A DNA stretch of 64,000 bases from Paraburkholderia youngii (GTDB taxonomy: Bacteria; Pseudomonadota; Gammaproteobacteria; Burkholderiales; Burkholderiaceae), in contig NZ_JAALDK010000003.1 in NCBI RefSeq assembly GCF_013366925.1, forward strand, positions 508,465 through 572,464, given 5' to 3'. A program made the translations under genes and the position numbers. The notes below the pieces were generated by a model, which saw only the letters and a program-made list of their open reading frames with translations, was not told where the DNA came from and ran no database searches. This document shows, piece by piece, positions 1 through 64,000 of the stretch; positions within the stretch are counted from its first letter, which is position 1, and the number at the start of each line of letters is the position of its first letter.

Positions 1-623
1 GCCGCGAAATTCATCTTGTTGATGCTGTGCATGTCTCCGGTGATAATCGTCGACGCGATATCGGTCGTGTTGTGATAACAGAGGTCGAAGACGTAATGGC
101 TTTCGTGCTCGTGCGCACCGATGAGGTTGGTGAGTGTGGCAACGTGATTGGTGAGGGAGGTAAAGGCGACGACTCCCCGTTCGCGACCGAAATATTTGCG
201 CGAGTGCCTCGCCTTTGCGGTCGGAGTGGCGGCAGCGAACTTCTGTCCGTCGATGGCACCGAAAAGTGCGCCAAGATCGGACGAGTAGTACTCGAAGATC
301 GGTAATTGTGCGATGAAGTTGGCAACCCGGTCGTTGGCAGCCCGCAGTGTGGCCAGACGGCAGTACTGGCGATATGTTTCGTCGAGTGTGTGATACGGGA
401 TATCGCAGGTCTGGACATGGCGAGATTGCCGAGATTGGTGGCCTGCGCAATAATCACCGCCATCAAGCTGTCCGCGTCGGCGATCTTCTTCGCGTAACGG
501 GGTTGCAGGGGCGTCATCGTCAACAAGAAGCCGCAACGCTCATTCACAAACCGGATGATGTCGGCAATGTCGCGTAGCGCGCAGCTTCGCGTAGAAGCTT
601 TCCTGCTGTGTGGCGTTTTTGTC
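1..623 (-). pseudogene. Tn3-family transposase fragment (second copy)
   Basis: This is an internal piece of a Tn3-family TnpA. It is a near-identical inverted copy of 14502-15061. It contains readable TnpA segments, including LPIFEYYSSDLGALFGAIDG, but the frame breaks after NLGNLAMSR, exactly as in the other copy. It keeps about 65 bases (near positions 80-155) that the other copy has lost. The match stops at 623, where an IS6-family element begins, so that insertion or its rearrangement removed the rest. The left side runs out of the window. It is not functional. Confidence 0.85.
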
Positions 624-676
624 GGTTCTGTCGCGATAAGGAATTAAGGGCGATGAGGGTGGCGAGAGCGCCGCGG

Positions 677-1125
677 TCATATGGCCAAGGAATAGAACTG
701 CTCGGCGGCCGACGGACTGCTCCCCTTGGGGATAACCATCTGCCCTTTGCGGATCATCCGCATGGTCTCGATGCCACCGAGGACGATGCGAGCGCAGCGA
801 AAATTCTGGAACCCCTACATCGGCCTGACCCGGCGTTTGATGCCACGGTGGTCCTGCTCAACGAGGTTATTCAGATACTTGTTCTGCCTGATCTTGATCG
901 GCGTTTCCCGCTCAGCATTGATCGCCTGCATGGCCGCGAGGTTCGCGCCACTCTTGTCCACCGTGACGGTCTTTGGCGCACCGTTCTGGGCGATGGCCTT
1001 TTCGAAGAAGCGCCGGGCAGCGGCAGTGTCTCGGCGCGCGCGCAACAGGAAGTCAATGGTCTTGCCGGGCTTGTCCACGGCCCGGTAGAGATACTTCCAC
1101 TGGCCCTTGACGAGGAGCGGAGTAA
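677..1125 (-). pseudogene. IS6-family transposase, 3' half
   Basis: This is the C-terminal half of an IS6/IS26-type DDE transposase. VKGQWKYLYRAVDK, DFLLRARRDTAAARRFFEKA, VDKSGANLAA and RETPIKIRQNKYLNN are typical, and the DDE glutamate lies in VEQDHRGIKRRVRPM. An in-frame TAG replaces the leucine normally found in PMLGFQ, near 812-814. After it, a readable tail GGIETMRMIRKGQ continues to about 677. The 5' half is at 3806-4088. Splicing of the intron sequence alone could not rescue it because of the stop. Confidence 0.8.
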
Positions 1126-1951
1126 GAGACAGGGCGTAGTCGAACTATTTCCCTGCCTCTCCTCCCCGAACCGGACGTGCGCCTCTCAGCGCATCCGGCT
1201 CTCCGCTGAAGTGTCGTTTCGAAAAGTCGACACCGTTCCACCGTGCCGCCAGTTTGCTTTGTATTTCACTGATTATCGAAGGTCTTCACCTCGCTACAGT
1301 CAGTTAATTCAACCAGGCAAACCACTTCAACTTCCCCCTTCGCCATGTAGCCGGCTTTCCCGGCCTCGGACTACTACGGAGACTCCGCCAGCTTGCACAT
1401 CATTGGGAGGCACACTCCCTTAACATCTGTGCAAGCCTTCCCCAGTTCACATGCTGGACTCAAGCGCACGGGCGAGACTGCCTGTCGCAGTCTTTATCCT
1501 TGCTTGCCGCAAGTCGTCGCGAATACCACGGCCTAGCTGCGCGCTCTCCATGGCTCCGTGCTGATGGGCCTACATGGCCAGTCAGCATTCGCGTTGCCGG
1601 GCCGTACATATGATCGGCAACAATTCGCGTCCTGCCTATTAAGCGGTGTAGGCAGGGGTGACGATTCAACCCTCAGATGCGTTCAAACAGGTTCGTGTTC
1701 CTCAACCGTCCCATGCTCAGCCTAGAGGCTCATCTTGGCGTAACCGCTTCGCCGCAAGCCCCGTTTCCCACGGACTTCGTCACCGTGCCAGTGTCGGCAA
1801 GTCACCGCCGCTTCGGCTCACTTCCTCTCGCAGCAGAAGAAGGGCATACCCGGTACTACAACAGCAACTTCTCCGGGTTTTGCATTCCAACTATGCTCAA
1901 GCAACTTCACCCCCATACAGGCGGGCTACGTTGGCTGGGCGTACTGTAGGG
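1126..1951 (-). ncRNA. Second group II intron remnant with its own domain V
   Basis: Positions 1168-1201 on the minus strand read as a group II domain V hairpin, GAGCCGGATGCGCTGAGAGG followed by the complementary arm. It is separate from the domain V at 1991-2024 that belongs to the adjoining intron. A GTGCG-type 5' start lies near 1470, and stretches resembling domain I and IV sequence fill the segment. No reverse transcriptase is encoded. The piece is either an ORF-less intron or what remains of an intron invaded by the neighbouring one. Its 3' boundary is uncertain, between about 1122 and 1135. Confidence 0.6.
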
Positions 1952-3805
1952 GTGAGTAGACCCGGGGAATTGCGCCCCGAGTCTCTCGCAGAACCGTGCG
2001 TAAACCTCTCGATTTACACGGCTCCCGTTATCCAACCTGTTTCCCCTGATACTGCCAGTGCGCGAACTCTCGCGGGTACGCCTGCCTCATCTTGCGTAGC
2101 CACTCCTCACTGCACCGTTTGTGCCGTCGCAGTGTTTTGTACTTGCTGCTGAACCCAGCGCACGAGCTTTCGGTCGAGATACCGACTCAACTCATGCATG
2201 GCTGTCCGATGGAAAGCCCCGTAGTAGTTCCACCAGCCACATATCGTGGGATTACATCGCTCAGCGAGTTCGAACAGTGATTTCGACGTTTGGCGCTGCA
2301 ACCGCCACCCCCGCACCGTCTGTCTCATCCGTTTCAGGGCGTCAGGACTGACTCCAGGTACAAAGCTGGTCGAGACCTGCCCGTGCCTGGTCAACACCCT
2401 TCGCGGACGAAACTGAAAGCCCAGAAATGTGAAGGTCACATTCGGGTAGGTTTGGGTGCGACTTCTGTCCTTGCAATACACGATCTTTGACTTTTCAGGA
2501 TGCATCGTCAACCCACATTCCGCCAGCCGCGAGGCAATGGCGTGCATAACCTCTTGTGCCTGCTCCTGGCTACGGCAATGGACCACCGCATCATCGGCAT
2601 AGCGCGCAAAGGGACACTGCGGGAAGTGACGCTGTATCCAGACGTCAAACGCATAGTGCATGAACAGATTCATCAGGATCGGACTGACCACTCCCCCCTG
2701 CGGGGTACCGCGGTCCCGCGGCAAGCGGGTACCCTGTGCAGTTTCGAATGGCGCAGTCAGCCACCTCTCGATGTACATCAGGATCCAGTCCTCTTTGATG
2801 TGTTTGCGTACCGCTTTTAGCAAGAGGCCATGATCGATTTGATCAAAGGCCGCCTTGATATCAAACTCCACCAGCCAGTCGAACTTCCAGCACCTTTGTC
2901 GGGTGATGGCGACCGCCTGCCTGGCCGATTTCCCGGGCCGGTAACCATACGAATCCGCATGGAATAGTGGATCGAGAATCGGCTCAATGAGGAGCTTGAC
3001 CGCAGTCTGCGCCACACGGTCACTCACCGTGGGCACGCCCAACTTGCGAATACCGCCCGTTGCCTTTGGAATCTCAACTTGCTTGACCGGTGGCGGGAAG
3101 TACGACCCCGACGACATCCGATTCCACAGCTTGAACAGATTCTTCGGCAGGTCCTGCTCGAACATCTCGATAGTTTCATCATCGATGCCGGCAGCACCCC
3201 GGTTGGCCTTCACTCGCTGGTACGCCTCCCAGATCGTTCGCTTGGCAATGTCATAAGTTTTCGTTGATGTCATGTCACTCCTCCCCGACAAGCAGGTTGG
3301 TGACCTTCGTCAACCGGATAACGCTGCCCCTTCGCTCCACCCTCATTACAAGGGCTTCAACACTACTACGGGCAGCTCCGCCCCTCGTTGCGGCATCGGT
3401 ATTCTTCCTCATGGTGTTAGCCATTTGTCATTTCCCTTTCCATCCGCAACAAGGTTCTCACGTTCCATACCGAAGCCTGTATTGAGCTCATGCCGCCTCT
3501 ACGCCGGCTGCCGCCAGGTCCGTAAACAGGTCTCGTCCTGACTGATCCTGGAGCGACGAAATGACCCCAGTTTTGACAGCACCTTAACGAATTAACGACG
3601 CATCATCGAACGGTTTGCTTTCGCTCATCTTCTCAACACATACCTGCCATCCTTATGGATGACTTTTCCACGGTCGCTCACCACCACGCCTTTTGAGCGC
3701 AGCAGCACCGGGCGGTTTGAAGCCTGCTCCTGCAAGCCGGCTTCGGGAGGCCTACTCCCATCTTCAGTACAGCACCACAAGCTTTCGCTTGTGTTCGTGA
3801 CACAC
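1952..3805 (-). ncRNA. Group II intron inserted in IS6 transposase gene
   Basis: On the minus strand the intron starts with GTGTGTCACG at 3805 (consensus GUGYG). It carries a reverse transcriptase gene, has domain V at 1991-2024 (GAGCCGTGTAAATCGAGAGG plus complement), and ends near 1952 with a domain VI tail CTACTCAC (AY end, bulged A). Its length is about 1.85 kb, like the related intron at 18847-20686, with which it is alignable from end to end. Upstream exon sequence is IS6 transposase; downstream sequence is the second intron remnant, not transposase. Confidence 0.8.
2107..3273 (-). CDS. ltrA: Group II intron reverse transcriptase/maturase, C-terminus frameshifted
   Basis: This is an intron-encoded protein of about 388 residues. 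It has a reverse transcriptase domain with the catalytic YADD at residues 225-228, GTPQGGVVSP before it, and a maturase (domain X) region ending in CNPTICGWWNYYGAFH. The start at 3273 follows a strong GGGGAGGAG site; an upstream in-frame ATG at 3291 lacks one. The last codons are out of frame. Shifting by one base near 2155 restores the family ending KYKTLRRHKRCSEEWLRKM down to about 2065, so the tail is probably truncated by an indel. No HNH endonuclease domain is seen. Confidence 0.85.
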   Translation of the reverse strand: MTSTKTYDIAKRTIWEAYQRVKANRGAAGIDDETIEMFEQDLPKNLFKLWNRMSSGSYFPPPVKQVEIPKATGGIRKLGVPTVSDRVAQTAVKLLIEPILDPLFHADSYGYRPGKSARQAVAITRQRCWKFDWLVEFDIKAAFDQIDHGLLLKAVRKHIKEDWILMYIERWLTAPFETAQGTRLPRDRGTPQGGVVSPILMNLFMHYAFDVWIQRHFPQCPFARYADDAVVHCRSQEQAQEVMHAIASRLAECGLTMHPEKSKIVYCKDRSRTQTYPNVTFTFLGFQFRPRRVLTRHGQVSTSFVPGVSPDALKRMRQTVRGWRLQRQTSKSLFELAERCNPTICGWWNYYGAFHRTAMHELSRYLDRKLVRWVQQQVQNTATAQTVQ

Positions 3806-4088
3806 TCTCGTCCATGCGCCAGCTGTTGCCTACCGGGCGCTGGAGCCGAGGAAAGGCCTTCTCGAGCACCGGCAGCAGCTTGATCACCCAGCGATGCACC
3901 GTGGAATGATCCACCTCGATGCCGCGCTCGGCCATCATCTCTTCCAGATCCCGCAAGCTCAGCGAGTACGCCGCGTACCAGCGCACGCACAGCAGAATCA
4001 CGTCCACCGGATGGTACAGGCGCTTGAGGACATTGGCAGCAATGCCGTCTGGCAGGCTCCTGCGCGGCGTCTTCGCTGGCTTATTCAT
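3806..4088 (-). pseudogene. IS6-family transposase, 5' half
   Basis: This is the N-terminal part of the same IS6-type transposase as 677-1125. It runs from MNKPAKTPRRS through YHPVDVILLCVRWYAAYSLSLRDLEEMMAERG to SWRMDE, where the intron begins. The helix-turn-helix and the first DDE aspartate (in RMDE) are present. The start was chosen at 4088 as the usual IS6 N-terminus. Joining this exon to 1125 downward gives DETPLLVKGQW, the expected spacing for the family, but the intron boundaries on the 3' side are complex. Confidence 0.75.
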
Positions 4089-4205
4089 CTGCCGACTTGC
4101 AGTTTCCAAAACCGGCCATTCTACTTCCCGTTATCGCGACAGAACCTCACCGGTCGCCTCGCTTGCGCTCAGCGGACACTGATCATACCCACTCGCATTC
4201 ACTGA

Positions 4206-4221
4206 TGGCATAAAAATTGCT
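4206..4221 (+). promoter_or_regulatory. Sigma-54-type promoter (-24/-12) of the S9 peptidase
   Basis: TGGCATAAAAATTGCT matches the RpoN consensus TGGCAC-N5-TTGC(A/T) in all but one position, with GG and GC correctly spaced. A start about 12 bases downstream would leave a 35-base leader before the ATG at 4269. No enhancer-binding site was identified. Confidence 0.55.
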
Positions 4222-4268
4222 CCAAGGTAGGCCGACGACGTAACCTACATACTCAAGGCCAAACATCC

Positions 4269-6584
4269 ATGCAAAAAATTGTCACCATCTTTCTGCTTCT
4301 AATTTCCTACTGCACGTTGCTATCGGCTGCTGACAACCAAGGGAACGGAACCATACACCCCCCCTTTGCTCTTACCCCCTCAGACTTTCAGCGGGCTCTC
4401 ACAGTTCGCTATCAATACTCGGATAAAATTGTCAATTTTGTCGATACCCCCCCTTTCTGGCTTTCGCCCGAGACCCTTGCCTACCGACGGACGACACATG
4501 GTGAGCGCCAGTTCATTAAATTCAATATCAAAACCGGGAAGAAGCAACAGGCTTTCGATCATAGCCGCCTTGCCGAAGCATTAAATAAGGCGGCCTCCTC
4601 GAATTTCCGAGGCAATTCGCTGCCCTTTGACCGCTTCGAAATCGGACAAGACGGCCACCAGTTGCTGTTCTCCATTGATTCCGTTCAGTGGAGTTGCGAT
4701 CTTTCAAGCTACATCTGCACTAGGATCTCTGAGGGCGAAATCTCGTCATTTCATAACGACTTCACGCCAACGGCTGAAAGCGATAATCGAATAATAAGCG
4801 ATTCACCGGACGGCAAGTGGAAAGCATATATCAAAAACTACAACGTCTTTCTAATGAGTAAGGACGGGTCAGTAAATGTACCGTTAAGTTCGGACGGGAC
4901 AGAAGCGAACAATTACGTCTTCTCATCCCTAAAGTGGTCCCCTGACTCGAATCACCTCGCAGGTTACCGTGTCGCCGTCGGCCAACCGCGTCAAATTATG
5001 CTTGTCAATTCCTCAGCAACAAACCATCAAGCCAGGTATGAGCAATTAGCGTATCCCAAAGCGGGAGATATTCTTCCGCGACCGCAACCGGTACTATTCG
5101 ACATAGTCAACAAGCGCATGGTCAATATCGACAATACTTTGTTCCCGAATCCTTTTGACCTTTCCGAAATTAATTGGTGGAAGAATGGGGAAGCCTTTAC
5201 ATTTGAGTACAACCAACGCGGCCATCAGCTCTACCGAGTAATCGAGGTGGAGGCAGCCACCGGCCGTACGCGCTCTTTGATCGATGAGGTCAGCTCCACG
5301 TTCGTCGATTATACAGATTTAAGAAATAACCAAAGAAGTGCCGGAAAACACTTTCGCTACAATGTTAATGATGGAGAGGAAATTATCTGGGCATCCGAGC
5401 GCGATGGATTTGAACATCTGTACCTCTTTAATGGCCGTACCGGTGTTTTAGAAAACCAAATCACCAAAGGTGACTGGGTTGTCCGCGCGGTGGACCACAT
5501 CGATCCGGTCAGAAGGGAAATCTGGTTTGAAGCAAGCGGAATGAATTTCGGTGAGGACCCTTATTTCGTTCATGCCTACCGAATTGGCTTCGACGGAAAG
5601 GGGCTGACATCACTTACGCCAGAACCGGCCAATCATCACATCGAGTTTTCTCCGGACGGTAGATTCTACGTCGACCTCTGGTCGCGTATCGACCTTCCCC
5701 CACGCATGGCGCTTTTCCGGTCTAGAGACAACGCTAAACTGATGCAGATCGAGAGCACCGACATCTCCCAACTCGAATCTAATGGATGGAGAGCACCAAT
5801 CAATTTTGTTGCCAAAGGGCGCGATGGTAAGACCGATATTTGGGGAATCATTCATCTACCAGATAGATTCGATCCACATCTGAAGTATCCTGTGGTGGAG
5901 GATATATATGCCGGCCCGCAAGGCTCTCACGTCCCAAAGTCATTCACAACCACAACAGAGCCCCTTACCCAGTTGGGTTTTATCGTTGTGCAAATCGACG
6001 GAATGGGCACTAACAACCGTTCACGCCTTTTCCATGACGTCGCGTGGAAGAATCTGAAAGATGCAGGCCTTCCCGATCGCATTCTGTGGCATAAGGCGGC
6101 TGCCTCTCTATATCCCTGGTACGACATCTCGAATTTGGGAATCTTCGGTACATCAGCTGGCGGCCAGAACGCCGTTGATGCACTGCTATTCCATTCGGAC
6201 TTCTATAAGGTTGCGGTAGCCAACAGTGGTTGCTATGACAACCGTATGGACAAGATATGGTGGAACGAACAGTGGATGGGCTGGCCCGTCGGCATTGAAT
6301 ACTCACAGTCCTCCGCCATCGACAATGCCGACAATCTGCACGGCAAACTTATGCTTGTTGTGGGCGAAATGGACCACAATGTCGATCCGGCCTCCACCTT
6401 TGCGCTCGCCGACAGTCTCATTAAGGCGGGAAAGGAATTCGAAATGGTCTATGTGCCTGGTGCTGATCATGGAGCCCCCGGTATCTTCACCGAGCGTAAG
6501 CTCATGGATTTCTTCGTTCGCAATGTTTTCGGGCAAGATCCGCCTAATTGGAATGCCACATCGACGCATTTTCCGTCGAGTTGA
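4269..6584 (+). CDS. Secreted S9 (dipeptidyl-peptidase IV-like) serine peptidase
   Basis: The protein has 771 residues, the normal length for bacterial S9B peptidases. The N-terminus is a signal peptide (MQKIVTIFLLLISYCTLLSA). Residues about 60-500 form the DPP-IV-type beta-propeller region, and the alpha/beta-hydrolase domain follows. The catalytic triad is visible: Ser629 in GTSAGGQ, Asp706 in NVDPAS and His734 in GADHGAPG. Family activity is cleavage of short peptides, usually after proline, in the periplasm or outside the cell. The gene is visibly less GC-rich than its neighbours and lies alone between an IS6 element and a Tn3 end, which suggests transfer. A sigma-54-like promoter precedes it. 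Confidence 0.9.
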   Translation: MQKIVTIFLLLISYCTLLSAADNQGNGTIHPPFALTPSDFQRALTVRYQYSDKIVNFVDTPPFWLSPETLAYRRTTHGERQFIKFNIKTGKKQQAFDHSRLAEALNKAASSNFRGNSLPFDRFEIGQDGHQLLFSIDSVQWSCDLSSYICTRISEGEISSFHNDFTPTAESDNRIISDSPDGKWKAYIKNYNVFLMSKDGSVNVPLSSDGTEANNYVFSSLKWSPDSNHLAGYRVAVGQPRQIMLVNSSATNHQARYEQLAYPKAGDILPRPQPVLFDIVNKRMVNIDNTLFPNPFDLSEINWWKNGEAFTFEYNQRGHQLYRVIEVEAATGRTRSLIDEVSSTFVDYTDLRNNQRSAGKHFRYNVNDGEEIIWASERDGFEHLYLFNGRTGVLENQITKGDWVVRAVDHIDPVRREIWFEASGMNFGEDPYFVHAYRIGFDGKGLTSLTPEPANHHIEFSPDGRFYVDLWSRIDLPPRMALFRSRDNAKLMQIESTDISQLESNGWRAPINFVAKGRDGKTDIWGIIHLPDRFDPHLKYPVVEDIYAGPQGSHVPKSFTTTTEPLTQLGFIVVQIDGMGTNNRSRLFHDVAWKNLKDAGLPDRILWHKAAASLYPWYDISNLGIFGTSAGGQNAVDALLFHSDFYKVAVANSGCYDNRMDKIWWNEQWMGWPVGIEYSQSSAIDNADNLHGKLMLVVGEMDHNVDPASTFALADSLIKAGKEFEMVYVPGADHGAPGIFTERKLMDFFVRNVFGQDPPNWNATSTHFPSS

Positions 6585-6915
6585 TGACCCTTTATACTGA
6601 TCGCTGTGACATTGAGTTCGTAGGATTTTTCTATAGTCACATTCAATCGTTTACGTTGGGCTCAGGACTGCTATTGTTTGCCTTCGTTGAATGCAAGCCC
6701 GCAAGATTCGTGTGGGAGACCGGCGCAGTGTCATCGCCGGTCGCTGAGCGTCGCCGTCGTTCAGGCGCTACGCCGAAAGCAGTGGGGTCAATGCCTTTGC
6801 GCGTTGGCGATCGTACTCGCTCTGGCGCTTGAAAAATTTCTCGCCTCAGCGGTCTTGGACCTGAGGATTGAAAGTGGCACGGCCATTGGGATGCCAACGA
6901 GATCATTCGCTTGTA
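6585..6915. other. Non-coding stretch
   Basis: No gene is supported between the peptidase stop and the Tn3 end at 6916. Short open frames on both strands have no family features. Confidence 0.5.
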
Positions 6916-6953
6916 GGGGTTATAAGCTGGAACCGCCGATTTTTCCGAAATCC
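6916..6953 (+). repeat. Left terminal inverted repeat of Tn3-family transposon
   Basis: It begins with GGGG, as Tn3-family ends do, and pairs with 15757-15794 with several mismatches. It sits 22 bases from the recombinase stop codon. Confidence 0.8.
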
Positions 6954-6975
6954 TTCGAATTCAATAGGTTAGCGG

Positions 6976-7110
6976 CTATTTTCGGGCGGCAAAGGCCTGA
7001 TCCATATCCCTCGCACGCTGGATTTCGTCGCCGTGCAGGTACATCGATGTCGTCGCGATCGATGCATGGCGCAGGTTGTCGCGCACGCTGGTCAGTTTGG
7101 CCCCGCTAGC
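6976..7110 (-). pseudogene. Tyrosine recombinase, C-terminal end cut off by IS
   Basis: This is the last 44 codons of the recombinase whose main part is at 11205-12724. It reads SGAKLTSVRDNLRHASIATT followed by SMYLHGDEIQ, which contains the catalytic tyrosine. Joining at the 4-bp AGCG target duplication gives HALASGAKLTSV in frame, so the gene was continuous before the IS5-family insertion. Confidence 0.85.
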
Positions 7111-7150
7111 GAGTCGGGTCTGAATAATTCGTTTTCGGCGACGACGCCGT

Positions 7151-7848
7151 TCATGGTGTCGAAGCGGAAGCCGCGGAGCGGTTGAGCAATGCGACAAGTA
7201 CAAGGACGTAAAAACGCCGCAGCTTTCTGAGGATCATGCACAGGTTGTGGCCGGCACCACATAGCACTGCGTTGATCGCATCCCCGAGCGCGCCCTTGAG
7301 CCAGTTCCGGTCGAGTTTGCCGTCGGCCTTCATATGACCGATCGCTGGTTCAATCGCGCTGCGCCGCCGGATCATGGCGCGCAACGTGCGCGTGATGCCG
7401 CGTCGCAGGCCGGGATGGTAGACCTTCACCCCGTCTGGCTCAGCGCCCCGGTAACCACGGTCGACGATCGCGATTTCAGGTTTGACATCGCTGAGAATCG
7501 CTGCCTGCTCCAGCGCTTCTTCCAGCGTATGTCCATCGTACGGATTGCCCGGCATCGAGCGGGCACCCACCAACAGCCCTTCCCGGTGTGTCGTCGTGAT
7601 CGACACCTTGACGCCAAACTCGTATGGCGTGCGCGCCTTACCCTTGGCCAGGCACTCGACTTCCGGCGCGTGCAGCGCATACAGCTTATTTTTGTCCTTC
7701 GTCTTCTGCGTCAGGATTCGCTTCGTGCGGGCAATCAGTTCCTGCAGCTCAGCTCGCCTGTTATCAACCACCGTGTCGAGTTGCCGTTCGACATCGCGCA
7801 TGACGCGGCCGACACGCGAGCGCAGGGTGCGCACTGCCTTTCTCATCC
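7151..7848 (-). pseudogene. IS5-family transposase, C-terminal part
   Basis: This is the C-terminal DDE portion of the transposase that starts at 11077. It contains EFGVKVSITTTHREGLLVGA, IAIVDRGYRGAEPDG and AIEPAIGHMKADGKL, which hold the later catalytic acidic residues and the DDE_Tnp_1 signature. It is severed from the N-terminal part by the IS66 insertion at codons RRMR/MRKAV. Confidence 0.85.
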
Positions 7849-7920
7849 GTATGCGGTCCGTGAACGACGCCCCTCAGAGTGATGCAGTTGACGGCGCGGG
7901 GTACTGGGAATTGGTACGGA

Positions 7921-9501
7921 TCAGCGGAGATCGACGGGCATGCGCCAAGGCAGCAACGCTTCGTAGTCATCTGCCGTCTTCGCTAGAGGCAGACGCTGGA
8001 ACAGCCACGTGAGGTAGCGGTAGGGATCGATACCGTTGGCCTTTGCCGTTTCGACCAAGGTATAAAGATTGGCACTTGCGTTCGCGCCATCAACAGTGTC
8101 GCTGAACAGCCAAGAGCGGCGTCCCACGCAGAATGGGCGAATCGCATTTTCACAAGCATTGTTGCTAACGGGCCAATCGCCGTTCTCGATGTAACGGATC
8201 AGCTTTGGCCACTGCGCACGTAGGTAAGTCAGTCCTTTGCCAAGAAGGCTTTTCGGTACGACACCGTGCGACTGCTCGAGCATCAGCGCGTGGATCGCGT
8301 CGAGCACACGTGCGCTGTATCGCCGTCGCAACCGCTGCCGTCGCTGTGCAGACCACGTCTCGCTACGCACTTCGGCGGCAAACAGCCTGCCGATCAATTT
8401 GATGAAGCGCGTCGCAAGAAGGTCGTGGGTTCGTGCCGCCTTGGGCACGCTGTCTTCTGCCTTGACGAAGTACCGTCTCACGTGAACCCAACACCCAAGG
8501 TGCACGAGCTCGTAGCGCCTGGCGATATCGTTGTAGGGTTCGTAGCCGTCGGTCATCATGACCGCGCCTGACCGGATTCCAGTGAACAGCCTGTCGGCCA
8601 GTTTTGTACCGCGCCCGGGTGTATAAGTGAAGCAACGGATCGGCACACCCGAACCCGTCATTTGCGCCCACAGGTAGCTCGTCGTTTTTGGCCGGCGGCC
8701 TTCTTCTTTCAGCACCTGCAGCGTCGTCTCGTCGCAATAGATCAGCCCGGCGTCAAGCAGCGCGTCGCGCAGCAGGTTGATCACGGGCTGCGACGCGAGA
8801 CCGACGCGGACCATGCTGGCCGCGATCGTGTTCGACGAGATGTCGCCGCCGAATCGACGCAGCAAGCCAGCCTGGCGATACAGAGGCATGCCGAACTGAT
8901 ACTTGCCGGTGGCGATCCACGCGAGCGCCGATTCGCCCAACAGCCCACGAGGGATGATGCGTGCCGGCGCCGGCGTGACCTTGATACCGAGATCGCAGCA
9001 CGGGCAGGCATACTTGACGCGCTGGTGCTGGATCACGCGAAGCTGCTCCGGAATGACGTCGAGCTGTTCGCTGATCTCCACGCCGAACTCGACGAGCGCA
9101 TGTCCGTCGTTCATGCAGAAGCGCTCGGCTTCGGGCAATTCGTGCCGCACAACGTCGCGCGGCAGGTTGGGATCGAGCGGCTTGCGATGGCCGCGTTTCT
9201 TGCGCGTGTGTGCTGAGACCGTCGACTCCGGCGAGTCTTCCTGGGCGGGCATGCGCCCGGCACCGAGCACTTCTGCTTCATTGAACAAGCCGAGCTGATC
9301 GGAACCTCGGGCTTCGCTCTTTACGCCGAACAACTCCTGACGGTAAGCCCGCAGGCGCTCTTCGGCAAGGTCGCGTTCCGCTGTCACGAGTCGTAGGGCA
9401 CCGCGTAACGCTTCCTGCTCCTCCCGCAATGCCCGAGCCGCATCGCGCTCGGCGAGTAGCGCTATCAGTTCCTCGGCGGTGATCGTGACGTTGACCGGCA
9501 T
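7921..9501 (-). CDS. tnpC: IS66 transposase TnpC
   Basis: The protein has 526 residues, full length for IS66 TnpC. It has an N-terminal coiled coil (ELIALLAERDAARALREEQE), a zinc-binding segment with CPCCDLG, and the DDE transposase core with YCDETTLQVL and MTDGYEPYNDIARR. The C-terminal region contains the conserved NNACENAIRPFCVGRRSWLF. It catalyses DNA strand transfer at the IS ends. It is third in the tnpABC operon, about 30 bases after tnpB. No lesion is seen. Confidence 0.95.
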   Translation of the reverse strand: MPVNVTITAEELIALLAERDAARALREEQEALRGALRLVTAERDLAEERLRAYRQELFGVKSEARGSDQLGLFNEAEVLGAGRMPAQEDSPESTVSAHTRKKRGHRKPLDPNLPRDVVRHELPEAERFCMNDGHALVEFGVEISEQLDVIPEQLRVIQHQRVKYACPCCDLGIKVTPAPARIIPRGLLGESALAWIATGKYQFGMPLYRQAGLLRRFGGDISSNTIAASMVRVGLASQPVINLLRDALLDAGLIYCDETTLQVLKEEGRRPKTTSYLWAQMTGSGVPIRCFTYTPGRGTKLADRLFTGIRSGAVMMTDGYEPYNDIARRYELVHLGCWVHVRRYFVKAEDSVPKAARTHDLLATRFIKLIGRLFAAEVRSETWSAQRRQRLRRRYSARVLDAIHALMLEQSHGVVPKSLLGKGLTYLRAQWPKLIRYIENGDWPVSNNACENAIRPFCVGRRSWLFSDTVDGANASANLYTLVETAKANGIDPYRYLTWLFQRLPLAKTADDYEALLPWRMPVDLR

Positions 9502-9533
9502 GCTGGATTAGACCATGTATGCCGGCGGGTTGT

Positions 9534-9887
9534 TCAGCTCACACGCCGATATTGCTGCCTCGGATGTCGACGGACCGTCGTGATGTCATCGCCGTCGAGC
9601 AGGGCATGCAACACGCTGGTCGTCATCGTCACGACCTCGGCCTTGTTGTCGGGCCAGATAAAATGGCTTGCCTCAAGGCGTTTCGTCATAAGCCAGAAGC
9701 CGCTACCATCCCAGCAAAGAATCTTGATTCTGTCTCGACGCCGGTTCCCGAAGATGTAAAGCGAGGAGTCCATTGGATTCAGGTGCATCGCCTGTTCAAC
9801 GAGAATCGACAGGCTGTTCATGCCGTACCGGAAGTCAACCGGATCGCGATGTAAATATACGCTCAGTTTTTCGTCGAACCGGAACAC
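9534..9887 (-). CDS. tnpB: IS66 accessory protein TnpB (IS66 Orf2)
   Basis: The 117-residue protein shows the IS66 Orf2 signature: VYLHRDPVDFRYGMNSLS, NRRRDRIKILCWDGSGFWL and SHFIWPD. Its biochemical role in transposition is not known in detail, but it is required in the family. Its start overlaps the end of tnpA by about 25 bases, which suggests translational coupling. Confidence 0.93.
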   Translation of the reverse strand: MFRFDEKLSVYLHRDPVDFRYGMNSLSILVEQAMHLNPMDSSLYIFGNRRRDRIKILCWDGSGFWLMTKRLEASHFIWPDNKAEVVTMTTSVLHALLDGDDITTVRRHPRQQYRRVS

Positions 9888-10357
9888 GGCATCCTCCCCA
9901 GGATCTGAATCAGCGTCGTCAGCTCGTCGATCGTCGCGATGGCCTTTCCGAACTGGAGCTCGACACCGTTGGACAGGCGCACATGCACTGCGAGTGTCAT
10001 TGACCCGGCTGACGCTGAGGCCGGTGGCGCCGTCGCCGCATGGACAACCGGGACGAAGGCGGCAGCATTCGCCACATGTGGCAGCACTTCATTGCCAGCG
10101 GCTGGAACATCAATCAGCACGCCCTCCAGGCTCGGTGAAGGCTGTTTGGTGTCGGCGTGCCTCTGCTGATATTGGGTCACCCAGGTACGCAGCAGATTCG
10201 GGTTGATGTCGTATTCGATTGCCGTGCGAGCTATCGATACGCCTGGCATCAAGCATAGACGGACAAGCTCATCGCGTGCCTCATTATCGTATTCGCGTCG
10301 GCCATCGCGTTTCTGGCCAATCACCAGACGGCTTCTCAAGTCTTTTTTCTCTGTCAT
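9863..10357 (-). CDS. tnpA: IS66 TnpA, helix-turn-helix protein
   Basis: The 164-residue protein has an IS3/IS66-type N-terminal helix-turn-helix (EYDNEARDELVRLCLMPGVS to DINPNLLRTWVTQYQ). The C-terminal segment VRLSNGVELQFGKAIATIDE is the usual IS66 OrfA ending. It is the first gene of the IS66 operon and overlaps tnpB. Confidence 0.93.
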   Translation of the reverse strand: MTEKKDLRSRLVIGQKRDGRREYDNEARDELVRLCLMPGVSIARTAIEYDINPNLLRTWVTQYQQRHADTKQPSPSLEGVLIDVPAAGNEVLPHVANAAAFVPVVHAATAPPASASAGSMTLAVHVRLSNGVELQFGKAIATIDELTTLIQILGRMPCSGSTKN

Positions 10358-10452
10358 CGGTGCAAGTGTCTACGTGTCCACGTGGACACGTAGCATCAGA
10401 GTGCAGCGATTTTCAGACAAGGGCGTCCTTGGTGGACCGCATACTCTCATCC

Positions 10453-11077
10453 GCCGGTACTGCTTCGCGTGCGCGTAGCGGCTGATCTGGGTGGCCAGGC
10501 GTGGTGCTTCGCGGTTGTAGTTCTGACGCAGTTTCAGGCCGTGCCGCGCAGCTGCCTTCACGAGGTGTTCACGACAGCGCTCCAGCAGTCGCGAGTCAGT
10601 CGGATGTGCGATCGCCTTGGGCATCACGGTCGTATCAACGATTACGCGTTTCGCGCTCGACGCCTTGATCACTCCGGCACGCTTCGCCGCGTCGATCGTC
10701 TCGGCGAGCAACTCCTCGACACCGGCTTCTCCCAACCGTTTGCGCCATCGCGTGAGGCTGGACGGATCGATCGGCGGTTCGGCCTGCAAGTACGTCTCGC
10801 CCGTAAAAACCTGCCAGTACGGGTTCTAAACCCATTGCCACACAACATCCTCGTCCGAGAGGTCGAAGGCGTGCTGCAGATACAGCAGACCAGCGATCAG
10901 TCGAGGCGAACTCGCAGGTCTGCCTTTACCCGAAACGAAACTCGCGCTCATCGATGCACTGAGCCGCTCCCAATTGATCAGCTCGGCCAGCCGTACCAGT
11001 GGATGCTTGAGATTGATCTGTTCGCGCAGTGGATGCCGGAACAAATCCTTCTCCGTTACAGGCGCCTTCGGACCCAT
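10453..11077 (-). pseudogene. IS5-family transposase, N-terminal part
   Basis: It begins MGPKAPVTEKDLFRHPL and contains the DUF772-type N-terminal domain (RPASSPRLIAGLLYLQ), then DPSSLTRWRKRLG and the first catalytic region VIVDTTVMPKAIAHPTDSRL. A TAG at 10826-10828 interrupts WQWV*NPYWQ, where the family has a glutamate codon, so the gene carried a nonsense mutation besides the IS66 insertion. The rest is at 7151-7848. Confidence 0.85.
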
Positions 11078-11204
11078 CTAAACCTCGTCAGAATTTGCAG
11101 GCTATACCCAGCAATATGCCAGGTCTCTGCAATTCCAACAACACGATTTCCGCCGGAAACCCCCAACGCTTAAGGCTCTACGGTTTGTTCAGGCTGGACT
11201 AGCG

Positions 11205-12724
11205 AGGGCGTGGCTCGCGTGACTGTGGCGCATCCAGTGCGGACTCGCGATACCCGCGTCGCCGTCTTCGCCCAGACTCGCGACCAGTGATGTCTTCGGG
11301 TTCCAGCGTTGTGGCGTGACAGGCAGGCGTCGCTGTGCAAGGTACTGATCGAGCGCAGTACGCGCGACCGGCGGCAGTGCCACCTTGCCGGGCTTGCTGC
11401 CCTTGCCGACCAGATGCAGCCAGTGATCACCGTGCCCGTCCACGCGGATGCTGCCGACCCCGGCGCCGACCAGTTCGCTCGCGCGCAGACCCGTCGCGTA
11501 GCCGAAGTCAAGCAGGAAGCGCAGCCGCTGCGCCGCTGGCTCCGACCAGCCATAGGACCCTCCGAGGCCGTCGGCAATCGCGCGGACCAGCAGCCACTCA
11601 CCCTCGGTGAAACCGCGCGTCGTGTCCAGCGCTGGCTGCGAGGCGTGGCCTCGGACCTTGACGCCGGAAAACGGATTGGCGAGCACGTAACGCTGCTCGA
11701 TCAGCCAGCGAAACAGCGCCGAGAGCACCGTCAGTGCGTAGGCTGCTGAGCGCGCTGACAGGCCGCTCGTAAAGGGGCGCCATTTGACGGAATCGCGCGG
11801 CCGCGGTGGCCCGACCCAGCGCTCGCGCGGCGCCGGACGTCTCACGAACGCCCGGTAGGCGATCGCGTCGTCGGTTGTCAGTGACGACAGCGCCCGCCCG
11901 CGTTCGACGATCGCCCACAGGATCAGCCGCTTGGCCTCCTTGCGATAGGCGCGCTGCGTCGTCGCTGTTTCGTGCAGCGCAAGCCACGCCTGTACCGCCT
12001 CGTAATCGTTCGTCGCGTTCAGCGTGCAGGCATTACGCGGCGCCCGGAAACTGCCCTGCAAGCCATCGACCTCGTGCGGCAGGCGCAACTCTTCCCACGG
12101 CACGATGCTGCGTGGCTGGGTGACCGCGACCAGTGCGCGGGCGCGCTCGGTCAACAGCGGATGCCCGGCGAAGAAGGCTTCGACTTGCCGAGCCCCCATC
12201 GCGCCGAGCCCCTCGATCGTTCGCCACCATCCGCGCCGTCGCGGGATGCGTACGGTCAGTTCCGAGAGCGTATGGATGCCGTGTGCACGCAGGGCATTCG
12301 CGGTCCGGGGTGCGAGCCACCGTTCAATGTCGTCGCTGATCTGGGGCTGTGGCGCATTCACCGAGGGCAACGTCCTGAGCGCGTGTTCAACTGCCTTGGC
12401 TCGCCCCTGCCGCTCTTGGGGCGTGTGCTGGAATACCGCCGCCAGATCCAGTCGATGGCGGCTTTCGGCGAACGCGATGAGCTGCCGGCGGATGCGGCCG
12501 AGCATGCCACGTGCGGACTGGCCCGACGCCTTGAGGCCAGGCAGGTAGCGCAGGACGGTTGCACGTGAACTGAGGCCTGCATACCAGCCACGCAGCGCGG
12601 CCAGCGCATCGGCATCCGGGAACCCGGGTTCGGCAGGCGTCGCGGCCGGGGGCGCCGGGGCAGACGCGTCTTCATCGGTTGAGGTTACGTACGTAAAATT
12701 AAGATGGTAGCCCGATAATATCAA
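11205..12724 (-). pseudogene. Transposon-encoded tyrosine recombinase, interrupted and internally deleted
   Basis: This is a phage-integrase-type recombinase with a DUF3701-like N-terminal domain (FPDADALAALRGWYAGLSSR), a SAM-like core-binding region and the catalytic domain (Arg in TGLRASELVG, HWMRHSH box). It probably resolves Tn3 cointegrates. Compared with the related copy at 59091-60826 it lacks about 37 codons between GEDGDAGI and ASPHWMRHSH, which removes part of the catalytic fold. The last 44 codons are displaced to 6976-7110 by an IS5-family insertion. The start at 12724 is the outermost possible one. Confidence 0.85.
12685..12696. promoter_or_regulatory. Perfect palindrome in recombinase/transposase divergent region
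   Basis: TTACGTACGTAA is a perfect 12-bp palindrome between the divergent recombinase and transposase starts. That is where Tn3-family elements usually keep their resolution site and operators. Its role is inferred from position only. Confidence 0.4.
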
Positions 12725-12778
12725 TTATTGGTCTGTCACGCTTTAAACTGGCGCCCTTTCAGTTTCTTCCGCCTCTGG

Positions 12779-15736
12779 ATGCGCGCCCACAACGACCATC
12801 TCGCCCTGCTGCCCGAAGCAGAACGGCAAGCGCTCTATGACCGCCCCGAATTCGATGATTTCCAGCGCGCGGGGTACTTTGCCTTCACCGCCGACGAACT
12901 GGCGCTAGCGGAACGGCGCCGCGGCCTGAACGAACAAATACTCTGTCTGCTGCAAACCGGCTATTTCAAGGCCACGCGGGCGTTTTTTACGTTTACGGAA
13001 CCTTCCGCTGGAGGATGCGGGATACCTGCGCGAACGCTATTTCCCTCAACAGGCGCTTTCGCCAAGACTCATCCGGTCTGCGGAAATCTACGCGCAGCGA
13101 CGCGAAATCCTTTCACTGTTCCGCTTTCGCCTCTGGTCGAAGCACGACAGCCCGTCACTCACGCAACGCACCGCACAACTGGTACGGCGCGATGTGACAC
13201 CCGCATACGTGGTCACCGAACTCATCATCTGGCTGAACCAGCAACATATCGTACGGCCGGGTCATACCACCTTCCAGACGATCATCAGTACCGCGCTGCG
13301 TGAAGAACGGCAACGACTGGCCGCGCTGATCGAGGCGCAAATCACCGATGACGTCAAGGCCTCGCTACAAGGCCTGCTCGTACGCGACGAGTCGCTGTCC
13401 GAACTCGCTGCTATCAAGCAGGATGCGAAATATTTCGGACCTCACATGATGGGACGCGAGCGCCGCAAGCGCGCCACGCTCGAACCCGTCTACAACGCCG
13501 CCCGACCCATCCTGCCCCAACTCGGTATCTCACAGCAGAATATCGCGTATTACGCGAGCTTGGCACATTTCTATACCATCTATGACCTACGTCAGCCGCA
13601 ACCCGGGCAGTCATTCCTGTACCTGCTGTGCTACGCCTGGCAGCGCTACCGGCAGCTGAACGACAATCTCGTCGATGCCCTGCGCCATCACACGAAGAAG
13701 TTCGAAGACGACAGCAAGGCCAGTGCCGATCACGCTTTCATTCACGCCAAGCTTCAGCGGCAGAAAGATACACCTCAGGTCGGCAGGCTCCTGCAGCTCT
13801 ACGTCGATGACTCGCTCGACAATGTCACGCCGTTCGGAATCGTGCGGCACCAGGCATTCAGCATCCTGCCCAAGGCTGACCTACAGCAGGTCGCCAGCCT
13901 GTTGAGCACTAAGCCCCTCAGCCAGATGGAGCTGCGCTGGCAGGCCGTCGACGAGGTCGCCGGGCAGATTCGCACGCGGCTCCGGCCGCGGGCGACGACA
14001 CTCCAGTTTTCGAGCGCACGCAACGACGATCCATGGCTTGCGGCCCTGCACTGGATGCGAGGGGTGTTCGCTCGCCGGCAGCGCCTTGACCGACAACCGA
14101 TCGACGACATTCCTCCCAATACAATCCCGGAGCGACTGCGCCCGTATCTGCTCACCTTTGGCGACCGGGGCCAGCCCACAGCCCTTCGCGGCGATCGCTA
14201 TGAATTCTGGGTCTACCGGCAACTGCGCAAACGCATCGATAGCGGCGATCTGCCTCTGAATGACAGTACCCAGCATCGACAGTTCAGCGACCATCTTGTT
14301 CCTGCCGATCGTACGGCAGCCGTGCTCGACAAACTGGATCTCGCCTAGTTGCACCAACCGGTACAAGTCACCGTTGCCGCCTTGTGCGACGAGCTTCGCA
14401 AACTCTGGCAGTGCTTTGACCATGAACTGCGACAGGGCAAGCTCAAACACCTTGACTACGACGCGCAACACAGCACCCTGACGTGGCGCAAACCCAAGGC
14501 CGACAAAAACGCCACACAGCAGGAAAGCTTCTACGCGAAGCTGCGCGCGCTACGCGACATTGCCGACATCATCCGGTTTGTGAATGAGCGTTGCGGCTTC
14601 CTGTTGACGATGACGCCCCTGCAACCCCGTTACGCGAAGAAGATCGCCGACGCGGACAGCTTGATGGCGGTGATTATTGCGCAGGCCACCAATCTCGGCA
14701 ATCTCGCCATGTCCAGACCTGCGATATCCCGTATCACACACTCGACGAAACATATCGCCAGTACTGCCGTCTGGCCACACTGCGGGCTGCCAACGACCGG
14801 GTTGCCAACTTCATCGCACAATTACCGATCTTCGAGTACTACTCGTCCGATCTTGGCGCACTTTTCGGTGCCATCGACGGACAGAAGTTCGCTGCCGCCA
14901 CTCCGACCGCAAAGGCGAGGCACTCGCGCAAATATTTCGGTCGCGAACGGGGAGTCGTCGCCTTTACCTCCCTCACCAATCAGTTACCACAACACGACCG
15001 ATATCGCGCCGACGATTATCACCGGAGACATGCACAGCATCAACAAGATGAATTTCGCGGCCATGTACTGGTTCGAGATGGACTTTGCGCCGCGCTTCAC
15101 CAACCTGCAAGCACAGCTAAAACATCTGTTTTGCGGCGACGACATTGAGCAGGACGACAATTTCCTGATCAAACCCGCTGGACAGATCGACTTGCCCGCC
15201 ATCTGCGACGATCCGTGTGTCTTCGAACAGATCATCGCGTCACTCAGCATGAAGGAAATGAGCCAGCAGGCACTGGTTCGCAAGCTTTGCGCATTGTCTC
15301 CACATCACCGCACGCGCCGTGCCGTCTTCGAGTTCGGTAAACTCGTGCGCAGCATCTACACGCTGCGCTACATGCGCGACCCACAACTGCAGCGCAACGT
15401 CCATCGTCCGCAGAACCGGATCGAAGCGTATCACGCGCTGCGCGGCTTCATCGCCGAGGTCAGTGGCAGAAAGCACCTGATCGGCAAGACCGATCACGAC
15501 ATTGCGATCAATAACGAGTGCGGCCGGCTGCTGGCCAATGTCGTGACCGCCTTCAACTCGGTACTGCTCTCACAACTGAACGCTACCAACGGGAGGGAAA
15601 TGAGAAGGCGCTCGCGATGCTGAAGAAGATTTCTCCGGTGGCGTGGCCGCGCATCCACTTCCTCGGGCATTACACGTTTCGCAACGAGAACCCGATCGAC
15701 ATCGCGGCCATGCTTGCGGGTCTCGACCTTCTCTAA
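12779..15736 (+). pseudogene. tnpA: Tn3-family transposase TnpA, multiply frameshifted
   Basis: Almost the whole length of a Tn3-type TnpA (about 980 codons) can be read, but not in one frame. Lesions seen are a frameshift near 12995, a stop at about 14346, a frameshift after NLGNLAMSR near 14719, a deletion of about 65 bases near 14987 and a final frameshift near 15590. Recognisable parts are QNIAYYASLAHFYTIYDLRQ, GQKFAAATPTAKARHSRKYF (first catalytic region) and the tail HYTFRNENPIDIAAMLAGLD. It is divergent from the recombinase and ends 20 bases before the right terminal repeat. It is non-functional. Confidence 0.9.
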
Positions 15737-15756
15737 CCACCTGAAATCAAGGGACT

Positions 15757-15794
15757 TCCATTCCAAAATTTCTGCGGTTCCGGCTTACAACCCC
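15757..15794 (-). repeat. Right terminal inverted repeat of Tn3-family transposon
   Basis: Read inward it is GGGGTTGTAAGCCGGAACCG and so on, the partner of 6916-6953. It lies 20 bases past the transposase end and abuts the 3' side of the carbamoyltransferase gene. Confidence 0.8.
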
Positions 15795-15821
15795 ATGTAC
15801 GGCCAGGTCTCAGGGCTGATG

Positions 15822-17555
15822 TCAGGTGTAACCTGGGTTTTTCTCAACGAGGTAGTTGCCAAGCACGAGGTAGTCGATGTCAGTCTTCAAGAATGTATTA
15901 ATGGCGTCCTGAGGGCTGCACACAATCGGCTCGGAGTCGTTGAAGGAAGTGTTTAGCAGCAGCGGAACGCCTGTGAGTGCCTCGAACTCAGAAATCAAGC
16001 GGTAGTACTCAGGGTGATCCTCCCGATAAACCGTCTGCGCACGTACAGTTTGGTCAAAATGAACGACTGCCGGGATCGCACCCGCCTTTTCGGGGTGGAC
16101 CACTGACGTCGTAAGCATGTACTTTCCTGCATTCACGTCGGTACTTCCGATGAACCATTCCTCTGCACGTTCTCCGAGAATGCTTGGACAGAACGGACGG
16201 TAAAGTTCGCGATGCTTCACCTTGACGTTCATCAATTCGCGGATGTCTTTGTTGCGTGGATCTGCTAGCAAGCTACGCGCACCAAGCGCACGCGGCCCCC
16301 ACTCCATCCCACCACTGAACCAACCGACAATGTTGCCATCAGCGATAAGCTGCGCGGCTTTCCCCGCAACTTCCACCTTGTTGTAGTTCAGGTTCGTGCG
16401 AGAAAGCACCGCCTCGATTTCATCGTCAGTGTAGCTCGGGCCGAGGTAGGCGTTCGTAAACACATAGTCCCGCGGCCGACCAAGCATTTGATTCCAAATC
16501 AGGAATGCAGCCCCCATCGCGGTGCCAGCATCGTTGGAGGCCGGCTGAATAAAGATATTGTCGAACAGCTTCTCACGCACAATCGCGCCATTAGCTGCAC
16601 AATTTAGCGCGACGCCCCCGGCCATGCACAACTTGCGATGGGTTTGATAATCGAAACGACGCAGGATTTCTACGAGCACCTGTTCGGTCAGCAACTGCAG
16701 GCCAGCTGCGACATTCACGTAGGCCTGCCAGTTCTCGACGTTGAAGTCCACAGGCTCATAGCGCCTTGGCAGGCCGAAAAGCGTCTCCAACGGAGAGAAG
16801 TCTGGCGATTCATGACGCAGCACGGCCAGATCGACGCTCATGTTTTGCTTGTTAGTCACAATCTTCGCAAATAGGTCAATGGTTTTGGTAGCGTCGCCAT
16901 AGGCGGCGAGACCCATGACCTTGGACGCATCGTACTGGCTAAAGCCAAGATATTTGGACAGCTTCTCCCACACAAACCCGAGTGAATTCGGAAAAATAAA
17001 ATCGTGCACTTTGCGCAGTTGCGTGCCCTCTCCGTAGTACAGCGAAGTACTCGCCCATTCCCCGATTCCGTCAATCACGAGCACCGCGGCCTTATCGAAC
17101 TGCGACACGTGGAAGGCGCTTGCGGCGTGGCAATCGTGGTGCGGCAGAAAGTGGAAGGTCCCCCTGAATCCGGCGTTCTCAATCAGTTGCCTGCGCGCGG
17201 ACAGCACCCCATCAATGAAGTCCAGCCTCCCTTCGATTGTCTGGTAGCTCTCCTTCTCCAGCGGCCACACGTGAGGCGTGTCGTTCGTATCTCGCCATTG
17301 TGCCACGCCCTCTTGAAGAATTTCAGGGCTGAAGGAGTAACCGAGGTGCTCACAGTCGGCAAGCGTGATGCCCGCAGCCTCGAGACACTTATTGATCGCG
17401 AGCCATGGCAACTCGCCCGTCGTCTCGGGACTGGCGAGTTTCCCATGCTTGATGCGATTTAGACGCTCCTCTTCGATCGCCATTACGACTTGCCCATCCT
17501 TGATAAGACAAGCGGCAGATTCGTGGTAAGCGGCGTTAATACCAAGTACATACAT
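15822..17555 (-). CDS. O-carbamoyltransferase (NodU/CmcH/TobZ family)
   Basis: The protein has 577 residues, full length for the NodU/CmcH family, which transfers a carbamoyl group from carbamoyl phosphate to a hydroxyl on a sugar or antibiotic. The N-terminal ASKHA-fold domain has INAAYHESAACL, the metal-binding FLPHHDCHAASAFH, and VIDGIGEWAS. The C-terminal YrdC-like region has GMEWGPRALGARSLLADPRN, YRPFCPSIL and LLNTSFN. It is intact. No nodulation or antibiotic genes remain beside it: a Tn3 end lies 28 bases past its stop, and an IS3 element truncates the gene upstream. The substrate cannot be told. Confidence 0.9.
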   Translation of the reverse strand: MYVLGINAAYHESAACLIKDGQVVMAIEEERLNRIKHGKLASPETTGELPWLAINKCLEAAGITLADCEHLGYSFSPEILQEGVAQWRDTNDTPHVWPLEKESYQTIEGRLDFIDGVLSARRQLIENAGFRGTFHFLPHHDCHAASAFHVSQFDKAAVLVIDGIGEWASTSLYYGEGTQLRKVHDFIFPNSLGFVWEKLSKYLGFSQYDASKVMGLAAYGDATKTIDLFAKIVTNKQNMSVDLAVLRHESPDFSPLETLFGLPRRYEPVDFNVENWQAYVNVAAGLQLLTEQVLVEILRRFDYQTHRKLCMAGGVALNCAANGAIVREKLFDNIFIQPASNDAGTAMGAAFLIWNQMLGRPRDYVFTNAYLGPSYTDDEIEAVLSRTNLNYNKVEVAGKAAQLIADGNIVGWFSGGMEWGPRALGARSLLADPRNKDIRELMNVKVKHRELYRPFCPSILGERAEEWFIGSTDVNAGKYMLTTSVVHPEKAGAIPAVVHFDQTVRAQTVYREDHPEYYRLISEFEALTGVPLLLNTSFNDSEPIVCSPQDAINTFLKTDIDYLVLGNYLVEKNPGYT

Positions 17556-17636
17556 CTTGGAGTCCTTTAAGGTTGAGGCTACTTCAATACTTCACTGACC
17601 AGTATCTCGACGATGCATTGATTACCGGAACAATGC

Positions 17637-17915
17637 CTAGCAACACATCCAGCGTTCGTTTAGAGGAAATCGCTCGTCAAAATCTCTACTTTCCACCAGG
17701 AAATCTATGAAATCCGAGGCTGTTGCTTCCTCGCTGGTGCCAGAGAAAAATTCCCTGGTCATGGATGACGAGTGGTCAACTGAAATTTTCTTGTAAAAAT
17801 GCAATTTCGAAAAAACTGGAAAAAATCCAGTGCATTTTGCCGGCTGACCAGTTTTTTCATCGATTTCCTCATAAGTAAGCTCGCTGCGGCTTATCATTGT
17901 CGGCGTGGATTTGAC
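17637..17915 (-). pseudogene. Unknown small gene truncated by IS3 insertion
   Basis: About 90 codons are readable, ending RDFDERFPLNERWMCC. No family is recognised. It lies on the same strand as the carbamoyltransferase, 81 bases upstream, so the two may have formed an operon. The N-terminal end runs directly into the end of the IS3 element at about 17913, so the original start is probably lost. The ATG at 17924 lies in IS sequence. Confidence 0.4.
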
Positions 17916-17936
17916 GTATCCCATAGCCGAGGGAAT

Positions 17937-18827
17937 TCAGGCGGCTCGGTGGGCAGCGAGCCAGTTCTTCTCGAACGTCATAGGGCTGACGTAATCGAGC
18001 GTCGAGTGTAGCCGATGGGCATTGTAGAAACCCAGCCAATCAACGATTTCGTCCATCACCGCGCGCCGTGTGGCGAAGTGCCGACCATGCAGGCGACCGA
18101 CTTTCAGCGAAGCCCACAAGCTTTCGGTCGGCGCGTTGTCCCTGCAATCGCCACGGCGGCTCATCGACGAACGCATCCCATATGCTTTCAGCGTGTCCTG
18201 AAACAGCCCGCTGCAATACTGGCTGCCCCGGTCGCTGTGCATGATCAGGCCCGGCGGCGGACGCCGTCTGAACCATGCCATGCGCAGCGCGTCAGTGACC
18301 AGCTCGGCCTTCATGTGAGGCTGCATCGACCAGCCCACCACCTGCCGGCTGAACAGGTCGATGATGACCGCCAGATAAACCCAGCCTTCTGCAGTCGCGC
18401 CGTACGTGATGTCGCTCGTCCAGACCTGATTCGGCGCACTCGTCGTGAAGTTACGCTTCAGCAAGTTCGGCGCGACCGGCAGGTTATGGTTCGAATTCGT
18501 CGTCGCGATGAACTTGCGCTTGTGCCGAGCACGAATGCCGTGCCGCGCCATCAGATGGCGAACCCGCTCCTTACCCACGCGCACACCACGTGCAACCAGT
18601 TCTTTCGTCATGCGCGGCCAGCCGTACTCACCCTTGACCTGCGCATGGATCGCGCGGATGTTGGCCAGCACGGCATCGTCGCTGATTCGTACCGGGCTGT
18701 GCCTCTCCCGGCCCGCTGCAGCCCGCTGACGCCGCTGGTGATACCCGCTCGGGCTGACCTCCAGCAACTCGCACAGCAGCGACGCCGGCCAGCGCTTGTG
18801 CTCCCGTTCGATAAAGGCGTACTTCAC
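17937..18827 (-). CDS. IS3-family transposase OrfB
   Basis: The 296-residue protein has an N-terminal HTH_21 region (KYAFIEREHKRWPASLLCEL) and an rve DDE core: VWTSDITYGATAEGWVYLAV, MHSDRGSQYCS and the glutamate in DNAPTESLWASLK. It is intact. It starts at a GTG (18827) overlapping the OrfA stop in another frame. IS3 elements normally make the OrfAB transposase by -1 frameshifting, which here would first require intron splicing. Confidence 0.92.
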   Translation of the reverse strand: MKYAFIEREHKRWPASLLCELLEVSPSGYHQRRQRAAAGRERHSPVRISDDAVLANIRAIHAQVKGEYGWPRMTKELVARGVRVGKERVRHLMARHGIRARHKRKFIATTNSNHNLPVAPNLLKRNFTTSAPNQVWTSDITYGATAEGWVYLAVIIDLFSRQVVGWSMQPHMKAELVTDALRMAWFRRRPPPGLIMHSDRGSQYCSGLFQDTLKAYGMRSSMSRRGDCRDNAPTESLWASLKVGRLHGRHFATRRAVMDEIVDWLGFYNAHRLHSTLDYVSPMTFEKNWLAAHRAA

Positions 18828-18846
18828 GGCGATTCTTTCGCAAAGT
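18824..18846 (-). CDS. IS3 OrfA, last codons (3' exon)
   Basis: This is the short 3' exon beginning ACTTTGCG after the intron end. Joined to the 5' exon at 20687 it gives KKAAAYFAKESP and a stop, the standard OrfA C-terminus. It overlaps the OrfB start. Confidence 0.7.
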
Positions 18847-20686
18847 GTCGAGTAGCCCGGCGGAACTTCCCCGCCAGGCCCTCACAGATCCGTACGTGAA
18901 TCTCTCGATTCATACGGCTCTTGTCATCCAGCCGGAGGCAAGACCCCCACCTTCCAGTGATACAGCAGATCCGGTGCGCGCGCCGCCAGCAGCCTGAGCC
19001 ACGTCCGAGCCTTGGCACGACTTCGTTTGAACCGACGGTACTTGCGCGCCGCCCATTTCGCCAGAATGTCGTTGAGGTGGCCGATCACGCGTTTGAATAC
19101 GCTCATATAGAACGCCGCGTAATAGTTCCACCATCCGCGCAGGGCTGGATTGACCCGCTCGGCAATGTCTTCAATCCCAGCATCTGTCCAGCGGCCGATG
19201 TCCCACATCCGCATTTTCTCGCGAATGCGCTTCGCGGCCTTGCTGCTGAGCGCAGGACTGAAGCTGTTGAAGTAGATGCCGCGCTTGCTTTTGGCCAGCC
19301 GGCCACGGAAGGTGTATCCCAGAAAGTCGAAGCTCGTGTAGGGATAGTCTTTCTTGCGATTCCCATCCCGGCAGTACACGATCCTCGTCTTCTCAGGATG
19401 CAGTTCCAGGCCACAGGCCTTGAGACGCGCACCGATTGCCTCCAGCAACCGTCTGGCTTCGGCTTCACTTTTACAGTGGACCAATCCATCGTCGGCGTAC
19501 CGCACGAAGGACGTTTCCGGAAAGTGCCTCGCCATCCAGCTATCAAAGGCATAATGCATGTAGAGATTAAACAGCACCGGGCTGACGACACCGCCCTGCG
19601 GCGTGCCCTGCGTCCGCGACACCATTTCCTGCCCCCTCATCATTGGCGCCGTCAACCAGCGTTCGACATACAGCTCCACCCATGTGCAACGGGCATGCTG
19701 CCGCACCGCTTTCATCATGAGTTCGTGATCAACGTGGTCAAACGCACCTTTGATGTCAAATTCCAGTACCCAATCGTATTTCCAGCAACGGCTCCGGACA
19801 GCAGCAATCGCATCCAGCGCCGACCTGGAAGGACGGTAAGCATAGGAATCCGTATGGAAACAGGGCTCTACCTGCGCTTCAAGATAATTGCGCACAACCG
19901 CCTGGGCAACGCGGTCAGCCACTGTTGGAATTCCCAGTAACCGCTTGCGATTCTTGTCATTGCCCTTCGGAATTTCCACGCCGCGCACCGGCGGGGGGAA
20001 GTAGCTCCCTGAAGACATCCGGTTCCACAGCTTGTACAGACTGCGTCCAAGCCGCTCTTCAAATGCCTCGATGGTTTGCCCGTCCACACCATGCGCGCCA
20101 TGGTTCGCTTTCACCTGAAGCCATGCTGCCCACACAGACTGCTTCGTTATTGCAAACGGCCGGGCTCGACTCATCGGCTCATCCCATTCTCTGGTTGGCC
20201 GACGGGTCTTGCCGGATGAAGCATTCCCTTCGCTCCGCCCCCATTACGAGGCTTCACCGCCACTACGGAATGCTCCGTCCCTGTACCCCGCATCGGTACT
20301 CTCGCTTTCTTCGAGTCCTTCAAATCAAGCTTCTCCCTTCGCATCGAGATGACAGGTTCCTATGTTCCGTTCAATCGCCTGGAGTAACGTCACGCCGTCT
20401 ATATGCCGGTCGCCACCAAGCCAGTCATCAGGCTCCCGCTTGGTTTGTCCCAGGGTGCAGCGTGGACCCTGGTTTTGACGACGGGTGGAAAAAGCTATCG
20501 ACACCTCATCGACGGTTCGCTTGCGCTCGTCTCGTTATTCCATACCTGACGCATTCACTGCGCCTTTTCTTCAACGCTCACCACCACGTCTCTTAAACGC
20601 AGCAGCTTGAAGTGGTTTGATGCCTTCTCCTGAAAGACGGCATCGAGGGGCCCACCCTCATCGATCAAACAGCTTTCATAGCACAC
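18847..20686 (-). ncRNA. Complete group II intron in IS3 orfA
   Basis: The 5' end is GTGTGCTATG at 20686 (GUGYG). Domain V is at 18887-18920 (GAGCCGTATGAATCGAGAGA plus complement). The domain VI tail GGGCTACTCGAC ends in AC at 18847, with a candidate branch-point A seven bases before the end. Cutting exactly at these sites restores orfA in frame. At 1,840 bp with an intact maturase this is a plausible active retroelement. It is homologous throughout to the intron at 1952-3805. Confidence 0.88.
18924..20174 (-). CDS. ltrA: Group II intron reverse transcriptase/maturase
   Basis: The intact 416-residue protein has RT palm motifs VLEFDIKGAFDHVDHELM, GTPQGGVVSPVLFNLYMHYA and the catalytic FVRYADDGLVHC. 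The maturase domain X follows (NPALRGWWNYYAAFYMSV) with the C-terminal KYRRFKRSRAKARTWLRLLA. It promotes intron splicing and, in the family, reverse transcription into DNA targets. No HNH endonuclease domain is present. It lies in domain IV of the intron and stops just before domain V. Confidence 0.93.
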   Translation of the reverse strand: MSRARPFAITKQSVWAAWLQVKANHGAHGVDGQTIEAFEERLGRSLYKLWNRMSSGSYFPPPVRGVEIPKGNDKNRKRLLGIPTVADRVAQAVVRNYLEAQVEPCFHTDSYAYRPSRSALDAIAAVRSRCWKYDWVLEFDIKGAFDHVDHELMMKAVRQHARCTWVELYVERWLTAPMMRGQEMVSRTQGTPQGGVVSPVLFNLYMHYAFDSWMARHFPETSFVRYADDGLVHCKSEAEARRLLEAIGARLKACGLELHPEKTRIVYCRDGNRKKDYPYTSFDFLGYTFRGRLAKSKRGIYFNSFSPALSSKAAKRIREKMRMWDIGRWTDAGIEDIAERVNPALRGWWNYYAAFYMSVFKRVIGHLNDILAKWAARKYRRFKRSRAKARTWLRLLAARAPDLLYHWKVGVLPPAG

Positions 20687-20957
20687 ACGCTGCCGCCTTT
20701 TTTAGAATGTCGCGCTCCATCTTCAGTCGCGCATTCTCCGCACGCAGTCGAGCCGGCTCCATCTGCTCCTCGGTTACCGGCTTCGTACCCGGGCCGACCA
20801 GCGTTCCTTTTCGGTCCGCCTGCACCCAGTTCGAGATCGTCTGGCTCGACACCCCCAGAATCGCCGACACCGCTGCCAGGCTCTGGCCGCCCTTCACCAG
20901 CCGCACCGCCTCCAGCTTGAATTCCAGGGTGTACCGCGCACGCTTCAATTGGCTCAT
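20687..20957 (-). CDS. IS3 OrfA, main (5') exon
   Basis: It starts MSQLKRARYTLEFKLEAVRL and has the helix-turn-helix SLAAVSAILGVSSQTISNWV and the leucine-zipper-like LRAENARLKMERDILKKAAA. An AAGGAG site lies eight bases before the ATG at 20957. The intron begins directly after the codons for KKAAA. The unspliced frame would end a few codons later. Confidence 0.88.
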
Positions 20958-21107
20958 CTTCGTTTCTCCTTGCTGCAGTTTAAACCTCAGCAAGGGATAC
21001 GTTTTTCAGGGGCAAGCTCAAAGCAAGATGGATCCTCACGGGTCAACGGCATCGATGTGTCCAAGTGGCAAATAGGAAGCTTTCCAAGGCGACCGGAGGA
21101 TCCAGTG

Positions 21108-21317
21108 ATGAATCGTACAGCAGTCGGTGTGGATATCGCGAAAACGTGTTCCAGTTGCATTACATCGATCAGGAAACCGGCGAGATCGTGAACAAGCCGA
21201 TCAAGCGAGCAAAGTTCCTCGAACACTTCGCGAACCTTACGCCGTGCCTGATCGGGATGGAAGCGTCCGGCGGTGCGCACCACTGGGCTCGGCAACTGAC
21301 GACCGCGTTCATTTCAT
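21108..21317 (+). pseudogene. IS110-family transposase, 5' fragment
   Basis: MNRTAVGVDIAK, then after a one-base deletion near 21141 VFQLHYIDQETGEIV and PCLIGMEASGGAHHWARQLT, the N-terminal DEDD (RuvC-like) domain of IS110 transposases. It ends abruptly where an oppositely oriented IS6 fragment begins. It is non-functional. Confidence 0.85.
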
Positions 21318-21517
21318 TCTTCGAGGTTACGGAGGCTCAATGAGTACGCCACGTACCACCGGACGCACAGCAGGATCACGTCCAGCGGGTAGCGCAACCG
21401 CTTCAATACCTTGCCAATGCCGGCGGGCAGCATCTTGCTCGGCGTCTTCGTCTTTGCCATCATGCGTGTCATACGTCGTGGTCGACGGATTTTACTTGAC
21501 CGCGCTAATGCGACAAA
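21318..21517 (-). pseudogene. IS6-family element, 5' fragment
   Basis: The minus strand encodes MMAKTKTPSKMLPAGIG and YPLDVILLCVRWYVAYSLSL, the IS6 transposase N-terminus. Its terminal repeat is at about 21502-21517 (TAATGCGACAAAACCC in + orientation). It is cut after RNLEE at the IS110 junction. It belongs to a different copy from the fragment at 22363. Confidence 0.8.
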
Positions 21518-22100
21518 ACCCCGCCAACTCCGGTGTTGTTAAGAACCTTAGAAACTGGGCGATATTAGAAACTCGTTTGGATATCGGAAAAATAATTGAT
21601 ATCCATTCGATTCGCGATTGGTGGTATGTTGGTAACAAATTTCGTGCGGCCCGTAGTAGTTTGATTTTTGGTTGTGCGCGCACAAGGTCTTTCTTGATCG
21701 GTAGTTTGGCTGGGGTGAGGCGGCAGGGACGCATCTGCGGGCGGCAATCGTGATCTGAAGCGGCGCGCTCAGCTTATTGTCACAGATGGCGTGGACTTGA
21801 CGTGCATGCGAACGCTTGCCGCTCTGGCGGGTATGGGGGGATCGCGACATCAGCAACAAGGGGTCTATGTTCGTGAGTCGCCGGGAACTCGTCAACGCAC
21901 TAGCCTTTCGATAGTGTTCGCGAACCCGCATTTCAGTGGTCGGCATTGACTTCGATGCTTATCGTGACTGGTGTCGTCGTAACGGCGGCGCGCTTGGCCA
22001 GATGCCCCCCCCCCGGTCTTGGCTGGGAGGTTGAGATGTCGCATTGTATTCCTTTGGCGCGCCCGGATCATGGGGCGAATAAGCGTTCGTTAACTTGACA
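21518..22100. other. Non-coding, lower-GC stretch
   Basis: No convincing gene is seen. It is more AT-rich than its surroundings and includes the palindrome GTTCGCGAAC near 21917 and a run of about ten C near 22008. It may be leftover backbone between two IS6 fragments. Confidence 0.4.
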
Positions 22101-22362
22101 AAGCTAGGAACTGGGACTGTTTAATGGTTACCGGGTTCGTCGTACCGCTGCGCCGAAAGCGCGCCCAGCATGATAGGTCCCATAAACCTTGACATGAAGC
22201 AGACAGGAAAGCCGTGTGCGGGAAAACCGCATGCACGGTTTGACGTGACGGGAGTTGGAAACGTGACTATGGCAGCCGGACTGAGGACCACCGCGAAAGC
22301 GGTGGAGAGACCACCGGAGCGTACCGTGTGCGCGCCAGTTCTCGACCCTACCCTCTCGAACA
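22101..22362 (+). ncRNA. Group II intron 3'-end remnant
   Basis: Domain V is readable at about 22209-22242 (AAGCCGTGTGCGGGAAAACC plus complement). A domain VI-like tail CCCTACCCTCTCGAAC is followed directly by the IS6 codons for QDHRAIKRRTRP. The upstream limit and the intron-encoded protein are missing. The remnant is on the plus strand, unlike the two complete introns. Confidence 0.65.
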
Positions 22363-22597
22363 GGATCATCGGGCGATCAAGCGCCGAACTCGACCGATGC
22401 TTGGGTTCAAAAGGTTTCGTTGTACCCGCATCCTGTTGGGCGGCATCGAAGTTATGCACATGATCGTCAAGGGGCAGATGGACGATGGCGGCGTTGGTGC
22501 AAACTCCCGCACAGCAATTCTATTCACTGGCTGGATAAGGAATCCATACCATATTGGACTTGGCCGACCTCTCGGTCTTACTGCGACAGAACCCGCT
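22363..22597 (+). pseudogene. IS6-family transposase, 3' fragment
   Basis: It encodes DHRAIKRRTRPMLGFKRFRC, then TRILLGGIEVMHMIVKGQ, the C-terminus of an IS6 transposase. It ends at a terminal repeat TTACTGCGACAGAACC near 22581-22597. The 5' side is replaced by group II intron sequence, so this IS6 copy, like that at 624-4146, had been invaded by an intron. Confidence 0.8.
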
Positions 22598-22710
22598 TTT
22601 TGGGCGGTTATTCGCGATCTCGAGAATTTATGCATGCCTTGGTCACAACAAGTCGCATTTACGCGGCTTGATCAGCGTAGCCTTAACCGAAACCAAGAGA
22701 GGAATCTTCC

Positions 22711-23289
22711 GTGGCATCAAAGAAGATATTAATTCTGCTCATAGCTGCTTGGCTGGACGTTTATAACGGCCCCGTCAGCGCGCAGACGCTTAACACCCAG
22801 TTCTTGGGTTGGATCGGCAAAAGCCAGCACGGCTACTCCTTGGACGGATCGGACTGGCACTATTGTTTCGGTGGCTCTGGAGGAAGCTGTGGAACCGTGG
22901 CGTTAACGACAGGCCATTCGTCATGCCACACCACCAGCTTTAACATCGGTGCGCAGTGGGGAATCCCGATAAAAATCGTCAGCATGGCGATCGATGTCGG
23001 GATCAATAAGTCATGGACTGCATGCAATATTCGTAGCGAAACGGTCACTTGTGGCCCTAACCCGGGCTGGAAGGGCCGCGCAGTCATCAACTTCAGCGAA
23101 CGATGGGGGAAAGTCCACGTGATCGGAGCGGATAACTACCTCACCTTGCAGTCAAGCTGCCCAGCGGGATGGCGTTCCGATTGGATGGGGGGGTGGAGTT
23201 GGCGTTGCACATACGTCGGTGGCGCATATGATCGTGAAGGATATTTGCCAGAGTGGCGTGGCAGTAGCTGCAACTATCAGCGCATTTAG
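22711..23289 (+). CDS. Secreted cysteine-rich protein of unknown function
   Basis: The 192-residue protein starts at a GTG preceded by AGAGGA. The N-terminal signal peptide is ASKKILILLIAAWLDVYNG and so on to VSAQ. The mature part has about ten cysteines and many tryptophans and glycines (DWHYCFGGSGGSCG, WMGGWSWRCTYVGG), which suggests a disulfide-bonded secreted fold. No family is recognised. The downstream gene on the same strand (23422) encodes a membrane-anchored protein, and the two may work as a pair. Base composition is closer to typical coding than to the IS debris around it. Confidence 0.65.
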   Translation: MASKKILILLIAAWLDVYNGPVSAQTLNTQFLGWIGKSQHGYSLDGSDWHYCFGGSGGSCGTVALTTGHSSCHTTSFNIGAQWGIPIKIVSMAIDVGINKSWTACNIRSETVTCGPNPGWKGRAVINFSERWGKVHVIGADNYLTLQSSCPAGWRSDWMGGWSWRCTYVGGAYDREGYLPEWRGSSCNYQRI

Positions 23290-23421
23290 TTACTCAGATC
23301 GCCATTCGCCTTGTTCATTGGCTTGAGACAGCGGAGTGTCTTTGGTATCGCCACGATACCGCCAAGAGCGAGGCGTGCACTGTGTCAGACGGCTGACGTT
23401 CCTTATCTACAAAGAAAGCTT

Positions 23422-24405
23422 ATGTCCTTCAACATAAATTTATCTTCACGGCGTCGAGTCCATCTAGCCATCGTTGGATGCTTGCTGATGGTGGTGGCAG
23501 GGTACCTCTTATTTCTCGCCGCGCCCACGGTAAGTTCGGAGCAAGCGAAGCGCGCATACAAGCCCACAGACTTGAGGTCTTCCGAAGCTACCGCGACAAG
23601 CAGCAAAGAGGGAATTGCGTGGCCCGATGGCATTAATGCCGGCGGGAGTTTGGCCACCGATGACAAGCCCTCCGGAGCGGCATCCAATGATACACCTGTA
23701 CAAATTGACGCGAGCCTTCGTGCGATCTTTCAGAAGATCGTGAATCGCGGCAACATGTCTCAGAATGAGCTGGATGAGTTTCGGGCTCGGCTGCAGATTG
23801 CTTTGGAAAATGACCCCGAGGTCGCAAAGCTTTTGACTCAGTTCTATCACGACATGCCTGCCGAACAGGGCATGGAGCGAGACATTCTTCGATCCATTCT
23901 AGTTGATTCTGCAATTGGCAGAGACATAGTCTTGCAAGAAGCAAATGCCATTTGGGAGGGCAGAAACGAATCCAAATATGCCGAGATGTATGAGACTTAC
24001 TTCAACATGCCAAGTCAAACGCCTCGAGAGGTCTTCAGTAAGGCGCTGAGCGATTTGAGGAGCGATGCCACGACCGATGAGAGGACCGCTGTCGCGCGAC
24101 TGAATCTCATCGGCACTCTTGAGGAACCAAGCATTCCCAATGCCGCGAACTTAAGAAGTGAGGCCGTGCAGACATTGAACCAGATAGCGGACGGCCACGA
24201 TAGTGAGTTGATACGTGCACTCGCTGTACAAAAACTCTTTCGGCTGAATTCCCCGGGGGAAGCTGCGAATATCGCTATCGGCCAGTTTTCCAAAGGTGCC
24301 TATCCGGACTTGGTTCGTGAAACGCTGAATTCCGTCAGCAGCGGTGATGTCGAGCTTACGCCGAACTTGCGCACAGCTTTGACCATGGCTGTTAAACGTC
24401 CGTAG
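23422..24405 (+). CDS. Membrane-anchored helical protein of unknown function
   Basis: The protein has about 327 residues from MSFNINLSSRRRVHLAIVGC. An earlier in-frame ATG at 23311 would add a tail that resembles no leader, so 23422 was chosen (AAGAAAGC upstream). A single transmembrane helix (VHLAIVGCLLMVVAGYLLFL) is followed by a low-complexity linker and, from about residue 105, helical repeats resembling HEAT or TPR-like units. No catalytic motif is seen. It lies 132 bases after the secreted cysteine-rich gene and is possibly its chaperone, anchor or immunity partner (inference). Confidence 0.65.
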   Translation: MSFNINLSSRRRVHLAIVGCLLMVVAGYLLFLAAPTVSSEQAKRAYKPTDLRSSEATATSSKEGIAWPDGINAGGSLATDDKPSGAASNDTPVQIDASLRAIFQKIVNRGNMSQNELDEFRARLQIALENDPEVAKLLTQFYHDMPAEQGMERDILRSILVDSAIGRDIVLQEANAIWEGRNESKYAEMYETYFNMPSQTPREVFSKALSDLRSDATTDERTAVARLNLIGTLEEPSIPNAANLRSEAVQTLNQIADGHDSELIRALAVQKLFRLNSPGEAANIAIGQFSKGAYPDLVRETLNSVSSGDVELTPNLRTALTMAVKRP

Positions 24406-24566
24406 ACGGCGTCTGTCAAACGAAGAAAAGTTGGTACGAAATTGCACAAATGTTGAGACTTCCCCGGTTCGACGACCGACTCCGACGAAGTGAGCCTTGC
24501 GTGGCGCCGGTTTCCCGTCGGCGCGAGTCAAGCAAGTTGTCGCCTCGATCATGCGGCCAGTCGAGT

Positions 24567-24830
24567 GCGTATGTGTTTTAACGATGCAGTCGCGCTCGGG
24601 ATTCAGTGTTACTGCGCCGACAGGCGTCCAGTTCCGGGTGGCGCGGACCAGCGCCCTTGTCTCGGTTTCGGGACGATGCGACGGTAGCGAAGGTTGCGTA
24701 TGCACAGACGCAGCCGGCATCAGCGCGATGCTTAACGCCGTGCGCGAGCCGTATGCGGGGAAACTCGCACGTACGGTTCTTCGGGGGCCGCGTTTCTGAG
24801 AGGGAACGCGGCTACCCTCTCGAAGCGTGA
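24567..24830 (+). ncRNA. Group II intron remnant, 3' domains only
   Basis: Domain V is at 24746-24779 (GAGCCGTATGCGGGGAAACT plus complement). A domain VI hairpin (GGCCGCGTTTCTGAGAGGGA and partner) and the tail CTACCCTCTCGAA follow. A GTGCG start-like sequence lies near 24567. It is far too short to be a whole intron and has no reverse transcriptase. Its tail matches that of the remnant at 22101-22362. Confidence 0.65.
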
Positions 24831-24924
24831 GTTCATTCATCCGCTGGACTTGCTTCTTTTAAAAAATGGGCGCGGCTAGCAGGCAGGGCCGCTCGACTCG
24901 CCAATAACCTGACCGAGGGATAAC

Positions 24925-26965
24925 CATGCGTCACGTCTGCCACCGCCATACCCGGCAATCCGTTCTCTGGAAACTTTCCCCACCACTGTGCATCGCGCTG
25001 CTCCTCACCGCCAGCGGCGGTGCCGCGTCCGCTTTCGCCGCAGACGCACCCGCCGGGCTGTACATCAGCGAAGTGGCCGGCAATTTCCGTCAGGACAAGG
25101 ACTAGGACGCGGCAACCACGTCCAACAGCGTCGCGTGGGTTGAGCTATACAACAAACAGAATGTCGCGGTGAACCTGAAGAACTACGTGCTGCGCACCGG
25201 CGGCATCAAACAAAGCGATCCGTCGTCGGTCAGCGCGTCGGTCAACTATGCACTGCCCGACGTGACGATTCCGGCCAACGGCTACCTCGTGATCGCCGGC
25301 CAGAAATCCCCCTATCTGACGAACTCTCGACGGTGAACGACGCCAGCAAGGTCGTCTATCTCCTCGACGCAACCGGGACCTATCTGCCGTACTGGAGCAA
25401 CAGTTCGGGCTTCATCGAACTGCAGGCGGCCAGGACGGCGCAGGCCGCGGCCAGGACGGTGGACTTCGTCCGCTTCGGCGAGAGCACCACCGAGCCGCTC
25501 ACCAGAAACTACTGGGTCGGCGCGAACGTGCCGGCGTTCGCCACGCCCGCGGCCACGTACGTCGGCAGCCAGTCGCTCGATCCGCTGGATACGCATGACC
25601 AGTCCATCGCTCGCCTCAACAGTCGATTCACCGCCACCGGCACCAGCACCGACTGGACGCTCGTCGACTTTCCCACACCGGGCGGACCGAACGACGTGGC
25701 GGCGGGCGTCACCGACAGCGATCACGACGGCATTCCCGATACGGCCAAGGCCGCGGGCGGCACCTACGCCGGCTTGGACCTGTACGCGATGGGCGCGCGG
25801 CCGGGGCAGAAGGACATGTTCATCCAGCTCGACTACATGGGCAGCGACGCGAGCGCGACCACCCAGGATTCGGCCCGGCAACTGCAGGAGGCAACGCTGA
25901 CCAAGATGGCCGCCACGTTCGCGCCGCATCACATCGTCGTGCACTTCGATGCGGGCACGCGCTTCTCCGCCAAAGTCGACACCGCGCACTACAACCTCGA
26001 CGGCGCCAGCCACGAGCGCACGTTCGGCAAGTGCACGCAGATGAGCGCGAGCGCCACCGAGAGCCGCACGGCGCTCGAGAACGGCTGCACGTTATTACAG
26101 CCAGCACGTCGATCCGCGCCGCCGGGCCTTCTTCCGCTACGGCCTGCTCGCTTCGTCGCAGAACAGCGACGGCAGCAGCGGATCGTCCGGCATCTCCGAG
26201 CTGCCCGGCAACAAGGTACTCGTGACCTTGAAGGGCTTCCTCGCGAACAACCTGAGCGCGGCGGGCGAAACGATGCGCGTGAACTTCCAGGCCGCGACGC
26301 TCATGCACGAGTTCGGCCACAGCCTGGGCCTGCGGCACGGCGGCGACGAGCTTGCGGTCAACTACAAGCCGAACTACCTCAGCATCATGAACTACCTGTA
26401 CCAGCTGTCGGGCGTGCCCACCGACAGCACCGGCACCGACGCGGTCGAGCGCTACTACTATCACCAGAACGACTGGAACGGCGTCGCGGTACCCAATACG
26501 CGCCTGCCGAGCGCACCCTATGCGGCCTATACGTATCCCGCCGACGCGGTGCCGCACGGCCCGACCTCCGACACCTTCAAGATCGACTACTCCGACGGCA
26601 GCAGCCTCAATCTGGACGAGAATGCGCTTAAGGAATCGGACTATGTCGGACGCGGCGCCGGCATCAGCGCCACCGCATTCGGCGACTGGAACCTGAACGG
26701 CGTGAAGCAGGCCGCCCCTTACCAGTTGTCGTTGACCGGCCAGTTGGATACCTTCGGCCGGACCGTCTATGTGTCGCTGCACGATTTCAACGACTGGAAC
26801 CATCTTGCGCTGGTCACGGGCAAGAACTACAACCTGGTCGGGATCGCACAGAGCTACGGGATCGGCACCGATCATCCACCGCTGATCAAGACGAGCCGGA
26901 TCCAGACGGAAGAAGCGGTGCCGGCGGCCGTGCTCGCGCATCTGAAACAAGTCAGCGCTAGATAA
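24925..26965 (+). pseudogene. Secreted metzincin-type zinc metalloprotease, broken
   Basis: It starts MRHVCHRHTRQSVLWK with a signal peptide ending SAFAAD. A lamin-tail-like domain follows (LYISEVAGNF, VAWVELYNK, PANGYLVIAG). The later catalytic part has HEFGHSLGLRHGG (HExxHxxGxxH zinc site, with HEFGH at about 26308). Lesions are a TAG at 25105, a frameshift near 25325 and another near 26090. The remaining frames are well preserved, so the decay is recent. Family members are exported proteases; the substrate is unknown. The gene below it begins 14 bases after its stop. Confidence 0.8.
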
Positions 26966-26978
26966 GAGGAGGTTGTGA

Positions 26979-27572
26979 ATGGCGGCTTTCGATTGGCAGG
27001 GCGCGGTTCTCGCCGTCCTTCTGGGACTGGCGACGCCGGTTCTCGCGGAACCCCTGCAGATCGCCGGCCTCTCCCCGCCGGGCGCCGCGAGCCTGGCGGC
27101 GGAGGTGCTGGTGCCGCGCTTCCAGCTGAACGCGAAGGCGGTGCTGGCGTTCAGCCTGGACGACCAGCGCGTGCACATCTCGCCGTGGCCGGCGCAGCTT
27201 CCCGCCAACCTGGGCGCGCAGTACGTCGCGGCGCGGACCGTCGTGCATCCGGCGGGACCGATGCGGATCGTGACCTTCCGCCGCGCGCAGGACGCCGACG
27301 CGTGGCTGCGGATGGCGGCCGGCGGTGGTCAGCGCAGCCTGTTGCTACCCGACCGGATCGTCGGCAGGATCAACGACGGGTTCGTTTATCTGCTCGATCA
27401 CAACGAGCCCCGGCGCGTCGACGTCAACCAGCCGGTCACGCTGACCGACGACGCGCATCGCGAGTGCTGGCAGTTTGTCCTGCTCAACACCTCGATACCC
27501 CAAAAATCGCAGGTCGACGCGGAGCCGCGCGCGGACTGGTACATGCGACGGATCGCCTGCCCACAGGAGTGA
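26979..27572 (+). CDS. Exported hypothetical protein in operon with metalloprotease
   Basis: The 197-residue protein has an N-terminal signal peptide (WQGAVLAVLLGLATPVLAEP). No catalytic motif or family is recognised. AGAGGAGGT lies directly before the ATG. It starts 14 bases after the metalloprotease pseudogene on the same strand, so co-transcription is likely and a role as companion or inhibitor of the protease is possible, as for some other exported proteases (inference). The frame is intact. Confidence 0.65.
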   Translation: MAAFDWQGAVLAVLLGLATPVLAEPLQIAGLSPPGAASLAAEVLVPRFQLNAKAVLAFSLDDQRVHISPWPAQLPANLGAQYVAARTVVHPAGPMRIVTFRRAQDADAWLRMAAGGGQRSLLLPDRIVGRINDGFVYLLDHNEPRRVDVNQPVTLTDDAHRECWQFVLLNTSIPQKSQVDAEPRADWYMRRIACPQE

Positions 27573-27801
27573 GGTCGCGGGATCAGCGTCGGCGCACAGA
27601 AGGCTGGGTGAAAGAATGGCTTAGTAAGATGATGCCCGGTTTTCTTTGCTCCATCGTATTCCTGACGCACAAAGGCCGACGCGCTTAACAGGATGCGGAA
27701 ATACCCCCGCCCGGAATCGGCCTTCCACGATTTGAGCGCCCACCGTCTAAATCTTTCGCATTGTGCAATTTCAACGCGCATCAACCTTTTTAAAGCACTG
27801 T

Positions 27802-27820
27802 GAGGCCAGCTTCTGGCCTC
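27802..27820. terminator. Short GC hairpin, possible terminator
   Basis: GAGGCCAG-CTT-CTGGCCTC is a perfect 8-bp stem with a 3-base loop. It lies 230 bases after the last gene and just outside an IS5-like fragment. There is no strong T run, so it may instead be an IS end structure. Confidence 0.35.
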
Positions 27821-27840
27821 ATTGCCGCCTTTTCCAGCCA

Positions 27841-28140
27841 CTATGGGCGGATTTGTGCCAGGGATCGCATGCGCACGAGGTTATAGGCCGTCATGTTCAA
27901 CACGAACATCTGGTCCACCTTCTTCAAGCCGCGCACCATCACCTGGCGCATGCGCCCTACGGTCTTGGCCCAGCCGAAACCTTGTTCGATCAACTTCCGC
28001 TTTTGCTGTGGTTTTCGAGCCCGTGTTGCCGAGCGCGATACGTATCGCCTCGATCGATGTGTGCTGCCCCCGCGCGAGCAATGGGTCGTGGGCGCGCTTA
28101 ACGTCCATGCGCGTAAGACCGGTGCGGGCCATCTGCTTCC
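27841..28140 (-). pseudogene. IS5-family transposase, C-terminal remnant
   Basis: The minus strand reads KLIEQGFGWAKTVGRMRQVM, then VRGLKKVDQMFVLNMTAYNL and a stop, the C-terminal end of an IS5/IS1182-like transposase. An upstream part in another frame (QMARTGLTRMDVKRAHDPL) shows degradation. It is a short dead fragment. Confidence 0.75.
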
Positions 28141-28316
28141 TCACTCGAATAGTGTACTGTATTACGTACCATGTATATACGTATCACTGCACGCGATCAA
28201 GAGCGGCCTGATGTGAGCATTACTGGTATGTGATAAAGGCGGGTTATCGGATGTGAGGTCCAAAAAAATTGCCGCCGCCTGCAAATGGTACGGAACGTGG
28301 ATCGGCAGCCCCGATT

Positions 28317-30755
28317 TCAGGCCAACGGCAGCTGGACACCCTCTCCGGGCGTGAGGATCTGGTAGCCCATTGCCCGGTAGCCGCGCTGGCGCTTCTCCCA
28401 CATGCGCTGCAGGGCCGGATGGCCGCCGTCAACGTAGTCGATCACCCGTACGCCGGTTTTGCCCGCATGTTCGCGATGCAGTCGGCCGGCGTACTGCTGC
28501 AGCGTGCCCTTCCAGGCCACCGGCATGGCCAACACCAGCGTGTCCAGTGCCGGGTGGTCGAAACCTTCGCCTACCAGCCGGCCGGTCGCCAGCACGACGC
28601 GGGGCGTGTCACCGGCCAGCGCGTCAAGGGCCGCGAGCTGTGCCGCACGCGCCTTTTTCGCGAGGCGCCCGTGCAGCACGAACAGCGGCTGCACCGCGTC
28701 TTCGAGGGCCTGCTGCAGGCTTTCGAGATGGTCTGTCCGCTCGGTGAGCACCAGCACGTTGCGTCCCCGTGCGTATTGCTCATGAATGGACGTGACGATC
28801 ATGTGCGTGCGCGATGCGTCCTGCGCGAGACGCGCGAACACCTCTTGGATCGGCGCCTCGGTCGTAACGTCCACTACGGAGGTGAGCCTCTGCGGGAACA
28901 CCTCGAGCACCTGCGGGGCGCTGGCCGGAGATTTCGCCGCATGCCGGATCGGCCCGCACAGCATGAACATCACGGGCTGCTGGCTGTCGCGCCGCACCGG
29001 CGTGGCAGTCAGGCCCAGCACGTAGCGCGCATGAACTGCCTTGAGCACCGCCTCGAAGGAATCCGCCGAGACGTGGTGACATTCGTCGACAATGACATGG
29101 CCGTAGTGCCGCAACAGCTCGCCGCGAGCACCATCGGGTGCCACCGACTGCAGCATCGCGACATCGATCCGGCCGGTCGCTTTCGACTTGCCGCCGCCGA
29201 TCGTGCCGATCGCGCGCGCGTCGAGTGCCAGAAACGATTGCAAGCGTTCGTGCCACTGGTCAAGCAGCTCGCGGCGGTGCACGAGTACGAGCGTCCTGAC
29301 GCCACGCCGGGCAATCATTGCCGCCGCCGTCACGGTCTTGCCGAACGCCGTCGGCGCATGCAGGATGCCGTTGTCATACTGCAGAAGGTCGGCGACGGCC
29401 GCCTGCTGGTCGTCGCGCAGCGTACCCGCGAATGACACCGCAACGGGCTCGCCCGTGCAGCGCTCGTCGCGGATGTCGCAGGCGATGTCGTTATCGCGCA
29501 GCAGCGTCATGACGTCGTCAAGGCATCCGCGCGGCAACGCTATGTGGCGCGGGCAATTCTCGGCGCGCCCAATGATGCGTGGCTTGTCCCATACGCTGAA
29601 GCCGCGCGCCTGGGCCCGGTAGAACTCCGGATTCTGGAAGGCGGCCAGCCGGATGAGCCGGTTGAGCAGTGCCTGCGGAAGCTGCGCCTTTTCAAGATAG
29701 AGCTGGTTCGCGAGCGTCAGTGTGAGCGACGCCGGCATCGTTCCGGCCAGCCGCTTCGGCTGCGCCGGCGCTGGCTTCCACGGTTCGGCCTGGTCCTCCT
29801 CGGCGATGAACGCGACGTCGAGCGGGTGCGCACCGCCCGTGGCGCGAAAGATCACCCCCTCGATGTCGCGGCTGTCCATGGTTTGCACGGACGCGAGATA
29901 CGACCACTGATCAGCGTACGGCTGAAAGCCGTCATCGACAAACACGCTCCAACCATGCTCGCGTGGCTGCTTCTGCAGCGGCAGGGCAATGAGGTTGCCG
30001 AAACCGCCTTTGGGCAGCACATCCTGGTTTGGAAAGAGCCGGTCGTAGGACGTCAGTTCGAGCTGACGGGTCCGGGCACAGGTGTGGCTGATGATGGCAG
30101 AGCCCATCCGTCGCGCCTCGCGGGCAGCAACGGCCGACGAGAAAAAGATCCACGCGTGCGCGCCATTGCCTGAACGCGAGATTTCGAGCGATACCGGCAC
30201 GTCCATCTCGAGGCAGGATTGCCGGAACGCCTGCGCATCTTCACGCCAGCCTTCCTCGTCGAAATCGACAGCCAGCAGGTAGCAAGTGCAGTCCGGCATC
30301 AGCGGATAGAGGCCCACCGTGCGATCGCCGGCCAGGTGCGCATAGACGACCTGGTCATCCAGCGTCAGCAGGACACGATGCCCGCAGTCGGCGCACCGGA
30401 TGCGGGGCTTTTCGCAGATCCCGGCGCGCCACTCGTTGGCGCACGCCGGCGCGTAGCCCGACTTCCCGGAATTGCGGCTTTCCCAGCGTAGCGGATAGAC
30501 ATCCGTGCGACCGCGAAAGAGCCGCCGGAAGAGTTGTACCTTCTGCTCGGGCGAAAGTACGGGCGCGCCCGTGTTTCGCACTGCTGGCGATGGTTTGTTC
30601 CGGGTCACCCGCACGGGCTTTGCCTGCGCCTGCAGCGTTGCCGGCAACAAGGCGGTGAGCCGCACGATTTCGGCCTGCAGGCGGGTGAGCTCCGCGAGCA
30701 GCTCCTCGCGTGTGAAATTTTCCCAGTCTGCTTGTAGCAGCTTGCCTTCGTTCAT
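28317..30755 (-). CDS. TOTE-type archaeo-eukaryotic primase fused to SF2 helicase
   Basis: The intact protein has about 812 residues. After a short N-terminal coiled coil (ELLAELTRLQAEIVRLTALL), residues 70-330 form an AEP primase domain. It contains FRRLFRGRTDVYPLRW, a Cys cluster (CEKPRIRCADCG), the catalytic AVDFDEE (DFD at 164-166), SRSGNGAHAW at 193-202 and FGNLIALPL. The second half is an SF2 helicase (APTAFGKTVTAAA, VDECHH, LGLTATPVRR and a C-terminal LVGEGFDHP domain). Pfam names this primase type after TOTE conflict systems, proposed to act in defence or element competition. The start at MNEGKLL was chosen; 30827 is also possible. It is divergent from a tyrosine recombinase 110 bases away. 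Confidence 0.85.
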   Translation of the reverse strand: MNEGKLLQADWENFTREELLAELTRLQAEIVRLTALLPATLQAQAKPVRVTRNKPSPAVRNTGAPVLSPEQKVQLFRRLFRGRTDVYPLRWESRNSGKSGYAPACANEWRAGICEKPRIRCADCGHRVLLTLDDQVVYAHLAGDRTVGLYPLMPDCTCYLLAVDFDEEGWREDAQAFRQSCLEMDVPVSLEISRSGNGAHAWIFFSSAVAAREARRMGSAIISHTCARTRQLELTSYDRLFPNQDVLPKGGFGNLIALPLQKQPREHGWSVFVDDGFQPYADQWSYLASVQTMDSRDIEGVIFRATGGAHPLDVAFIAEEDQAEPWKPAPAQPKRLAGTMPASLTLTLANQLYLEKAQLPQALLNRLIRLAAFQNPEFYRAQARGFSVWDKPRIIGRAENCPRHIALPRGCLDDVMTLLRDNDIACDIRDERCTGEPVAVSFAGTLRDDQQAAVADLLQYDNGILHAPTAFGKTVTAAAMIARRGVRTLVLVHRRELLDQWHERLQSFLALDARAIGTIGGGKSKATGRIDVAMLQSVAPDGARGELLRHYGHVIVDECHHVSADSFEAVLKAVHARYVLGLTATPVRRDSQQPVMFMLCGPIRHAAKSPASAPQVLEVFPQRLTSVVDVTTEAPIQEVFARLAQDASRTHMIVTSIHEQYARGRNVLVLTERTDHLESLQQALEDAVQPLFVLHGRLAKKARAAQLAALDALAGDTPRVVLATGRLVGEGFDHPALDTLVLAMPVAWKGTLQQYAGRLHREHAGKTGVRVIDYVDGGHPALQRMWEKRQRGYRAMGYQILTPGEGVQLPLA

Positions 30756-30865
30756 CGCTTCACCGACCGAAACCCTGGCTCCGATCGAGCACGCCGGCTG
30801 GCGCACACGTTCGTTGTTGCATATCATCGTCTCCGATACAGATCACCTGATTTTACCCACGAGCC

Positions 30866-31830
30866 ATGTCTGCCATCGATCGCTACGTCCAAGCCGCGAC
30901 GCGCGAAAACACGCGGCGCAGTTACCAGTCCGCACTCCGGCATTTCGAGGTTGAGTGGGGCAGCTTTCTGCCCGCGAGCGCTGACATGATCGCGCGGTAC
31001 CTTGCCGATCACGCAGAAACCCAGTCTATCAATACCCTGCGCTCGCGGCTTGGAGCGCTTGCGCAATGGCACCAGACGCAAGGTTTTCCGGATCCGACGA
31101 AAGCCCCGCGTGTGCGCAAGGTCCTCAGAGGCATCGTCGCGCTGCATCCCGCAACCGAGAAGCGGGCGAAGCCCATGCAGCTCGCGCAGCTCGAAAAGCT
31201 CACAGCCTGGCTCGATGAGCAGATCGTCGGACAAGCAGACGAGCGCGAGCGCCTCGCGTGCATTCGCAACCGGGCCCTGGTGCTGCTGGGCTTCTGGCGC
31301 GGCTTTCGTTCCGACGAACTCAGTCGGCTGCGGATCGAGCACGTAGCCGTTGAGGCTGGCCGTGGCATGACGCTGTACCTGCCGCGCACGAAAGGCGACC
31401 GCGCGCAGCTGGGCACGACCTTCAAGGCCCCGGCGCTTTCACGCCTGTGTCCGGTGACAGCTTACGAGGCGTGGATTGCGGCGTCCGGCCTGACGGAAGG
31501 GCCCGTGTTCCGGAGCATTGACCGCTGGGGAAACATCAGCATGGGGGCAGCTTCATGCCGCTGTTGCGTGCGCTTTTTTACGCGGCAGGCCTGGCCGCCC
31601 CGGATAGCTACAGCAGCCACTCACTACGGCGGGGCTTCGCAACGTGGGTCAACTCGAACGGCTGGGATCTGAAAATGCTGATGCAGTACGTTGGCTAGAA
31701 AGACGTGCGTTCCGCGATGCGCTACATCGACTCGGCCGATCCGTTCGCGCAGCACCGCATCGAATCGGCACTCGCGACGCCAGGCGCGGACAAGCAGGAA
31801 CTACCGGTCAACGCATTGCCTGCGCCATAA
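30866..31830 (+). pseudogene. Tyrosine recombinase (TnpS/phage-integrase type), broken
   Basis: About 320 codons. The N-terminal SAM-like domain (ENTRRSYQSALRHFEVEWGS) is followed by a catalytic domain with Arg in FWRGFRSDELSRL, Lys in PRTKGDRA, SHSLRRGF (HxxR) and Tyr in MRYIDSADP. A frameshift near 31545 and a TAG replacing Trp in YVG(W)KDVRSA disable it. It lies beside a Tn3-type transposase and a TnpC-like gene, so it probably served as cointegrate resolvase of that transposon, as TnpS does in Tn4651-type elements (inference). Confidence 0.8.
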
Positions 31831-31896
31831 CCGCTGGCTCGAGGCACACTCCACGTCCCCGTGACGGATACGTACCGGGAGAGATTCGCTGCAAGC

Positions 31897-32268
31897 TCAA
31901 TCGCGATCCGGGCCAGCCAGATCTTCATGGCGTAGAGCTTCGAGCGGGCACAGCACATCCCGGATCGATAAAAGCCCGGCGACATAGTGATCGATCTGGT
32001 CGAGCACGACCTCGATCTGTTCGACAATCGACGCGTCCCGGGTTATTGCCGCGAAGTTCGCACCATTGACGAGTGCATGCGCCATGCCATGCAGGTGAAG
32101 CAGATCGTCCCGCAGGCCTTCCGGATCGTTAAGGCCTGTGCGCAGTTCGTCGAGTGTATCCACCGCATCGAGCACCCGCGTCGTGTCATAGGGCGCCTGC
32201 AGCGCGTCCAGTGCGGCGGCATCGACCTCACCGTACGGCGTGGTGGCTACCGCTGCTCTTGCACTCAT
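31897..32268 (-). CDS. TnpC-like regulator of Tn3 transposase
   Basis: The 123-residue helical protein is MSARAAVATTPYGEVDAAAL and so on, with LRDDLLHLHGMAHALVNGA. It lies 12 bases after the end of a Tn3-type transposase on the same strand. Size, position and sequence style fit TnpC of Tn4651/Tn4652-like transposons, described as a post-transcriptional regulator of TnpA. The assignment rests on recollection of that family rather than on motif evidence. The frame is intact. Confidence 0.55.
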   Translation of the reverse strand: MSARAAVATTPYGEVDAAALDALQAPYDTTRVLDAVDTLDELRTGLNDPEGLRDDLLHLHGMAHALVNGANFAAITRDASIVEQIEVVLDQIDHYVAGLLSIRDVLCPLEALRHEDLAGPDRD

Positions 32269-32279
32269 CCTGTGTTACC

Positions 32280-34985
32280 TCATTTCGTCGTCAGGCCGGG
32301 ACCCCCTACCAAACAGGGCATCATTAATCCAGCTTCGGACGGGCGTTCCAGATGCAGCCGGTAGCGCCCGAAGCGGCGAATGTTGTGGGTCGCATACGGG
32401 CTCACGAATTCAATGTCCTCGGCGCGGACCTTCTCGCCCGCGGTCACCATGTCGCGCAGGGCCCGCATCATGTCCACCGTGTTTTGCAGGATCACGGCCG
32501 ATGCAATGAGGTCATTGTAGCGTAGCCGTTTTTGCTGCTCTTCCGGTTCATTCTCCGCGATCACATCACCGCCGAACGATAGCCACTTCGCGAAGCCCTT
32601 GTAGGACTCTATCTTGTTGGTGTTTGCCGTCACGTCCTGGCGCAGTTCCCGGCTGCCGATCCATTCAAGCAGAAAGACCGTACGTACGACTGCCGAGTTC
32701 GCGTGCAGCGAGATACAGACAGTTCTTGCGGCTCTCGGACCCAAGGCGGCGCAGCAGCAGCGGCGAAGAGATCGTTCCAGCCTGGATCGACCGCGCCACC
32801 TGCCTGAGTTCCTGCCAGTGCCGCTCGATCAGCACCCAGTCGATGGTCGCCGTGAAAAACTTGTCGATGTGCCCGTACTTAGCGTCGCTGTCAGGACGGT
32901 ACAATACGAGGTCCTTCCAGTTGCGGATTCTGGGCATCAGCTTGATGCCGAGCAGATGGGTGAACGCGAACACGGCGGCTGATTGTCCCTGCGTATCCGC
33001 ATGCACAGTGTCGGCCTTGACGGACAGGCCCGCCTTGAAGAGTCCTTCGATTACATAGATCGCTTCCCAGACGCCCGGTGGGATGAAATGCCGGAACACC
33101 GCGATGTAGTTGTCGGCGACATGCCGGTACGCGACTGCGCCCATTTTCCGGTAGCGGAAGTGATAGCCGGCCAGCAGGTTGTTGTCGTAGAAGTCGTACT
33201 GCGTGCCGCCGGCAGCGACCGTTTTGCCGTCGCCCCAGTGTTTCGGCAGATCGAGCCGCAGGCACAGTTCAATCAACTCGCGCTGCGCGGCCTCGAGCTT
33301 GTCCAGACTCATGTGCCGACGGTTCACGAATGACAGCATGTGCGCCGTCACGTCGGTATCGAGATGGCGTGCCGCCTGGGTCGGGCCCAGATTGCAGCCT
33401 ATCCCGAAAATCGTCAGCAAATACCTCGGCCGGCTTGCGCATCTGCGGATCGATTCCGGACAACGGTCCAAAGCGCCGGGTAAAATGCGTCCAGTGCTCA
33501 ATGTTCGCGAGAACGTCGAGCACGTTGCGGGTCGGCAGCCGTGCATTGATCCGCTCCTGCAGGGCGATCGCGCTGGCCGGAATTTCCCGTGACATGTTCG
33601 CGCTTGCGCGGATACTCGTCGTCGAGCTTGCGCGCCGCGTCGGTCAACCACTGACGCAGTTGAGCGACGAATTCGCTGCCCGTTTCCGGCAGGCCGACTT
33701 TCGCGCAGTAGTCAGGCAACTGCTGCTCACACTGCCGCCACGGCAGCAGATAATCGGCGTAGGTATCGGACCCGGACACGCACAGGTCACCGACGCGCAG
33801 CTCCTCCGCCATATACGAGAATACGCACAGCTCAAGATAGCGCCGGTTGGTCGGCGCCCCTTCACCGTGTGCGCGGCGCACAAGCTTGCGCCAGCGTGCC
33901 GCTGCGAAACTCAGGTCGACACTGGCGTCGATCCATTCGCGATGCAATGTTTCACTCTCCAGCACCACATCGAGTGCATCGAGCAGCGTGCGCACCTGAC
34001 TCGTGGAGTCCCATTGAAGCGCGCGGGCGAGACGCATGAGGACCGAACGGTGCGCCCGGAAATGCTTCCAGAGCAGCGGCAGGTCATTGCGGCCGCTGAA
34101 TGCGCGGATCTCGGCATAGCTTTCGCGCAGCGGTTCGAGGTCGCCTTTCGGTGCAAGCCATTGTCGTATGGACTGGGCGATCGTCTTTTCGTCGGCCTCG
34201 TCAGCAAGGATGTCGACGACACCGTCGAGCAGGACCACGAGATCCTCGACCTTCTCACGCTGCCTGCGCTGAACGATCTCCAGTTCGTCGTTCGCGCGCT
34301 TTTGGATCGCACCCATACGTCGCACGAACATGTCGGCGAGATCGTCGCGGGTGCGCACACGCATGCGACTTAGCAGCGCCACGATCAGTGTGTAGCGTTT
34401 GTCGGGAAGGGTGTCTTTCCTGAGCGGACGCGTCGAGCGCCATCGCTTGCATGGCCAGTGAGCGCAGCTTTGATGCTGGAACGCCGGCGAGTGCGACGGT
34501 GAAGCCGTCGATTCCATCGAGCCAGGTGATCTGGTCCATCAACAGGTCCAAGTGCTGCCGGGATGGGCGCCTGGCGTGGCGCTTGATGCGGTTGTAGGCG
34601 CTCTGCCGGCTCGACAGGTCGCGGGCCAGCAAGCGATCGAGATCACGCTTCTGTTCATCGGTCAGGCGTCCTGCGACCCGCCCGAAAAGCCGTGCCTGGG
34701 CCTTCGCATGGATCTGCTCGGCAATCCGGTCCAGCGTCGAGAACGCCGGCAGTTCGACGTCCTGCGCCATCAGGTCGTCGATCGTGGCGTTGATGATGTC
34801 AACCGGCTGGTCCATGGGACAGTGACGCAGTATGTGCGGCGCGCGTCGCAATCGTGCCCGCGTCGGTGCCGTAGTACGGCTTGACACCGAGGTACTCGCG
34901 CACCGCAGCGTAATGCCGGAACAGCGTCGGCGATGCCTGCGTGTCGTAACCGAAGCGTAAGGAATTTGCCGCTACCCCCAGCACG
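32280..34985 (-). pseudogene. tnpA: Tn3-family transposase TnpA, decayed and 5'-truncated
   Basis: About 900 codons of TnpA can be followed on the minus strand through at least four frames. Parts are [20 protein letters not shown] and YGTDAGTIATRAAH (N-terminal DUF4158-like), then PRQHLDLLMDQITWLDGIDG, SREIPASAIALQERINARLP (core) and YDFYDNNLLAGYHFRYRKMG, ending near LVGGPGLTTK. Frameshifts lie near 34840, 34400, 33590, 33400 and 32700. The N-terminus is cut at about 34985 by an IS3-family remnant. It differs from the TnpA copies at 12779 and 50403. Confidence 0.85.
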
Positions 34986-36062
34986 GCGTGAATCCGAACC
35001 AGCTGTTTCATTGGCGCAAGCTCTATCGAGACGGTAGCCTCTCTGCGGTCAGCGCTGGCGAAGAAGTCGTGCCGGCTTCGGAGCAAATCAGGGAATTGCA
35101 ACGGCTACTGGGCAAGAACACCGTCGAAGTCGAAATCCTTCGCGAAGCCGTGGAGTATGGCCGGGCAAAAAAATGGATTGCGCGCTCGCCATCATTGCCG
35201 GGGGACGACCAGTGAAGCAGATTTGCGACGTTCTCGGTGTGGCGCGCTCAAACGTGGCGGCAAAGCTTGCTCGACCCGCTGATTGGCGGGACGGCCGCAC
35301 GGCTCGACAAACCGACGACGCTGAACTGGTGGAGGAAATCCGGCGGGTAATCGCTGGCTTGCCGAGCTGGGGTTACCGACACGCGTGTGGGGCACAATGC
35401 GCAGCGAGCGGGAGCGCCAGTGCGCGACTTCTGTCAATGCCAAGCAGGTCTATCGCGTGATGCGCGAACATGGCTTGCTGCTTGAGCGCAGGCCCAAGCC
35501 GCCGCGCCCACAGCCTCGGTATGATGGCAAGGTCGCCGTGCCTAGAAGCAACCAACGCTGGTGCTCCGATGGTTTCGAGTCTAGTTGCGACAACGGCGAG
35601 TCCCTGCGCGTGACCTTTGCGCTCGACTGCTGTGACCGCGAAGCCATGAGCTGGGCGGCAACGACCGGTGGCCATAGCGGCGACGTTGTACGTGGTGTCA
35701 TGCTGGCGGCCATTGAGCATCGCTTCGGCAACGTTTCGAAAGCGCCAGAGCAAATTGAATGGCTCAGCGATAACGGCTCGGGTTACATCGCCGAGAAGAC
35801 CCGGACCTTCGCCTCGGGCATTGGACTCAAACCGCTCACGACGCCTGTGTGCAGTCCGCAGAGCAACGGCATGGCCGAGAGCTTCGTGAAGACGATGAAG
35901 CGCGACTACGCGGCCTTCATGCCCAAGCCAGATGCAGCGATCGCTGTTCGCAATCTGGCCGTCGCGTTCGAGCATTACAACGAGAAGCACCCGCATAGCG
36001 CGCTGAAATATCGCTCGCCACGCGAGTTCCGACGTAGGACCGATTCATCAACCTTAGTGTGA
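34986..36062 (+). pseudogene. IS3-family (IS2-like) element remnant
   Basis: It carries a 5'-truncated OrfA ([20 protein letters not shown] through [17 protein letters not shown]) and an OrfB from 35173 with a frameshift near 35385. OrfB parts are [45 protein letters not shown] and [15 protein letters not shown], giving the DDE residues. The likely IS end is TGTCCGGACGTATGGGGCAA just past the stop. It joins the Tn3 transposase directly, so it is either a truncated insertion or a deletion scar. Confidence 0.85.
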
Positions 36063-36179
36063 GGCGGTGTCCGGACGTATGGGGCAAATCCACTCGCTTT
36101 CTTCATCACCTTCGTTCTGCCGCCGCTTACCGTCAACCTGACAAATCCGTCAGGGCTGCAGCGCCTACGCCCGTCAGCG

Positions 36180-36335
36180 TTACAAACAAATCTTCCAATC
36201 ACCCTTTCCGATTTCAAGGAACAAACAGTCGTCGGACCACCCATCCATTTCCGCTGCGACTGCAGGCATAGCTCCAACAAGCACAGTCGCCGCCATTAAA
36301 CCAACGAATACCACTTTTTTAAGCTTCTTGCGCAT
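36180..36335 (-). CDS. Small secreted peptide, 51 residues
   Basis: An ATG preceded by GGGGA starts a frame with a textbook signal peptide: MRKKLKKVVFVGLMAA, then a TVLVGAMPAVAA cleavage region. It leaves a mature peptide of about 23 residues, EMDGWSDDCLFLEIGKGDWK plus ICL, with two cysteines. No family is recognised. It could be a small effector, a bacteriocin-like peptide or the N-terminal piece of a lost exported protein. It lies alone between an IS3 end and a Tn3 remnant. Confidence 0.5.
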   Translation of the reverse strand: MRKKLKKVVFVGLMAATVLVGAMPAVAAEMDGWSDDCLFLEIGKGDWKICL

Positions 36336-36596
36336 GTCAATCCCCATGAATTGAAACAAAACTTTATGACACTTCGATACTGGCCTACAAAATCAGAAGA
36401 TCTTCAATTAATGCGGGTGTATGAATGCATACAGCAATCAATCCTAGTACGGCACTCGATTCTCTAGCTAATGTCTCCCGGAAAGGTAGACGCTAGTTGA
36501 GCCAGTTTATATACCAAGGCATAGGACCACCGACTTCAACTCGTCATCGCTTGATCAAAATCAAGCCCTATCGATAGGAGGGCGATTTCACTCAGG
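36336..36596. other. Non-coding stretch
   Basis: Rather AT-rich intergenic DNA upstream of the small peptide gene. No gene or clear promoter is supported. Confidence 0.4.
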
Positions 36597-36920
36597 CCGA
36601 TAATGCCTCGAGCGGCAGCCGCTTTCCGATGTCAAGATCGAACCGGCCGTATGGATTGGTATGGGTGTAGATCGACGGCAACAGCGCGCGGAAGTCGGCG
36701 GCCTGCACCATTGGCCACCAGCGTGGCTCTGCCAGTACACACTGGATCATCAGCGTGTTGACGTACAACTGGTTGCGGGTTTCGGCGGTATTCGAGCGGT
36801 TGTCCGTTGAAGATGCCAATGATGCATGAAGAGCCCTGCGTGGCAAGATCGCCTGGCGAAGTGATGGCCCGAGCGGCGACGTGATTGACATGGTATCGAA
36901 GCGCGTGGCCGCGGCGCAAT
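36597..36920 (-). pseudogene. Tn3-family transposase C-terminal remnant
   Basis: The minus strand encodes LYVNTLMIQCVLAEPRWWPM, ADFRALLPSIYTHTNPYGRF and DLDIGKRLPLEALSA, the typical last 60 residues of a Tn3-family TnpA. An upstream part in another frame (GHALRYHVNHVAARA, NGQPLEYRRN) shows degradation. It is not part of the transposase at 32280-34985, which has its own C-terminus. Confidence 0.75.
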
Positions 36921-36960
36921 GCGCCGGCGAGGTGAGAACAGGGCCGCCCTTAGGCGTAGA

Positions 36961-37094
36961 GCAAAGTAATTATGTCACTGGCCAGTGTCCAACAGGACAG
37001 CGCGTGCGCCCTTGAATTGACGACTTTGCTTCGTTGCGCTGCGAAGGAAAGTTGTCAACTCACATCAGTGCGCAGTAATTCTGTCAATTGGCCT
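36961..37094 (+). repeat. Pair of imperfect direct repeats
   Basis: GCAAAGTAATTATGTCACTG at 36961 and GCGCAGTAATTCTGTCAATT at 37071 are similar over about 23 bases and about 110 bases apart. The pattern resembles repeated ends of an insertion element, but no element was identified. Confidence 0.35.
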
Positions 37095-37277
37095 TCGCCT
37101 GAGACCATCGCATCTGCTCCCGCGAGGTGGACTTCTTGGTCTGCTTTCCATGAGCGTCTAGCCGCTCACTTTGCCGCGTCCACGCGACGCCTGTTGCCAC
37201 GATGGGTTCTCAGGCGACGGTCGACGCTTTACAGGCGCAGGACACTCACTGCACGAGCAGCAATCGATTCGGTTTAG

Positions 37278-37733
37278 AAGCGAAAGGGGCAGAGACAGGC
37301 TTGCCTTGATGGCGATCTTCCTCAGAACGAACTGGGCGCACGCGTCAACCTGTCTACGGCCGCCGTCAATCGCAGGTTGCGACGGATGTCGGACGAAGGC
37401 CTCATTCGCAACTACGCTGCTATCGTCGCGCCCGAAAAGGTCGGCTATCCGCTGACGATCGTTGCGACGGTTGAGGTCGACAGCGAGCAGATCCATCTGC
37501 TCGATTCGATGAAGCGCACTTTCGCACAATGCCCCGAAATCCAGCAGTGCTACTACGTCGCGGGAGAATGGGACTTCGTGCTGCTTCTGACGGTCCACAA
37601 CATGGATAAGTACAAGGCCCTCACGCGGCAACTGTTCTTCTCAAACAACAACGTCAAACGCTTCAAGACGCTGGTGAGCATGAACAACGTGAAGGTGGGG
37701 CTCGGTGTACCCGTGGCTCCCGAGGGAGGCTAA
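37278..37733 (+). pseudogene. Lrp/AsnC-family regulator lacking its start
   Basis: It contains a winged-helix part (NELGARVNLSTAAVNRRLRR) and the RAM/AsnC ligand domain (YPLTIVATVEVDSEQIHLLD, FAQCPEIQQCYYVAGEWDFV). The frame is open from 37278 but has no plausible start and no first helix; a TAG lies at 37275. A protein from the internal ATG at 37377 would lack the DNA-binding helices. The family senses amino acids. The facing LivK-type gene suggests a former amino-acid transport locus. Confidence 0.75.
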
Positions 37734-37738
37734 GACCG

Positions 37739-38873
37739 TCAACGTATGACTGACTTGTCGGTCCAGTCGCCCTGATCAAATTGGCGCACGGTAATTGCGC
37801 CGTTACGGATATCCCCTTTCTCATCAAACTGGATGGGGCCTGTCACACCGTCCAGCTTCGAAGCCCGCAGCTTCGGGAGATACAATTTAGGATCTGTCGA
37901 TCCAGCGTCCTGCATTGCCTCCGCCATCGCGAGCACGCGTCGTAGGCGTAAGGGGCGTATAGCTGCACGGGAACACCAAACCGCTGCTGATAGCGTTTGA
38001 AGAATTCAGGTCCTTGCGGCATCTTTGCAGGCGGCACGCCCGCCAGTGCGCAGTAGACGTCCTTATCCATCGAGGGCCCGGCCAGTTTGATGAACTGAGG
38101 CGTGCACGCTTCGTCACCGGCAATGAACTTCACCCTCAAGCCAAGCCGTTGCGCCTGCTGCACGAATACCGCAGCTTGGGTGTCGCCACCCGTGAAAGCA
38201 ATGCCGTCTGGCTGACGGCTCTTGATGGTGGTGAGAATCGCCATCCAGTTCGTTGTCTTGTCGGTACCGCATTCACGGCCGACCACGTTGTCTCCGGCAC
38301 CCTTGACTGACTTTTCGATCTCATCGGCAAGACCTTGACCGTACGCCGTGCGACCATCGACGATGGCGATATTGCGCGCACCCAGATCGTGGACCAGATA
38401 GCCTTCGATGACAGAGCCCTGTCTCACGTCATTCGCAACCATACGGAACACGTTGGTGAATCCTTGCTGCGTGAGCTTCGGATTGGTTGCCGATTCGGTG
38501 ATCATCAGAACGCCTGCATTCGAGTAGATCCTGGAGGCGGGTATCGATGTCCCAGAGTTCGCGTGACCAACGACACCTGCTACGCCATCATCCACCAGCT
38601 TCTGGGCGACGGTTACCGCCGTTTTGGGATCCGCGGCATCGTCTTGGGAGTCGAGCACGAACCTAACGTTTTGCCCGCCAATCCGGATCTTTCTGCTGTT
38701 CAATCTTCGATTGCCATTCGCACACCGTTTTCATCATCCTTTCCGATGTGGGACAGTTCACCGGTAAGCGGGGAAACCTGCCCGATCTTTACCGTCAAAT
38801 CCGCGTGGGCCGCGAGAGGTTGCAGGACAAGCGTCAGAGACGTGAGACATATCGGTGTCCAGGGTGATTGCAT
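37739..38873 (-). pseudogene. Branched-chain amino-acid ABC transporter binding protein, broken
   Basis: This is a periplasmic LivK-type (Peripla_BP_6) protein in three frames. The signal peptide and start are MQSPWTPICLTSLTLVLQPL at 38873, then VKIGQVSPLTGELSHIGKDD. The central part has GVAGVVGHANSGTSIPASRI and YGQGLADEIEKSVKGAG. The C-terminal part has LDGVTGPIQFDEKGDI. Frameshifts lie near 38700 and 37930. The usual permease and ATPase genes are absent. Confidence 0.85.
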
Positions 38874-39158
38874 GGTCGTACTCTCGATAGTTTGGCTGGG
38901 AATCGGATCGACAGAACCTAGGACCCGTTGGGCAAGCAACATTGCGCTGGCCTGTAACTATCCTAATGACGAGAGCCGGTAGCCGAAATCGGTCACGGTG
39001 ACACTTCTGCAAGTTACTATCGAAATAAGGGCACGTTTCGATATCTTTTCCCGTCGCCCACTTCCTGGGCAGCGCCACTTTCCGGCAGCCTGAGCTTTCG
39101 CGCCGCTATCAAGCTGAGATGCACCTGGCCCCTTTCCCGTGGGGCCGGACATCTTGCT

Positions 39159-39477
39159 ACGACGTGCACGATTCAAATGGAGCAGGTAAGCCCCCATCGA
39201 CCCAGATGGCCTGTCCCGTGTTGTACGCCGCGCCGTCCGACGCGAGAAACGCGACCGTTGCCGCGATCTCTGCGCTTGTGCCCTACCGGTGCATCGGAAC
39301 GCTTTAACGACGCTCTTCGGTAGCGGGAAGACTGTCAATCTGTTGATAATGGCGCCCGCGCGCTGTTTCTTCATGTGCGGCACGACGAGGCGGGTCGGTC
39401 GAGCCACGTTCTGGAAGTATGTGTCGATTCCCTGATGCCACTGCTCATCGGAGAGCTCGAGGAGCGCAGCCCTTGGA
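39159..39477 (-). pseudogene. Short-chain dehydrogenase fragment
   Basis: The minus strand reads GPRAALLELSDEQWHQGIDT, then VVPHMKKQRAGAIIN, and after a gap and frameshift AEIAATVAFLASDGAAYNTG with QAIWVDGG, the middle and end of an SDR (3-oxoacyl-reductase-like). The N-terminal nucleotide-binding part and about 60 central residues, including the catalytic YxxxK, are missing. Its 5' end is fused directly to an AraC-regulator fragment. Confidence 0.75.
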
Positions 39478-40122
39478 CCGTACTCTGCGCTGTTGACGCT
39501 GCTGCCCATCTTGAGACGAAACGCATACACGAACCCCGAGGTCGAGCCGTAGCCCCATCGCGGTACGAGTCACGCCCATCCCGCCGCCGAGCAGTTCGAT
39601 CGCCCTCAACAGCCTGATCCGCCGGCACTACGGCCGCAAGCTCATGCCGGTCTCGCTGACGAACCGCCGTGCCAGCGCACAGGCCGACATGCCCAGCACG
39701 CGCCCCCAATCTTCCGGGCCGCGCGGGTCTGCCGGGTCCGCTTAAAGCGTCTCGCAAAGCGTCGCGAGCGCGCAATCTCTAGGCCATGGCAATGCCGTCG
39801 GGTGTGGCCGGGAACGCCGAAGGTGCTAGAGAATCAGAGCAGTGATCCGACCGGCGTAGCCATCGTCTTGGCGTCACTTCGATGCCTGCCGCTTCAACGA
39901 TCAGTGCCTTCAGCAACGGCGAAACCGCGAACACCATCGGTGTCGTGCCTGCGAGCGCGCCGCCGGTCTCCTCCGTGATCCAGAGACTGCGAAACTGGAC
40001 GCCGAGCCGTCAACCGATCTTGGCCGAAGGCCCGTCGGCAACCATACGGCTTGCTCCGGAGAAATCCCGGGCGAGCCGCCCTCCGATATCACAGTCAACG
40101 CGCCGGATATCGCATAGACCAT
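39478..40122 (-). pseudogene. AraC-family regulator, decayed
   Basis: It has an N-terminal cupin-like part (SGALTVISEGGSPGISPEQA, VWLPTGLR) and a C-terminal AraC helix-turn-helix part (WGRVLGMSACALARRFVSET, RLLRAIELLGGGMGVTRTAM, FVYAFRLKMGSS) in several frames with internal stops. It ends at a chimeric junction with the SDR fragment: the AraC ending YAFRLKMGSS runs straight into SDR codons. Confidence 0.7.
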
Positions 40123-40408
40123 CTAATGCCAGCGATGAGAGAGCTCGGGGAAAAAGTGACGCGCCGGATGAACTGCGCGCGGACCCTGAGCCGCGCAGGC
40201 GGCCTGGCGTCGACCGGAGCCTCGATTATTTTCCAGTTCATACCGCGTGCCCGAGATGTTGGCAGATAATCGACACATGGTGACAAGTAGTCGAAATACG
40301 GCCACGCAGAAACCGTGTTTAATGAATGTCCCACGTACTGAACCGCTACGCGGCCGGCCGCAGACGATAGCCGAGCCATTGCCAACGAATTTCTGGAGTA
40401 TCCGATTT

Positions 40409-41740
40409 ATGGGCCGCCTTGACCGCTACGACCTGCCGCTTTCAACGACTTCCGACCTCGCTGCAGAGCGATACCGAACCGGTGTCGATCTGCTGCTGTC
40501 GTTGTGGCCGGGCGCCGGGGAAGCACTGGACGAGGCGATCGCCGCCGACCCGGATTTCGCCCTCGCGCATGCCGCACGAGCACGCCTGCATGCGATCAGC
40601 GCACAGCCGTCCGAAGCTCGCGCAAAGATTGTCAAGGCGCTCGATCTCGTCGCTAGAAACGGGGCCGAGCGCGAGCGCACCCACGTTGACGCGCTGTCGC
40701 TCGCCATTCATGGACAGTCGGCCAAGGCGCTCGCGGCAGTGCTGGTGCACACGGACCGCTGGCCGCGCGACATCCTCATCCTGTCGATGCCGCTCGGCGC
40801 GTTCGGCCTTTTCGCCTTCTCCGAAATGGCCGACCACGATCAGCGCGCGTCGACCTGTGCGAGCGTCATGCCAAACACTTCGATGCCGACGACTGGTGGT
40901 TCCTCACCTATCGCGGCCGGGCACACGGCGAAAACGGCAACCTTCGGCTCGGACGCACGCTGACGCAACGCGCGCTGCAATTGCGGCGACACAATGTGAA
41001 TGCGGCGCACGCGGTCGCACACGTGTTGTACGAGTCCGGTGCAAACGAAGAGGCGCAGGAGTTCATCACCGGCCGGCTCCCCGAGTACGACAAAACGGGC
41101 GTGCTGCACGGCCACATCGCATGGCATAGCGCGCTCATCGCGCTCGAGCACGGGGACATCGAGCGCGCCCTCGCGGTCTATAACGACCATGTCGCGCCGG
41201 CCTCGTCGCAGGGCACACCGATCAATATTGTTAGCGACACTTCGTCGTTTCTATGGCGCCTGCCTGCGTACGGCCACACAGTTCCGGCGGGAATGTGGGA
41301 CGACGCGGCGAAATACGCGTCGAATTACTTCCAGGACGTGGGCTTGCCGTTCGTTGACTTCCATATGGCGCTGGTAGCCGCGGCGAGCGGCAACGGCGAG
41401 GCTGTCGAGCAACGGGTTGCTGTCCTCCACAAGCTCATCGAGGACGGAAAGCTTCCGGCTGGCCCGGTGGTACCGGCGATCTGCCGCGCGTCGTTGGCCT
41501 TTGCTGAAGAACAGTACGCGCTTGCCGCGGAGATCCTGGCGCCGGTTGCGCGAGAGGTTGTGCGGATCGGCGGAAGCGGCGCGCAGCGCGAAATCGTCGA
41601 AGACATGCTGCTGGTTGCATTGATGCGAAGCCGCGAAGGCTCACGCGATCCTCAACGAACGGCTGCAGCGTCGCCCTTCTCCGCGCGACACGCGCTGGCT
41701 CGATCAGCTGCTCAGTCCCCAGACGTCGCTGACGAATTGA
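40409..41740 (+). pseudogene. Tetratricopeptide-repeat protein, frameshifted
   Basis: It starts MGRLDRYDLPLSTTSDLAAE and contains TPR-like repeats (EALDEAIAADPDFALAHAAR, NAAHAVAHVLYESGANEEAQ, FHMALVAAASGNGEAVEQR). Frameshifts near 40848 and 41640 break a frame of about 440 codons. Similar proteins are often annotated as TPR proteins of unknown role. It is followed at once by a broken MFS transporter. Confidence 0.75.
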
Positions 41741-41744
41741 TGAG

Positions 41745-42690
41745 ATGACGGCTGGAATGCGAAAGCTGGTCGTCGACGGGATAGGTCCGGTCGCCGAGAT
41801 CTCGATCGCGCCACTGTTCGGCACGGCACTGTGGTTCAGCGCGAATAGTACTGCCGGAAACCTGGTGAACATCTTGCACATCAGCGCGGCCGACATCGGC
41901 CGGCTGACGAGCGCGATGCAACTTGGGTTTCATCCTTGGCACCTGCGTCGTTTCGCTGAGCGGCGCCGTCGATCGGATCGCGCGAGCCGAATTTTCGTTT
42001 GCAGCGCGCTCGCCGGAGCATTGTTCAACCTGGGCTTCGCGTGGCTGGCGATGGATCTCGTGAGTGCTGCGCTGTTACGCTTTGGCGTCGGAATCTGCCT
42101 CGCCTGCATCTACCCGATGGGGACGAAGCTGATCATCGGCTGGGCAACCGATCGCACCGGGCAGGCGCTCGCCCAGCTAGTCGGAATTGCTGATTCTCGG
42201 CAGTGCGCTGCGAGCATGTGATGCGCGTGCTTGGCACGGTCTTCCCACGGCAACTGATCATTTCCGCTTCCTCGCTGCTTGCTGTCGGTGGGGCCGCCAT
42301 TGTCGGCGTGCTTGACGATGGACCGCACTCGGTCGTGTCGAGCGGCTCGGCAGGCAAGATGGATACACCGGCGGCATCGCCGCCCTCTGTGCTCGGCGCG
42401 TTTCGCATCGGTGGGTTCTGGGCCGCGACGCTGGGCTATTTCGGGCATATGTGAGAGCTCTACGCGTTCTGGACTGAGGTGCCGCTGCTCATTTCCCACA
42501 CGTCGTTGGCAACCGGCTTTCCGGGGATCAGTGTTTCGGCGATGCGACTCGCCGTGACCGGCATTGGCGCATTGAGCTCCATGCGGAGCGGTGTAGCGTC
42601 GCGTTACCTTTGCAGTGCAAAAGTGGCGACATGTGCACTAGTGGTATCTGGACATGCAACGAGGTTTTGTGACCGCTGGGAACCCGATCC
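41745..42690 (+). pseudogene. MFS transporter, decayed
   Basis: Membrane segments of a major-facilitator protein are readable in several frames: PVAEISIAPLFGTALWFSAN, GALFNLGFAWLAMDLVSAAL, GVGICLACIYPMGTKLIIGW, SVLGAFRIGGFWAATLGYFG. Lesions include frameshifts near 41925 and 42190 and a TGA at 42452. The sequence stays recognisable to about 42690. It is non-functional. Confidence 0.75.
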
Positions 42691-43385
42691 GACGCCGCAG
42701 CGACCGGACGAAAAGCCGACAAGTCGGACAGCTCGCCGTAGCTGCGGACATTTTTGAGGATCGACCGGTTCGGTTTCTATCGAGGAACAGCGATTCCGGA
42801 TAGATTTTGTGCAACCCACGGGGAGTCAAAAGCAGAGGTAGCAAAATTCGGGCAGGCCATAGATTTCAGAATTGCTTTGACATCTCATCTGGCCCTCACC
42901 TACCGGTGAGACAGATTGCAGGTCCATTTTCAGGCGAAGCAAATCTTTCATTTTGCGAATGGTCATCCGGTGCGCCGGCGTCGTCGGTGTCCCCAAAAAG
43001 TAGCCACCATAACCGACGGCCGATGGAGCCGTCCACAGTACCGCTGAACGAAACCGCGCCTTTCGTATCGAACATGCATTTCGGTGAGGTGAACGGCGGT
43101 CTCGGAGCGCCTTTCACTGATCGTGGAATCCCTCGAAACCGTTCGACTTCAAGCGAAACGGCTATTCACTTTCCTCCGGAAATCCAGTTTGACTTTGACC
43201 GAAATCCGTGTTTGGCTTCGCCGAAATACGCACTCTCCCCGCTTAGCAAAGGTAGACGGGACTTGTGTACCGTCCTCGGTTGTTTGGAGTCGATATCGGC
43301 AAGCGTGATCGCGGCTCACGGCGACGTCTGTATCGGTCGAACGAAAAACGCGGCCACCATGTCGGAGACAACCATCGTTAGGTTT
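42691..43385. other. Non-coding stretch of 0.7 kb
   Basis: A 195-codon open frame on the plus strand has no signal, domain or start site, and its composition looks non-coding. Short CCGAAATCCG-like motifs recur, as in non-coding tails of some insertion sequences, but no element could be delimited. Confidence 0.4.
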
Positions 43386-43414
43386 GCCTGAACGGACAGG
43401 ATGTCCGTTCAGGC
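43386..43414 (-). terminator. Hairpin downstream of PHB depolymerase gene
   Basis: GCCTGAACGGAC-AGGAT-GTCCGTTCAGGC forms a perfect 12-bp stem with a 5-base loop, 21 bases past the stop of the depolymerase gene. It lacks a T run, so it may be an intrinsic terminator of low efficiency or an mRNA-end stabiliser. Confidence 0.55.
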
Positions 43415-43435
43415 GTTCATCAAACGCGTCCCGTA

Positions 43436-44902
43436 TTACGGACAATTGCCGATGACATAGTATCCGGCAGACGTCTGCGCCAGCGTGTTCGAATAAAAGA
43501 CGTTGTCCAGCCCCATACTCTGGTTCGACCCGTTCGCATAGGCCGTGCCGCCGGAATCATGCGCACGGCTCGCTTGTACATGTGCATAGTTAGTGGCCGT
43601 CGTCTCGGTGCACACGAAGCTCGATTGCGTCGTCGCCGAGACTGACGACGATTGGGCGCTCTCACCCGCATTTGGATCGATTTCGGTCACGGTGTAGGAA
43701 TAGGTCGTCCCAGCGATCAACCCTGAATCGGTATAGCTGGCAGATGCGGACGAGCCCACCTTGCTTCCGTTGCGATAGACGTTGTAGCTGGTGGCATTTG
43801 CAACGGCATTCCACGAGAGAGAAACGGTCGTCTGTGTTGTCCCCGACACTGCGAGGCCGCTCGGTGCAGAGCCTGACGGTGCAGGCCCCGACACCGCGCG
43901 GAGGTTATTCCTGGCCCAATAGTCCATCAGGAATGCCGGATAGTTGATGTGGGTTGCATCCACGTAGTTCGCGTTGTTGCCGCCGGTTCCGGCCGGCCAT
44001 GCGTGCGACATGCCGGAAACTGAGATCTCGTGCGTCCGAACCTTTCCGCTGCTGTCGGAATACGGCGTGTTCGTTCCGCCGCCCGGAATCGTCACCTTCG
44101 CCCCTTGGGTAAAGGTGCCGCCGTAGAGGATTCGAAAAGTGGCAGTGTCGAGTGGGCCGTACGCCTGCGCGACCGTGTAATCCGATGTCCCCCAGACCGC
44201 GCCGGCGATCTGCGTTGAGAATTTGCCGACGTTCGATCCTGCCCATGCCCTGCACTGGTTCGCCGCGGTCGTAGCCGTATAGCCGCTTGGCACATCACCG
44301 ATCTGCGCCGTGGTCGTTCCAGGCGGCGGCCCGGCATTGATACCGATTCCGGCGAAGATGTCGGGGGCAATGCAACCCAGCACCATCGTCATGCCACCGC
44401 CCGAGGAGAGGCCCGCGACGTACACCTGATTGGGGTCGATCGCGTACTGCGAATTGGAAACAAAGCGGTTCACTAGATCCAGCAGCACGCCGACATGCCC
44501 GGTACTGCGGCTCGGGGACGTGTTCGCATAATCCCAGCAGTGGTTGCTATAAACGTTGCCGGTTGCGTTCGGCGCCAGAATGATCGCGCCGTACTGATCT
44601 GCAATTGCTTTCCAGTTGAAACCGGCCGCACTGCTGCTGTTGATCACGTCGCCGGACGCGGTCTGCAGGCAACCGTGCAGCACCAGTATCAGCGCCCGCT
44701 GGCCATTGGGAGTGGTGGGCTGGCTCGCCGGCCAATAGTAATAGCCGGTCAGGTTGCCGCCATTCACCGAATCTGTGGCCCAGATCTGCTGCCCACTCCA
44801 GGTTCCGGGTCCGGGCGTGACCGCGGCCAACGCTGGAGTCGTCGCCAGCGCGACGAAGAAGCCAACAATCCATCGTCTTTGGGGTCGTGAGAGCGGTTGC
44901 AT
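43436..44902 (-). CDS. phaZ: Secreted esterase-type poly(3-hydroxybutyrate) depolymerase
   Basis: The intact protein has 488 residues from MQPLSRPQRRW; AAAGGAGACG precedes this ATG, which favours it over the outer ATG at 44944. The signal peptide ends ALAAVTP. The catalytic alpha/beta-hydrolase domain shows the oxyanion region LHGCLQT, the lipase box GLSSGG (Ser166) and the His region SGMSHAWPAG. A fibronectin type III domain follows (PSGLAVSGTTQTTVSLSWNA), then a Cys-containing C-terminal segment, probably substrate-binding. It degrades extracellular PHB granules to hydroxybutyrate units. It is divergent from a sigma-54 activator. Confidence 0.88.
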   Translation of the reverse strand: MQPLSRPQRRWIVGFFVALATTPALAAVTPGPGTWSGQQIWATDSVNGGNLTGYYYWPASQPTTPNGQRALILVLHGCLQTASGDVINSSSAAGFNWKAIADQYGAIILAPNATGNVYSNHCWDYANTSPSRSTGHVGVLLDLVNRFVSNSQYAIDPNQVYVAGLSSGGGMTMVLGCIAPDIFAGIGINAGPPPGTTTAQIGDVPSGYTATTAANQCRAWAGSNVGKFSTQIAGAVWGTSDYTVAQAYGPLDTATFRILYGGTFTQGAKVTIPGGGTNTPYSDSSGKVRTHEISVSGMSHAWPAGTGGNNANYVDATHINYPAFLMDYWARNNLRAVSGPAPSGSAPSGLAVSGTTQTTVSLSWNAVANATSYNVYRNGSKVGSSASASYTDSGLIAGTTYSYTVTEIDPNAGESAQSSSVSATTQSSFVCTETTATNYAHVQASRAHDSGGTAYANGSNQSMGLDNVFYSNTLAQTSAGYYVIGNCP

Positions 44903-45361
44903 AACGTCTCCTTTAGTTGTATTGATACTGCTGTCGAGAGGCAAGCCCCCCGGGACGTGTTGGTCTATTTAGACTCGATGGGATGATTGGTTCGCGATGC
45001 GAAGTGACAATTCGCCATCTTCGTCGAGAAGCAAACGGACAGAACCGCCGTCCCTGGCACCGCCGCGAACCACAAGCAGCATCCATGCCCATTGTGGATA
45101 CGGCATCGCGCCAGCGCAGCCACTAACCGTCGGGCACGGCGCGTCCCTTCCTTTTCCGCCACCCCTATTCAGTCCGACATTGAGGAATCCACACTTCATT
45201 TCCGGAAATGCGCTAGCACCAGCCACGGAACTGCATTGGTAGGGGAAATCCCACTCCCGCACGGATCCACAACTTGAGACACTGCTCGCCTTCGTCTCTG
45301 GTCCGAGACGGTTCATAGCAAACTGGACCAGGCGGCGCTGTCACACGAGGAGAAGATCCGA
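44903..45361. promoter_or_regulatory. Divergent intergenic region between phaZ and sigma-54 regulator
   Basis: It is 459 bases and must contain both promoters. No good -24/-12 sequence was found towards phaZ. GAGGAGAAG precedes the regulator start by six bases. No other gene is supported. Confidence 0.4.
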
Positions 45362-46810
45362 ATGGCAACCGAGGTCGGCACAATCCTGAGCGACTACAGC
45401 TATGTCTGGGGGCGCGCAGTGAGTTCGCTCTTCGACACCCTCATAAATTCAAGCGAGGGCACCCTGATCGTCGACCGACAGGCCAAAGTCGTCTGGATCA
45501 GTGAGAAATATGCTGCTCACTTCGGCTTTGCCGATCCCAAGATTGCAATTGGTCTCGATTGCGAGACCGTTGTCCCAAACAGCCTCATGCGAGAAGTCGT
45601 CAAAACAGGAAAGCCCATTCTGCTCGACATACTTGAAACCGAGCGCGAACCTTTCATTGTGACGAGATTGCCACTGAAGGATGACAACGGCGCCACCATA
45701 GGCGCCATCGGCTTTGCCCTCTTTGGAAAATTGAAAGCACTCACACCGCTCTTTAGCCGGTACTCGCGCTTGCAAGCAGAGCTCATCGCGACGCGACACG
45801 CGTTAGCACACACACGACGGGCCCGATATAGCCTGTCGAATTTCGTCGGCACGAGCCCTGCCAGCATGGAAGTGAAGCGCCTCGCGCTACGCGCAGCCCA
45901 GGTCGATTTTCCCGTCCTTTTACTCGGTGAAACGGGTACCGGTAAGGAATTGATCGCGCACGCGATACATGGGGAATCGGCACGCGCCGACAAGCCATTT
46001 GTCGCCGTGAATGTCGCGGCAATTCCCGATTCGCTGCTCGAAGTCGAGCTGTTCGGCGCCGCCGCAGGCGCGTACACCGGCGCCGATCGCAAGGGCCGCT
46101 TGGGTAAGTTCGAACTGGCTAGCGACGGCTCGCTTTTCCTGGATGAGATCGGAGACATGCCGCTTTCGCTCCAGAGCAAGCTCCTACGCGTGCTGCAGGA
46201 AAAGGAATTCGAGCCACTTGGCTCGAATCGCGTGGTAGCGACCAATGCGAGAATCATTGCAGCGACTTCCGTCGCGCTTCCCGAGCTCGTCGCCGCCCGC
46301 CGCTTCCGCGCCGACCTCTACTATCGGCTTAACGTGCTCGTCATCCGAACACCGCCGTTGAGAAAGCGTGCGCACGATATCGCCGCACTTTCGGACATGA
46401 TCCTCGATGAGTTGGTGGCACACCACCATATCGGCCGCCCAGAACTCAGTGAAGATGCACTACAATTGCTTCGTGAGCACGCGTGGCCGGGCAATGTGCG
46501 TGAATTGCGCAATACGCTCGAGCGGGCCGTGATATTTTCTGATCAACAGTGCATCGACGCCAACTTGCTGGTTGCGTTCGTCAACGACATCGACGCGACG
46601 CTCTCCGATCCAGAATTTGCCCGCGAACACGGTGAGGCCCGTGACGCGGATATCAATGAAGCAAGTTACGAGAACGCGATGCGGATGTTCGAGAAACGGT
46701 TTCTCGGTGCCGCACTGCGATCCGAGGGCGGATGCGTATCAAAGGCGGCCGCACGGATCGGGATCGGACGCGCGACCTTCTACAAGAAAATGGCCGCGCT
46801 CGGGATCTGA
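45362..46810 (+). CDS. Sigma-54-dependent enhancer-binding transcriptional regulator
   Basis: The intact protein has 482 residues. It has an N-terminal PAS-like sensor domain (LIVDRQAKVVWISEKYAAHF, about residues 28-125) and a central AAA+ domain with Walker A GETGTGKE (189-196). The sigma-54 contact loop is GAYTGA (236-241, the Phe-to-Tyr form of GAFTGA), and Walker B is LFLDEIGDM. A Fis-type C-terminal HTH (SKAAARIGIGRATFYKKMAA) ends the protein. There is no receiver domain, so it probably senses a small molecule or redox state. It is a candidate regulator of the divergent PHB depolymerase (inference from position). Confidence 0.92.
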   Translation: MATEVGTILSDYSYVWGRAVSSLFDTLINSSEGTLIVDRQAKVVWISEKYAAHFGFADPKIAIGLDCETVVPNSLMREVVKTGKPILLDILETEREPFIVTRLPLKDDNGATIGAIGFALFGKLKALTPLFSRYSRLQAELIATRHALAHTRRARYSLSNFVGTSPASMEVKRLALRAAQVDFPVLLLGETGTGKELIAHAIHGESARADKPFVAVNVAAIPDSLLEVELFGAAAGAYTGADRKGRLGKFELASDGSLFLDEIGDMPLSLQSKLLRVLQEKEFEPLGSNRVVATNARIIAATSVALPELVAARRFRADLYYRLNVLVIRTPPLRKRAHDIAALSDMILDELVAHHHIGRPELSEDALQLLREHAWPGNVRELRNTLERAVIFSDQQCIDANLLVAFVNDIDATLSDPEFAREHGEARDADINEASYENAMRMFEKRFLGAALRSEGGCVSKAAARIGIGRATFYKKMAALGI

Positions 46811-47133
46811 CGTCGATCGACGCTAGCCGCTCCGTGCGTGCCTGCCGAGCCATTCCAGTGAAGCTCCCAACGCACGTCGCGATGTCATGCATCGGCGATT
46901 TCCCGAGCCATGTGCGTCCATTCGTGGAGAGGGCGTCTCCTGCCGGAGACGCCCGGGTTCCGCTTTACGAGACTTGCGCTCGCAGAGCGGTCTGCCGCCA
47001 TAAACGCCGACCGGCGTTGCATCATGGTTCGGACAATGGGAAATCGCTCGCCAACGAAGTCCAACACAAACAATGCGGCGAACGGAGACGCGCATGATCC
47101 ACGGTCCGGCGACCGCCCTGCAACGCCATCCTT
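46811..47133. other. Non-coding stretch before a Tn21-type end
   Basis: Open frames on both strands overlap without family features. Nothing else is supported up to the inverted repeat at 47134. Confidence 0.4.
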
Positions 47134-47171
47134 GGGGTCGCTTCAGGAAACGGAAAATAAAGCACTACAAG
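47134..47171 (+). repeat. Tn21-subfamily terminal inverted repeat (left)
   Basis: It begins GGGGTCGCTTCAGGAAACGG and continues AAAATAAAGCAC, very close to the known Tn21/Tn501 end. The last few positions diverge from the family. It points rightwards, towards the Tn21-like transposase at 50403-53392, and pairs with 60856-60893. Confidence 0.8.
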
Positions 47172-47484
47172 GGCTTCCCCGCTCATCGCAAGTATCAAGC
47201 GTGGTTTTTGTCTTTCTGACTGCAAGGCCGTCGGTGCGCGTGAGAAGGTGAAGGACTGCGGCACTACAACCGGTCATGTTAGGCCAATGGCCTAGACCCT
47301 GATGAAAGACGCGCGCGGGGGCCTCGCTCGTTTATCGGGAAAGAAAATCCCCCGTGCTTTGTCAGGCATGCCCCGCGCGGGTCCAACCCGCTTCACATCA
47401 CCGCTGGCAGTGCAAAGTGATCTTTATCCAATCATTGCTAGCATCCGTGGTGGCGAGGGGGTATCAGTTTGGGCGCTACACCCT
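47172..47484. other. Non-coding stretch
   Basis: It probably includes the left end of the IS110 element. No gene is supported. Confidence 0.35.
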
Positions 47485-48510
47485 TTACGCAGCAACCGGC
47501 TCGTGCTGGAAATCATCGCCGTATTTCAGCATCGCCCACGCCATCCTCGCGTTCTTCGCGGCAATCGCGACGGCAGCACGCCAATATCCGCGGCGCTCAA
47601 CAAGGGTTCGCACCCACCGGCTGATGCGGTCCTGCTTCTCACCGAGATTCGCGATAACTGCGCGCGCACCGTTCACCAGCAGATAGCGAAGGTAAGCGTC
47701 GCCCGCCTTGGTGATGCCGCCAAGCCGCGCTTTGCCGCCACTGCTGTATTGACCCGGCGTGAGTCCGAGCCAGGCTGCAACCTGGCGGCCATTCCTGAAA
47801 TCACGCCCGGCACCGATGCTTGCGAGCAGTGCGCTCGCGGTGGTCGGACCAATGCCGCGTAGTTGCATGAGTCGCTAGCTGCGATCGTCGTTGCGTGCGA
47901 TTTCGCCGATCGCGCGGTCGTATTCCACGAGCCGGTCCTCAACGTTGCCGGCGTGCTCGAGCAAATCGCTGATGCAACGTCGTGCCCAGCCCGGCAACGC
48001 ATCCAGATGGGGCGTGATCTCTCGTCGCAAGCGCTCCGGGCTCTGCGGCAGTACGACGCCGAATTCGGCAAGCAGCCCGCGCATCCGGTTGTAGATCGCA
48101 GTCCGCTCTTCGACGAACCCCTGCCGGGTTCGGTGCAGGCAAAGCGTCGCCTGTTGATGTTCGTCTTTCAGCGGCACGAAACGCATGCTCGGTCGCGTCA
48201 CCGCTTCGTAGATCGCAGCAGCATCCGCTGCGTCATTCTTGCCGCGCTTGCCCGACATGCGATAAGGCGCAACGAGTTTGGGTGCCATCAGTTTGACAGT
48301 ATGGCCGTGCTGCTGGAACGCGCGGGCCCAATGATGTGCACCGGAACACGCTTCCATGCCGATCAGACACGGCGGTAATTGCGCGATCAAGGTCACCAGC
48401 TGATCCCGTGAGACCCGCGGCTTGACCAGCGTTGGTTTGCCGGCTTCGTTCACGCCGTGTACGGCGAAGACATTCTTGGCAAGGTCGATTCCGATGGTCA
48501 CAATAGACAT
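47485..48510 (-). pseudogene. IS110-family transposase with an in-frame stop
   Basis: It starts MSIVTIGIDLAKNVFAVHGV at 48510 and has the DEDD domain (PCLIGMEACSGAHHWARAFQ, GKRGKNDAADAAAIYEAV) and the C-terminal Transposase_20 domain (LRGIGPTTASALLASIGAGR, AAWLGLTPGQYSSGGKARLG). A TAG at 47875-47877 lies between NDDRS and RLMQLRGIG in one otherwise open frame. The element may have been active until recently. A fragment of a related transposase is at 21108. Confidence 0.88.
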
Positions 48511-48725
48511 GGACTTCCCCTCTTGTTGGTGTTGGTGAAGGTCGAGAACTTCATCATGGCACGTTGATGCCGATTCGCGGCTTCCGCCGCAGCCTCGGGA
48601 CGGGGAAGTCCCTTTCATTCGTTTAGTCTGAGCCAGGGGCGGCGAACCCGACCAAGCGCAAAGGGAAATTGCTGCGTCGCAGCGTCGCAAGTGAAGTACA
48701 AACGGGGCTCGGGATTTCGCGCGAA

Positions 48726-49240
48726 CTAGCGTTCTTCGCCTGTAACGAACGGGATGACACCCAGCCGGAAGGCTTCTTCCTGCAAATTGCGCGGGATGCG
48801 GCGCGCGTCGACGATCATGCCATTTCGATAAGCCAGACGAGCGGATTTCTGTCGAGCTGACTGGGAAGTGACCAGCGAGGATCGAGCTGGCCGACCTTCA
48901 GAAGGTTCAGAATTGCTCCTGAGCGGGCCGAACCGGTCTGGGCGCTTAGCCCGAAATGCTGGCACAGTGCATCGGCGCGCATGTGGGGTTTCTGGGACTT
49001 GTCGAAAAGGAAGTTGACTCTCCCGATCGCGTAGGCCACGCCGCAGGCCCAGGAGCGCGCAGGACCGGTAACCAGTGGCGATGGCCGCTTGCGGCACAGG
49101 GTGGCAACGAGACGTCGGCAGAGGTCGCGGTATTCATCCGTCAGGTGTTGCGCACAAAAGGCGTCGGTAAGCGCAATGATCTCGTCATACCGGTCTTGCA
49201 TGGCGGCTGGCACCCGCTCGCCGCGAAAGGTTGGCTTCAT
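48726..49240 (-). pseudogene. DUF6398-type protein, frameshifted near its end
   Basis: It encodes MKPTFRGERVPAAMQDRYDE, SWACGVAYAIGRVNFLFDKS and DALCQHFGLSAQTGSARSGA, resembling the DUF6398 family of unknown function. After NPLVWLIEM the frame shifts by a small deletion. The tail MIVDARRIPRNLQEEAFRLG continues to 48726 in another frame. It lies in a run of three minus-strand genes between an IS110 element and a Tn21-like transposase. Confidence 0.65.
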
Positions 49241-49261
49241 GGGATTCGCGATCCGTATGCG

Positions 49262-49562
49262 TCAGTTGCCCAGTTCGGCGAGCCCAAGAACATCGCCCTC
49301 CCGCTCGATCAGGCGCAGCCACGTGTCCAGTTTCTCGCTGCTGCCGTAGTCCCAGGTATGCCACGAGAAGGTGATACATGGTGCAGCGCAAATCATCACG
49401 TTCCCCCTGACAGCGTCGGGCATGGCGATGCAGATCCTCGATGGCAAGCCCAAGTTTCTCGCCGACATACGACAGCGGTATGCCGTCACGATCCTGTCGC
49501 GACGTGTACGCTGGGCCGTTGGCGTTCAGGGGAAGATCTGCATCATCTGGAATCTGGGGCAT
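49262..49562 (-). pseudogene. Unknown gene, probably frameshifted
   Basis: It starts MPQIPDDADLPLNANGPAYT at 49562. After about 60 codons two frames compete, one giving YHLLVAYLGLRQQRE and the other EKLDTWLRLIEREGDVLGLA with a stop at 49262. A one-base indel near 49380 is the simplest explanation. No family is recognised. It lies between the DUF6398 and SEC-C genes on the same strand. Confidence 0.4.
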
Positions 49563-49590
49563 TGCGTGTCTCCGTTGCTGTGCTGCCTGA

Positions 49591-50301
49591 TCAGTGAAAC
49601 GGCGAACTAGCCATGCAGCAATGCTTGTACTTGTGGCCACTACCGCACGGGCACGGCTCGTTGCGCCCGATCTTCGGTTCTTCTCGGCGCATGGGCATAC
49701 GCGCCGGGATGTGCGCCAGTGCCCGCCGATGCGGCTCGAAGTAACGGTAGATATGGGTCAGTCCGGCGATCATCGTTTCCAGCAGTTCCTCGCGCTTTTC
49801 TGCCGGGATCTGTGGTGGCCGCATCTGCGGGTCGGGATTGTGCTCATGATGCAGCATCATGATCGGGATCATCGGTCCACCGTGGTCCTCGTCATGGATC
49901 AGCTCACCCCAGCTCGCGGGACGCATCTGTACGCCGCGCATGAAGCCGTGTGCCCAGTCGTTGGCCGGGGCAACACCATCCTCTCGCTCGAGCAACACAG
50001 GCAGGTACACGTTCGGCTCATGCAGCGTTTGCTGCAATTCCGTGCTGATCGTGTTCCAGTGACGCATGAGCAGCTCGACGATTTCTGTGGCCTGTCCGTC
50101 ACTTTCAAACGAAAAATCTTCCCCCCAGATCTGCGGCAGATACTCGCTGGGAAACACGATGTCTGGCCCGCAAATCAACGCGACGAAATAGCCGTCGAGC
50201 GTTTCGATGTTCATCGCTGCATCGCCGATGGAGTCGAGAAACCCGGCGAGACGGGCGAAATCGTCGTCGGCAAGCGGTTGTTGGGACGTCAGGTTATTCA
50301 C
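49591..50301 (-). CDS. UPF0149/YecA-type protein with SEC-C zinc motif
   Basis: The protein has about 236 residues, starting at a GTG (50301) that gives VNNLTSQQPLADDDFARLAG. It has the YecA/UPF0149 fold (FLDSIGDAAMNIETLDGYFV, WAHGFMRGVQMRPASW) and ends with a SEC-C zinc-binding motif, GRNEPCPCGSGHKYKHCC. SEC-C proteins interact with the ribosome or Sec machinery. The function of this stand-alone type is not known. It is intact and lies just behind the Tn21-like transposase. Confidence 0.8.
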   Translation of the reverse strand: MNNLTSQQPLADDDFARLAGFLDSIGDAAMNIETLDGYFVALICGPDIVFPSEYLPQIWGEDFSFESDGQATEIVELLMRHWNTISTELQQTLHEPNVYLPVLLEREDGVAPANDWAHGFMRGVQMRPASWGELIHDEDHGGPMIPIMMLHHEHNPDPQMRPPQIPAEKREELLETMIAGLTHIYRYFEPHRRALAHIPARMPMRREEPKIGRNEPCPCGSGHKYKHCCMASSPFH

Positions 50302-50402
50302 GGCAGATTTTCTCTTCGCGAGGTCGAGGCGGCTATAGCCGATGATTATACGATGTTGAGCTCGTCGGGTATGGCGGCAGGATCGATCGCCCCTGTGGCA
50401 GT

Positions 50403-53392
50403 TCACGAGGGGCGCCGAATGCGCGGCTCTGTCCCCGGCAGCGGCCGCAGCGCCCTGAACTTGCCGGCCTGAAGCTTGCGATCTTGTTGCCAGACATAGT
50501 CGCCCATCAGGTTGATGTGTTCCCAGCCAAGCGGTGACAGATACGGCAGCAGCGTAGCGTCGGCCGGTACACCACGGGCGTGCATGGTCTGTACAGCCCG
50601 CTCGAGGTAGACGGTGTTCCACAGCACGATCGCGGCGGTGACCAGATTCAGACCGCTGGCGCGATAACGCTGCGCCTCAAAGCTACGATCGCGGATTTCA
50701 CCGAGGCGGTAGAAGAACACCGAGCGCGCAAGCGCATTGCGGGCCTCGCCCTTGTTCAAGCCGGCATGAACGCGTCGGCGCAGTTCGACGTTCTGAAGCC
50801 AGTCGAGAATAAAGAGCGTGCGCTCGGTGCGGCCGATTTCCCGCAGTGCGACAGCGAGTCCGTTCTGTCGCGGATAGCTGCCAAGCTTGCGCAGCATCAG
50901 CGAAGCCGTGACGGTGCCCTGCCGGATCGACGTCGCCAGACGGAGAACCTCGTCCCAGTTCCTCCGGATGTGCTTTTCGTTGTACGTGTCGCCGATCATT
51001 GAGGCAAGCGCAGGATAATCCTTAGGATTGCCTGGCACATACAGCTTCATATCGCTGAGATCACGGATCCGTGGCGCAAACCGGAAACCAAGCAGATGCA
51101 TCAGCGCAAAGACGTGATCGGTAAATCCGTTGGTGTCAGTGTAATGTTCCTGGATGCGCAGATCTGACTCGTGATACAGCAGTCCGTCGAGTACATAGGT
51201 CGAATCGCGCACACCGACGTTCACGAGGTTCGGATAGAACAGCGCGTACTGGTCGGAGATGTGCGTGTAGAACATGCGTCCGGGCTCGGCGCCGTATTTC
51301 GGATTCGCGTGTCCCGTGCTCTCGGCCTTGCTGCCCGCACGGAAGCGCTGCCCATCGGATGACGAGGTGCTTCCGTCGCCCCGGTGGGCGGCGAACGGAT
51401 GGGCGAACTATGCGTTGACGAGTTCAGCCAGCGCCTGTGAGTAGGTTTCGTCCGGATGTGCCACGCCTGCAGCCACGACAGTTTCGCGTAGGTGGTACCG
51501 GGGCAGGCCTCCGCCATCTTCGTCAGTCCGAGGTTGATCGCGTCGGCCAGGAGCGTCGTGAGCAGCAGAGTCTTGTCTTTCGCTGTCTCACCGGTCTTCA
51601 GGTGCGTAAAGTGGCGGGTGAAATCGGTCCACGCATCAACCTCCATCAGCAACTCGGTGATTTTCACGCGCGGCAGCATGACCGATGTCTGGTCAATGAG
51701 TGCCTGGGCCGCCTCGGGTACCGCGGCATCGAGCGGCGTCATTTTCAGGCCCGATTCCGTGATGATCGCATCGGGCAGCCCGTTATCGGCGGCGAGGCGG
51801 TTGACGGTTGCCAGTCGCTGCTCTAGCAACTGCCGCCGCTCCTTCAGGTAACGGTCGCAATCAGCGATGATCGGCAGCGGCAAGACATTGCCCTGCATGA
51901 TCGCTTGGAAATTCACTGTCGGCAGGAGGTAGTCGTCAAAGTCCCGGAACTGGCGTGAGCCCTGCACCCAGATGTCGCCTGAGCGTAGCGCGTTCCTCAG
52001 CGCGGCGAGCGCGCACAGTTCGTAGTAACGGCGATCGATACCGCTGCCGGGCATCACGAGTGGTTTCCAGCGTGGCTTGACGAAGGCGGTGGGCGCGTCA
52101 GCAGGCATTTTTCGCACTCCGTCGTTGTCCATGGCGCGGATCGTATCGACGGCGTCAAGCACATCCGTCGCCGCAGGAGCAGCACGTAATTTCAGGATGT
52201 CCAGGAAGGCCGGGGCGTACCGGCGCAGTGTCGCATAATGATCCCCGATCTGATGCAGAAAATCGAACGCTTCGGGCTGGGCAAGCTGCTCGGCTTCGCT
52301 GACGCTTTTCGTGAACGCCTCCCACGACATGACGGATTCGATCGCCTTGAACGCGTCGCCGCCGTTTTCCTTGGCTTCCAGCAGAGCCCGGCCCAGCTTC
52401 CCGTACAGTCTCACCTTGTCGTTGATGGCTTTTCCCGAACGATGAAACTGCTCCTGATGCTTCTTTTTCGCGGCATTGAAGAGCCGTCCGATGATGCGGT
52501 CGTGCAGATCAACGATCTCGTCAGTGACCGTCGCCGTAGCTTCGATCACGATGGCCACCAGGGTGGCATGACGGCGTTGCTTTTCGAATCTGGCCAGGTC
52601 GGCCGGCGTCATCTGCGCGCCTTCGCGGGCGATCTTGAGCAGACGGTTCCGGTGCACCATCCGGTCGAGGCCCGCGGGCAGGTCAATGGCGTGGAGGATT
52701 TTGAGGCGGTCGATATGCTTGAGCATCTGGCGTGAACTCGCCTTCCCCGGCGGCAGCCGCAGCCATGCGAGCCATGTCATGCGGCCGTCATCACGGCGCG
52801 TCAATAGCTGGTCGAGTCTTGTCCGGTGCTCATCCGACAGTGATAACGTAAGAACATCGTAGATGCGGCGGGTCGCGCGGGTGACGGCCTCCGCGCAGAT
52901 CCGCTCAATCACGTTCGCGCCGGGCAGCAGGATTGCCTGTTGGCGCAGGTATCCGACCAGCGCCTGCGCGAGCACCAGGCCTTTGTCGGTCTGCATCGCC
53001 AGATCAACAATGGCCTGCACGGCCGGACGGTAGTCACGCACTGTGAGCAATCGCAACTGCAGCGCGGCCTGCAGTTCGAGCAGATGTTCGCGACGCGTCT
53101 GGTCCCGCCTTGCATACTCTTTCCAGAGCATCGGTTCTATGCTGAGCTGCCCGGCAACGTACTCCAGCAGCGCAGGCGGCGGTTCGACGCCTGCGCCTAG
53201 GATAATCCCCGGATAGCGCATGCAGCAGAGTTGGACGGCGAAACCCAGACGGTTGGCCGGGCCCCGGTGCTGGCCGATCAGCGAGAGTTCCGCTTCGTTG
53301 AATGTGTAGTGGCGGATGATCTCATCATGGCTCTCCGGAAACGAGAAGAGACTGTCGCGCTCGGCAGGCGAGAGAATGGAACGTCGTGGCAT
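50403..53392 (-). pseudogene. tnpA: Tn21-like Tn3-family transposase TnpA with two lesions
   Basis: It is nearly complete, at about 990 codons. It starts [20 protein letters not shown], the Tn21/Tn501-type N-terminus; a GTG at 53449 is an alternative start. The catalytic residues are readable: Asp in [10 protein letters not shown], Asp in [14 protein letters not shown] and Glu in [11 protein letters not shown] one-base deletion near 51453 ([11 protein letters not shown]) and a TAG near 51409 (NA-stop-F, usually NAQF) break it. Everything downstream is in frame again, so the damage is recent and limited. It belongs with the Tn21-type ends at 47134 and 60893. Confidence 0.9.
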
Positions 53393-53449
53393 GGTTGGCT
53401 CGGCAAGGGGCGGGGATGGTGCCGACAGGGTTTGCGGCACTGATTCCAC

Positions 53450-53895
53450 CGGATTGACGGTTCAGGAAAGCGCAGTGTAATTCGTTCTATCGTCATAATC
53501 CTTCTTATGGCGATAGCAAGTTGTGGTGAAATTGTTTGGTATCGCGTGGCCAACCCATAGCGCATCACCACTGTCGTTCACTGAACGTCAGCAAAGTCGA
53601 CATGCTGTCGATGGATGCGCCCAGCGTATGACAGATCCACTCGTAATGCGTTGAAAAACTCCCTTTCCTGCGCAACCGGACCGGCAGCCGAAAAGTCGGC
53701 CTCTCAGATCGCACTATGCGCCGCTCGTGAGCATCGGTGAAGGTTGAGAGGACACGCCCGTGACGATCGTCGCGCTTGGTCGGCGGGCAAGTCTCATCCG
53801 CTTCCAGCCGATCGTCGGCACTCAAGAACCAGCAGGTCTTCAAAGATGTGCTATCTTGAATCATTGCCCCTGTCACTGCTCTCGGGGAGAAGGAT
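53450..53895. other. Intergenic region upstream of transposase
   Basis: It holds the recombination-core-like site at 53487-53516 and the upstream region of the deaminase-like gene. No gene is supported. Tn3-family transposons usually keep their resolution site and promoters here. Confidence 0.45.
53487..53516. promoter_or_regulatory. Candidate recombinase core site (resolution site)
   Basis: CTATCGTCATAA - TCCTTC - TTATGGCGATAG: two 12-bp arms in inverted orientation with one mismatch and a 6-bp spacer. This is the layout of tyrosine-recombinase core sites. It lies 95 bases upstream of the transposase start. The matching recombinase would be the broken one at 59091-60826. Confidence 0.5.
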
Positions 53896-54432
53896 ATGAG
53901 CTTCAAAACAGCAATAGAACTAACCAAAAAATATTATGGCAACTATCCAGGTCCCACAGAAGAAACCTACGCACTAGCCGAAAAAGTTGCGGATTTTTTC
54001 AAAGAAAACGCGATCTCAGCGGCGGGCGTGATTGCCGTTGCGATCGGCTCGGATAAGTATCATTATCTCGGGCTATCCCCCGCCTTGCAAAAGGCTGTCA
54101 TGACGCAGATGCTTGACGAAGCAGGCGGGTCGGCGTTGGACGGGCACTTTCGACTTGGTAGAGGCCTCGAGGCGTACACTGGCGTGAAATTCGATCTTTC
54201 TCGAAAAGTGTCCACTGATATCGTCGGGAAAGCGAGCTTCAATAAAGGCTGCGCCGAGAAGAAGATTGTCTCGAACATGTATTTGAGAAAGGTCACTCTC
54301 AAAGAGATAAGCGTCATTCCCTTTCCGGAAACGATTTTCGCCGAAAGCATACCGGCCCATATTGTGGTCGCGAGTGCGGACGGGGCGTATATTGCGCCAT
54401 GCGCCACCTGTCTTCAGATTTACCCCGGATAA
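53896..54432 (+). CDS. Deaminase-like protein (CDA superfamily motifs)
   Basis: The 178-residue protein starts at the ATG after GAGAAGGAT. It has an N-terminal helical part (MSFKTAIELTKKYYGNYPGP), then in the second half a C-A-E motif (Cys119-Ala-Glu121 in FNKGCAEKK) and P-C-x-x-C (Pro168-Cys169, Cys172 in APCATCLQIYP). This is the zinc-site pattern of cytidine-deaminase-like enzymes with cysteine in place of the first histidine. Some toxin-associated deaminases (YwqJ type) look similar. The substrate is unknown. The gene's last 51 codons lie in a 264-bp repeat duplicated at 57090. Confidence 0.6.
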   Translation: MSFKTAIELTKKYYGNYPGPTEETYALAEKVADFFKENAISAAGVIAVAIGSDKYHYLGLSPALQKAVMTQMLDEAGGSALDGHFRLGRGLEAYTGVKFDLSRKVSTDIVGKASFNKGCAEKKIVSNMYLRKVTLKEISVIPFPETIFAESIPAHIVVASADGAYIAPCATCLQIYPG

Positions 54433-54541
54433 GAAGTGATCAGTGGCAATTCGAAGGGCCGCTCCAGGACCAATATGCCTTTTGCATGCTCGTTGGTGGT
54501 GTTGTGCGGAGTCGTCGAGCTCATGAGGCAGAATTCGGCCA
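54278..54541 (+). repeat. 264-bp direct repeat, copy 1
   Basis: It is identical to 57090-57353 except for two bases. It spans the catalytic 3' end of the deaminase-like gene plus about 109 bases of following DNA. The two copies bracket the VOC, XRE and epimerase genes. Confidence 0.95.
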
Positions 54542-54611
54542 TGAGCGGCCCCTCGATTCCACCGCCCGGTTGGGGCGCAGCAGCCCCGTCCCAAGTTGGA
54601 AGGAGCCAAAC

Positions 54612-54962
54612 GTGCAAGTCAAACGGGTAGTTGCCAACTTCAAGGCGCTCGATCTTGATCGGGCCCGGGCGTTCTATCGAGATATCCTCGGCCTCGAGCT
54701 TTTGATGGACCACGGGTGGATCCAGACCTATGGTTCTCAGACCGAGATGACCATTCAGGTGAGCTTCGCCGCAGAGGGAGGTTCCGGCACGCCAGTACCG
54801 GACCTATCGATTGAAGTAGACGATGTGGACGCAGCACTTGAACGCATGAAGGCTGCGGGCTTTGCCATCGAATATGGTCCGGTCGACGAACCTTGGGGCG
54901 TCCGTCGGTTCTTCGTTCGCGACCCATTCGAGAAACTGGTCAATATCCTTGCGCACACCTGA
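54612..54962 (+). CDS. VOC-superfamily (glyoxalase/bleomycin-resistance-like) protein
   Basis: The protein has 116 residues. The GTG start follows AAGGAGCC. It shows one complete VOC module pair: VVANFKALDLDRARAFYRDI, LGLELLMDHGW, MTIQVSFAAEGG, PDLSIEVDDVDAALERMKAA and WGVRRFFVRDPFEKLVNILA. Family members bind metal and act as lyases, dioxygenases or drug-sequestering proteins. This one is of the bleomycin-resistance/dioxygenase-like kind and its substrate is unknown. It is part of the repeat-flanked block. Confidence 0.85.
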   Translation: MQVKRVVANFKALDLDRARAFYRDILGLELLMDHGWIQTYGSQTEMTIQVSFAAEGGSGTPVPDLSIEVDDVDAALERMKAAGFAIEYGPVDEPWGVRRFFVRDPFEKLVNILAHT

Positions 54963-55240
54963 GCGCCGTCCACGGGTTGTGCGGAATCGAAGAGGAATTG
55001 ACCGTCCGCTTCGGAGCGCCGCGAATTTCCGCTTCCGGTCGCTCTATGCCGCTTGCATGAAAAGCCGCGCCCGCGGCGATCGCCAGGCTTGGTCGTCGGG
55101 CGCTAGCCGGCCCCGAACGGCCGTTCGCAAGCCGAGCGTTGGTGTCCACAGCCGCTTGCCATATTCGGTGCCTGCAGGGTCCTGAGAGACTCTCGGGAAT
55201 CGAGCTTCGAATGCCTGAACCTGCGTTATTGCGAGCGCCA

Positions 55241-56101
55241 CTACGGCCCTCGCATGTCGGCCGACGGTAGTCGGTTTGACAGCAAGCTGATCTGGGACGC
55301 GATCGTCTTCGCATCCTCCGGCGTCGCGGGATACATGCTGAGATCAGTCCGGCCGTCGACGGAGAAGGTCGAATATTCGAAGGCGAGCGGGCCGAGCACC
55401 GGATGGCGGATGCGCTTGATGACCTCGCCGTGGACCTCTCGAACCTCGTTGTCGCGCCACATCACCTTGAACTCGGGACTGAGCCGGCACAGCTCATCAA
55501 CAAGAGGCGCCACCTCCGTTGCCGCTCCCGCACGCGCGGCATCGACCCGGAATGCACCGATGATGTGGCGCGCGACGCTCTCCCAGTCATACTGCACGGC
55601 GCGCGCACGCGGATCAAGGAAAATAGTGCGCAGCACATTGCGTTGGTTTGGCGGCAGGGAGCCATAGTCGCCCAACATGACAGTGGCCGCCCGATTCCAG
55701 GCAAGGACGTTTCAGGTGGCAGTGCGAATGAGGGCGGGGCTGGGGTCCAAGGCGTCGAGGACACGCTGCAGCCGAGGCGTGACACCTTCCTTCTCTTGGT
55801 AGCGGGCTTCGGGCGGCCGCCCGAGGCCAACTAGAAAAAGGTGCTCGCGCTCGACATCCGTCAGCATCAGGGCCCGCGATATTCGATCGAGCACATCGGC
55901 CGAGGGGGCACCGCCGCGACCTTGTGCGAGCCACGTGTACCAGGTGGGGCTGATATTGGCGCGCTGCGCCACTTCCTCACGGCGCAGCCCAGGCGTCCGC
56001 CGGCGCTCTGCGGGAAAGCCGAGTACTGCGGGATCAAGCTTCATCCGCCGGTCCCGCAAATAGGCGGCGAGGAGGTTTTCGTTGTCCTGGCGCGACTTCA
56101 T
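55241..56101 (-). pseudogene. XRE-family regulator with MmyB-like domain, in-frame TGA
   Basis: One frame of 287 codons is interrupted only by a TGA at 55712-55714, where the family has Trp (RTAT-W-NVLAWNRAA). It has an N-terminal helix-turn-helix (RRTPGLRREEVAQRANISPT, WYTWLAQGRG) and a C-terminal MmyB-like ligand domain (RNVLRTIFLDPRARAVQYDW, LAFEYSTFSVDGRTDLSMYP). It is divergent from the epimerase gene by 92 bases, the standard layout in which such regulators control a neighbouring oxidoreductase. It is either a point-mutated pseudogene or read through. Confidence 0.85.
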
Positions 56102-56193
56102 GCTGTTTGTAGTCTTACCATGATAATGTCACTACTTTACCGGAACACTCGCAAAGCTGAGACTTGTCTCCAGCGAAAGTTGGAGACAGGTTC

Positions 56194-57078
56194 ATGCGCG
56201 TTTTCATCACCGGCGCCACCGGATTTATCGGCATTCCCACCGTTAAGGAACTGATTGCTGCGGGAGATAAGGTTCTCGGCATGGCTCGTTCAGACGAGGG
56301 AGAAAAAGCCCTGGCAGCTATTGGAGCAGACGTACATCGCGGTTCGCTTGAAGACCTCGAAAGCCTTCGGAGGGGCGCAGCGGCGGCCGATGCCGTCATT
56401 CACTTGGGCTTTATTCACGACTGGTCCAACTTTGCAAGGTCTTGCGAGGTCGATCGCCGCGCGATCGAAGCTTTGGGCTCAGTCCTCGCTGGCTCAGATC
56501 GGCTTCTGATTGCCACGTCGGGGACGGCAGGATTAGCCGGGCCGGGCCAGGTCGCGACCGAGTACGATGACGTGCCGCCAGATTTCCCCTTTCCCCGCGT
56601 CTCCGAGCAGACGGCGCTATCACTGGGAGGCGTGCGCGCCTCGGTGGTGCGGCTTCCCCAAGTTCACAACACAATGCGGCAAGGGCTTCTGGCTTACGCT
56701 GTTGCTGTGGCGCGCGAGAAAGGCGTGTCAGCCTATGTCGGGGAAGGACGCAACCGCTGGGCAGCGGCACACATCTCGGATGTCGCCCGTCTTTACCGGT
56801 TGGCGCTGGAAAAGAACGAAGCGGGCGCGAAATATCATGCGGTGGCTGAAGAAGGCGTGCTGATGCTGAATATTGCCGAAGCCATCGGCCGCGGGCTGAA
56901 AGTGCCCACAAGATCCATATCCGCGGGAGAAGCTTCGACGCACTTTGGTTGGCTGGCAATGTTCGCTAGCCGCGACCTTGTGGCATCAAGCGAAAAGACG
57001 CGGAGGACGCTCGGCTGGACTCCGACCGGGCCCGGGCTGATTGCCGATCTAGAACGGCTTGGCGCCTCGAATAGCTGA
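56194..57078 (+). CDS. NAD-dependent epimerase/dehydratase (extended SDR)
   Basis: The protein has 294 residues from MRVFITGATGFIG, whose GATGFIG (7-13) is the Rossmann dinucleotide site; GGAG lies eight bases before the ATG. Other parts are HRGSLEDLESLRRGAAAADA, VIHLGFIHDWSNF and ATSGTAGLAGPG. The usual YxxxK is not clear: the region reads FPRVSEQTALSLGGVRASVV, an atypical-SDR pattern. It probably acts on a small electrophile or sugar. It is intact and ends 11 bases before the second 264-bp repeat. Confidence 0.85.
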   Translation: MRVFITGATGFIGIPTVKELIAAGDKVLGMARSDEGEKALAAIGADVHRGSLEDLESLRRGAAAADAVIHLGFIHDWSNFARSCEVDRRAIEALGSVLAGSDRLLIATSGTAGLAGPGQVATEYDDVPPDFPFPRVSEQTALSLGGVRASVVRLPQVHNTMRQGLLAYAVAVAREKGVSAYVGEGRNRWAAAHISDVARLYRLALEKNEAGAKYHAVAEEGVLMLNIAEAIGRGLKVPTRSISAGEASTHFGWLAMFASRDLVASSEKTRRTLGWTPTGPGLIADLERLGASNS

Positions 57079-57089
57079 AGCATGCAGGC

Positions 57090-57353
57090 TGTATTTGAGA
57101 AAGGTCACTCTCAAAGAGATAAGCGTCATTCCCTTTCCGGAAACGATTTTCGCCGAAAGCATACCGGCCCATATTGTGGTCGCGAGTGCGGAGGGGGCGT
57201 ATATTGCGCCATGCGCCACCTGTCTTCAGATTTACCCCGGATAAGAAGTGATCAGTGGCAATTCGAAGGGCCGCTCCAGGACCAATATGCCTTTTGCATG
57301 CTCGTTGGTGGTGTTGTGCGGAGTCGTCGGGCTCATGAGGCAGAATTCGGCCA
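57090..57353 (+). repeat. 264-bp direct repeat, copy 2 (truncated deaminase end)
   Basis: This is the second copy of 54278-54541, offset by exactly 2,812 bases. It encodes YLRKVTLKEISVIPFPETIF through PCATCLQIYPG without the upstream C-A-E half, so it cannot make an active deaminase by itself. Confidence 0.95.
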
Positions 57354-57404
57354 GCAGCGGTCCTCTATACCTTGCAGTCGAATGACTGCTTTGTGGTTGC
57401 TGGG

Positions 57405-57821
57405 CTATCGCCCGCTTGCTTTGTCAGCGGCCATCAGTTCTAGAAGATTGCCGTCGATATCGCGAAAGAACACTGATTGACCTGGCTGTCTATCGGCCGT
57501 CATCCGTGCAACCGGACCTTCAAGGATGTTGACGTTTTTTCCTTCGAGCAGGTCGAGCATTTCACTCACCGAGCCATTCCAGCGGAGGCATATGTCGGCC
57601 GCCCCTACCGTTGGGCGCTCGGCGACCAAATCGACCCCGTTGCCTTTTTGATGAATGCTCAGGACCGCGCCGCCGATTGCAAGTTGGCGCACGAGCACCC
57701 GGCCGTCTATGACATGCTCGGCGACGACTTCTGTCCCGAAAAGGTCATCGTAAAATGCACAGCTTCCCGCGAGGTCAGCTACGGTGATAGCAACATGATC
57801 GATTGCAAGGATTCGTGACAT
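57405..57821 (-). CDS. VOC-superfamily protein (glyoxalase-like)
   Basis: The 138-residue protein starts at MSRILAIDHVAITV, with GGAGG five bases upstream. It is a typical two-module VOC: IDHVAITVADLAGSCAFYDD, LFGTEVVAEHVIDG, GAVLSIHQKGNGVDLVAERP, FFRDIDGNLLELMA. The His (in DHVAI) and Glu (in LLELM) metal ligands are visible. Residues such as VARMTADRQPGQSVFFRDID are as in glyoxalase/lactoylglutathione-lyase-like proteins. It is convergent with the repeat and intact. Confidence 0.85.
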   Translation of the reverse strand: MSRILAIDHVAITVADLAGSCAFYDDLFGTEVVAEHVIDGRVLVRQLAIGGAVLSIHQKGNGVDLVAERPTVGAADICLRWNGSVSEMLDLLEGKNVNILEGPVARMTADRQPGQSVFFRDIDGNLLELMAADKASGR

Positions 57822-57940
57822 ACGGACCTCCAAGAAAGGAACTCCAAGAAAGGAACCATCCTATGCGCGAATAGTGAGCTGTGAATTAGAGGGCTACCAT
57901 TTTGGCCAGCGTGATTCCGATTTGGAAAAGCTGCCGCTCA

Positions 57941-58108
57941 TTATCTAGTTGCGACTGACCGAAGAGGGTCGGCATGAGGCATTGGCCAGACGCGTTCCGC
58001 ACGCAGTACGCGAGAGTCGTCCATCGCAGTAAAGCCGCGATCGTTAGGCGCCAGCGGCACCGCTTCGAGGAGATTGTCCAGCAGTTCAACGGGTTTCTGA
58101 TAGCACAT
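57941..58108 (-). CDS. Possible small protein, 55 residues
   Basis: A GGGAGGACGCC site directly precedes the ATG at 58108. The frame reads MCYQKPVELLDNLLEAVPLA, then PNDRGFTAMDDSRVLRAERV, ending SVATR. No family is recognised. The strong ribosome site and protein-like composition support it; the short length and surrounding IS remnants argue for caution. Confidence 0.35.
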   Translation of the reverse strand: MCYQKPVELLDNLLEAVPLAPNDRGFTAMDDSRVLRAERVWPMPHADPLRSVATR

Positions 58109-58358
58109 GGCGTCCTCCCACCAGGGTTCGCACAGTGGTCGAGCACGACGGGTTCCCGACGAGATCGGGCTGTGCGCTGTTGAGAGTATAGGCGCGCGAC
58201 GGCGCGCAGCGGTGATTGGGTTGTAAGCTTGGAAGGTCGACAGTGAGCGACCGAAAGAGCGCGTTTTGACGTCACTAGCTGCCGGATGGACTAGAATGGC
58301 ATCGCGCCAGATCGCACAAAGCCTTGTGGAACGGGGCTTTGGCTGACTTCAGCCAAAA

Positions 58359-59006
58359 TTGCACAATGAAACCGCTTGCTTCATGGCCGCCTACAACGCG
58401 CGATTCGCGAAGCCGCCGCGCAGCGCGTTCGATGCACACTGGCCGTTACGGGCTGACGAGAGTCTGGATCTGGTACTCACGTGGCGCGAGCCGCGCAAGG
58501 TCACGAAGGCGCTCACGGTGCAGTACGACCGCGTGCTGTACCTGCTGGATGACACGCCTGAGCACCGCAGGCTGATCGACCGGTACATTGAGGTCTGGGA
58601 GTATCCGGATGGCCGTATCGAGCTGAGGGCCGATGGACGCCTACTGACCTGCCGGCAATATGACCGGCTTGCTGAAATCGATCAGGGCGCGATCGTTGAA
58701 CACAAGCGTCTGGCTCACGTCCTTCAGGTGTCGCAGGCGATCCAGGCGCAGCGCGATAACCGGCGCATTGGCAAGGCGCCCTCACGGACTCACCGGGGTG
58801 CCGAAACCCGGGCTCAAGGCACTTCGCCAGGCAAACAGAAGCAACGTGAATTTACGCAGGCCGATGTTGAACAGGTGATCGTAGATCTGGCGCAACAAAG
58901 AAAGGGGCCAGTTCAGTCACGCAAACCTGGCCGTCGGTCTGCAAGGGATCTCGCAGCAGACGTCAGGGCCCTGCCCGTTCAGGCCCCATCCTTCGACACT
59001 ACGTGA
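58359..59006 (+). pseudogene. ISNCY-family transposase, C-terminal part
   Basis: It encodes RFAKPPRSAFDAHWPLRADE, LDLVLTWREPRKVTKALTVQ, VWEYPDGRIELRADGR and KKQREFTQADVEQVI-type endings (here KQKQREFTQADVEQVIVDLA), the C-terminal domain of ISNCY transposases. The N-terminal and catalytic parts are missing. A following segment with two GGCATTTGAATCTGGC-like motifs (about 59040-59090) may be the IS end. Confidence 0.75.
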
Positions 59007-59090
59007 GGACAAACCCATCAGATACGGACCCTAATCCCTCCAAACGAGGACATTTGAATCTGGCTGGAAAGCGGGCATTTGAATCTGGCA

Positions 59091-60826
59091 ATGACACAAG
59101 TTTTAGACGATAAACTGTCAAACATGAAAACGCGTCAGTCCCTGCACACCTCGCATTCCATCCCGGCCGAACCGTCAGCGTTTCCGGATGCTGACCGACT
59201 TGCGGCGCTGCGCGGCTGGTATGCTGGCCTGTCCTCGCGGGCCGCCGTGGACCGCTACCTGCCCCACGTCCGGGCGCCGGGTGAATCGGCGCGCGGCATC
59301 ATCGGCGCCATCCGCCGTGAGTTTGTTAGCATTGCCCTAGAACGCCAGCGCACCGATCTGGCCGATCTGTTCCAGCACCCTGTCGGTGAACGGATCGAGC
59401 GGGCAGGTGCAATCGCGCACGCGATTGACATCCTGCGTACGCTGCCCGCACCGCAACCGAAAATCGCCGATGACATCGGCCTTTGGCTCGCACCCCGCGC
59501 TGTGCGCGCGCTGCGTGCGTATGGCATTGCGACTCTCGCTGACCTGACGGTTCGCGTGCCCCGCCGCCGCTGGTGGAGCGTAGTGCCGGGGCTGGGCCAG
59601 ACAAGCGCCCGTCAGATCGAGGCGTTTTTTGAGGCCCACCCCAGCTAACGGAGCGCGCCCGGGCGCTGGTTGCGGTAAGCATCCCCAGCGTTGTTGTTCC
59701 CTGGGAACGGTTACGGATACCCCATGAGGTCGATGGTTCGCACGGCAGCTTCCGCGCGCCCCGGCAGGCCTGCGCGCTCGACGCAAACAACGATTACGAA
59801 GCGGTACAGGCATGGCTTGCCCTGCACGAAACCATCGCCACGCAAAGTGCATACCGCAAGGAAGCCGAGCGCCTGATCCTGTGGGCCATCGTCGAGCGCG
59901 GGCGGGCGCTGTCCTCACTCACGACCGAGGACGCCATTGCATACCGCAGTTTCCTTCGGCACCCGCAGCCGCGCGAGCGCTGGATCGGACCGCCACGACC
60001 GCGTAGCGCTCCCGAGTGGCGTCCGTTCGCCGGCAACCTGTCGGCGCGCTCGACCGCCTACGCGCTTTCCGTTCTCGGCGCGCTGTTTCGCTGGCTCATC
60101 GAACAGCGCTATGTGCTCACCAACCCGTTTGCCGGCATCAACGTCCGAGGCAAGACACGCGTGAAACCGCTCGACACGTCACGCGGCTTCACCGAAGGCG
60201 AATGGGGGCTGGTTCGCACGATCGCCAACGGACTGGAGTGGTCCTATGGTTGGGGAACACTGGCCGCACAGCGATTGCGCTTCCTGCTCGACTTCTCGTC
60301 CGCGACAGCCCTGCGGGCAAGCGAATTCATTGGCGCGAGACTTGGGGACATTCGTACGGGTGCAGACGGCGCCCATTGGCTCAACCTCGTCGGTAAAGGC
60401 GGCAAGGCTGGCAAGGTAGCGTTGCCGTCACTCGCCCGAACCGCACTCGAGCAGTATCTTGTCCAGAGGCACCTGCCGGTGACGCCGCAGCGCTGGGATC
60501 CAAAGACCCCGTTACTGGCAAGCGTTGACGAGGAAGGCGCAACAGCCATCACCCGTTCCCGACTGTGGTATGTGTTGCGTCGATTTTTTCATCTGGCCGC
60601 CGATGTCATCGGCACCGATCATCCCGTGCTGGCCGAAAAGTTGCGACGCGCCAGTCCCCACTGGACACGGCATACGCACGCCACGCATGCACTCGCCCGC
60701 GGCGCGGAGTTGACGGCGGTACGCGACAACCTTCGGCACGCCTCGATTGCGACAACCTCGATCTATCTCCAGGGCGACGAAATCAAACGCTACCGGCAGA
60801 TGGACGAGGCGTTCGCCGCACCATAG
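59091..60826 (+). pseudogene. Transposon tyrosine recombinase with one frameshift
   Basis: It is related throughout to the recombinase at 11205-12724. It starts MTQVLDDKLSNMKTRQSLHT and has a DUF3701-like N-terminus (FPDADRLAALRGWYAGLSSR). A frameshift at about 59645 (IEAFFEAHP) is the only lesion. The second part is complete: Arg in TALRASEFIGARLG, the HWTRHTHATHALARG box and Tyr in TTSIYLQGDEIKRY. It ends 30 bases before the Tn21-type end at 60893, mirroring the position of its relative in the transposon at 6916-15794. Confidence 0.88.
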
Positions 60827-60855
60827 GCGGGAACCCAAGCTGCGGGTTTCATCCG

Positions 60856-60893
60856 CTTAGCGTGCTCTATTTTCTGTTTCCTGAAGCGAGCCC
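60856..60893 (-). repeat. Tn21-subfamily terminal inverted repeat (right)
   Basis: Read inward from 60893 it is GGGCTCGCTTCAGGAAACAG, then AAAATAGAGCACGCTAAG, matching the full Tn21/Tn501 end with a few changes. It pairs with 47134-47171. The five bases outside (AAATA) do not match those outside the left end (TCCTT). Confidence 0.85.
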
Positions 60894-61540
60894 AAATAGA
60901 GTATCTGCGAGAGTGATAGCTGCGGGCTCAGCGCCTGATCTGCTGCATATGCCTCGAGCCGCTCCCACGATCTGGACTTGTCATTTAACGCGTCGACGTG
61001 CAGCCGAGGGAAGTCGGCGTCCTCAAGAAGCGTGTGCAGGATGCGTCCGAGCCGCGGCAGGCGGCGGCCCCTTTCGCCAACGCCGCCCCCTGATCCCGTC
61101 GAGCCGCCCGGCCGTGCCGCACCTTCATGCAGGTCCAGATAGTCAAGCGCGTCGGCCACCGGTCTGAGCGGATTGTGCTGGCCTGGCCGCGCGCAATCAC
61201 CGGCCGGCCCAACGTTTTCCGGCTCCGGTGTCTGCCGGAACGACGCCAGTGCGCAGTGGTGCTCGCCGTACTGGTGCATGCGCACGAAATGACGCGGGCC
61301 GTCTTCACGCACCCGGGCGGTCAACCGCGGCCGGCCACAGGGTGCTCTGACGCAGTCGCACTCGAGCCACAGACGCACATGTCGTCCGTCGTGCATCTCT
61401 TCGAGCACGGCTTCCACGAGTCTGACGTCCTCAGGCCGCACTTGCTGTCCGTCGCCGCAGAACCGCCGCACAGCTGCAGCTTCGTCAGCACTAAGATGTC
61501 GCCTCACCGTCCCGGGGTGATCCCGCTCGACAAGTTCCAT
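60894..61540 (-). pseudogene. Plasmid-type hypothetical protein truncated by transposon end
   Basis: It starts MELVERDHPGTVRRHLSADE at 61540 and contains a Cys cluster (ECDCVRAPCG) and MHQYGEHHCALASF. It reads through to SLSQILYLGSLQETENR, where the last codons are supplied by the transposon end. The natural C-terminus is lost. No family is recognised; a zinc-binding plasmid protein is plausible. Confidence 0.55.
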
Positions 61541-61742
61541 GTTGCGCTCAGTGTGAAGGTCGGACGAGCATCGCGAGGATGTGCACGCTCAGGATCGACA
61601 CCTCGTAGTCACGCAACCAGCCATTCATCTGGCGGGCGAACGGTGGGGTGCATACAGCTGCGCGTGTAGCCGTGTCTGATACAAGTGGTGTCGGTGGCTG
61701 GGACGCGAACGACAGCCGTTCAAGGCGGACGATGCGTGATGA

Positions 61743-62045
61743 ATGGCTGTCGCGCAGGCCAAGAACTGGGGCGAGTTGCAAGTGAAGGGCACCGACGAAT
61801 TCCGCCGGCAGGCGTGGATTGCGGCCGAACTCGCGGGCATCCCGACACGTGGATTCCGGCCGGATGCGCAGGATCGTGCCACGCCGCAGTCGGCGCCCGA
61901 AGCGATGCGTATTGCCGCGGGCGAGCGCGACAGAATGACGATGCCGCGCGTACCAACACGGTCGAGGCGGCGTCGGGCGAGAAGAAGCCCGACCAGCCGG
62001 AGGCTGCCCGCGCAAATGCGGCACCGGAAAGGGCTGCGGGGGTCG
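61743..62045 (+). pseudogene. Relaxase-type LPD7 domain fragment
   Basis: It encodes AKNWGELQVKGTDEFRRQAW, IAAELAGIPTRGFRPDAQDR and AMRIAAGERDR. This is the LPD7 segment found near the C-terminus of TraI/MobA-type relaxases of conjugative plasmids. A frameshift near 61930 moves the following ANAAPERAAG-type tail to another frame. Neither the relaxase catalytic part nor other transfer genes are in the window. It is fused to IS sequence at about 62045. Confidence 0.65.
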
Positions 62046-62270
62046 CTGCGCCGCACGGCCGCGATCTTCGCGCTCGGCTATCACACGGTGCGTCGCTGGT
62101 GGCGTTGGCTGGCCACGCAGAACGAGAACTTCTCTTTCCATCTGCGCAGCCGGTTCGCATCGCTCGGACGCAGTGCCGATCGCACCGGTTTCTGGCTTGC
62201 CTGTTTCCAGCTGATGCCCTTGTGCGAGGCAATGGGATGGCTCGATGACGACGGCGTTGCTGTCCCGTGA
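62046..62270 (+). pseudogene. IS-associated DUF6431-type protein, C-terminal part
   Basis: It encodes LRGSLRRTAAIFALGYHTVR, RWWRWLATQNENFSFHLRSR, TGFWLACFQLMPLCEAMGWL and DDDGVAVP. This resembles the small zinc/HTH protein that precedes a DDE transposase in some Burkholderia insertion sequences. The N-terminal half is missing. The transposase follows at 62402. Confidence 0.6.
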
Positions 62271-62401
62271 TCGACTGATGCCCGTGCGTTGCGCGACGGC
62301 GCTGTTCGTGCTGTAACGGGCACCCCACACAGTCTGCTCACTGCCCGGCGTCGCGCATTGGCGGTTTCATACGGGTTCCCTCAACTCTCGAAGGAGAACG
62401 T

Positions 62402-63193
62402 ATGATCGAAGTCGATCCGAAGGCGCTGTTTCGCCTGTCGGTGCTCGGTCCGCTCGTCAGCCGCGAACGGTTGGGCCGCGGCGAGCTGCTGCAGATCGTG
62501 CAACAGCTCGCGCAGCAGGAATACGCCATCCCAGGCTCGCGCCGACGGCATATCAGCGAGAAGACGCTGCTCAAGTGGTACTACGCATGGCGACGTGAGG
62601 GGCTGACGGGACTTGCCGATCGCGCCCGCACGGACATCGGCCGCTCGAAGCTGCCCGAGCCTGTACAGACCGCCGTGCTCGCGGCCAAACGCGAGAACCC
62701 GCGACGCTCGATCCGCCAGATCCGGCTGTTGCTGGAGGCGGCCGGCATCGTGCCGCACGACACGCTCTCGCGCTGCGCGGTACACCGTCTGCTCAAGGCG
62801 CACGGCATCTCGCGCATTGCTGGCCCCGATGTCGTGCCCGAGGAGAAGCGCAGCTTTGAGGCCGAGTATGCCGGTTCGATCTGGTACGGCGATGTGCTGC
62901 ACGGCCCGACACTGTCCTTCGGCGGCCAGCGCACGAAGACGTACATTGTGTCGTTGATGGACGACGCCTCACGGCTCATCGCCCACAGCGCGTTCTGTAC
63001 CTCGGAGACGGCGCTGGACATCGAGGGCGTGCTCAAACAGGCGCTGCTCAGGCGTCGTGTGCCGAAGACGCTCGTCGTCGATAACGGCGCCGCCTATCGC
63101 GCCTCAACGCTGCAGGGCATCTGCGCGCAGCTGGCGATCCGGCTCGTGCATTGCCGGCCCTATGCACCCGAAGGCAAGGGCTGCGCTGCATAG
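62402..63193 (+). pseudogene. DDE (rve-type) transposase, C-terminally truncated
   Basis: The 263 codons start MIEVDPKALFRLSVLGPLVS after GAAGGAGAACGT. Two helix-turn-helix parts (ISEKTLLKWYYAWRREGLTG and RSIRQIRLLLEAAGIVPHDT) are followed by the integrase core: IWYGDVLHGPTLSFGG (first Asp) and KTLVVDNGAAYRAS (second Asp). The frame stops just after RPYAPEGKG, where the family continues to the third catalytic Glu. The truncation coincides with the end of the serine recombinase gene region. Confidence 0.8.
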
Positions 63194-63222
63194 TGCACCT
63201 CATAGGTCGGTTGAGTTGGTGT

Positions 63223-64000
63223 TTATGCGGCCGAGCGTCGGCCACGGGTCTTTCCCTGGTGCTGGAATTTCACCGGCGCTTCGGCGCCGGGCGGTTCGAA
63301 GAGATAGCCGCCCTTGTCGTCGTAGCGATGCGCTATAAGCAGGCCTGCACGACGCCATGTCTTGATTGTCGTCGGCATCACGTTCAACCGCTCTGCGATC
63401 TCGTCCAGGGTGAGCATTCCGCGTGCGCGCAGCCTGTCATGATGACTGGGTAGCTTGTGGGATAGTCGAAGCCGCGTGATCATTCTGGAAGTAAACCGCT
63501 TGCCCCAGCCGGAGGCGAGCCCCTGACGGTTAAGCTGCTCTGCCGTTTCACTCTCGGTGTACTCGTTGAGAAGCCGGTCCATTTCGGCAATGACTGCGCG
63601 AGGGGTTTGCCGCAATATCCACGCCGGCTTGGACAGCGGCACATGTAGCGTATGCGTGGCGCCGCCATTAAAGCGTATCTGAACGCAGATGTCTGCACCC
63701 TTGAGCAAAGTCGCGTCGGCGATGAGCAGTCGCGCCATGCGCTTTCGCTCGCGATCCGGTGTGCGCGGATCGTTCCATAGACGAGGGAAGTCTCTGGCGA
63801 GTGTCATGATGTTCGCACGCTGTTTATCGTTAAGTCCTGCGCGATCAGCTTCGCGCTGCTTTTCGTAGTGATCCTGAGCTTCGGTAAGAGCGCGTAGCGC
63901 CTGATTCCATTCCGATTCAAGCGAGTCCGCGACCAATCGATTCGCTGGATCCACTTGCATATAGCGGCGCCGCGCCAGATCGGCCTCGTAGCGTGCTCGT
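63223..64000 (-). CDS. Large serine recombinase, C-terminal part (continues beyond window)
   Basis: The readable part has a coiled coil (LESEWNQALRALTEAQDHYE), then DKQRANIMTLARDFPRLWND, RERKRMARLLIADATLLKGA, NGGATHTLHVPLSKPAWILR and an HTH near the end (LTLDEIAERLNVMPTTIKTW). It ends HQGKTRGRRSAA. This is the typical C-terminal half of transposon- or phage-type large serine recombinases with the zinc-ribbon and coiled-coil region. The catalytic serine domain lies outside the window. The frame is open to the edge. Confidence 0.85.
   Translation of the reverse strand, partial: RARYEADLARRRYMQVDPANRLVADSLESEWNQALRALTEAQDHYEKQREADRAGLNDKQRANIMTLARDFPRLWNDPRTPDRERKRMARLLIADATLLKGADICVQIRFNGGATHTLHVPLSKPAWILRQTPRAVIAEMDRLLNEYTESETAEQLNRQGLASGWGKRFTSRMITRLRLSHKLPSHHDRLRARGMLTLDEIAERLNVMPTTIKTWRRAGLLIAHRYDDKGGYLFEPPGAEAPVKFQHQGKTRGRRSAA

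Follow-up and report, generated by a model that had tools for sequence, protein, structure and literature searches.

The window, a 64,000-nucleotide stretch of Paraburkholderia youngii DNA, contains a series of genes adjoined by four copies (E0-E3, located with the R1 model) of a ~130-bp repeat, E. E0, a degenerate copy (53693-53847, + strand; 38.2 bits, E 1.9e-9), lies upstream of an intact deaminase-like gene (53896-54432, +) encoding 178 residues. E1 (54452-54578, +; 25.9 bits, E 1e-5) starts 20 bp past the deaminase stop codon and holds, at CGGCCA, the junction with a unit carrying a VOC (glyoxalase superfamily) gene (54612-54962, +; Pfam PF00903), for which genome G071 (L030) points to a GTG start. 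E2 (55022-55150, +; 118.6 bits, E 8.6e-34) is a full copy, while E0, E1 and E3 are diverged. At its CGGCC the VOC unit meets a pair of divergent genes, an XRE/MmyB-type regulator (55241-56101, -) and an SDR/epimerase (56194-57078, +; Pfam PF01370; putative ATG start). Sequence comparison shows this unit joined, at 57079-57089, to a second deaminase copy that is entered at its codon 128. E3 (57264-57390, +; 30.7 bits, E 3.7e-7) lies in this deaminase remnant and joins, at CGGCCA, a stretch with a second VOC gene, VOC2 (57405-57833, -; Pfam PF00903), of which a partial copy (96%) occurs elsewhere on the replicon. Known RNA families gave no match at the gathering threshold in 50000-64000.

In the 178-residue product, CAE occupies residues 119-121 and PCxxC residues 168-172, and both motifs ([HC]AE and PCxxC) were invariant in 15 of 15 aligned rows, as expected from the sequence-only reading, which had described a CAE/PCxxC protein. 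That reading had also proposed a deaminase profile search and a structure prediction. The former brought no family model above its cut-off (best TIGR01354, E 0.094), and no Pfam model matched the family. The predicted fold was cytidine-deaminase-like, with cytidine and blasticidin-S deaminases as the best fold matches and the top eight rows aligning over 88-93 residues. The protein resembles these enzymes in its CAE ... PCxxC arrangement and in helix and strand order, but differs from them in a long N-terminal part and in lying above no family cut-off. GTPase Era, the top Foldseek match, was not believed. A PDB sequence search up to E 1 gave 12 matches that look like chance, the best being DBH (DNA polymerase IV; E 0.0056), and PADLOC assigned no family to the three proteins submitted. 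Among pattern matches, relatives were confirmed for 0 of 25 in viral contigs and 1 of 16 in genome contigs (L034, a Rhodobacteraceae bacterium). The product belongs to a rare, unnamed family with a predicted cytidine-deaminase-like fold. No fused delivery domain was matched; the first gene is whole and its product is probably a stand-alone CDA-fold enzyme with putative activity. A deaminase family that matches no Pfam model is open to assay.

The end of this gene is repeated downstream. Recomputation recovered the direct repeat at 54278-54541 and 57090-57353 (both +), 264 bp with two mismatches and far above chance, and the extended alignment reached 274 bp at 98% identity. The copies lie 2,812 bp apart, start to start, in agreement with the ~2.8 kb reported before. 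A search of the genome itself found the repeat in these two places only, and a comparison with plasmid sequences found no match. The first copy runs from codon 128 to the stop codon of the deaminase-like gene and through a further 109 bp of non-coding DNA. Because the repeat comprises only these parts, CAE is not duplicated; the earlier claim of a duplicated catalytic end therefore holds for the PCxxC end and fails for CAE. The second copy begins past CAE, so that no active site is possible and it must be regarded as a remnant rather than a toxin tip; no function is evident for it. Both copies close with TTCGGCCA, after which the flanks differ while the E arm motif is kept in each, and the right end of the repeat falls within E. 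The VOC, XRE/MmyB and epimerase genes that had been placed between the copies were all found there, the regulator broken by one in-frame stop and intact (289 aa) in genome G046.

Comparison with other genomes located the edges of these units at E. G071 has the VOC stretch (54534-55112) at 98.6% identity, extending from TTCGGCCA to CCGGCC between unrelated flanks. The XRE and SDR pair has DNA matches at 65-96% identity in many Paraburkholderia. The block common to the window and G046 starts at CGGCC, and that shared with G036 starts 10 bp inside the same E2 arm. The GGGTCG arm of E2 is where a second XRE-SDR stretch in the P. youngii genome (C3:186163-188182) begins. By eye, an E-like sequence to the right of XRE-SDR is kept in G046 and absent from the window; the R1 model gave the G046 sequence no score. 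Elsewhere, G156 and G174 share a 1,299-bp block at 98.4% identity that spans exactly CGGCCA to GGGTCG, again with unrelated flanks.

Near R1-supported E copies, 22 of 34 cross-genome block starts lay within 2 bp of CGGCCA (1.1 expected; 14 of 20 distinct E copies) and 16 of 62 block ends within 2 bp of GGGTCG (1.9 expected; 8 of 15 distinct copies). The remaining 12 starts and 46 ends were further off. These counts are not a random sample, because loci were chosen for holding E or matching one row and reciprocal pairs were counted. A looser pattern with 1,049 sites, later replaced by the R1-supported ones, had also shown enrichment: of 397 ends, 34 fell within 3 bp, compared with a mean of 7.4. 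As judged from these alignments, units meet inside E, with its CGGCCA end as the usual starting point of blocks and its GGGTCG end as a frequent stopping point. The boundaries suggest a crossover within E, whose exact point is not fixed because the conserved arms pull BLAST ends outward.

E is widespread in the genus, with matches in 133 of 144 Paraburkholderia genomes (threshold E 0.001). None appeared in 249 other genomes of the order (threshold E 1e-5). Since only 6 of the 250 genomes drawn from the order are listed as the same family and the two thresholds are unequal, this tests the absence of E from the nearest sister genera weakly. In places E copies line up on one strand, with one or two genes in each interval, as in the annotated row of L102. 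Thirty-seven of 42 consecutive pairs within 5 kb were on the same strand, in a count that left out L096, L100 and L136, which repeat another stretch, and an overlapping reverse-strand match in L109 (E 0.023). One row, in L100, holds seven ORFs with an Imm35 match above cut-off and a Tsi6 match just below; another sits upstream of a VgrG gene. Among the 25 of 68 matched families listed for 96 E-adjacent ORFs, the cargo looks mixed (LysR, GNAT and others). The ORFs were picked by a rule resembling crude codon-GC picking, which did poorly, so some are perhaps not genes. We counted covariation in 96 E copies, leaving out two of the 98 sites that are copies of others. The arms showed none (807 paired cells versus a mean of 810 in shuffles) and pair by conservation only. 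Folding of three window copies was better than in shuffles for E1 alone (z -2.8; 0.2 for E2 and 0.4 for E3). A structured RNA or DNA element is not supported.

On balance we consider it probable that the second 264-bp copy is what is left of a second deaminase-plus-E unit, cassette-like, whose front was lost by deletion within a row of units. The locus would then read E0-deaminase-E1-VOC-E2-XRE/SDR-deaminase remnant-E3-VOC2. Units would be exchanged by recombination at E, through some enzyme or general machinery, and the second deaminase unit would have lost its front half against a truncated XRE/SDR unit. A deletion, here or before arrival, may have brought codon 128 of the second deaminase gene up against the 3' end of the SDR gene. 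This accounts for the repeated gene end without a toxin mechanism, and the sequence-only interpretation as a whole is upheld in part. The divergent arrangement of the XRE-SDR pair and the placement of VOC2 on the opposite strand count against a same-strand row. Searches for a genome with two whole deaminase units, and for relatives with deaminase-E-VOC2 and no block, found neither.

More broadly, E looks like an unrecognised gene-shuffling system found across Paraburkholderia; no such repeat of this genus was recognised in the literature searched, from which subscription papers were mostly absent. We propose, tentatively and at somewhat less than even chances, a genus-wide cassette system of one- or two-gene units bounded by CGGCCA and GGGTCG, with short loops between them and a non-integron recombinase, of which the window would be a decaying row with a duplicated deaminase unit. 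If so, an entire genus of soil-dwelling, plant-associated and symbiotic bacteria would possess a route of accessory-gene transfer, some of the genes moved would be immunity-like, and searches based on integrases or attC sites would probably miss the rows.

It is also plausible, at less than even chances, that E is an intergenic repeat or MITE of ordinary type, inserted near genes, with shared blocks spread by RecA recombination or insertion, which would be compatible with a deaminase-unit remnant at this locus. The arms have the look of terminal inverted repeats, copies are often dispersed, and no dedicated recombinase was found in 18 E-carrying genomes or at ten integrase-like loci. However, rows of co-oriented E copies spaced by one or two genes, and the 1,299-bp block bounded by E on both sides, exceed what scattered insertion would produce.

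A single illegitimate event is an unlikely source of the repeat. In such an event, replication or repair would change template at the 8-bp identity TTCGGCCA, copy VOC-XRE-SDR and return 264 bp upstream, producing an insertion between the two copies of a 264-bp duplication and leaving E incidental. The microhomology at the left junction fits (at most 2 bp is available at the right), as does the difference of just two bases in 264 between the copies. But CGGCC(A) also opens the VOC stretch of G071 and the XRE-SDR block of G046, independently of the deaminase, and further units and genomes show this boundary as well, making a chance hit of the junction on E improbable. Far less probable is the earlier proposal of a loop or composite element with the repeats as its arms, in which homologous recombination between them captured the block and could excise it again. 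Excision would restore one whole deaminase gene, and 264 bp at 99% identity is long enough for RecA-type recombination. Yet the repeat is a gene end plus E, present twice in the genome, and neither a known IS nor the pair of flanking IS elements of a composite transposon, and the second XRE-SDR stretch carries neither repeat; these points count against composite cargo capture. Toxin diversification, with the second copy an alternative or silent deaminase tip, can practically be dismissed even though deaminase folds are common as toxin tips and one E row has the Imm35 and near-threshold Tsi6 matches, since the family is stand-alone with no delivery domain matched, the tips are nearly identical, the second copy has no CAE, and Imm35 occurred in just 2 of the 96 E-adjacent ORFs among the families listed.

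We compared the E rows with known systems. The usual length of attC sites invites a likening of E to attC, whose core motifs are defined as RYYYAAC and GTTRRRY. In contrast to attC, canonical cores are rare in E (GTTRRRY in 3 and RYYYAAC in 5 of 96 copies), unit boundaries fall at CGGCCA and GGGTCG, and the arms are without covariation. Integron cassettes and CALIN (attC clusters with no integrase) share with E rows the co-oriented small accessory genes, the imperfect palindrome after each of them, the sites that are alike within chromosomal arrays while genes vary, and the occurrence of units in other contexts (PMC8618304). E rows also show such small units in the same orientation, with 37 of 42 pairs co-oriented and one or two genes per interval in L102. 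The rAID arrays of Bacteroidales likewise combine short co-oriented genes with conserved intergenic motifs, but E rows have no linked tyrosine recombinase shown, mixed-looking cargo and hosts of another bacterial group (PMC12247911). The Imm35- and Tsi6-like genes of one E row and the VgrG gene downstream of another may add to the likeness. A mobile insertion cassette (MIC) has inverted ends around a passenger gene and lacks a transposase; E units resemble it in this, but they stand in rows, and no target duplication was seen by eye in the flanks viewed.

Integron integrases above the TIGR02249 cut-off were found in 0 of 18 E-carrying genomes, which separates E from integrons, although CALIN by definition have no neighbouring integrase. 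Weaker TIGR02249 matches occurred in 18 of 18 E-carrying genomes and also in 14 of 14 controls. An R1 search of ten integrase-like loci reached at best E 0.041, with no clear E beside any of the ten, which lends no support to these recombinases as the E enzyme. With the site, unit ends and hosts now named, the search for that enzyme becomes testable. Separately, one integrase-like recombinase was observed near an E in G164:C156.

The 264-bp direct repeat described in the sequence-only reading was borne out: its two copies, at 54278-54541 (copy 1) and 57090-57353 (copy 2), differ by two mismatches and lie 2812 bp apart, start to start. A search of the whole genome (9.5 Mb, four contigs; the window occupies C3:508465-572464) found it in these two places only. 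The deaminase-like gene (53896-54432, 178 aa) is whole and probably encodes a CDA-fold enzyme. The repeat runs from codon 128 of this gene to 109 bp beyond its stop. Because it begins after the CAE motif (codons 119-121), copy 2 contains PCxxC and lacks CAE. The block of genes between the copies was likewise found as proposed, comprising a VOC gene, an MmyB-type regulator gene and a divergent SDR gene, except that the regulator carries one in-frame stop.

Positions 55037-55112 belong to a dispersed repeat, located by BLAST in 45 of 144 Paraburkholderia genomes. Using 26 copies of this ~130-bp repeat (E; arms marked by CGGCCA and GGGTCG), we built a covariance model, R1, which detected E at the junction of the VOC and XRE-SDR units (E2, 55022-55150, 118.6 bits), upstream of the deaminase-like gene (53693-53847, 38.2 bits) and in both repeat copies (54452-54578, 25.9 bits; 57264-57390, 30.7 bits). 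R1 matched 133/144 genus genomes, our own included, at an E-value of 0.001 and about 118/144 at 1e-5 (read from the results table); copy numbers per genome are lower bounds, because 23 candidates were scored in each. Across 250 genomes of the order (13 candidates scored) our own was the sole match at 1e-5; the sample says little about the closest sister genera, since just 6 of the 250 carry the same family label. Two plasmid records, both Paraburkholderia, matched E2 when the plasmid collection was searched. A second dispersed repeat of ~104 bp (53650-53753) also lies upstream of the deaminase-like gene, with 69-83% identity in part of the 38/144 genus genomes matching 53440-53900.

Shared blocks usually begin, and often end, at the arms of E. 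Over the loci compared, 22/34 block starts lay no more than 2 bp from CGGCCA (1.1 expected) and 16/62 block ends no more than 2 bp from the last base of GGGTCG (1.9 expected), assuming an even spread over ±80 bp. The counts take in reciprocal pairs and loci selected for E, and conserved arms pull BLAST alignments outward, so they fix the arms rather than the base of the crossover. In the cleanest case (L144/L145) a 1,299-bp block of 98.4% identity extends from CGGCCA to GGGTCG, the outside DNA differs, and a new CGGCCA follows 29 bp beyond the block in both. Two further pairs (99.6% and 98.2%) diverged at the same left end, their opposite ends lying beyond the stretch compared.

The genes between the repeat copies have relatives in other surroundings. 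The VOC stretch (54534-55112), spanning TTCGGCCA to CCGGCC, is 98.6% identical in another genome with unrelated flanks. The XRE-SDR pair recurs in G046 (96%), where the regulator is unbroken (289 aa) and the shared block starts at CGGCC, and in G036 (92%), where it starts 10 bp inside the same arm. Positions 55037-57052 have a 99.75%-identical second copy on the same replicon (C3:186163-188182). The premature stop is common to both, so the stretch was copied after that mutation. In the second copy (C3:184949-188182) different DNA comes first, then the GGGTCG arm of E2 marks the start; near its 3' end ~1.2 kb of other DNA, with CTAG on both sides by eye, resembles an IS insertion. The second VOC gene (57405-57833) has a truncated 96% copy at C3:629074-629550, cut on its left by DNA ending CAGACCTTCCCTAG, which is also the end of the IS-like insert.

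The two repeat copies share the end TTCGGCCA, after which each enters a different start that retains the arm motif; this right end is an E junction. At the left end of copy 2 no E feature is seen, and the XRE-SDR unit ends there, 11 bp past the SDR stop codon. In G046 the corresponding stretch continues to an E-like right end, seen by eye (R1 gave no score). The main rival account is that a single template-switch event made the duplication. The simplest account of copy 2 is a second deaminase unit with a lost front: the front would have gone along with the XRE-SDR unit's right end, whether at this site or prior to the arrival of the second deaminase unit.

The observation of the repeat was correct; toxin diversification and composite cargo capture, suggested from it, were not supported, and interest shifts to genus-wide rows of E. 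One row (G054:C28) has seven same-strand E copies within 9.1 kb (E-values up to 0.0053), and its genes reappear one at a time in other genomes. For these genes eight left boundaries were displayed: divergence sets in at CGGCCA in seven, and in the remaining one inside the left arm. Of ten right boundaries, six lie at or ≤11 bp from GGGTCG, another is 19 bp further on, and the other three fall within genes. A P. sabiae plasmid row has five E copies (E-values up to 0.012) and a VgrG gene downstream; the outermost copies enclose seven annotated genes, all on the same strand. Among the loci compared, neighbouring E pairs within 5 kb were same-strand in 37/42 cases (E-values up to 0.05), or 25/29 at 0.001. 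E-adjacent cargo looks mixed: 96 ORFs gave LysR (four), GNAT (three), Imm35 (two) and numerous singles among the 25 of 68 families listed. A Beta-lactamase family match (PF00144) and a chromate transporter match occurred once each. The seven ORFs of the G054 row included matches to DUF6630 and Imm35, a HEAT-repeat protein and, below threshold, a Tsi6 match. Small same-strand genes separated by E, with Imm35, DUF6630 and a Tsi6-like protein just under cut-off, occupy L100 5645-10332 in that row; in the P. sabiae plasmid pPs24235_1 (L102 5093-8421) such genes include a DUF4304 gene upstream of the T6SS VgrG gene. Both are candidate orphan-immunity rows.

E resembles a cassette site in row order and boundaries. 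Canonical attC cores were found in 3/96 and 5/96 E copies, and 0/18 genomes had an integrase above the family cut-off; weaker tyrosine-recombinase matches occurred in 18/18 genomes and also in 14/14 controls. The arms pair by conservation, and covariation was not found. We did not file E as attC because canonical cores are rare, no integrase exceeds the cut-off and arm pairing lacks covariation. Three genomes (G069, G076, G173) encode several tyrosine recombinases of ~300-345 aa each, with partial integron-integrase scores below the family cut-off. None of ten recombinase loci examined had a clear E beside it.

Other mobile-element genes occur in the window. A Tn3-family transposase gene (50403-53449) adjoins the deaminase unit; the NCBIfam transpos_Tn3 match for 51221-53449 covers only positions 3-634 of 954, and the frame at 50403-51275 looks like the other part. 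Related integrase genes lie at 11189-12724 and 59079-60826, the latter in pieces (DUF3701 and Phage_integrase, Pfam), with 70% identity over 1.4 kb between the two places.
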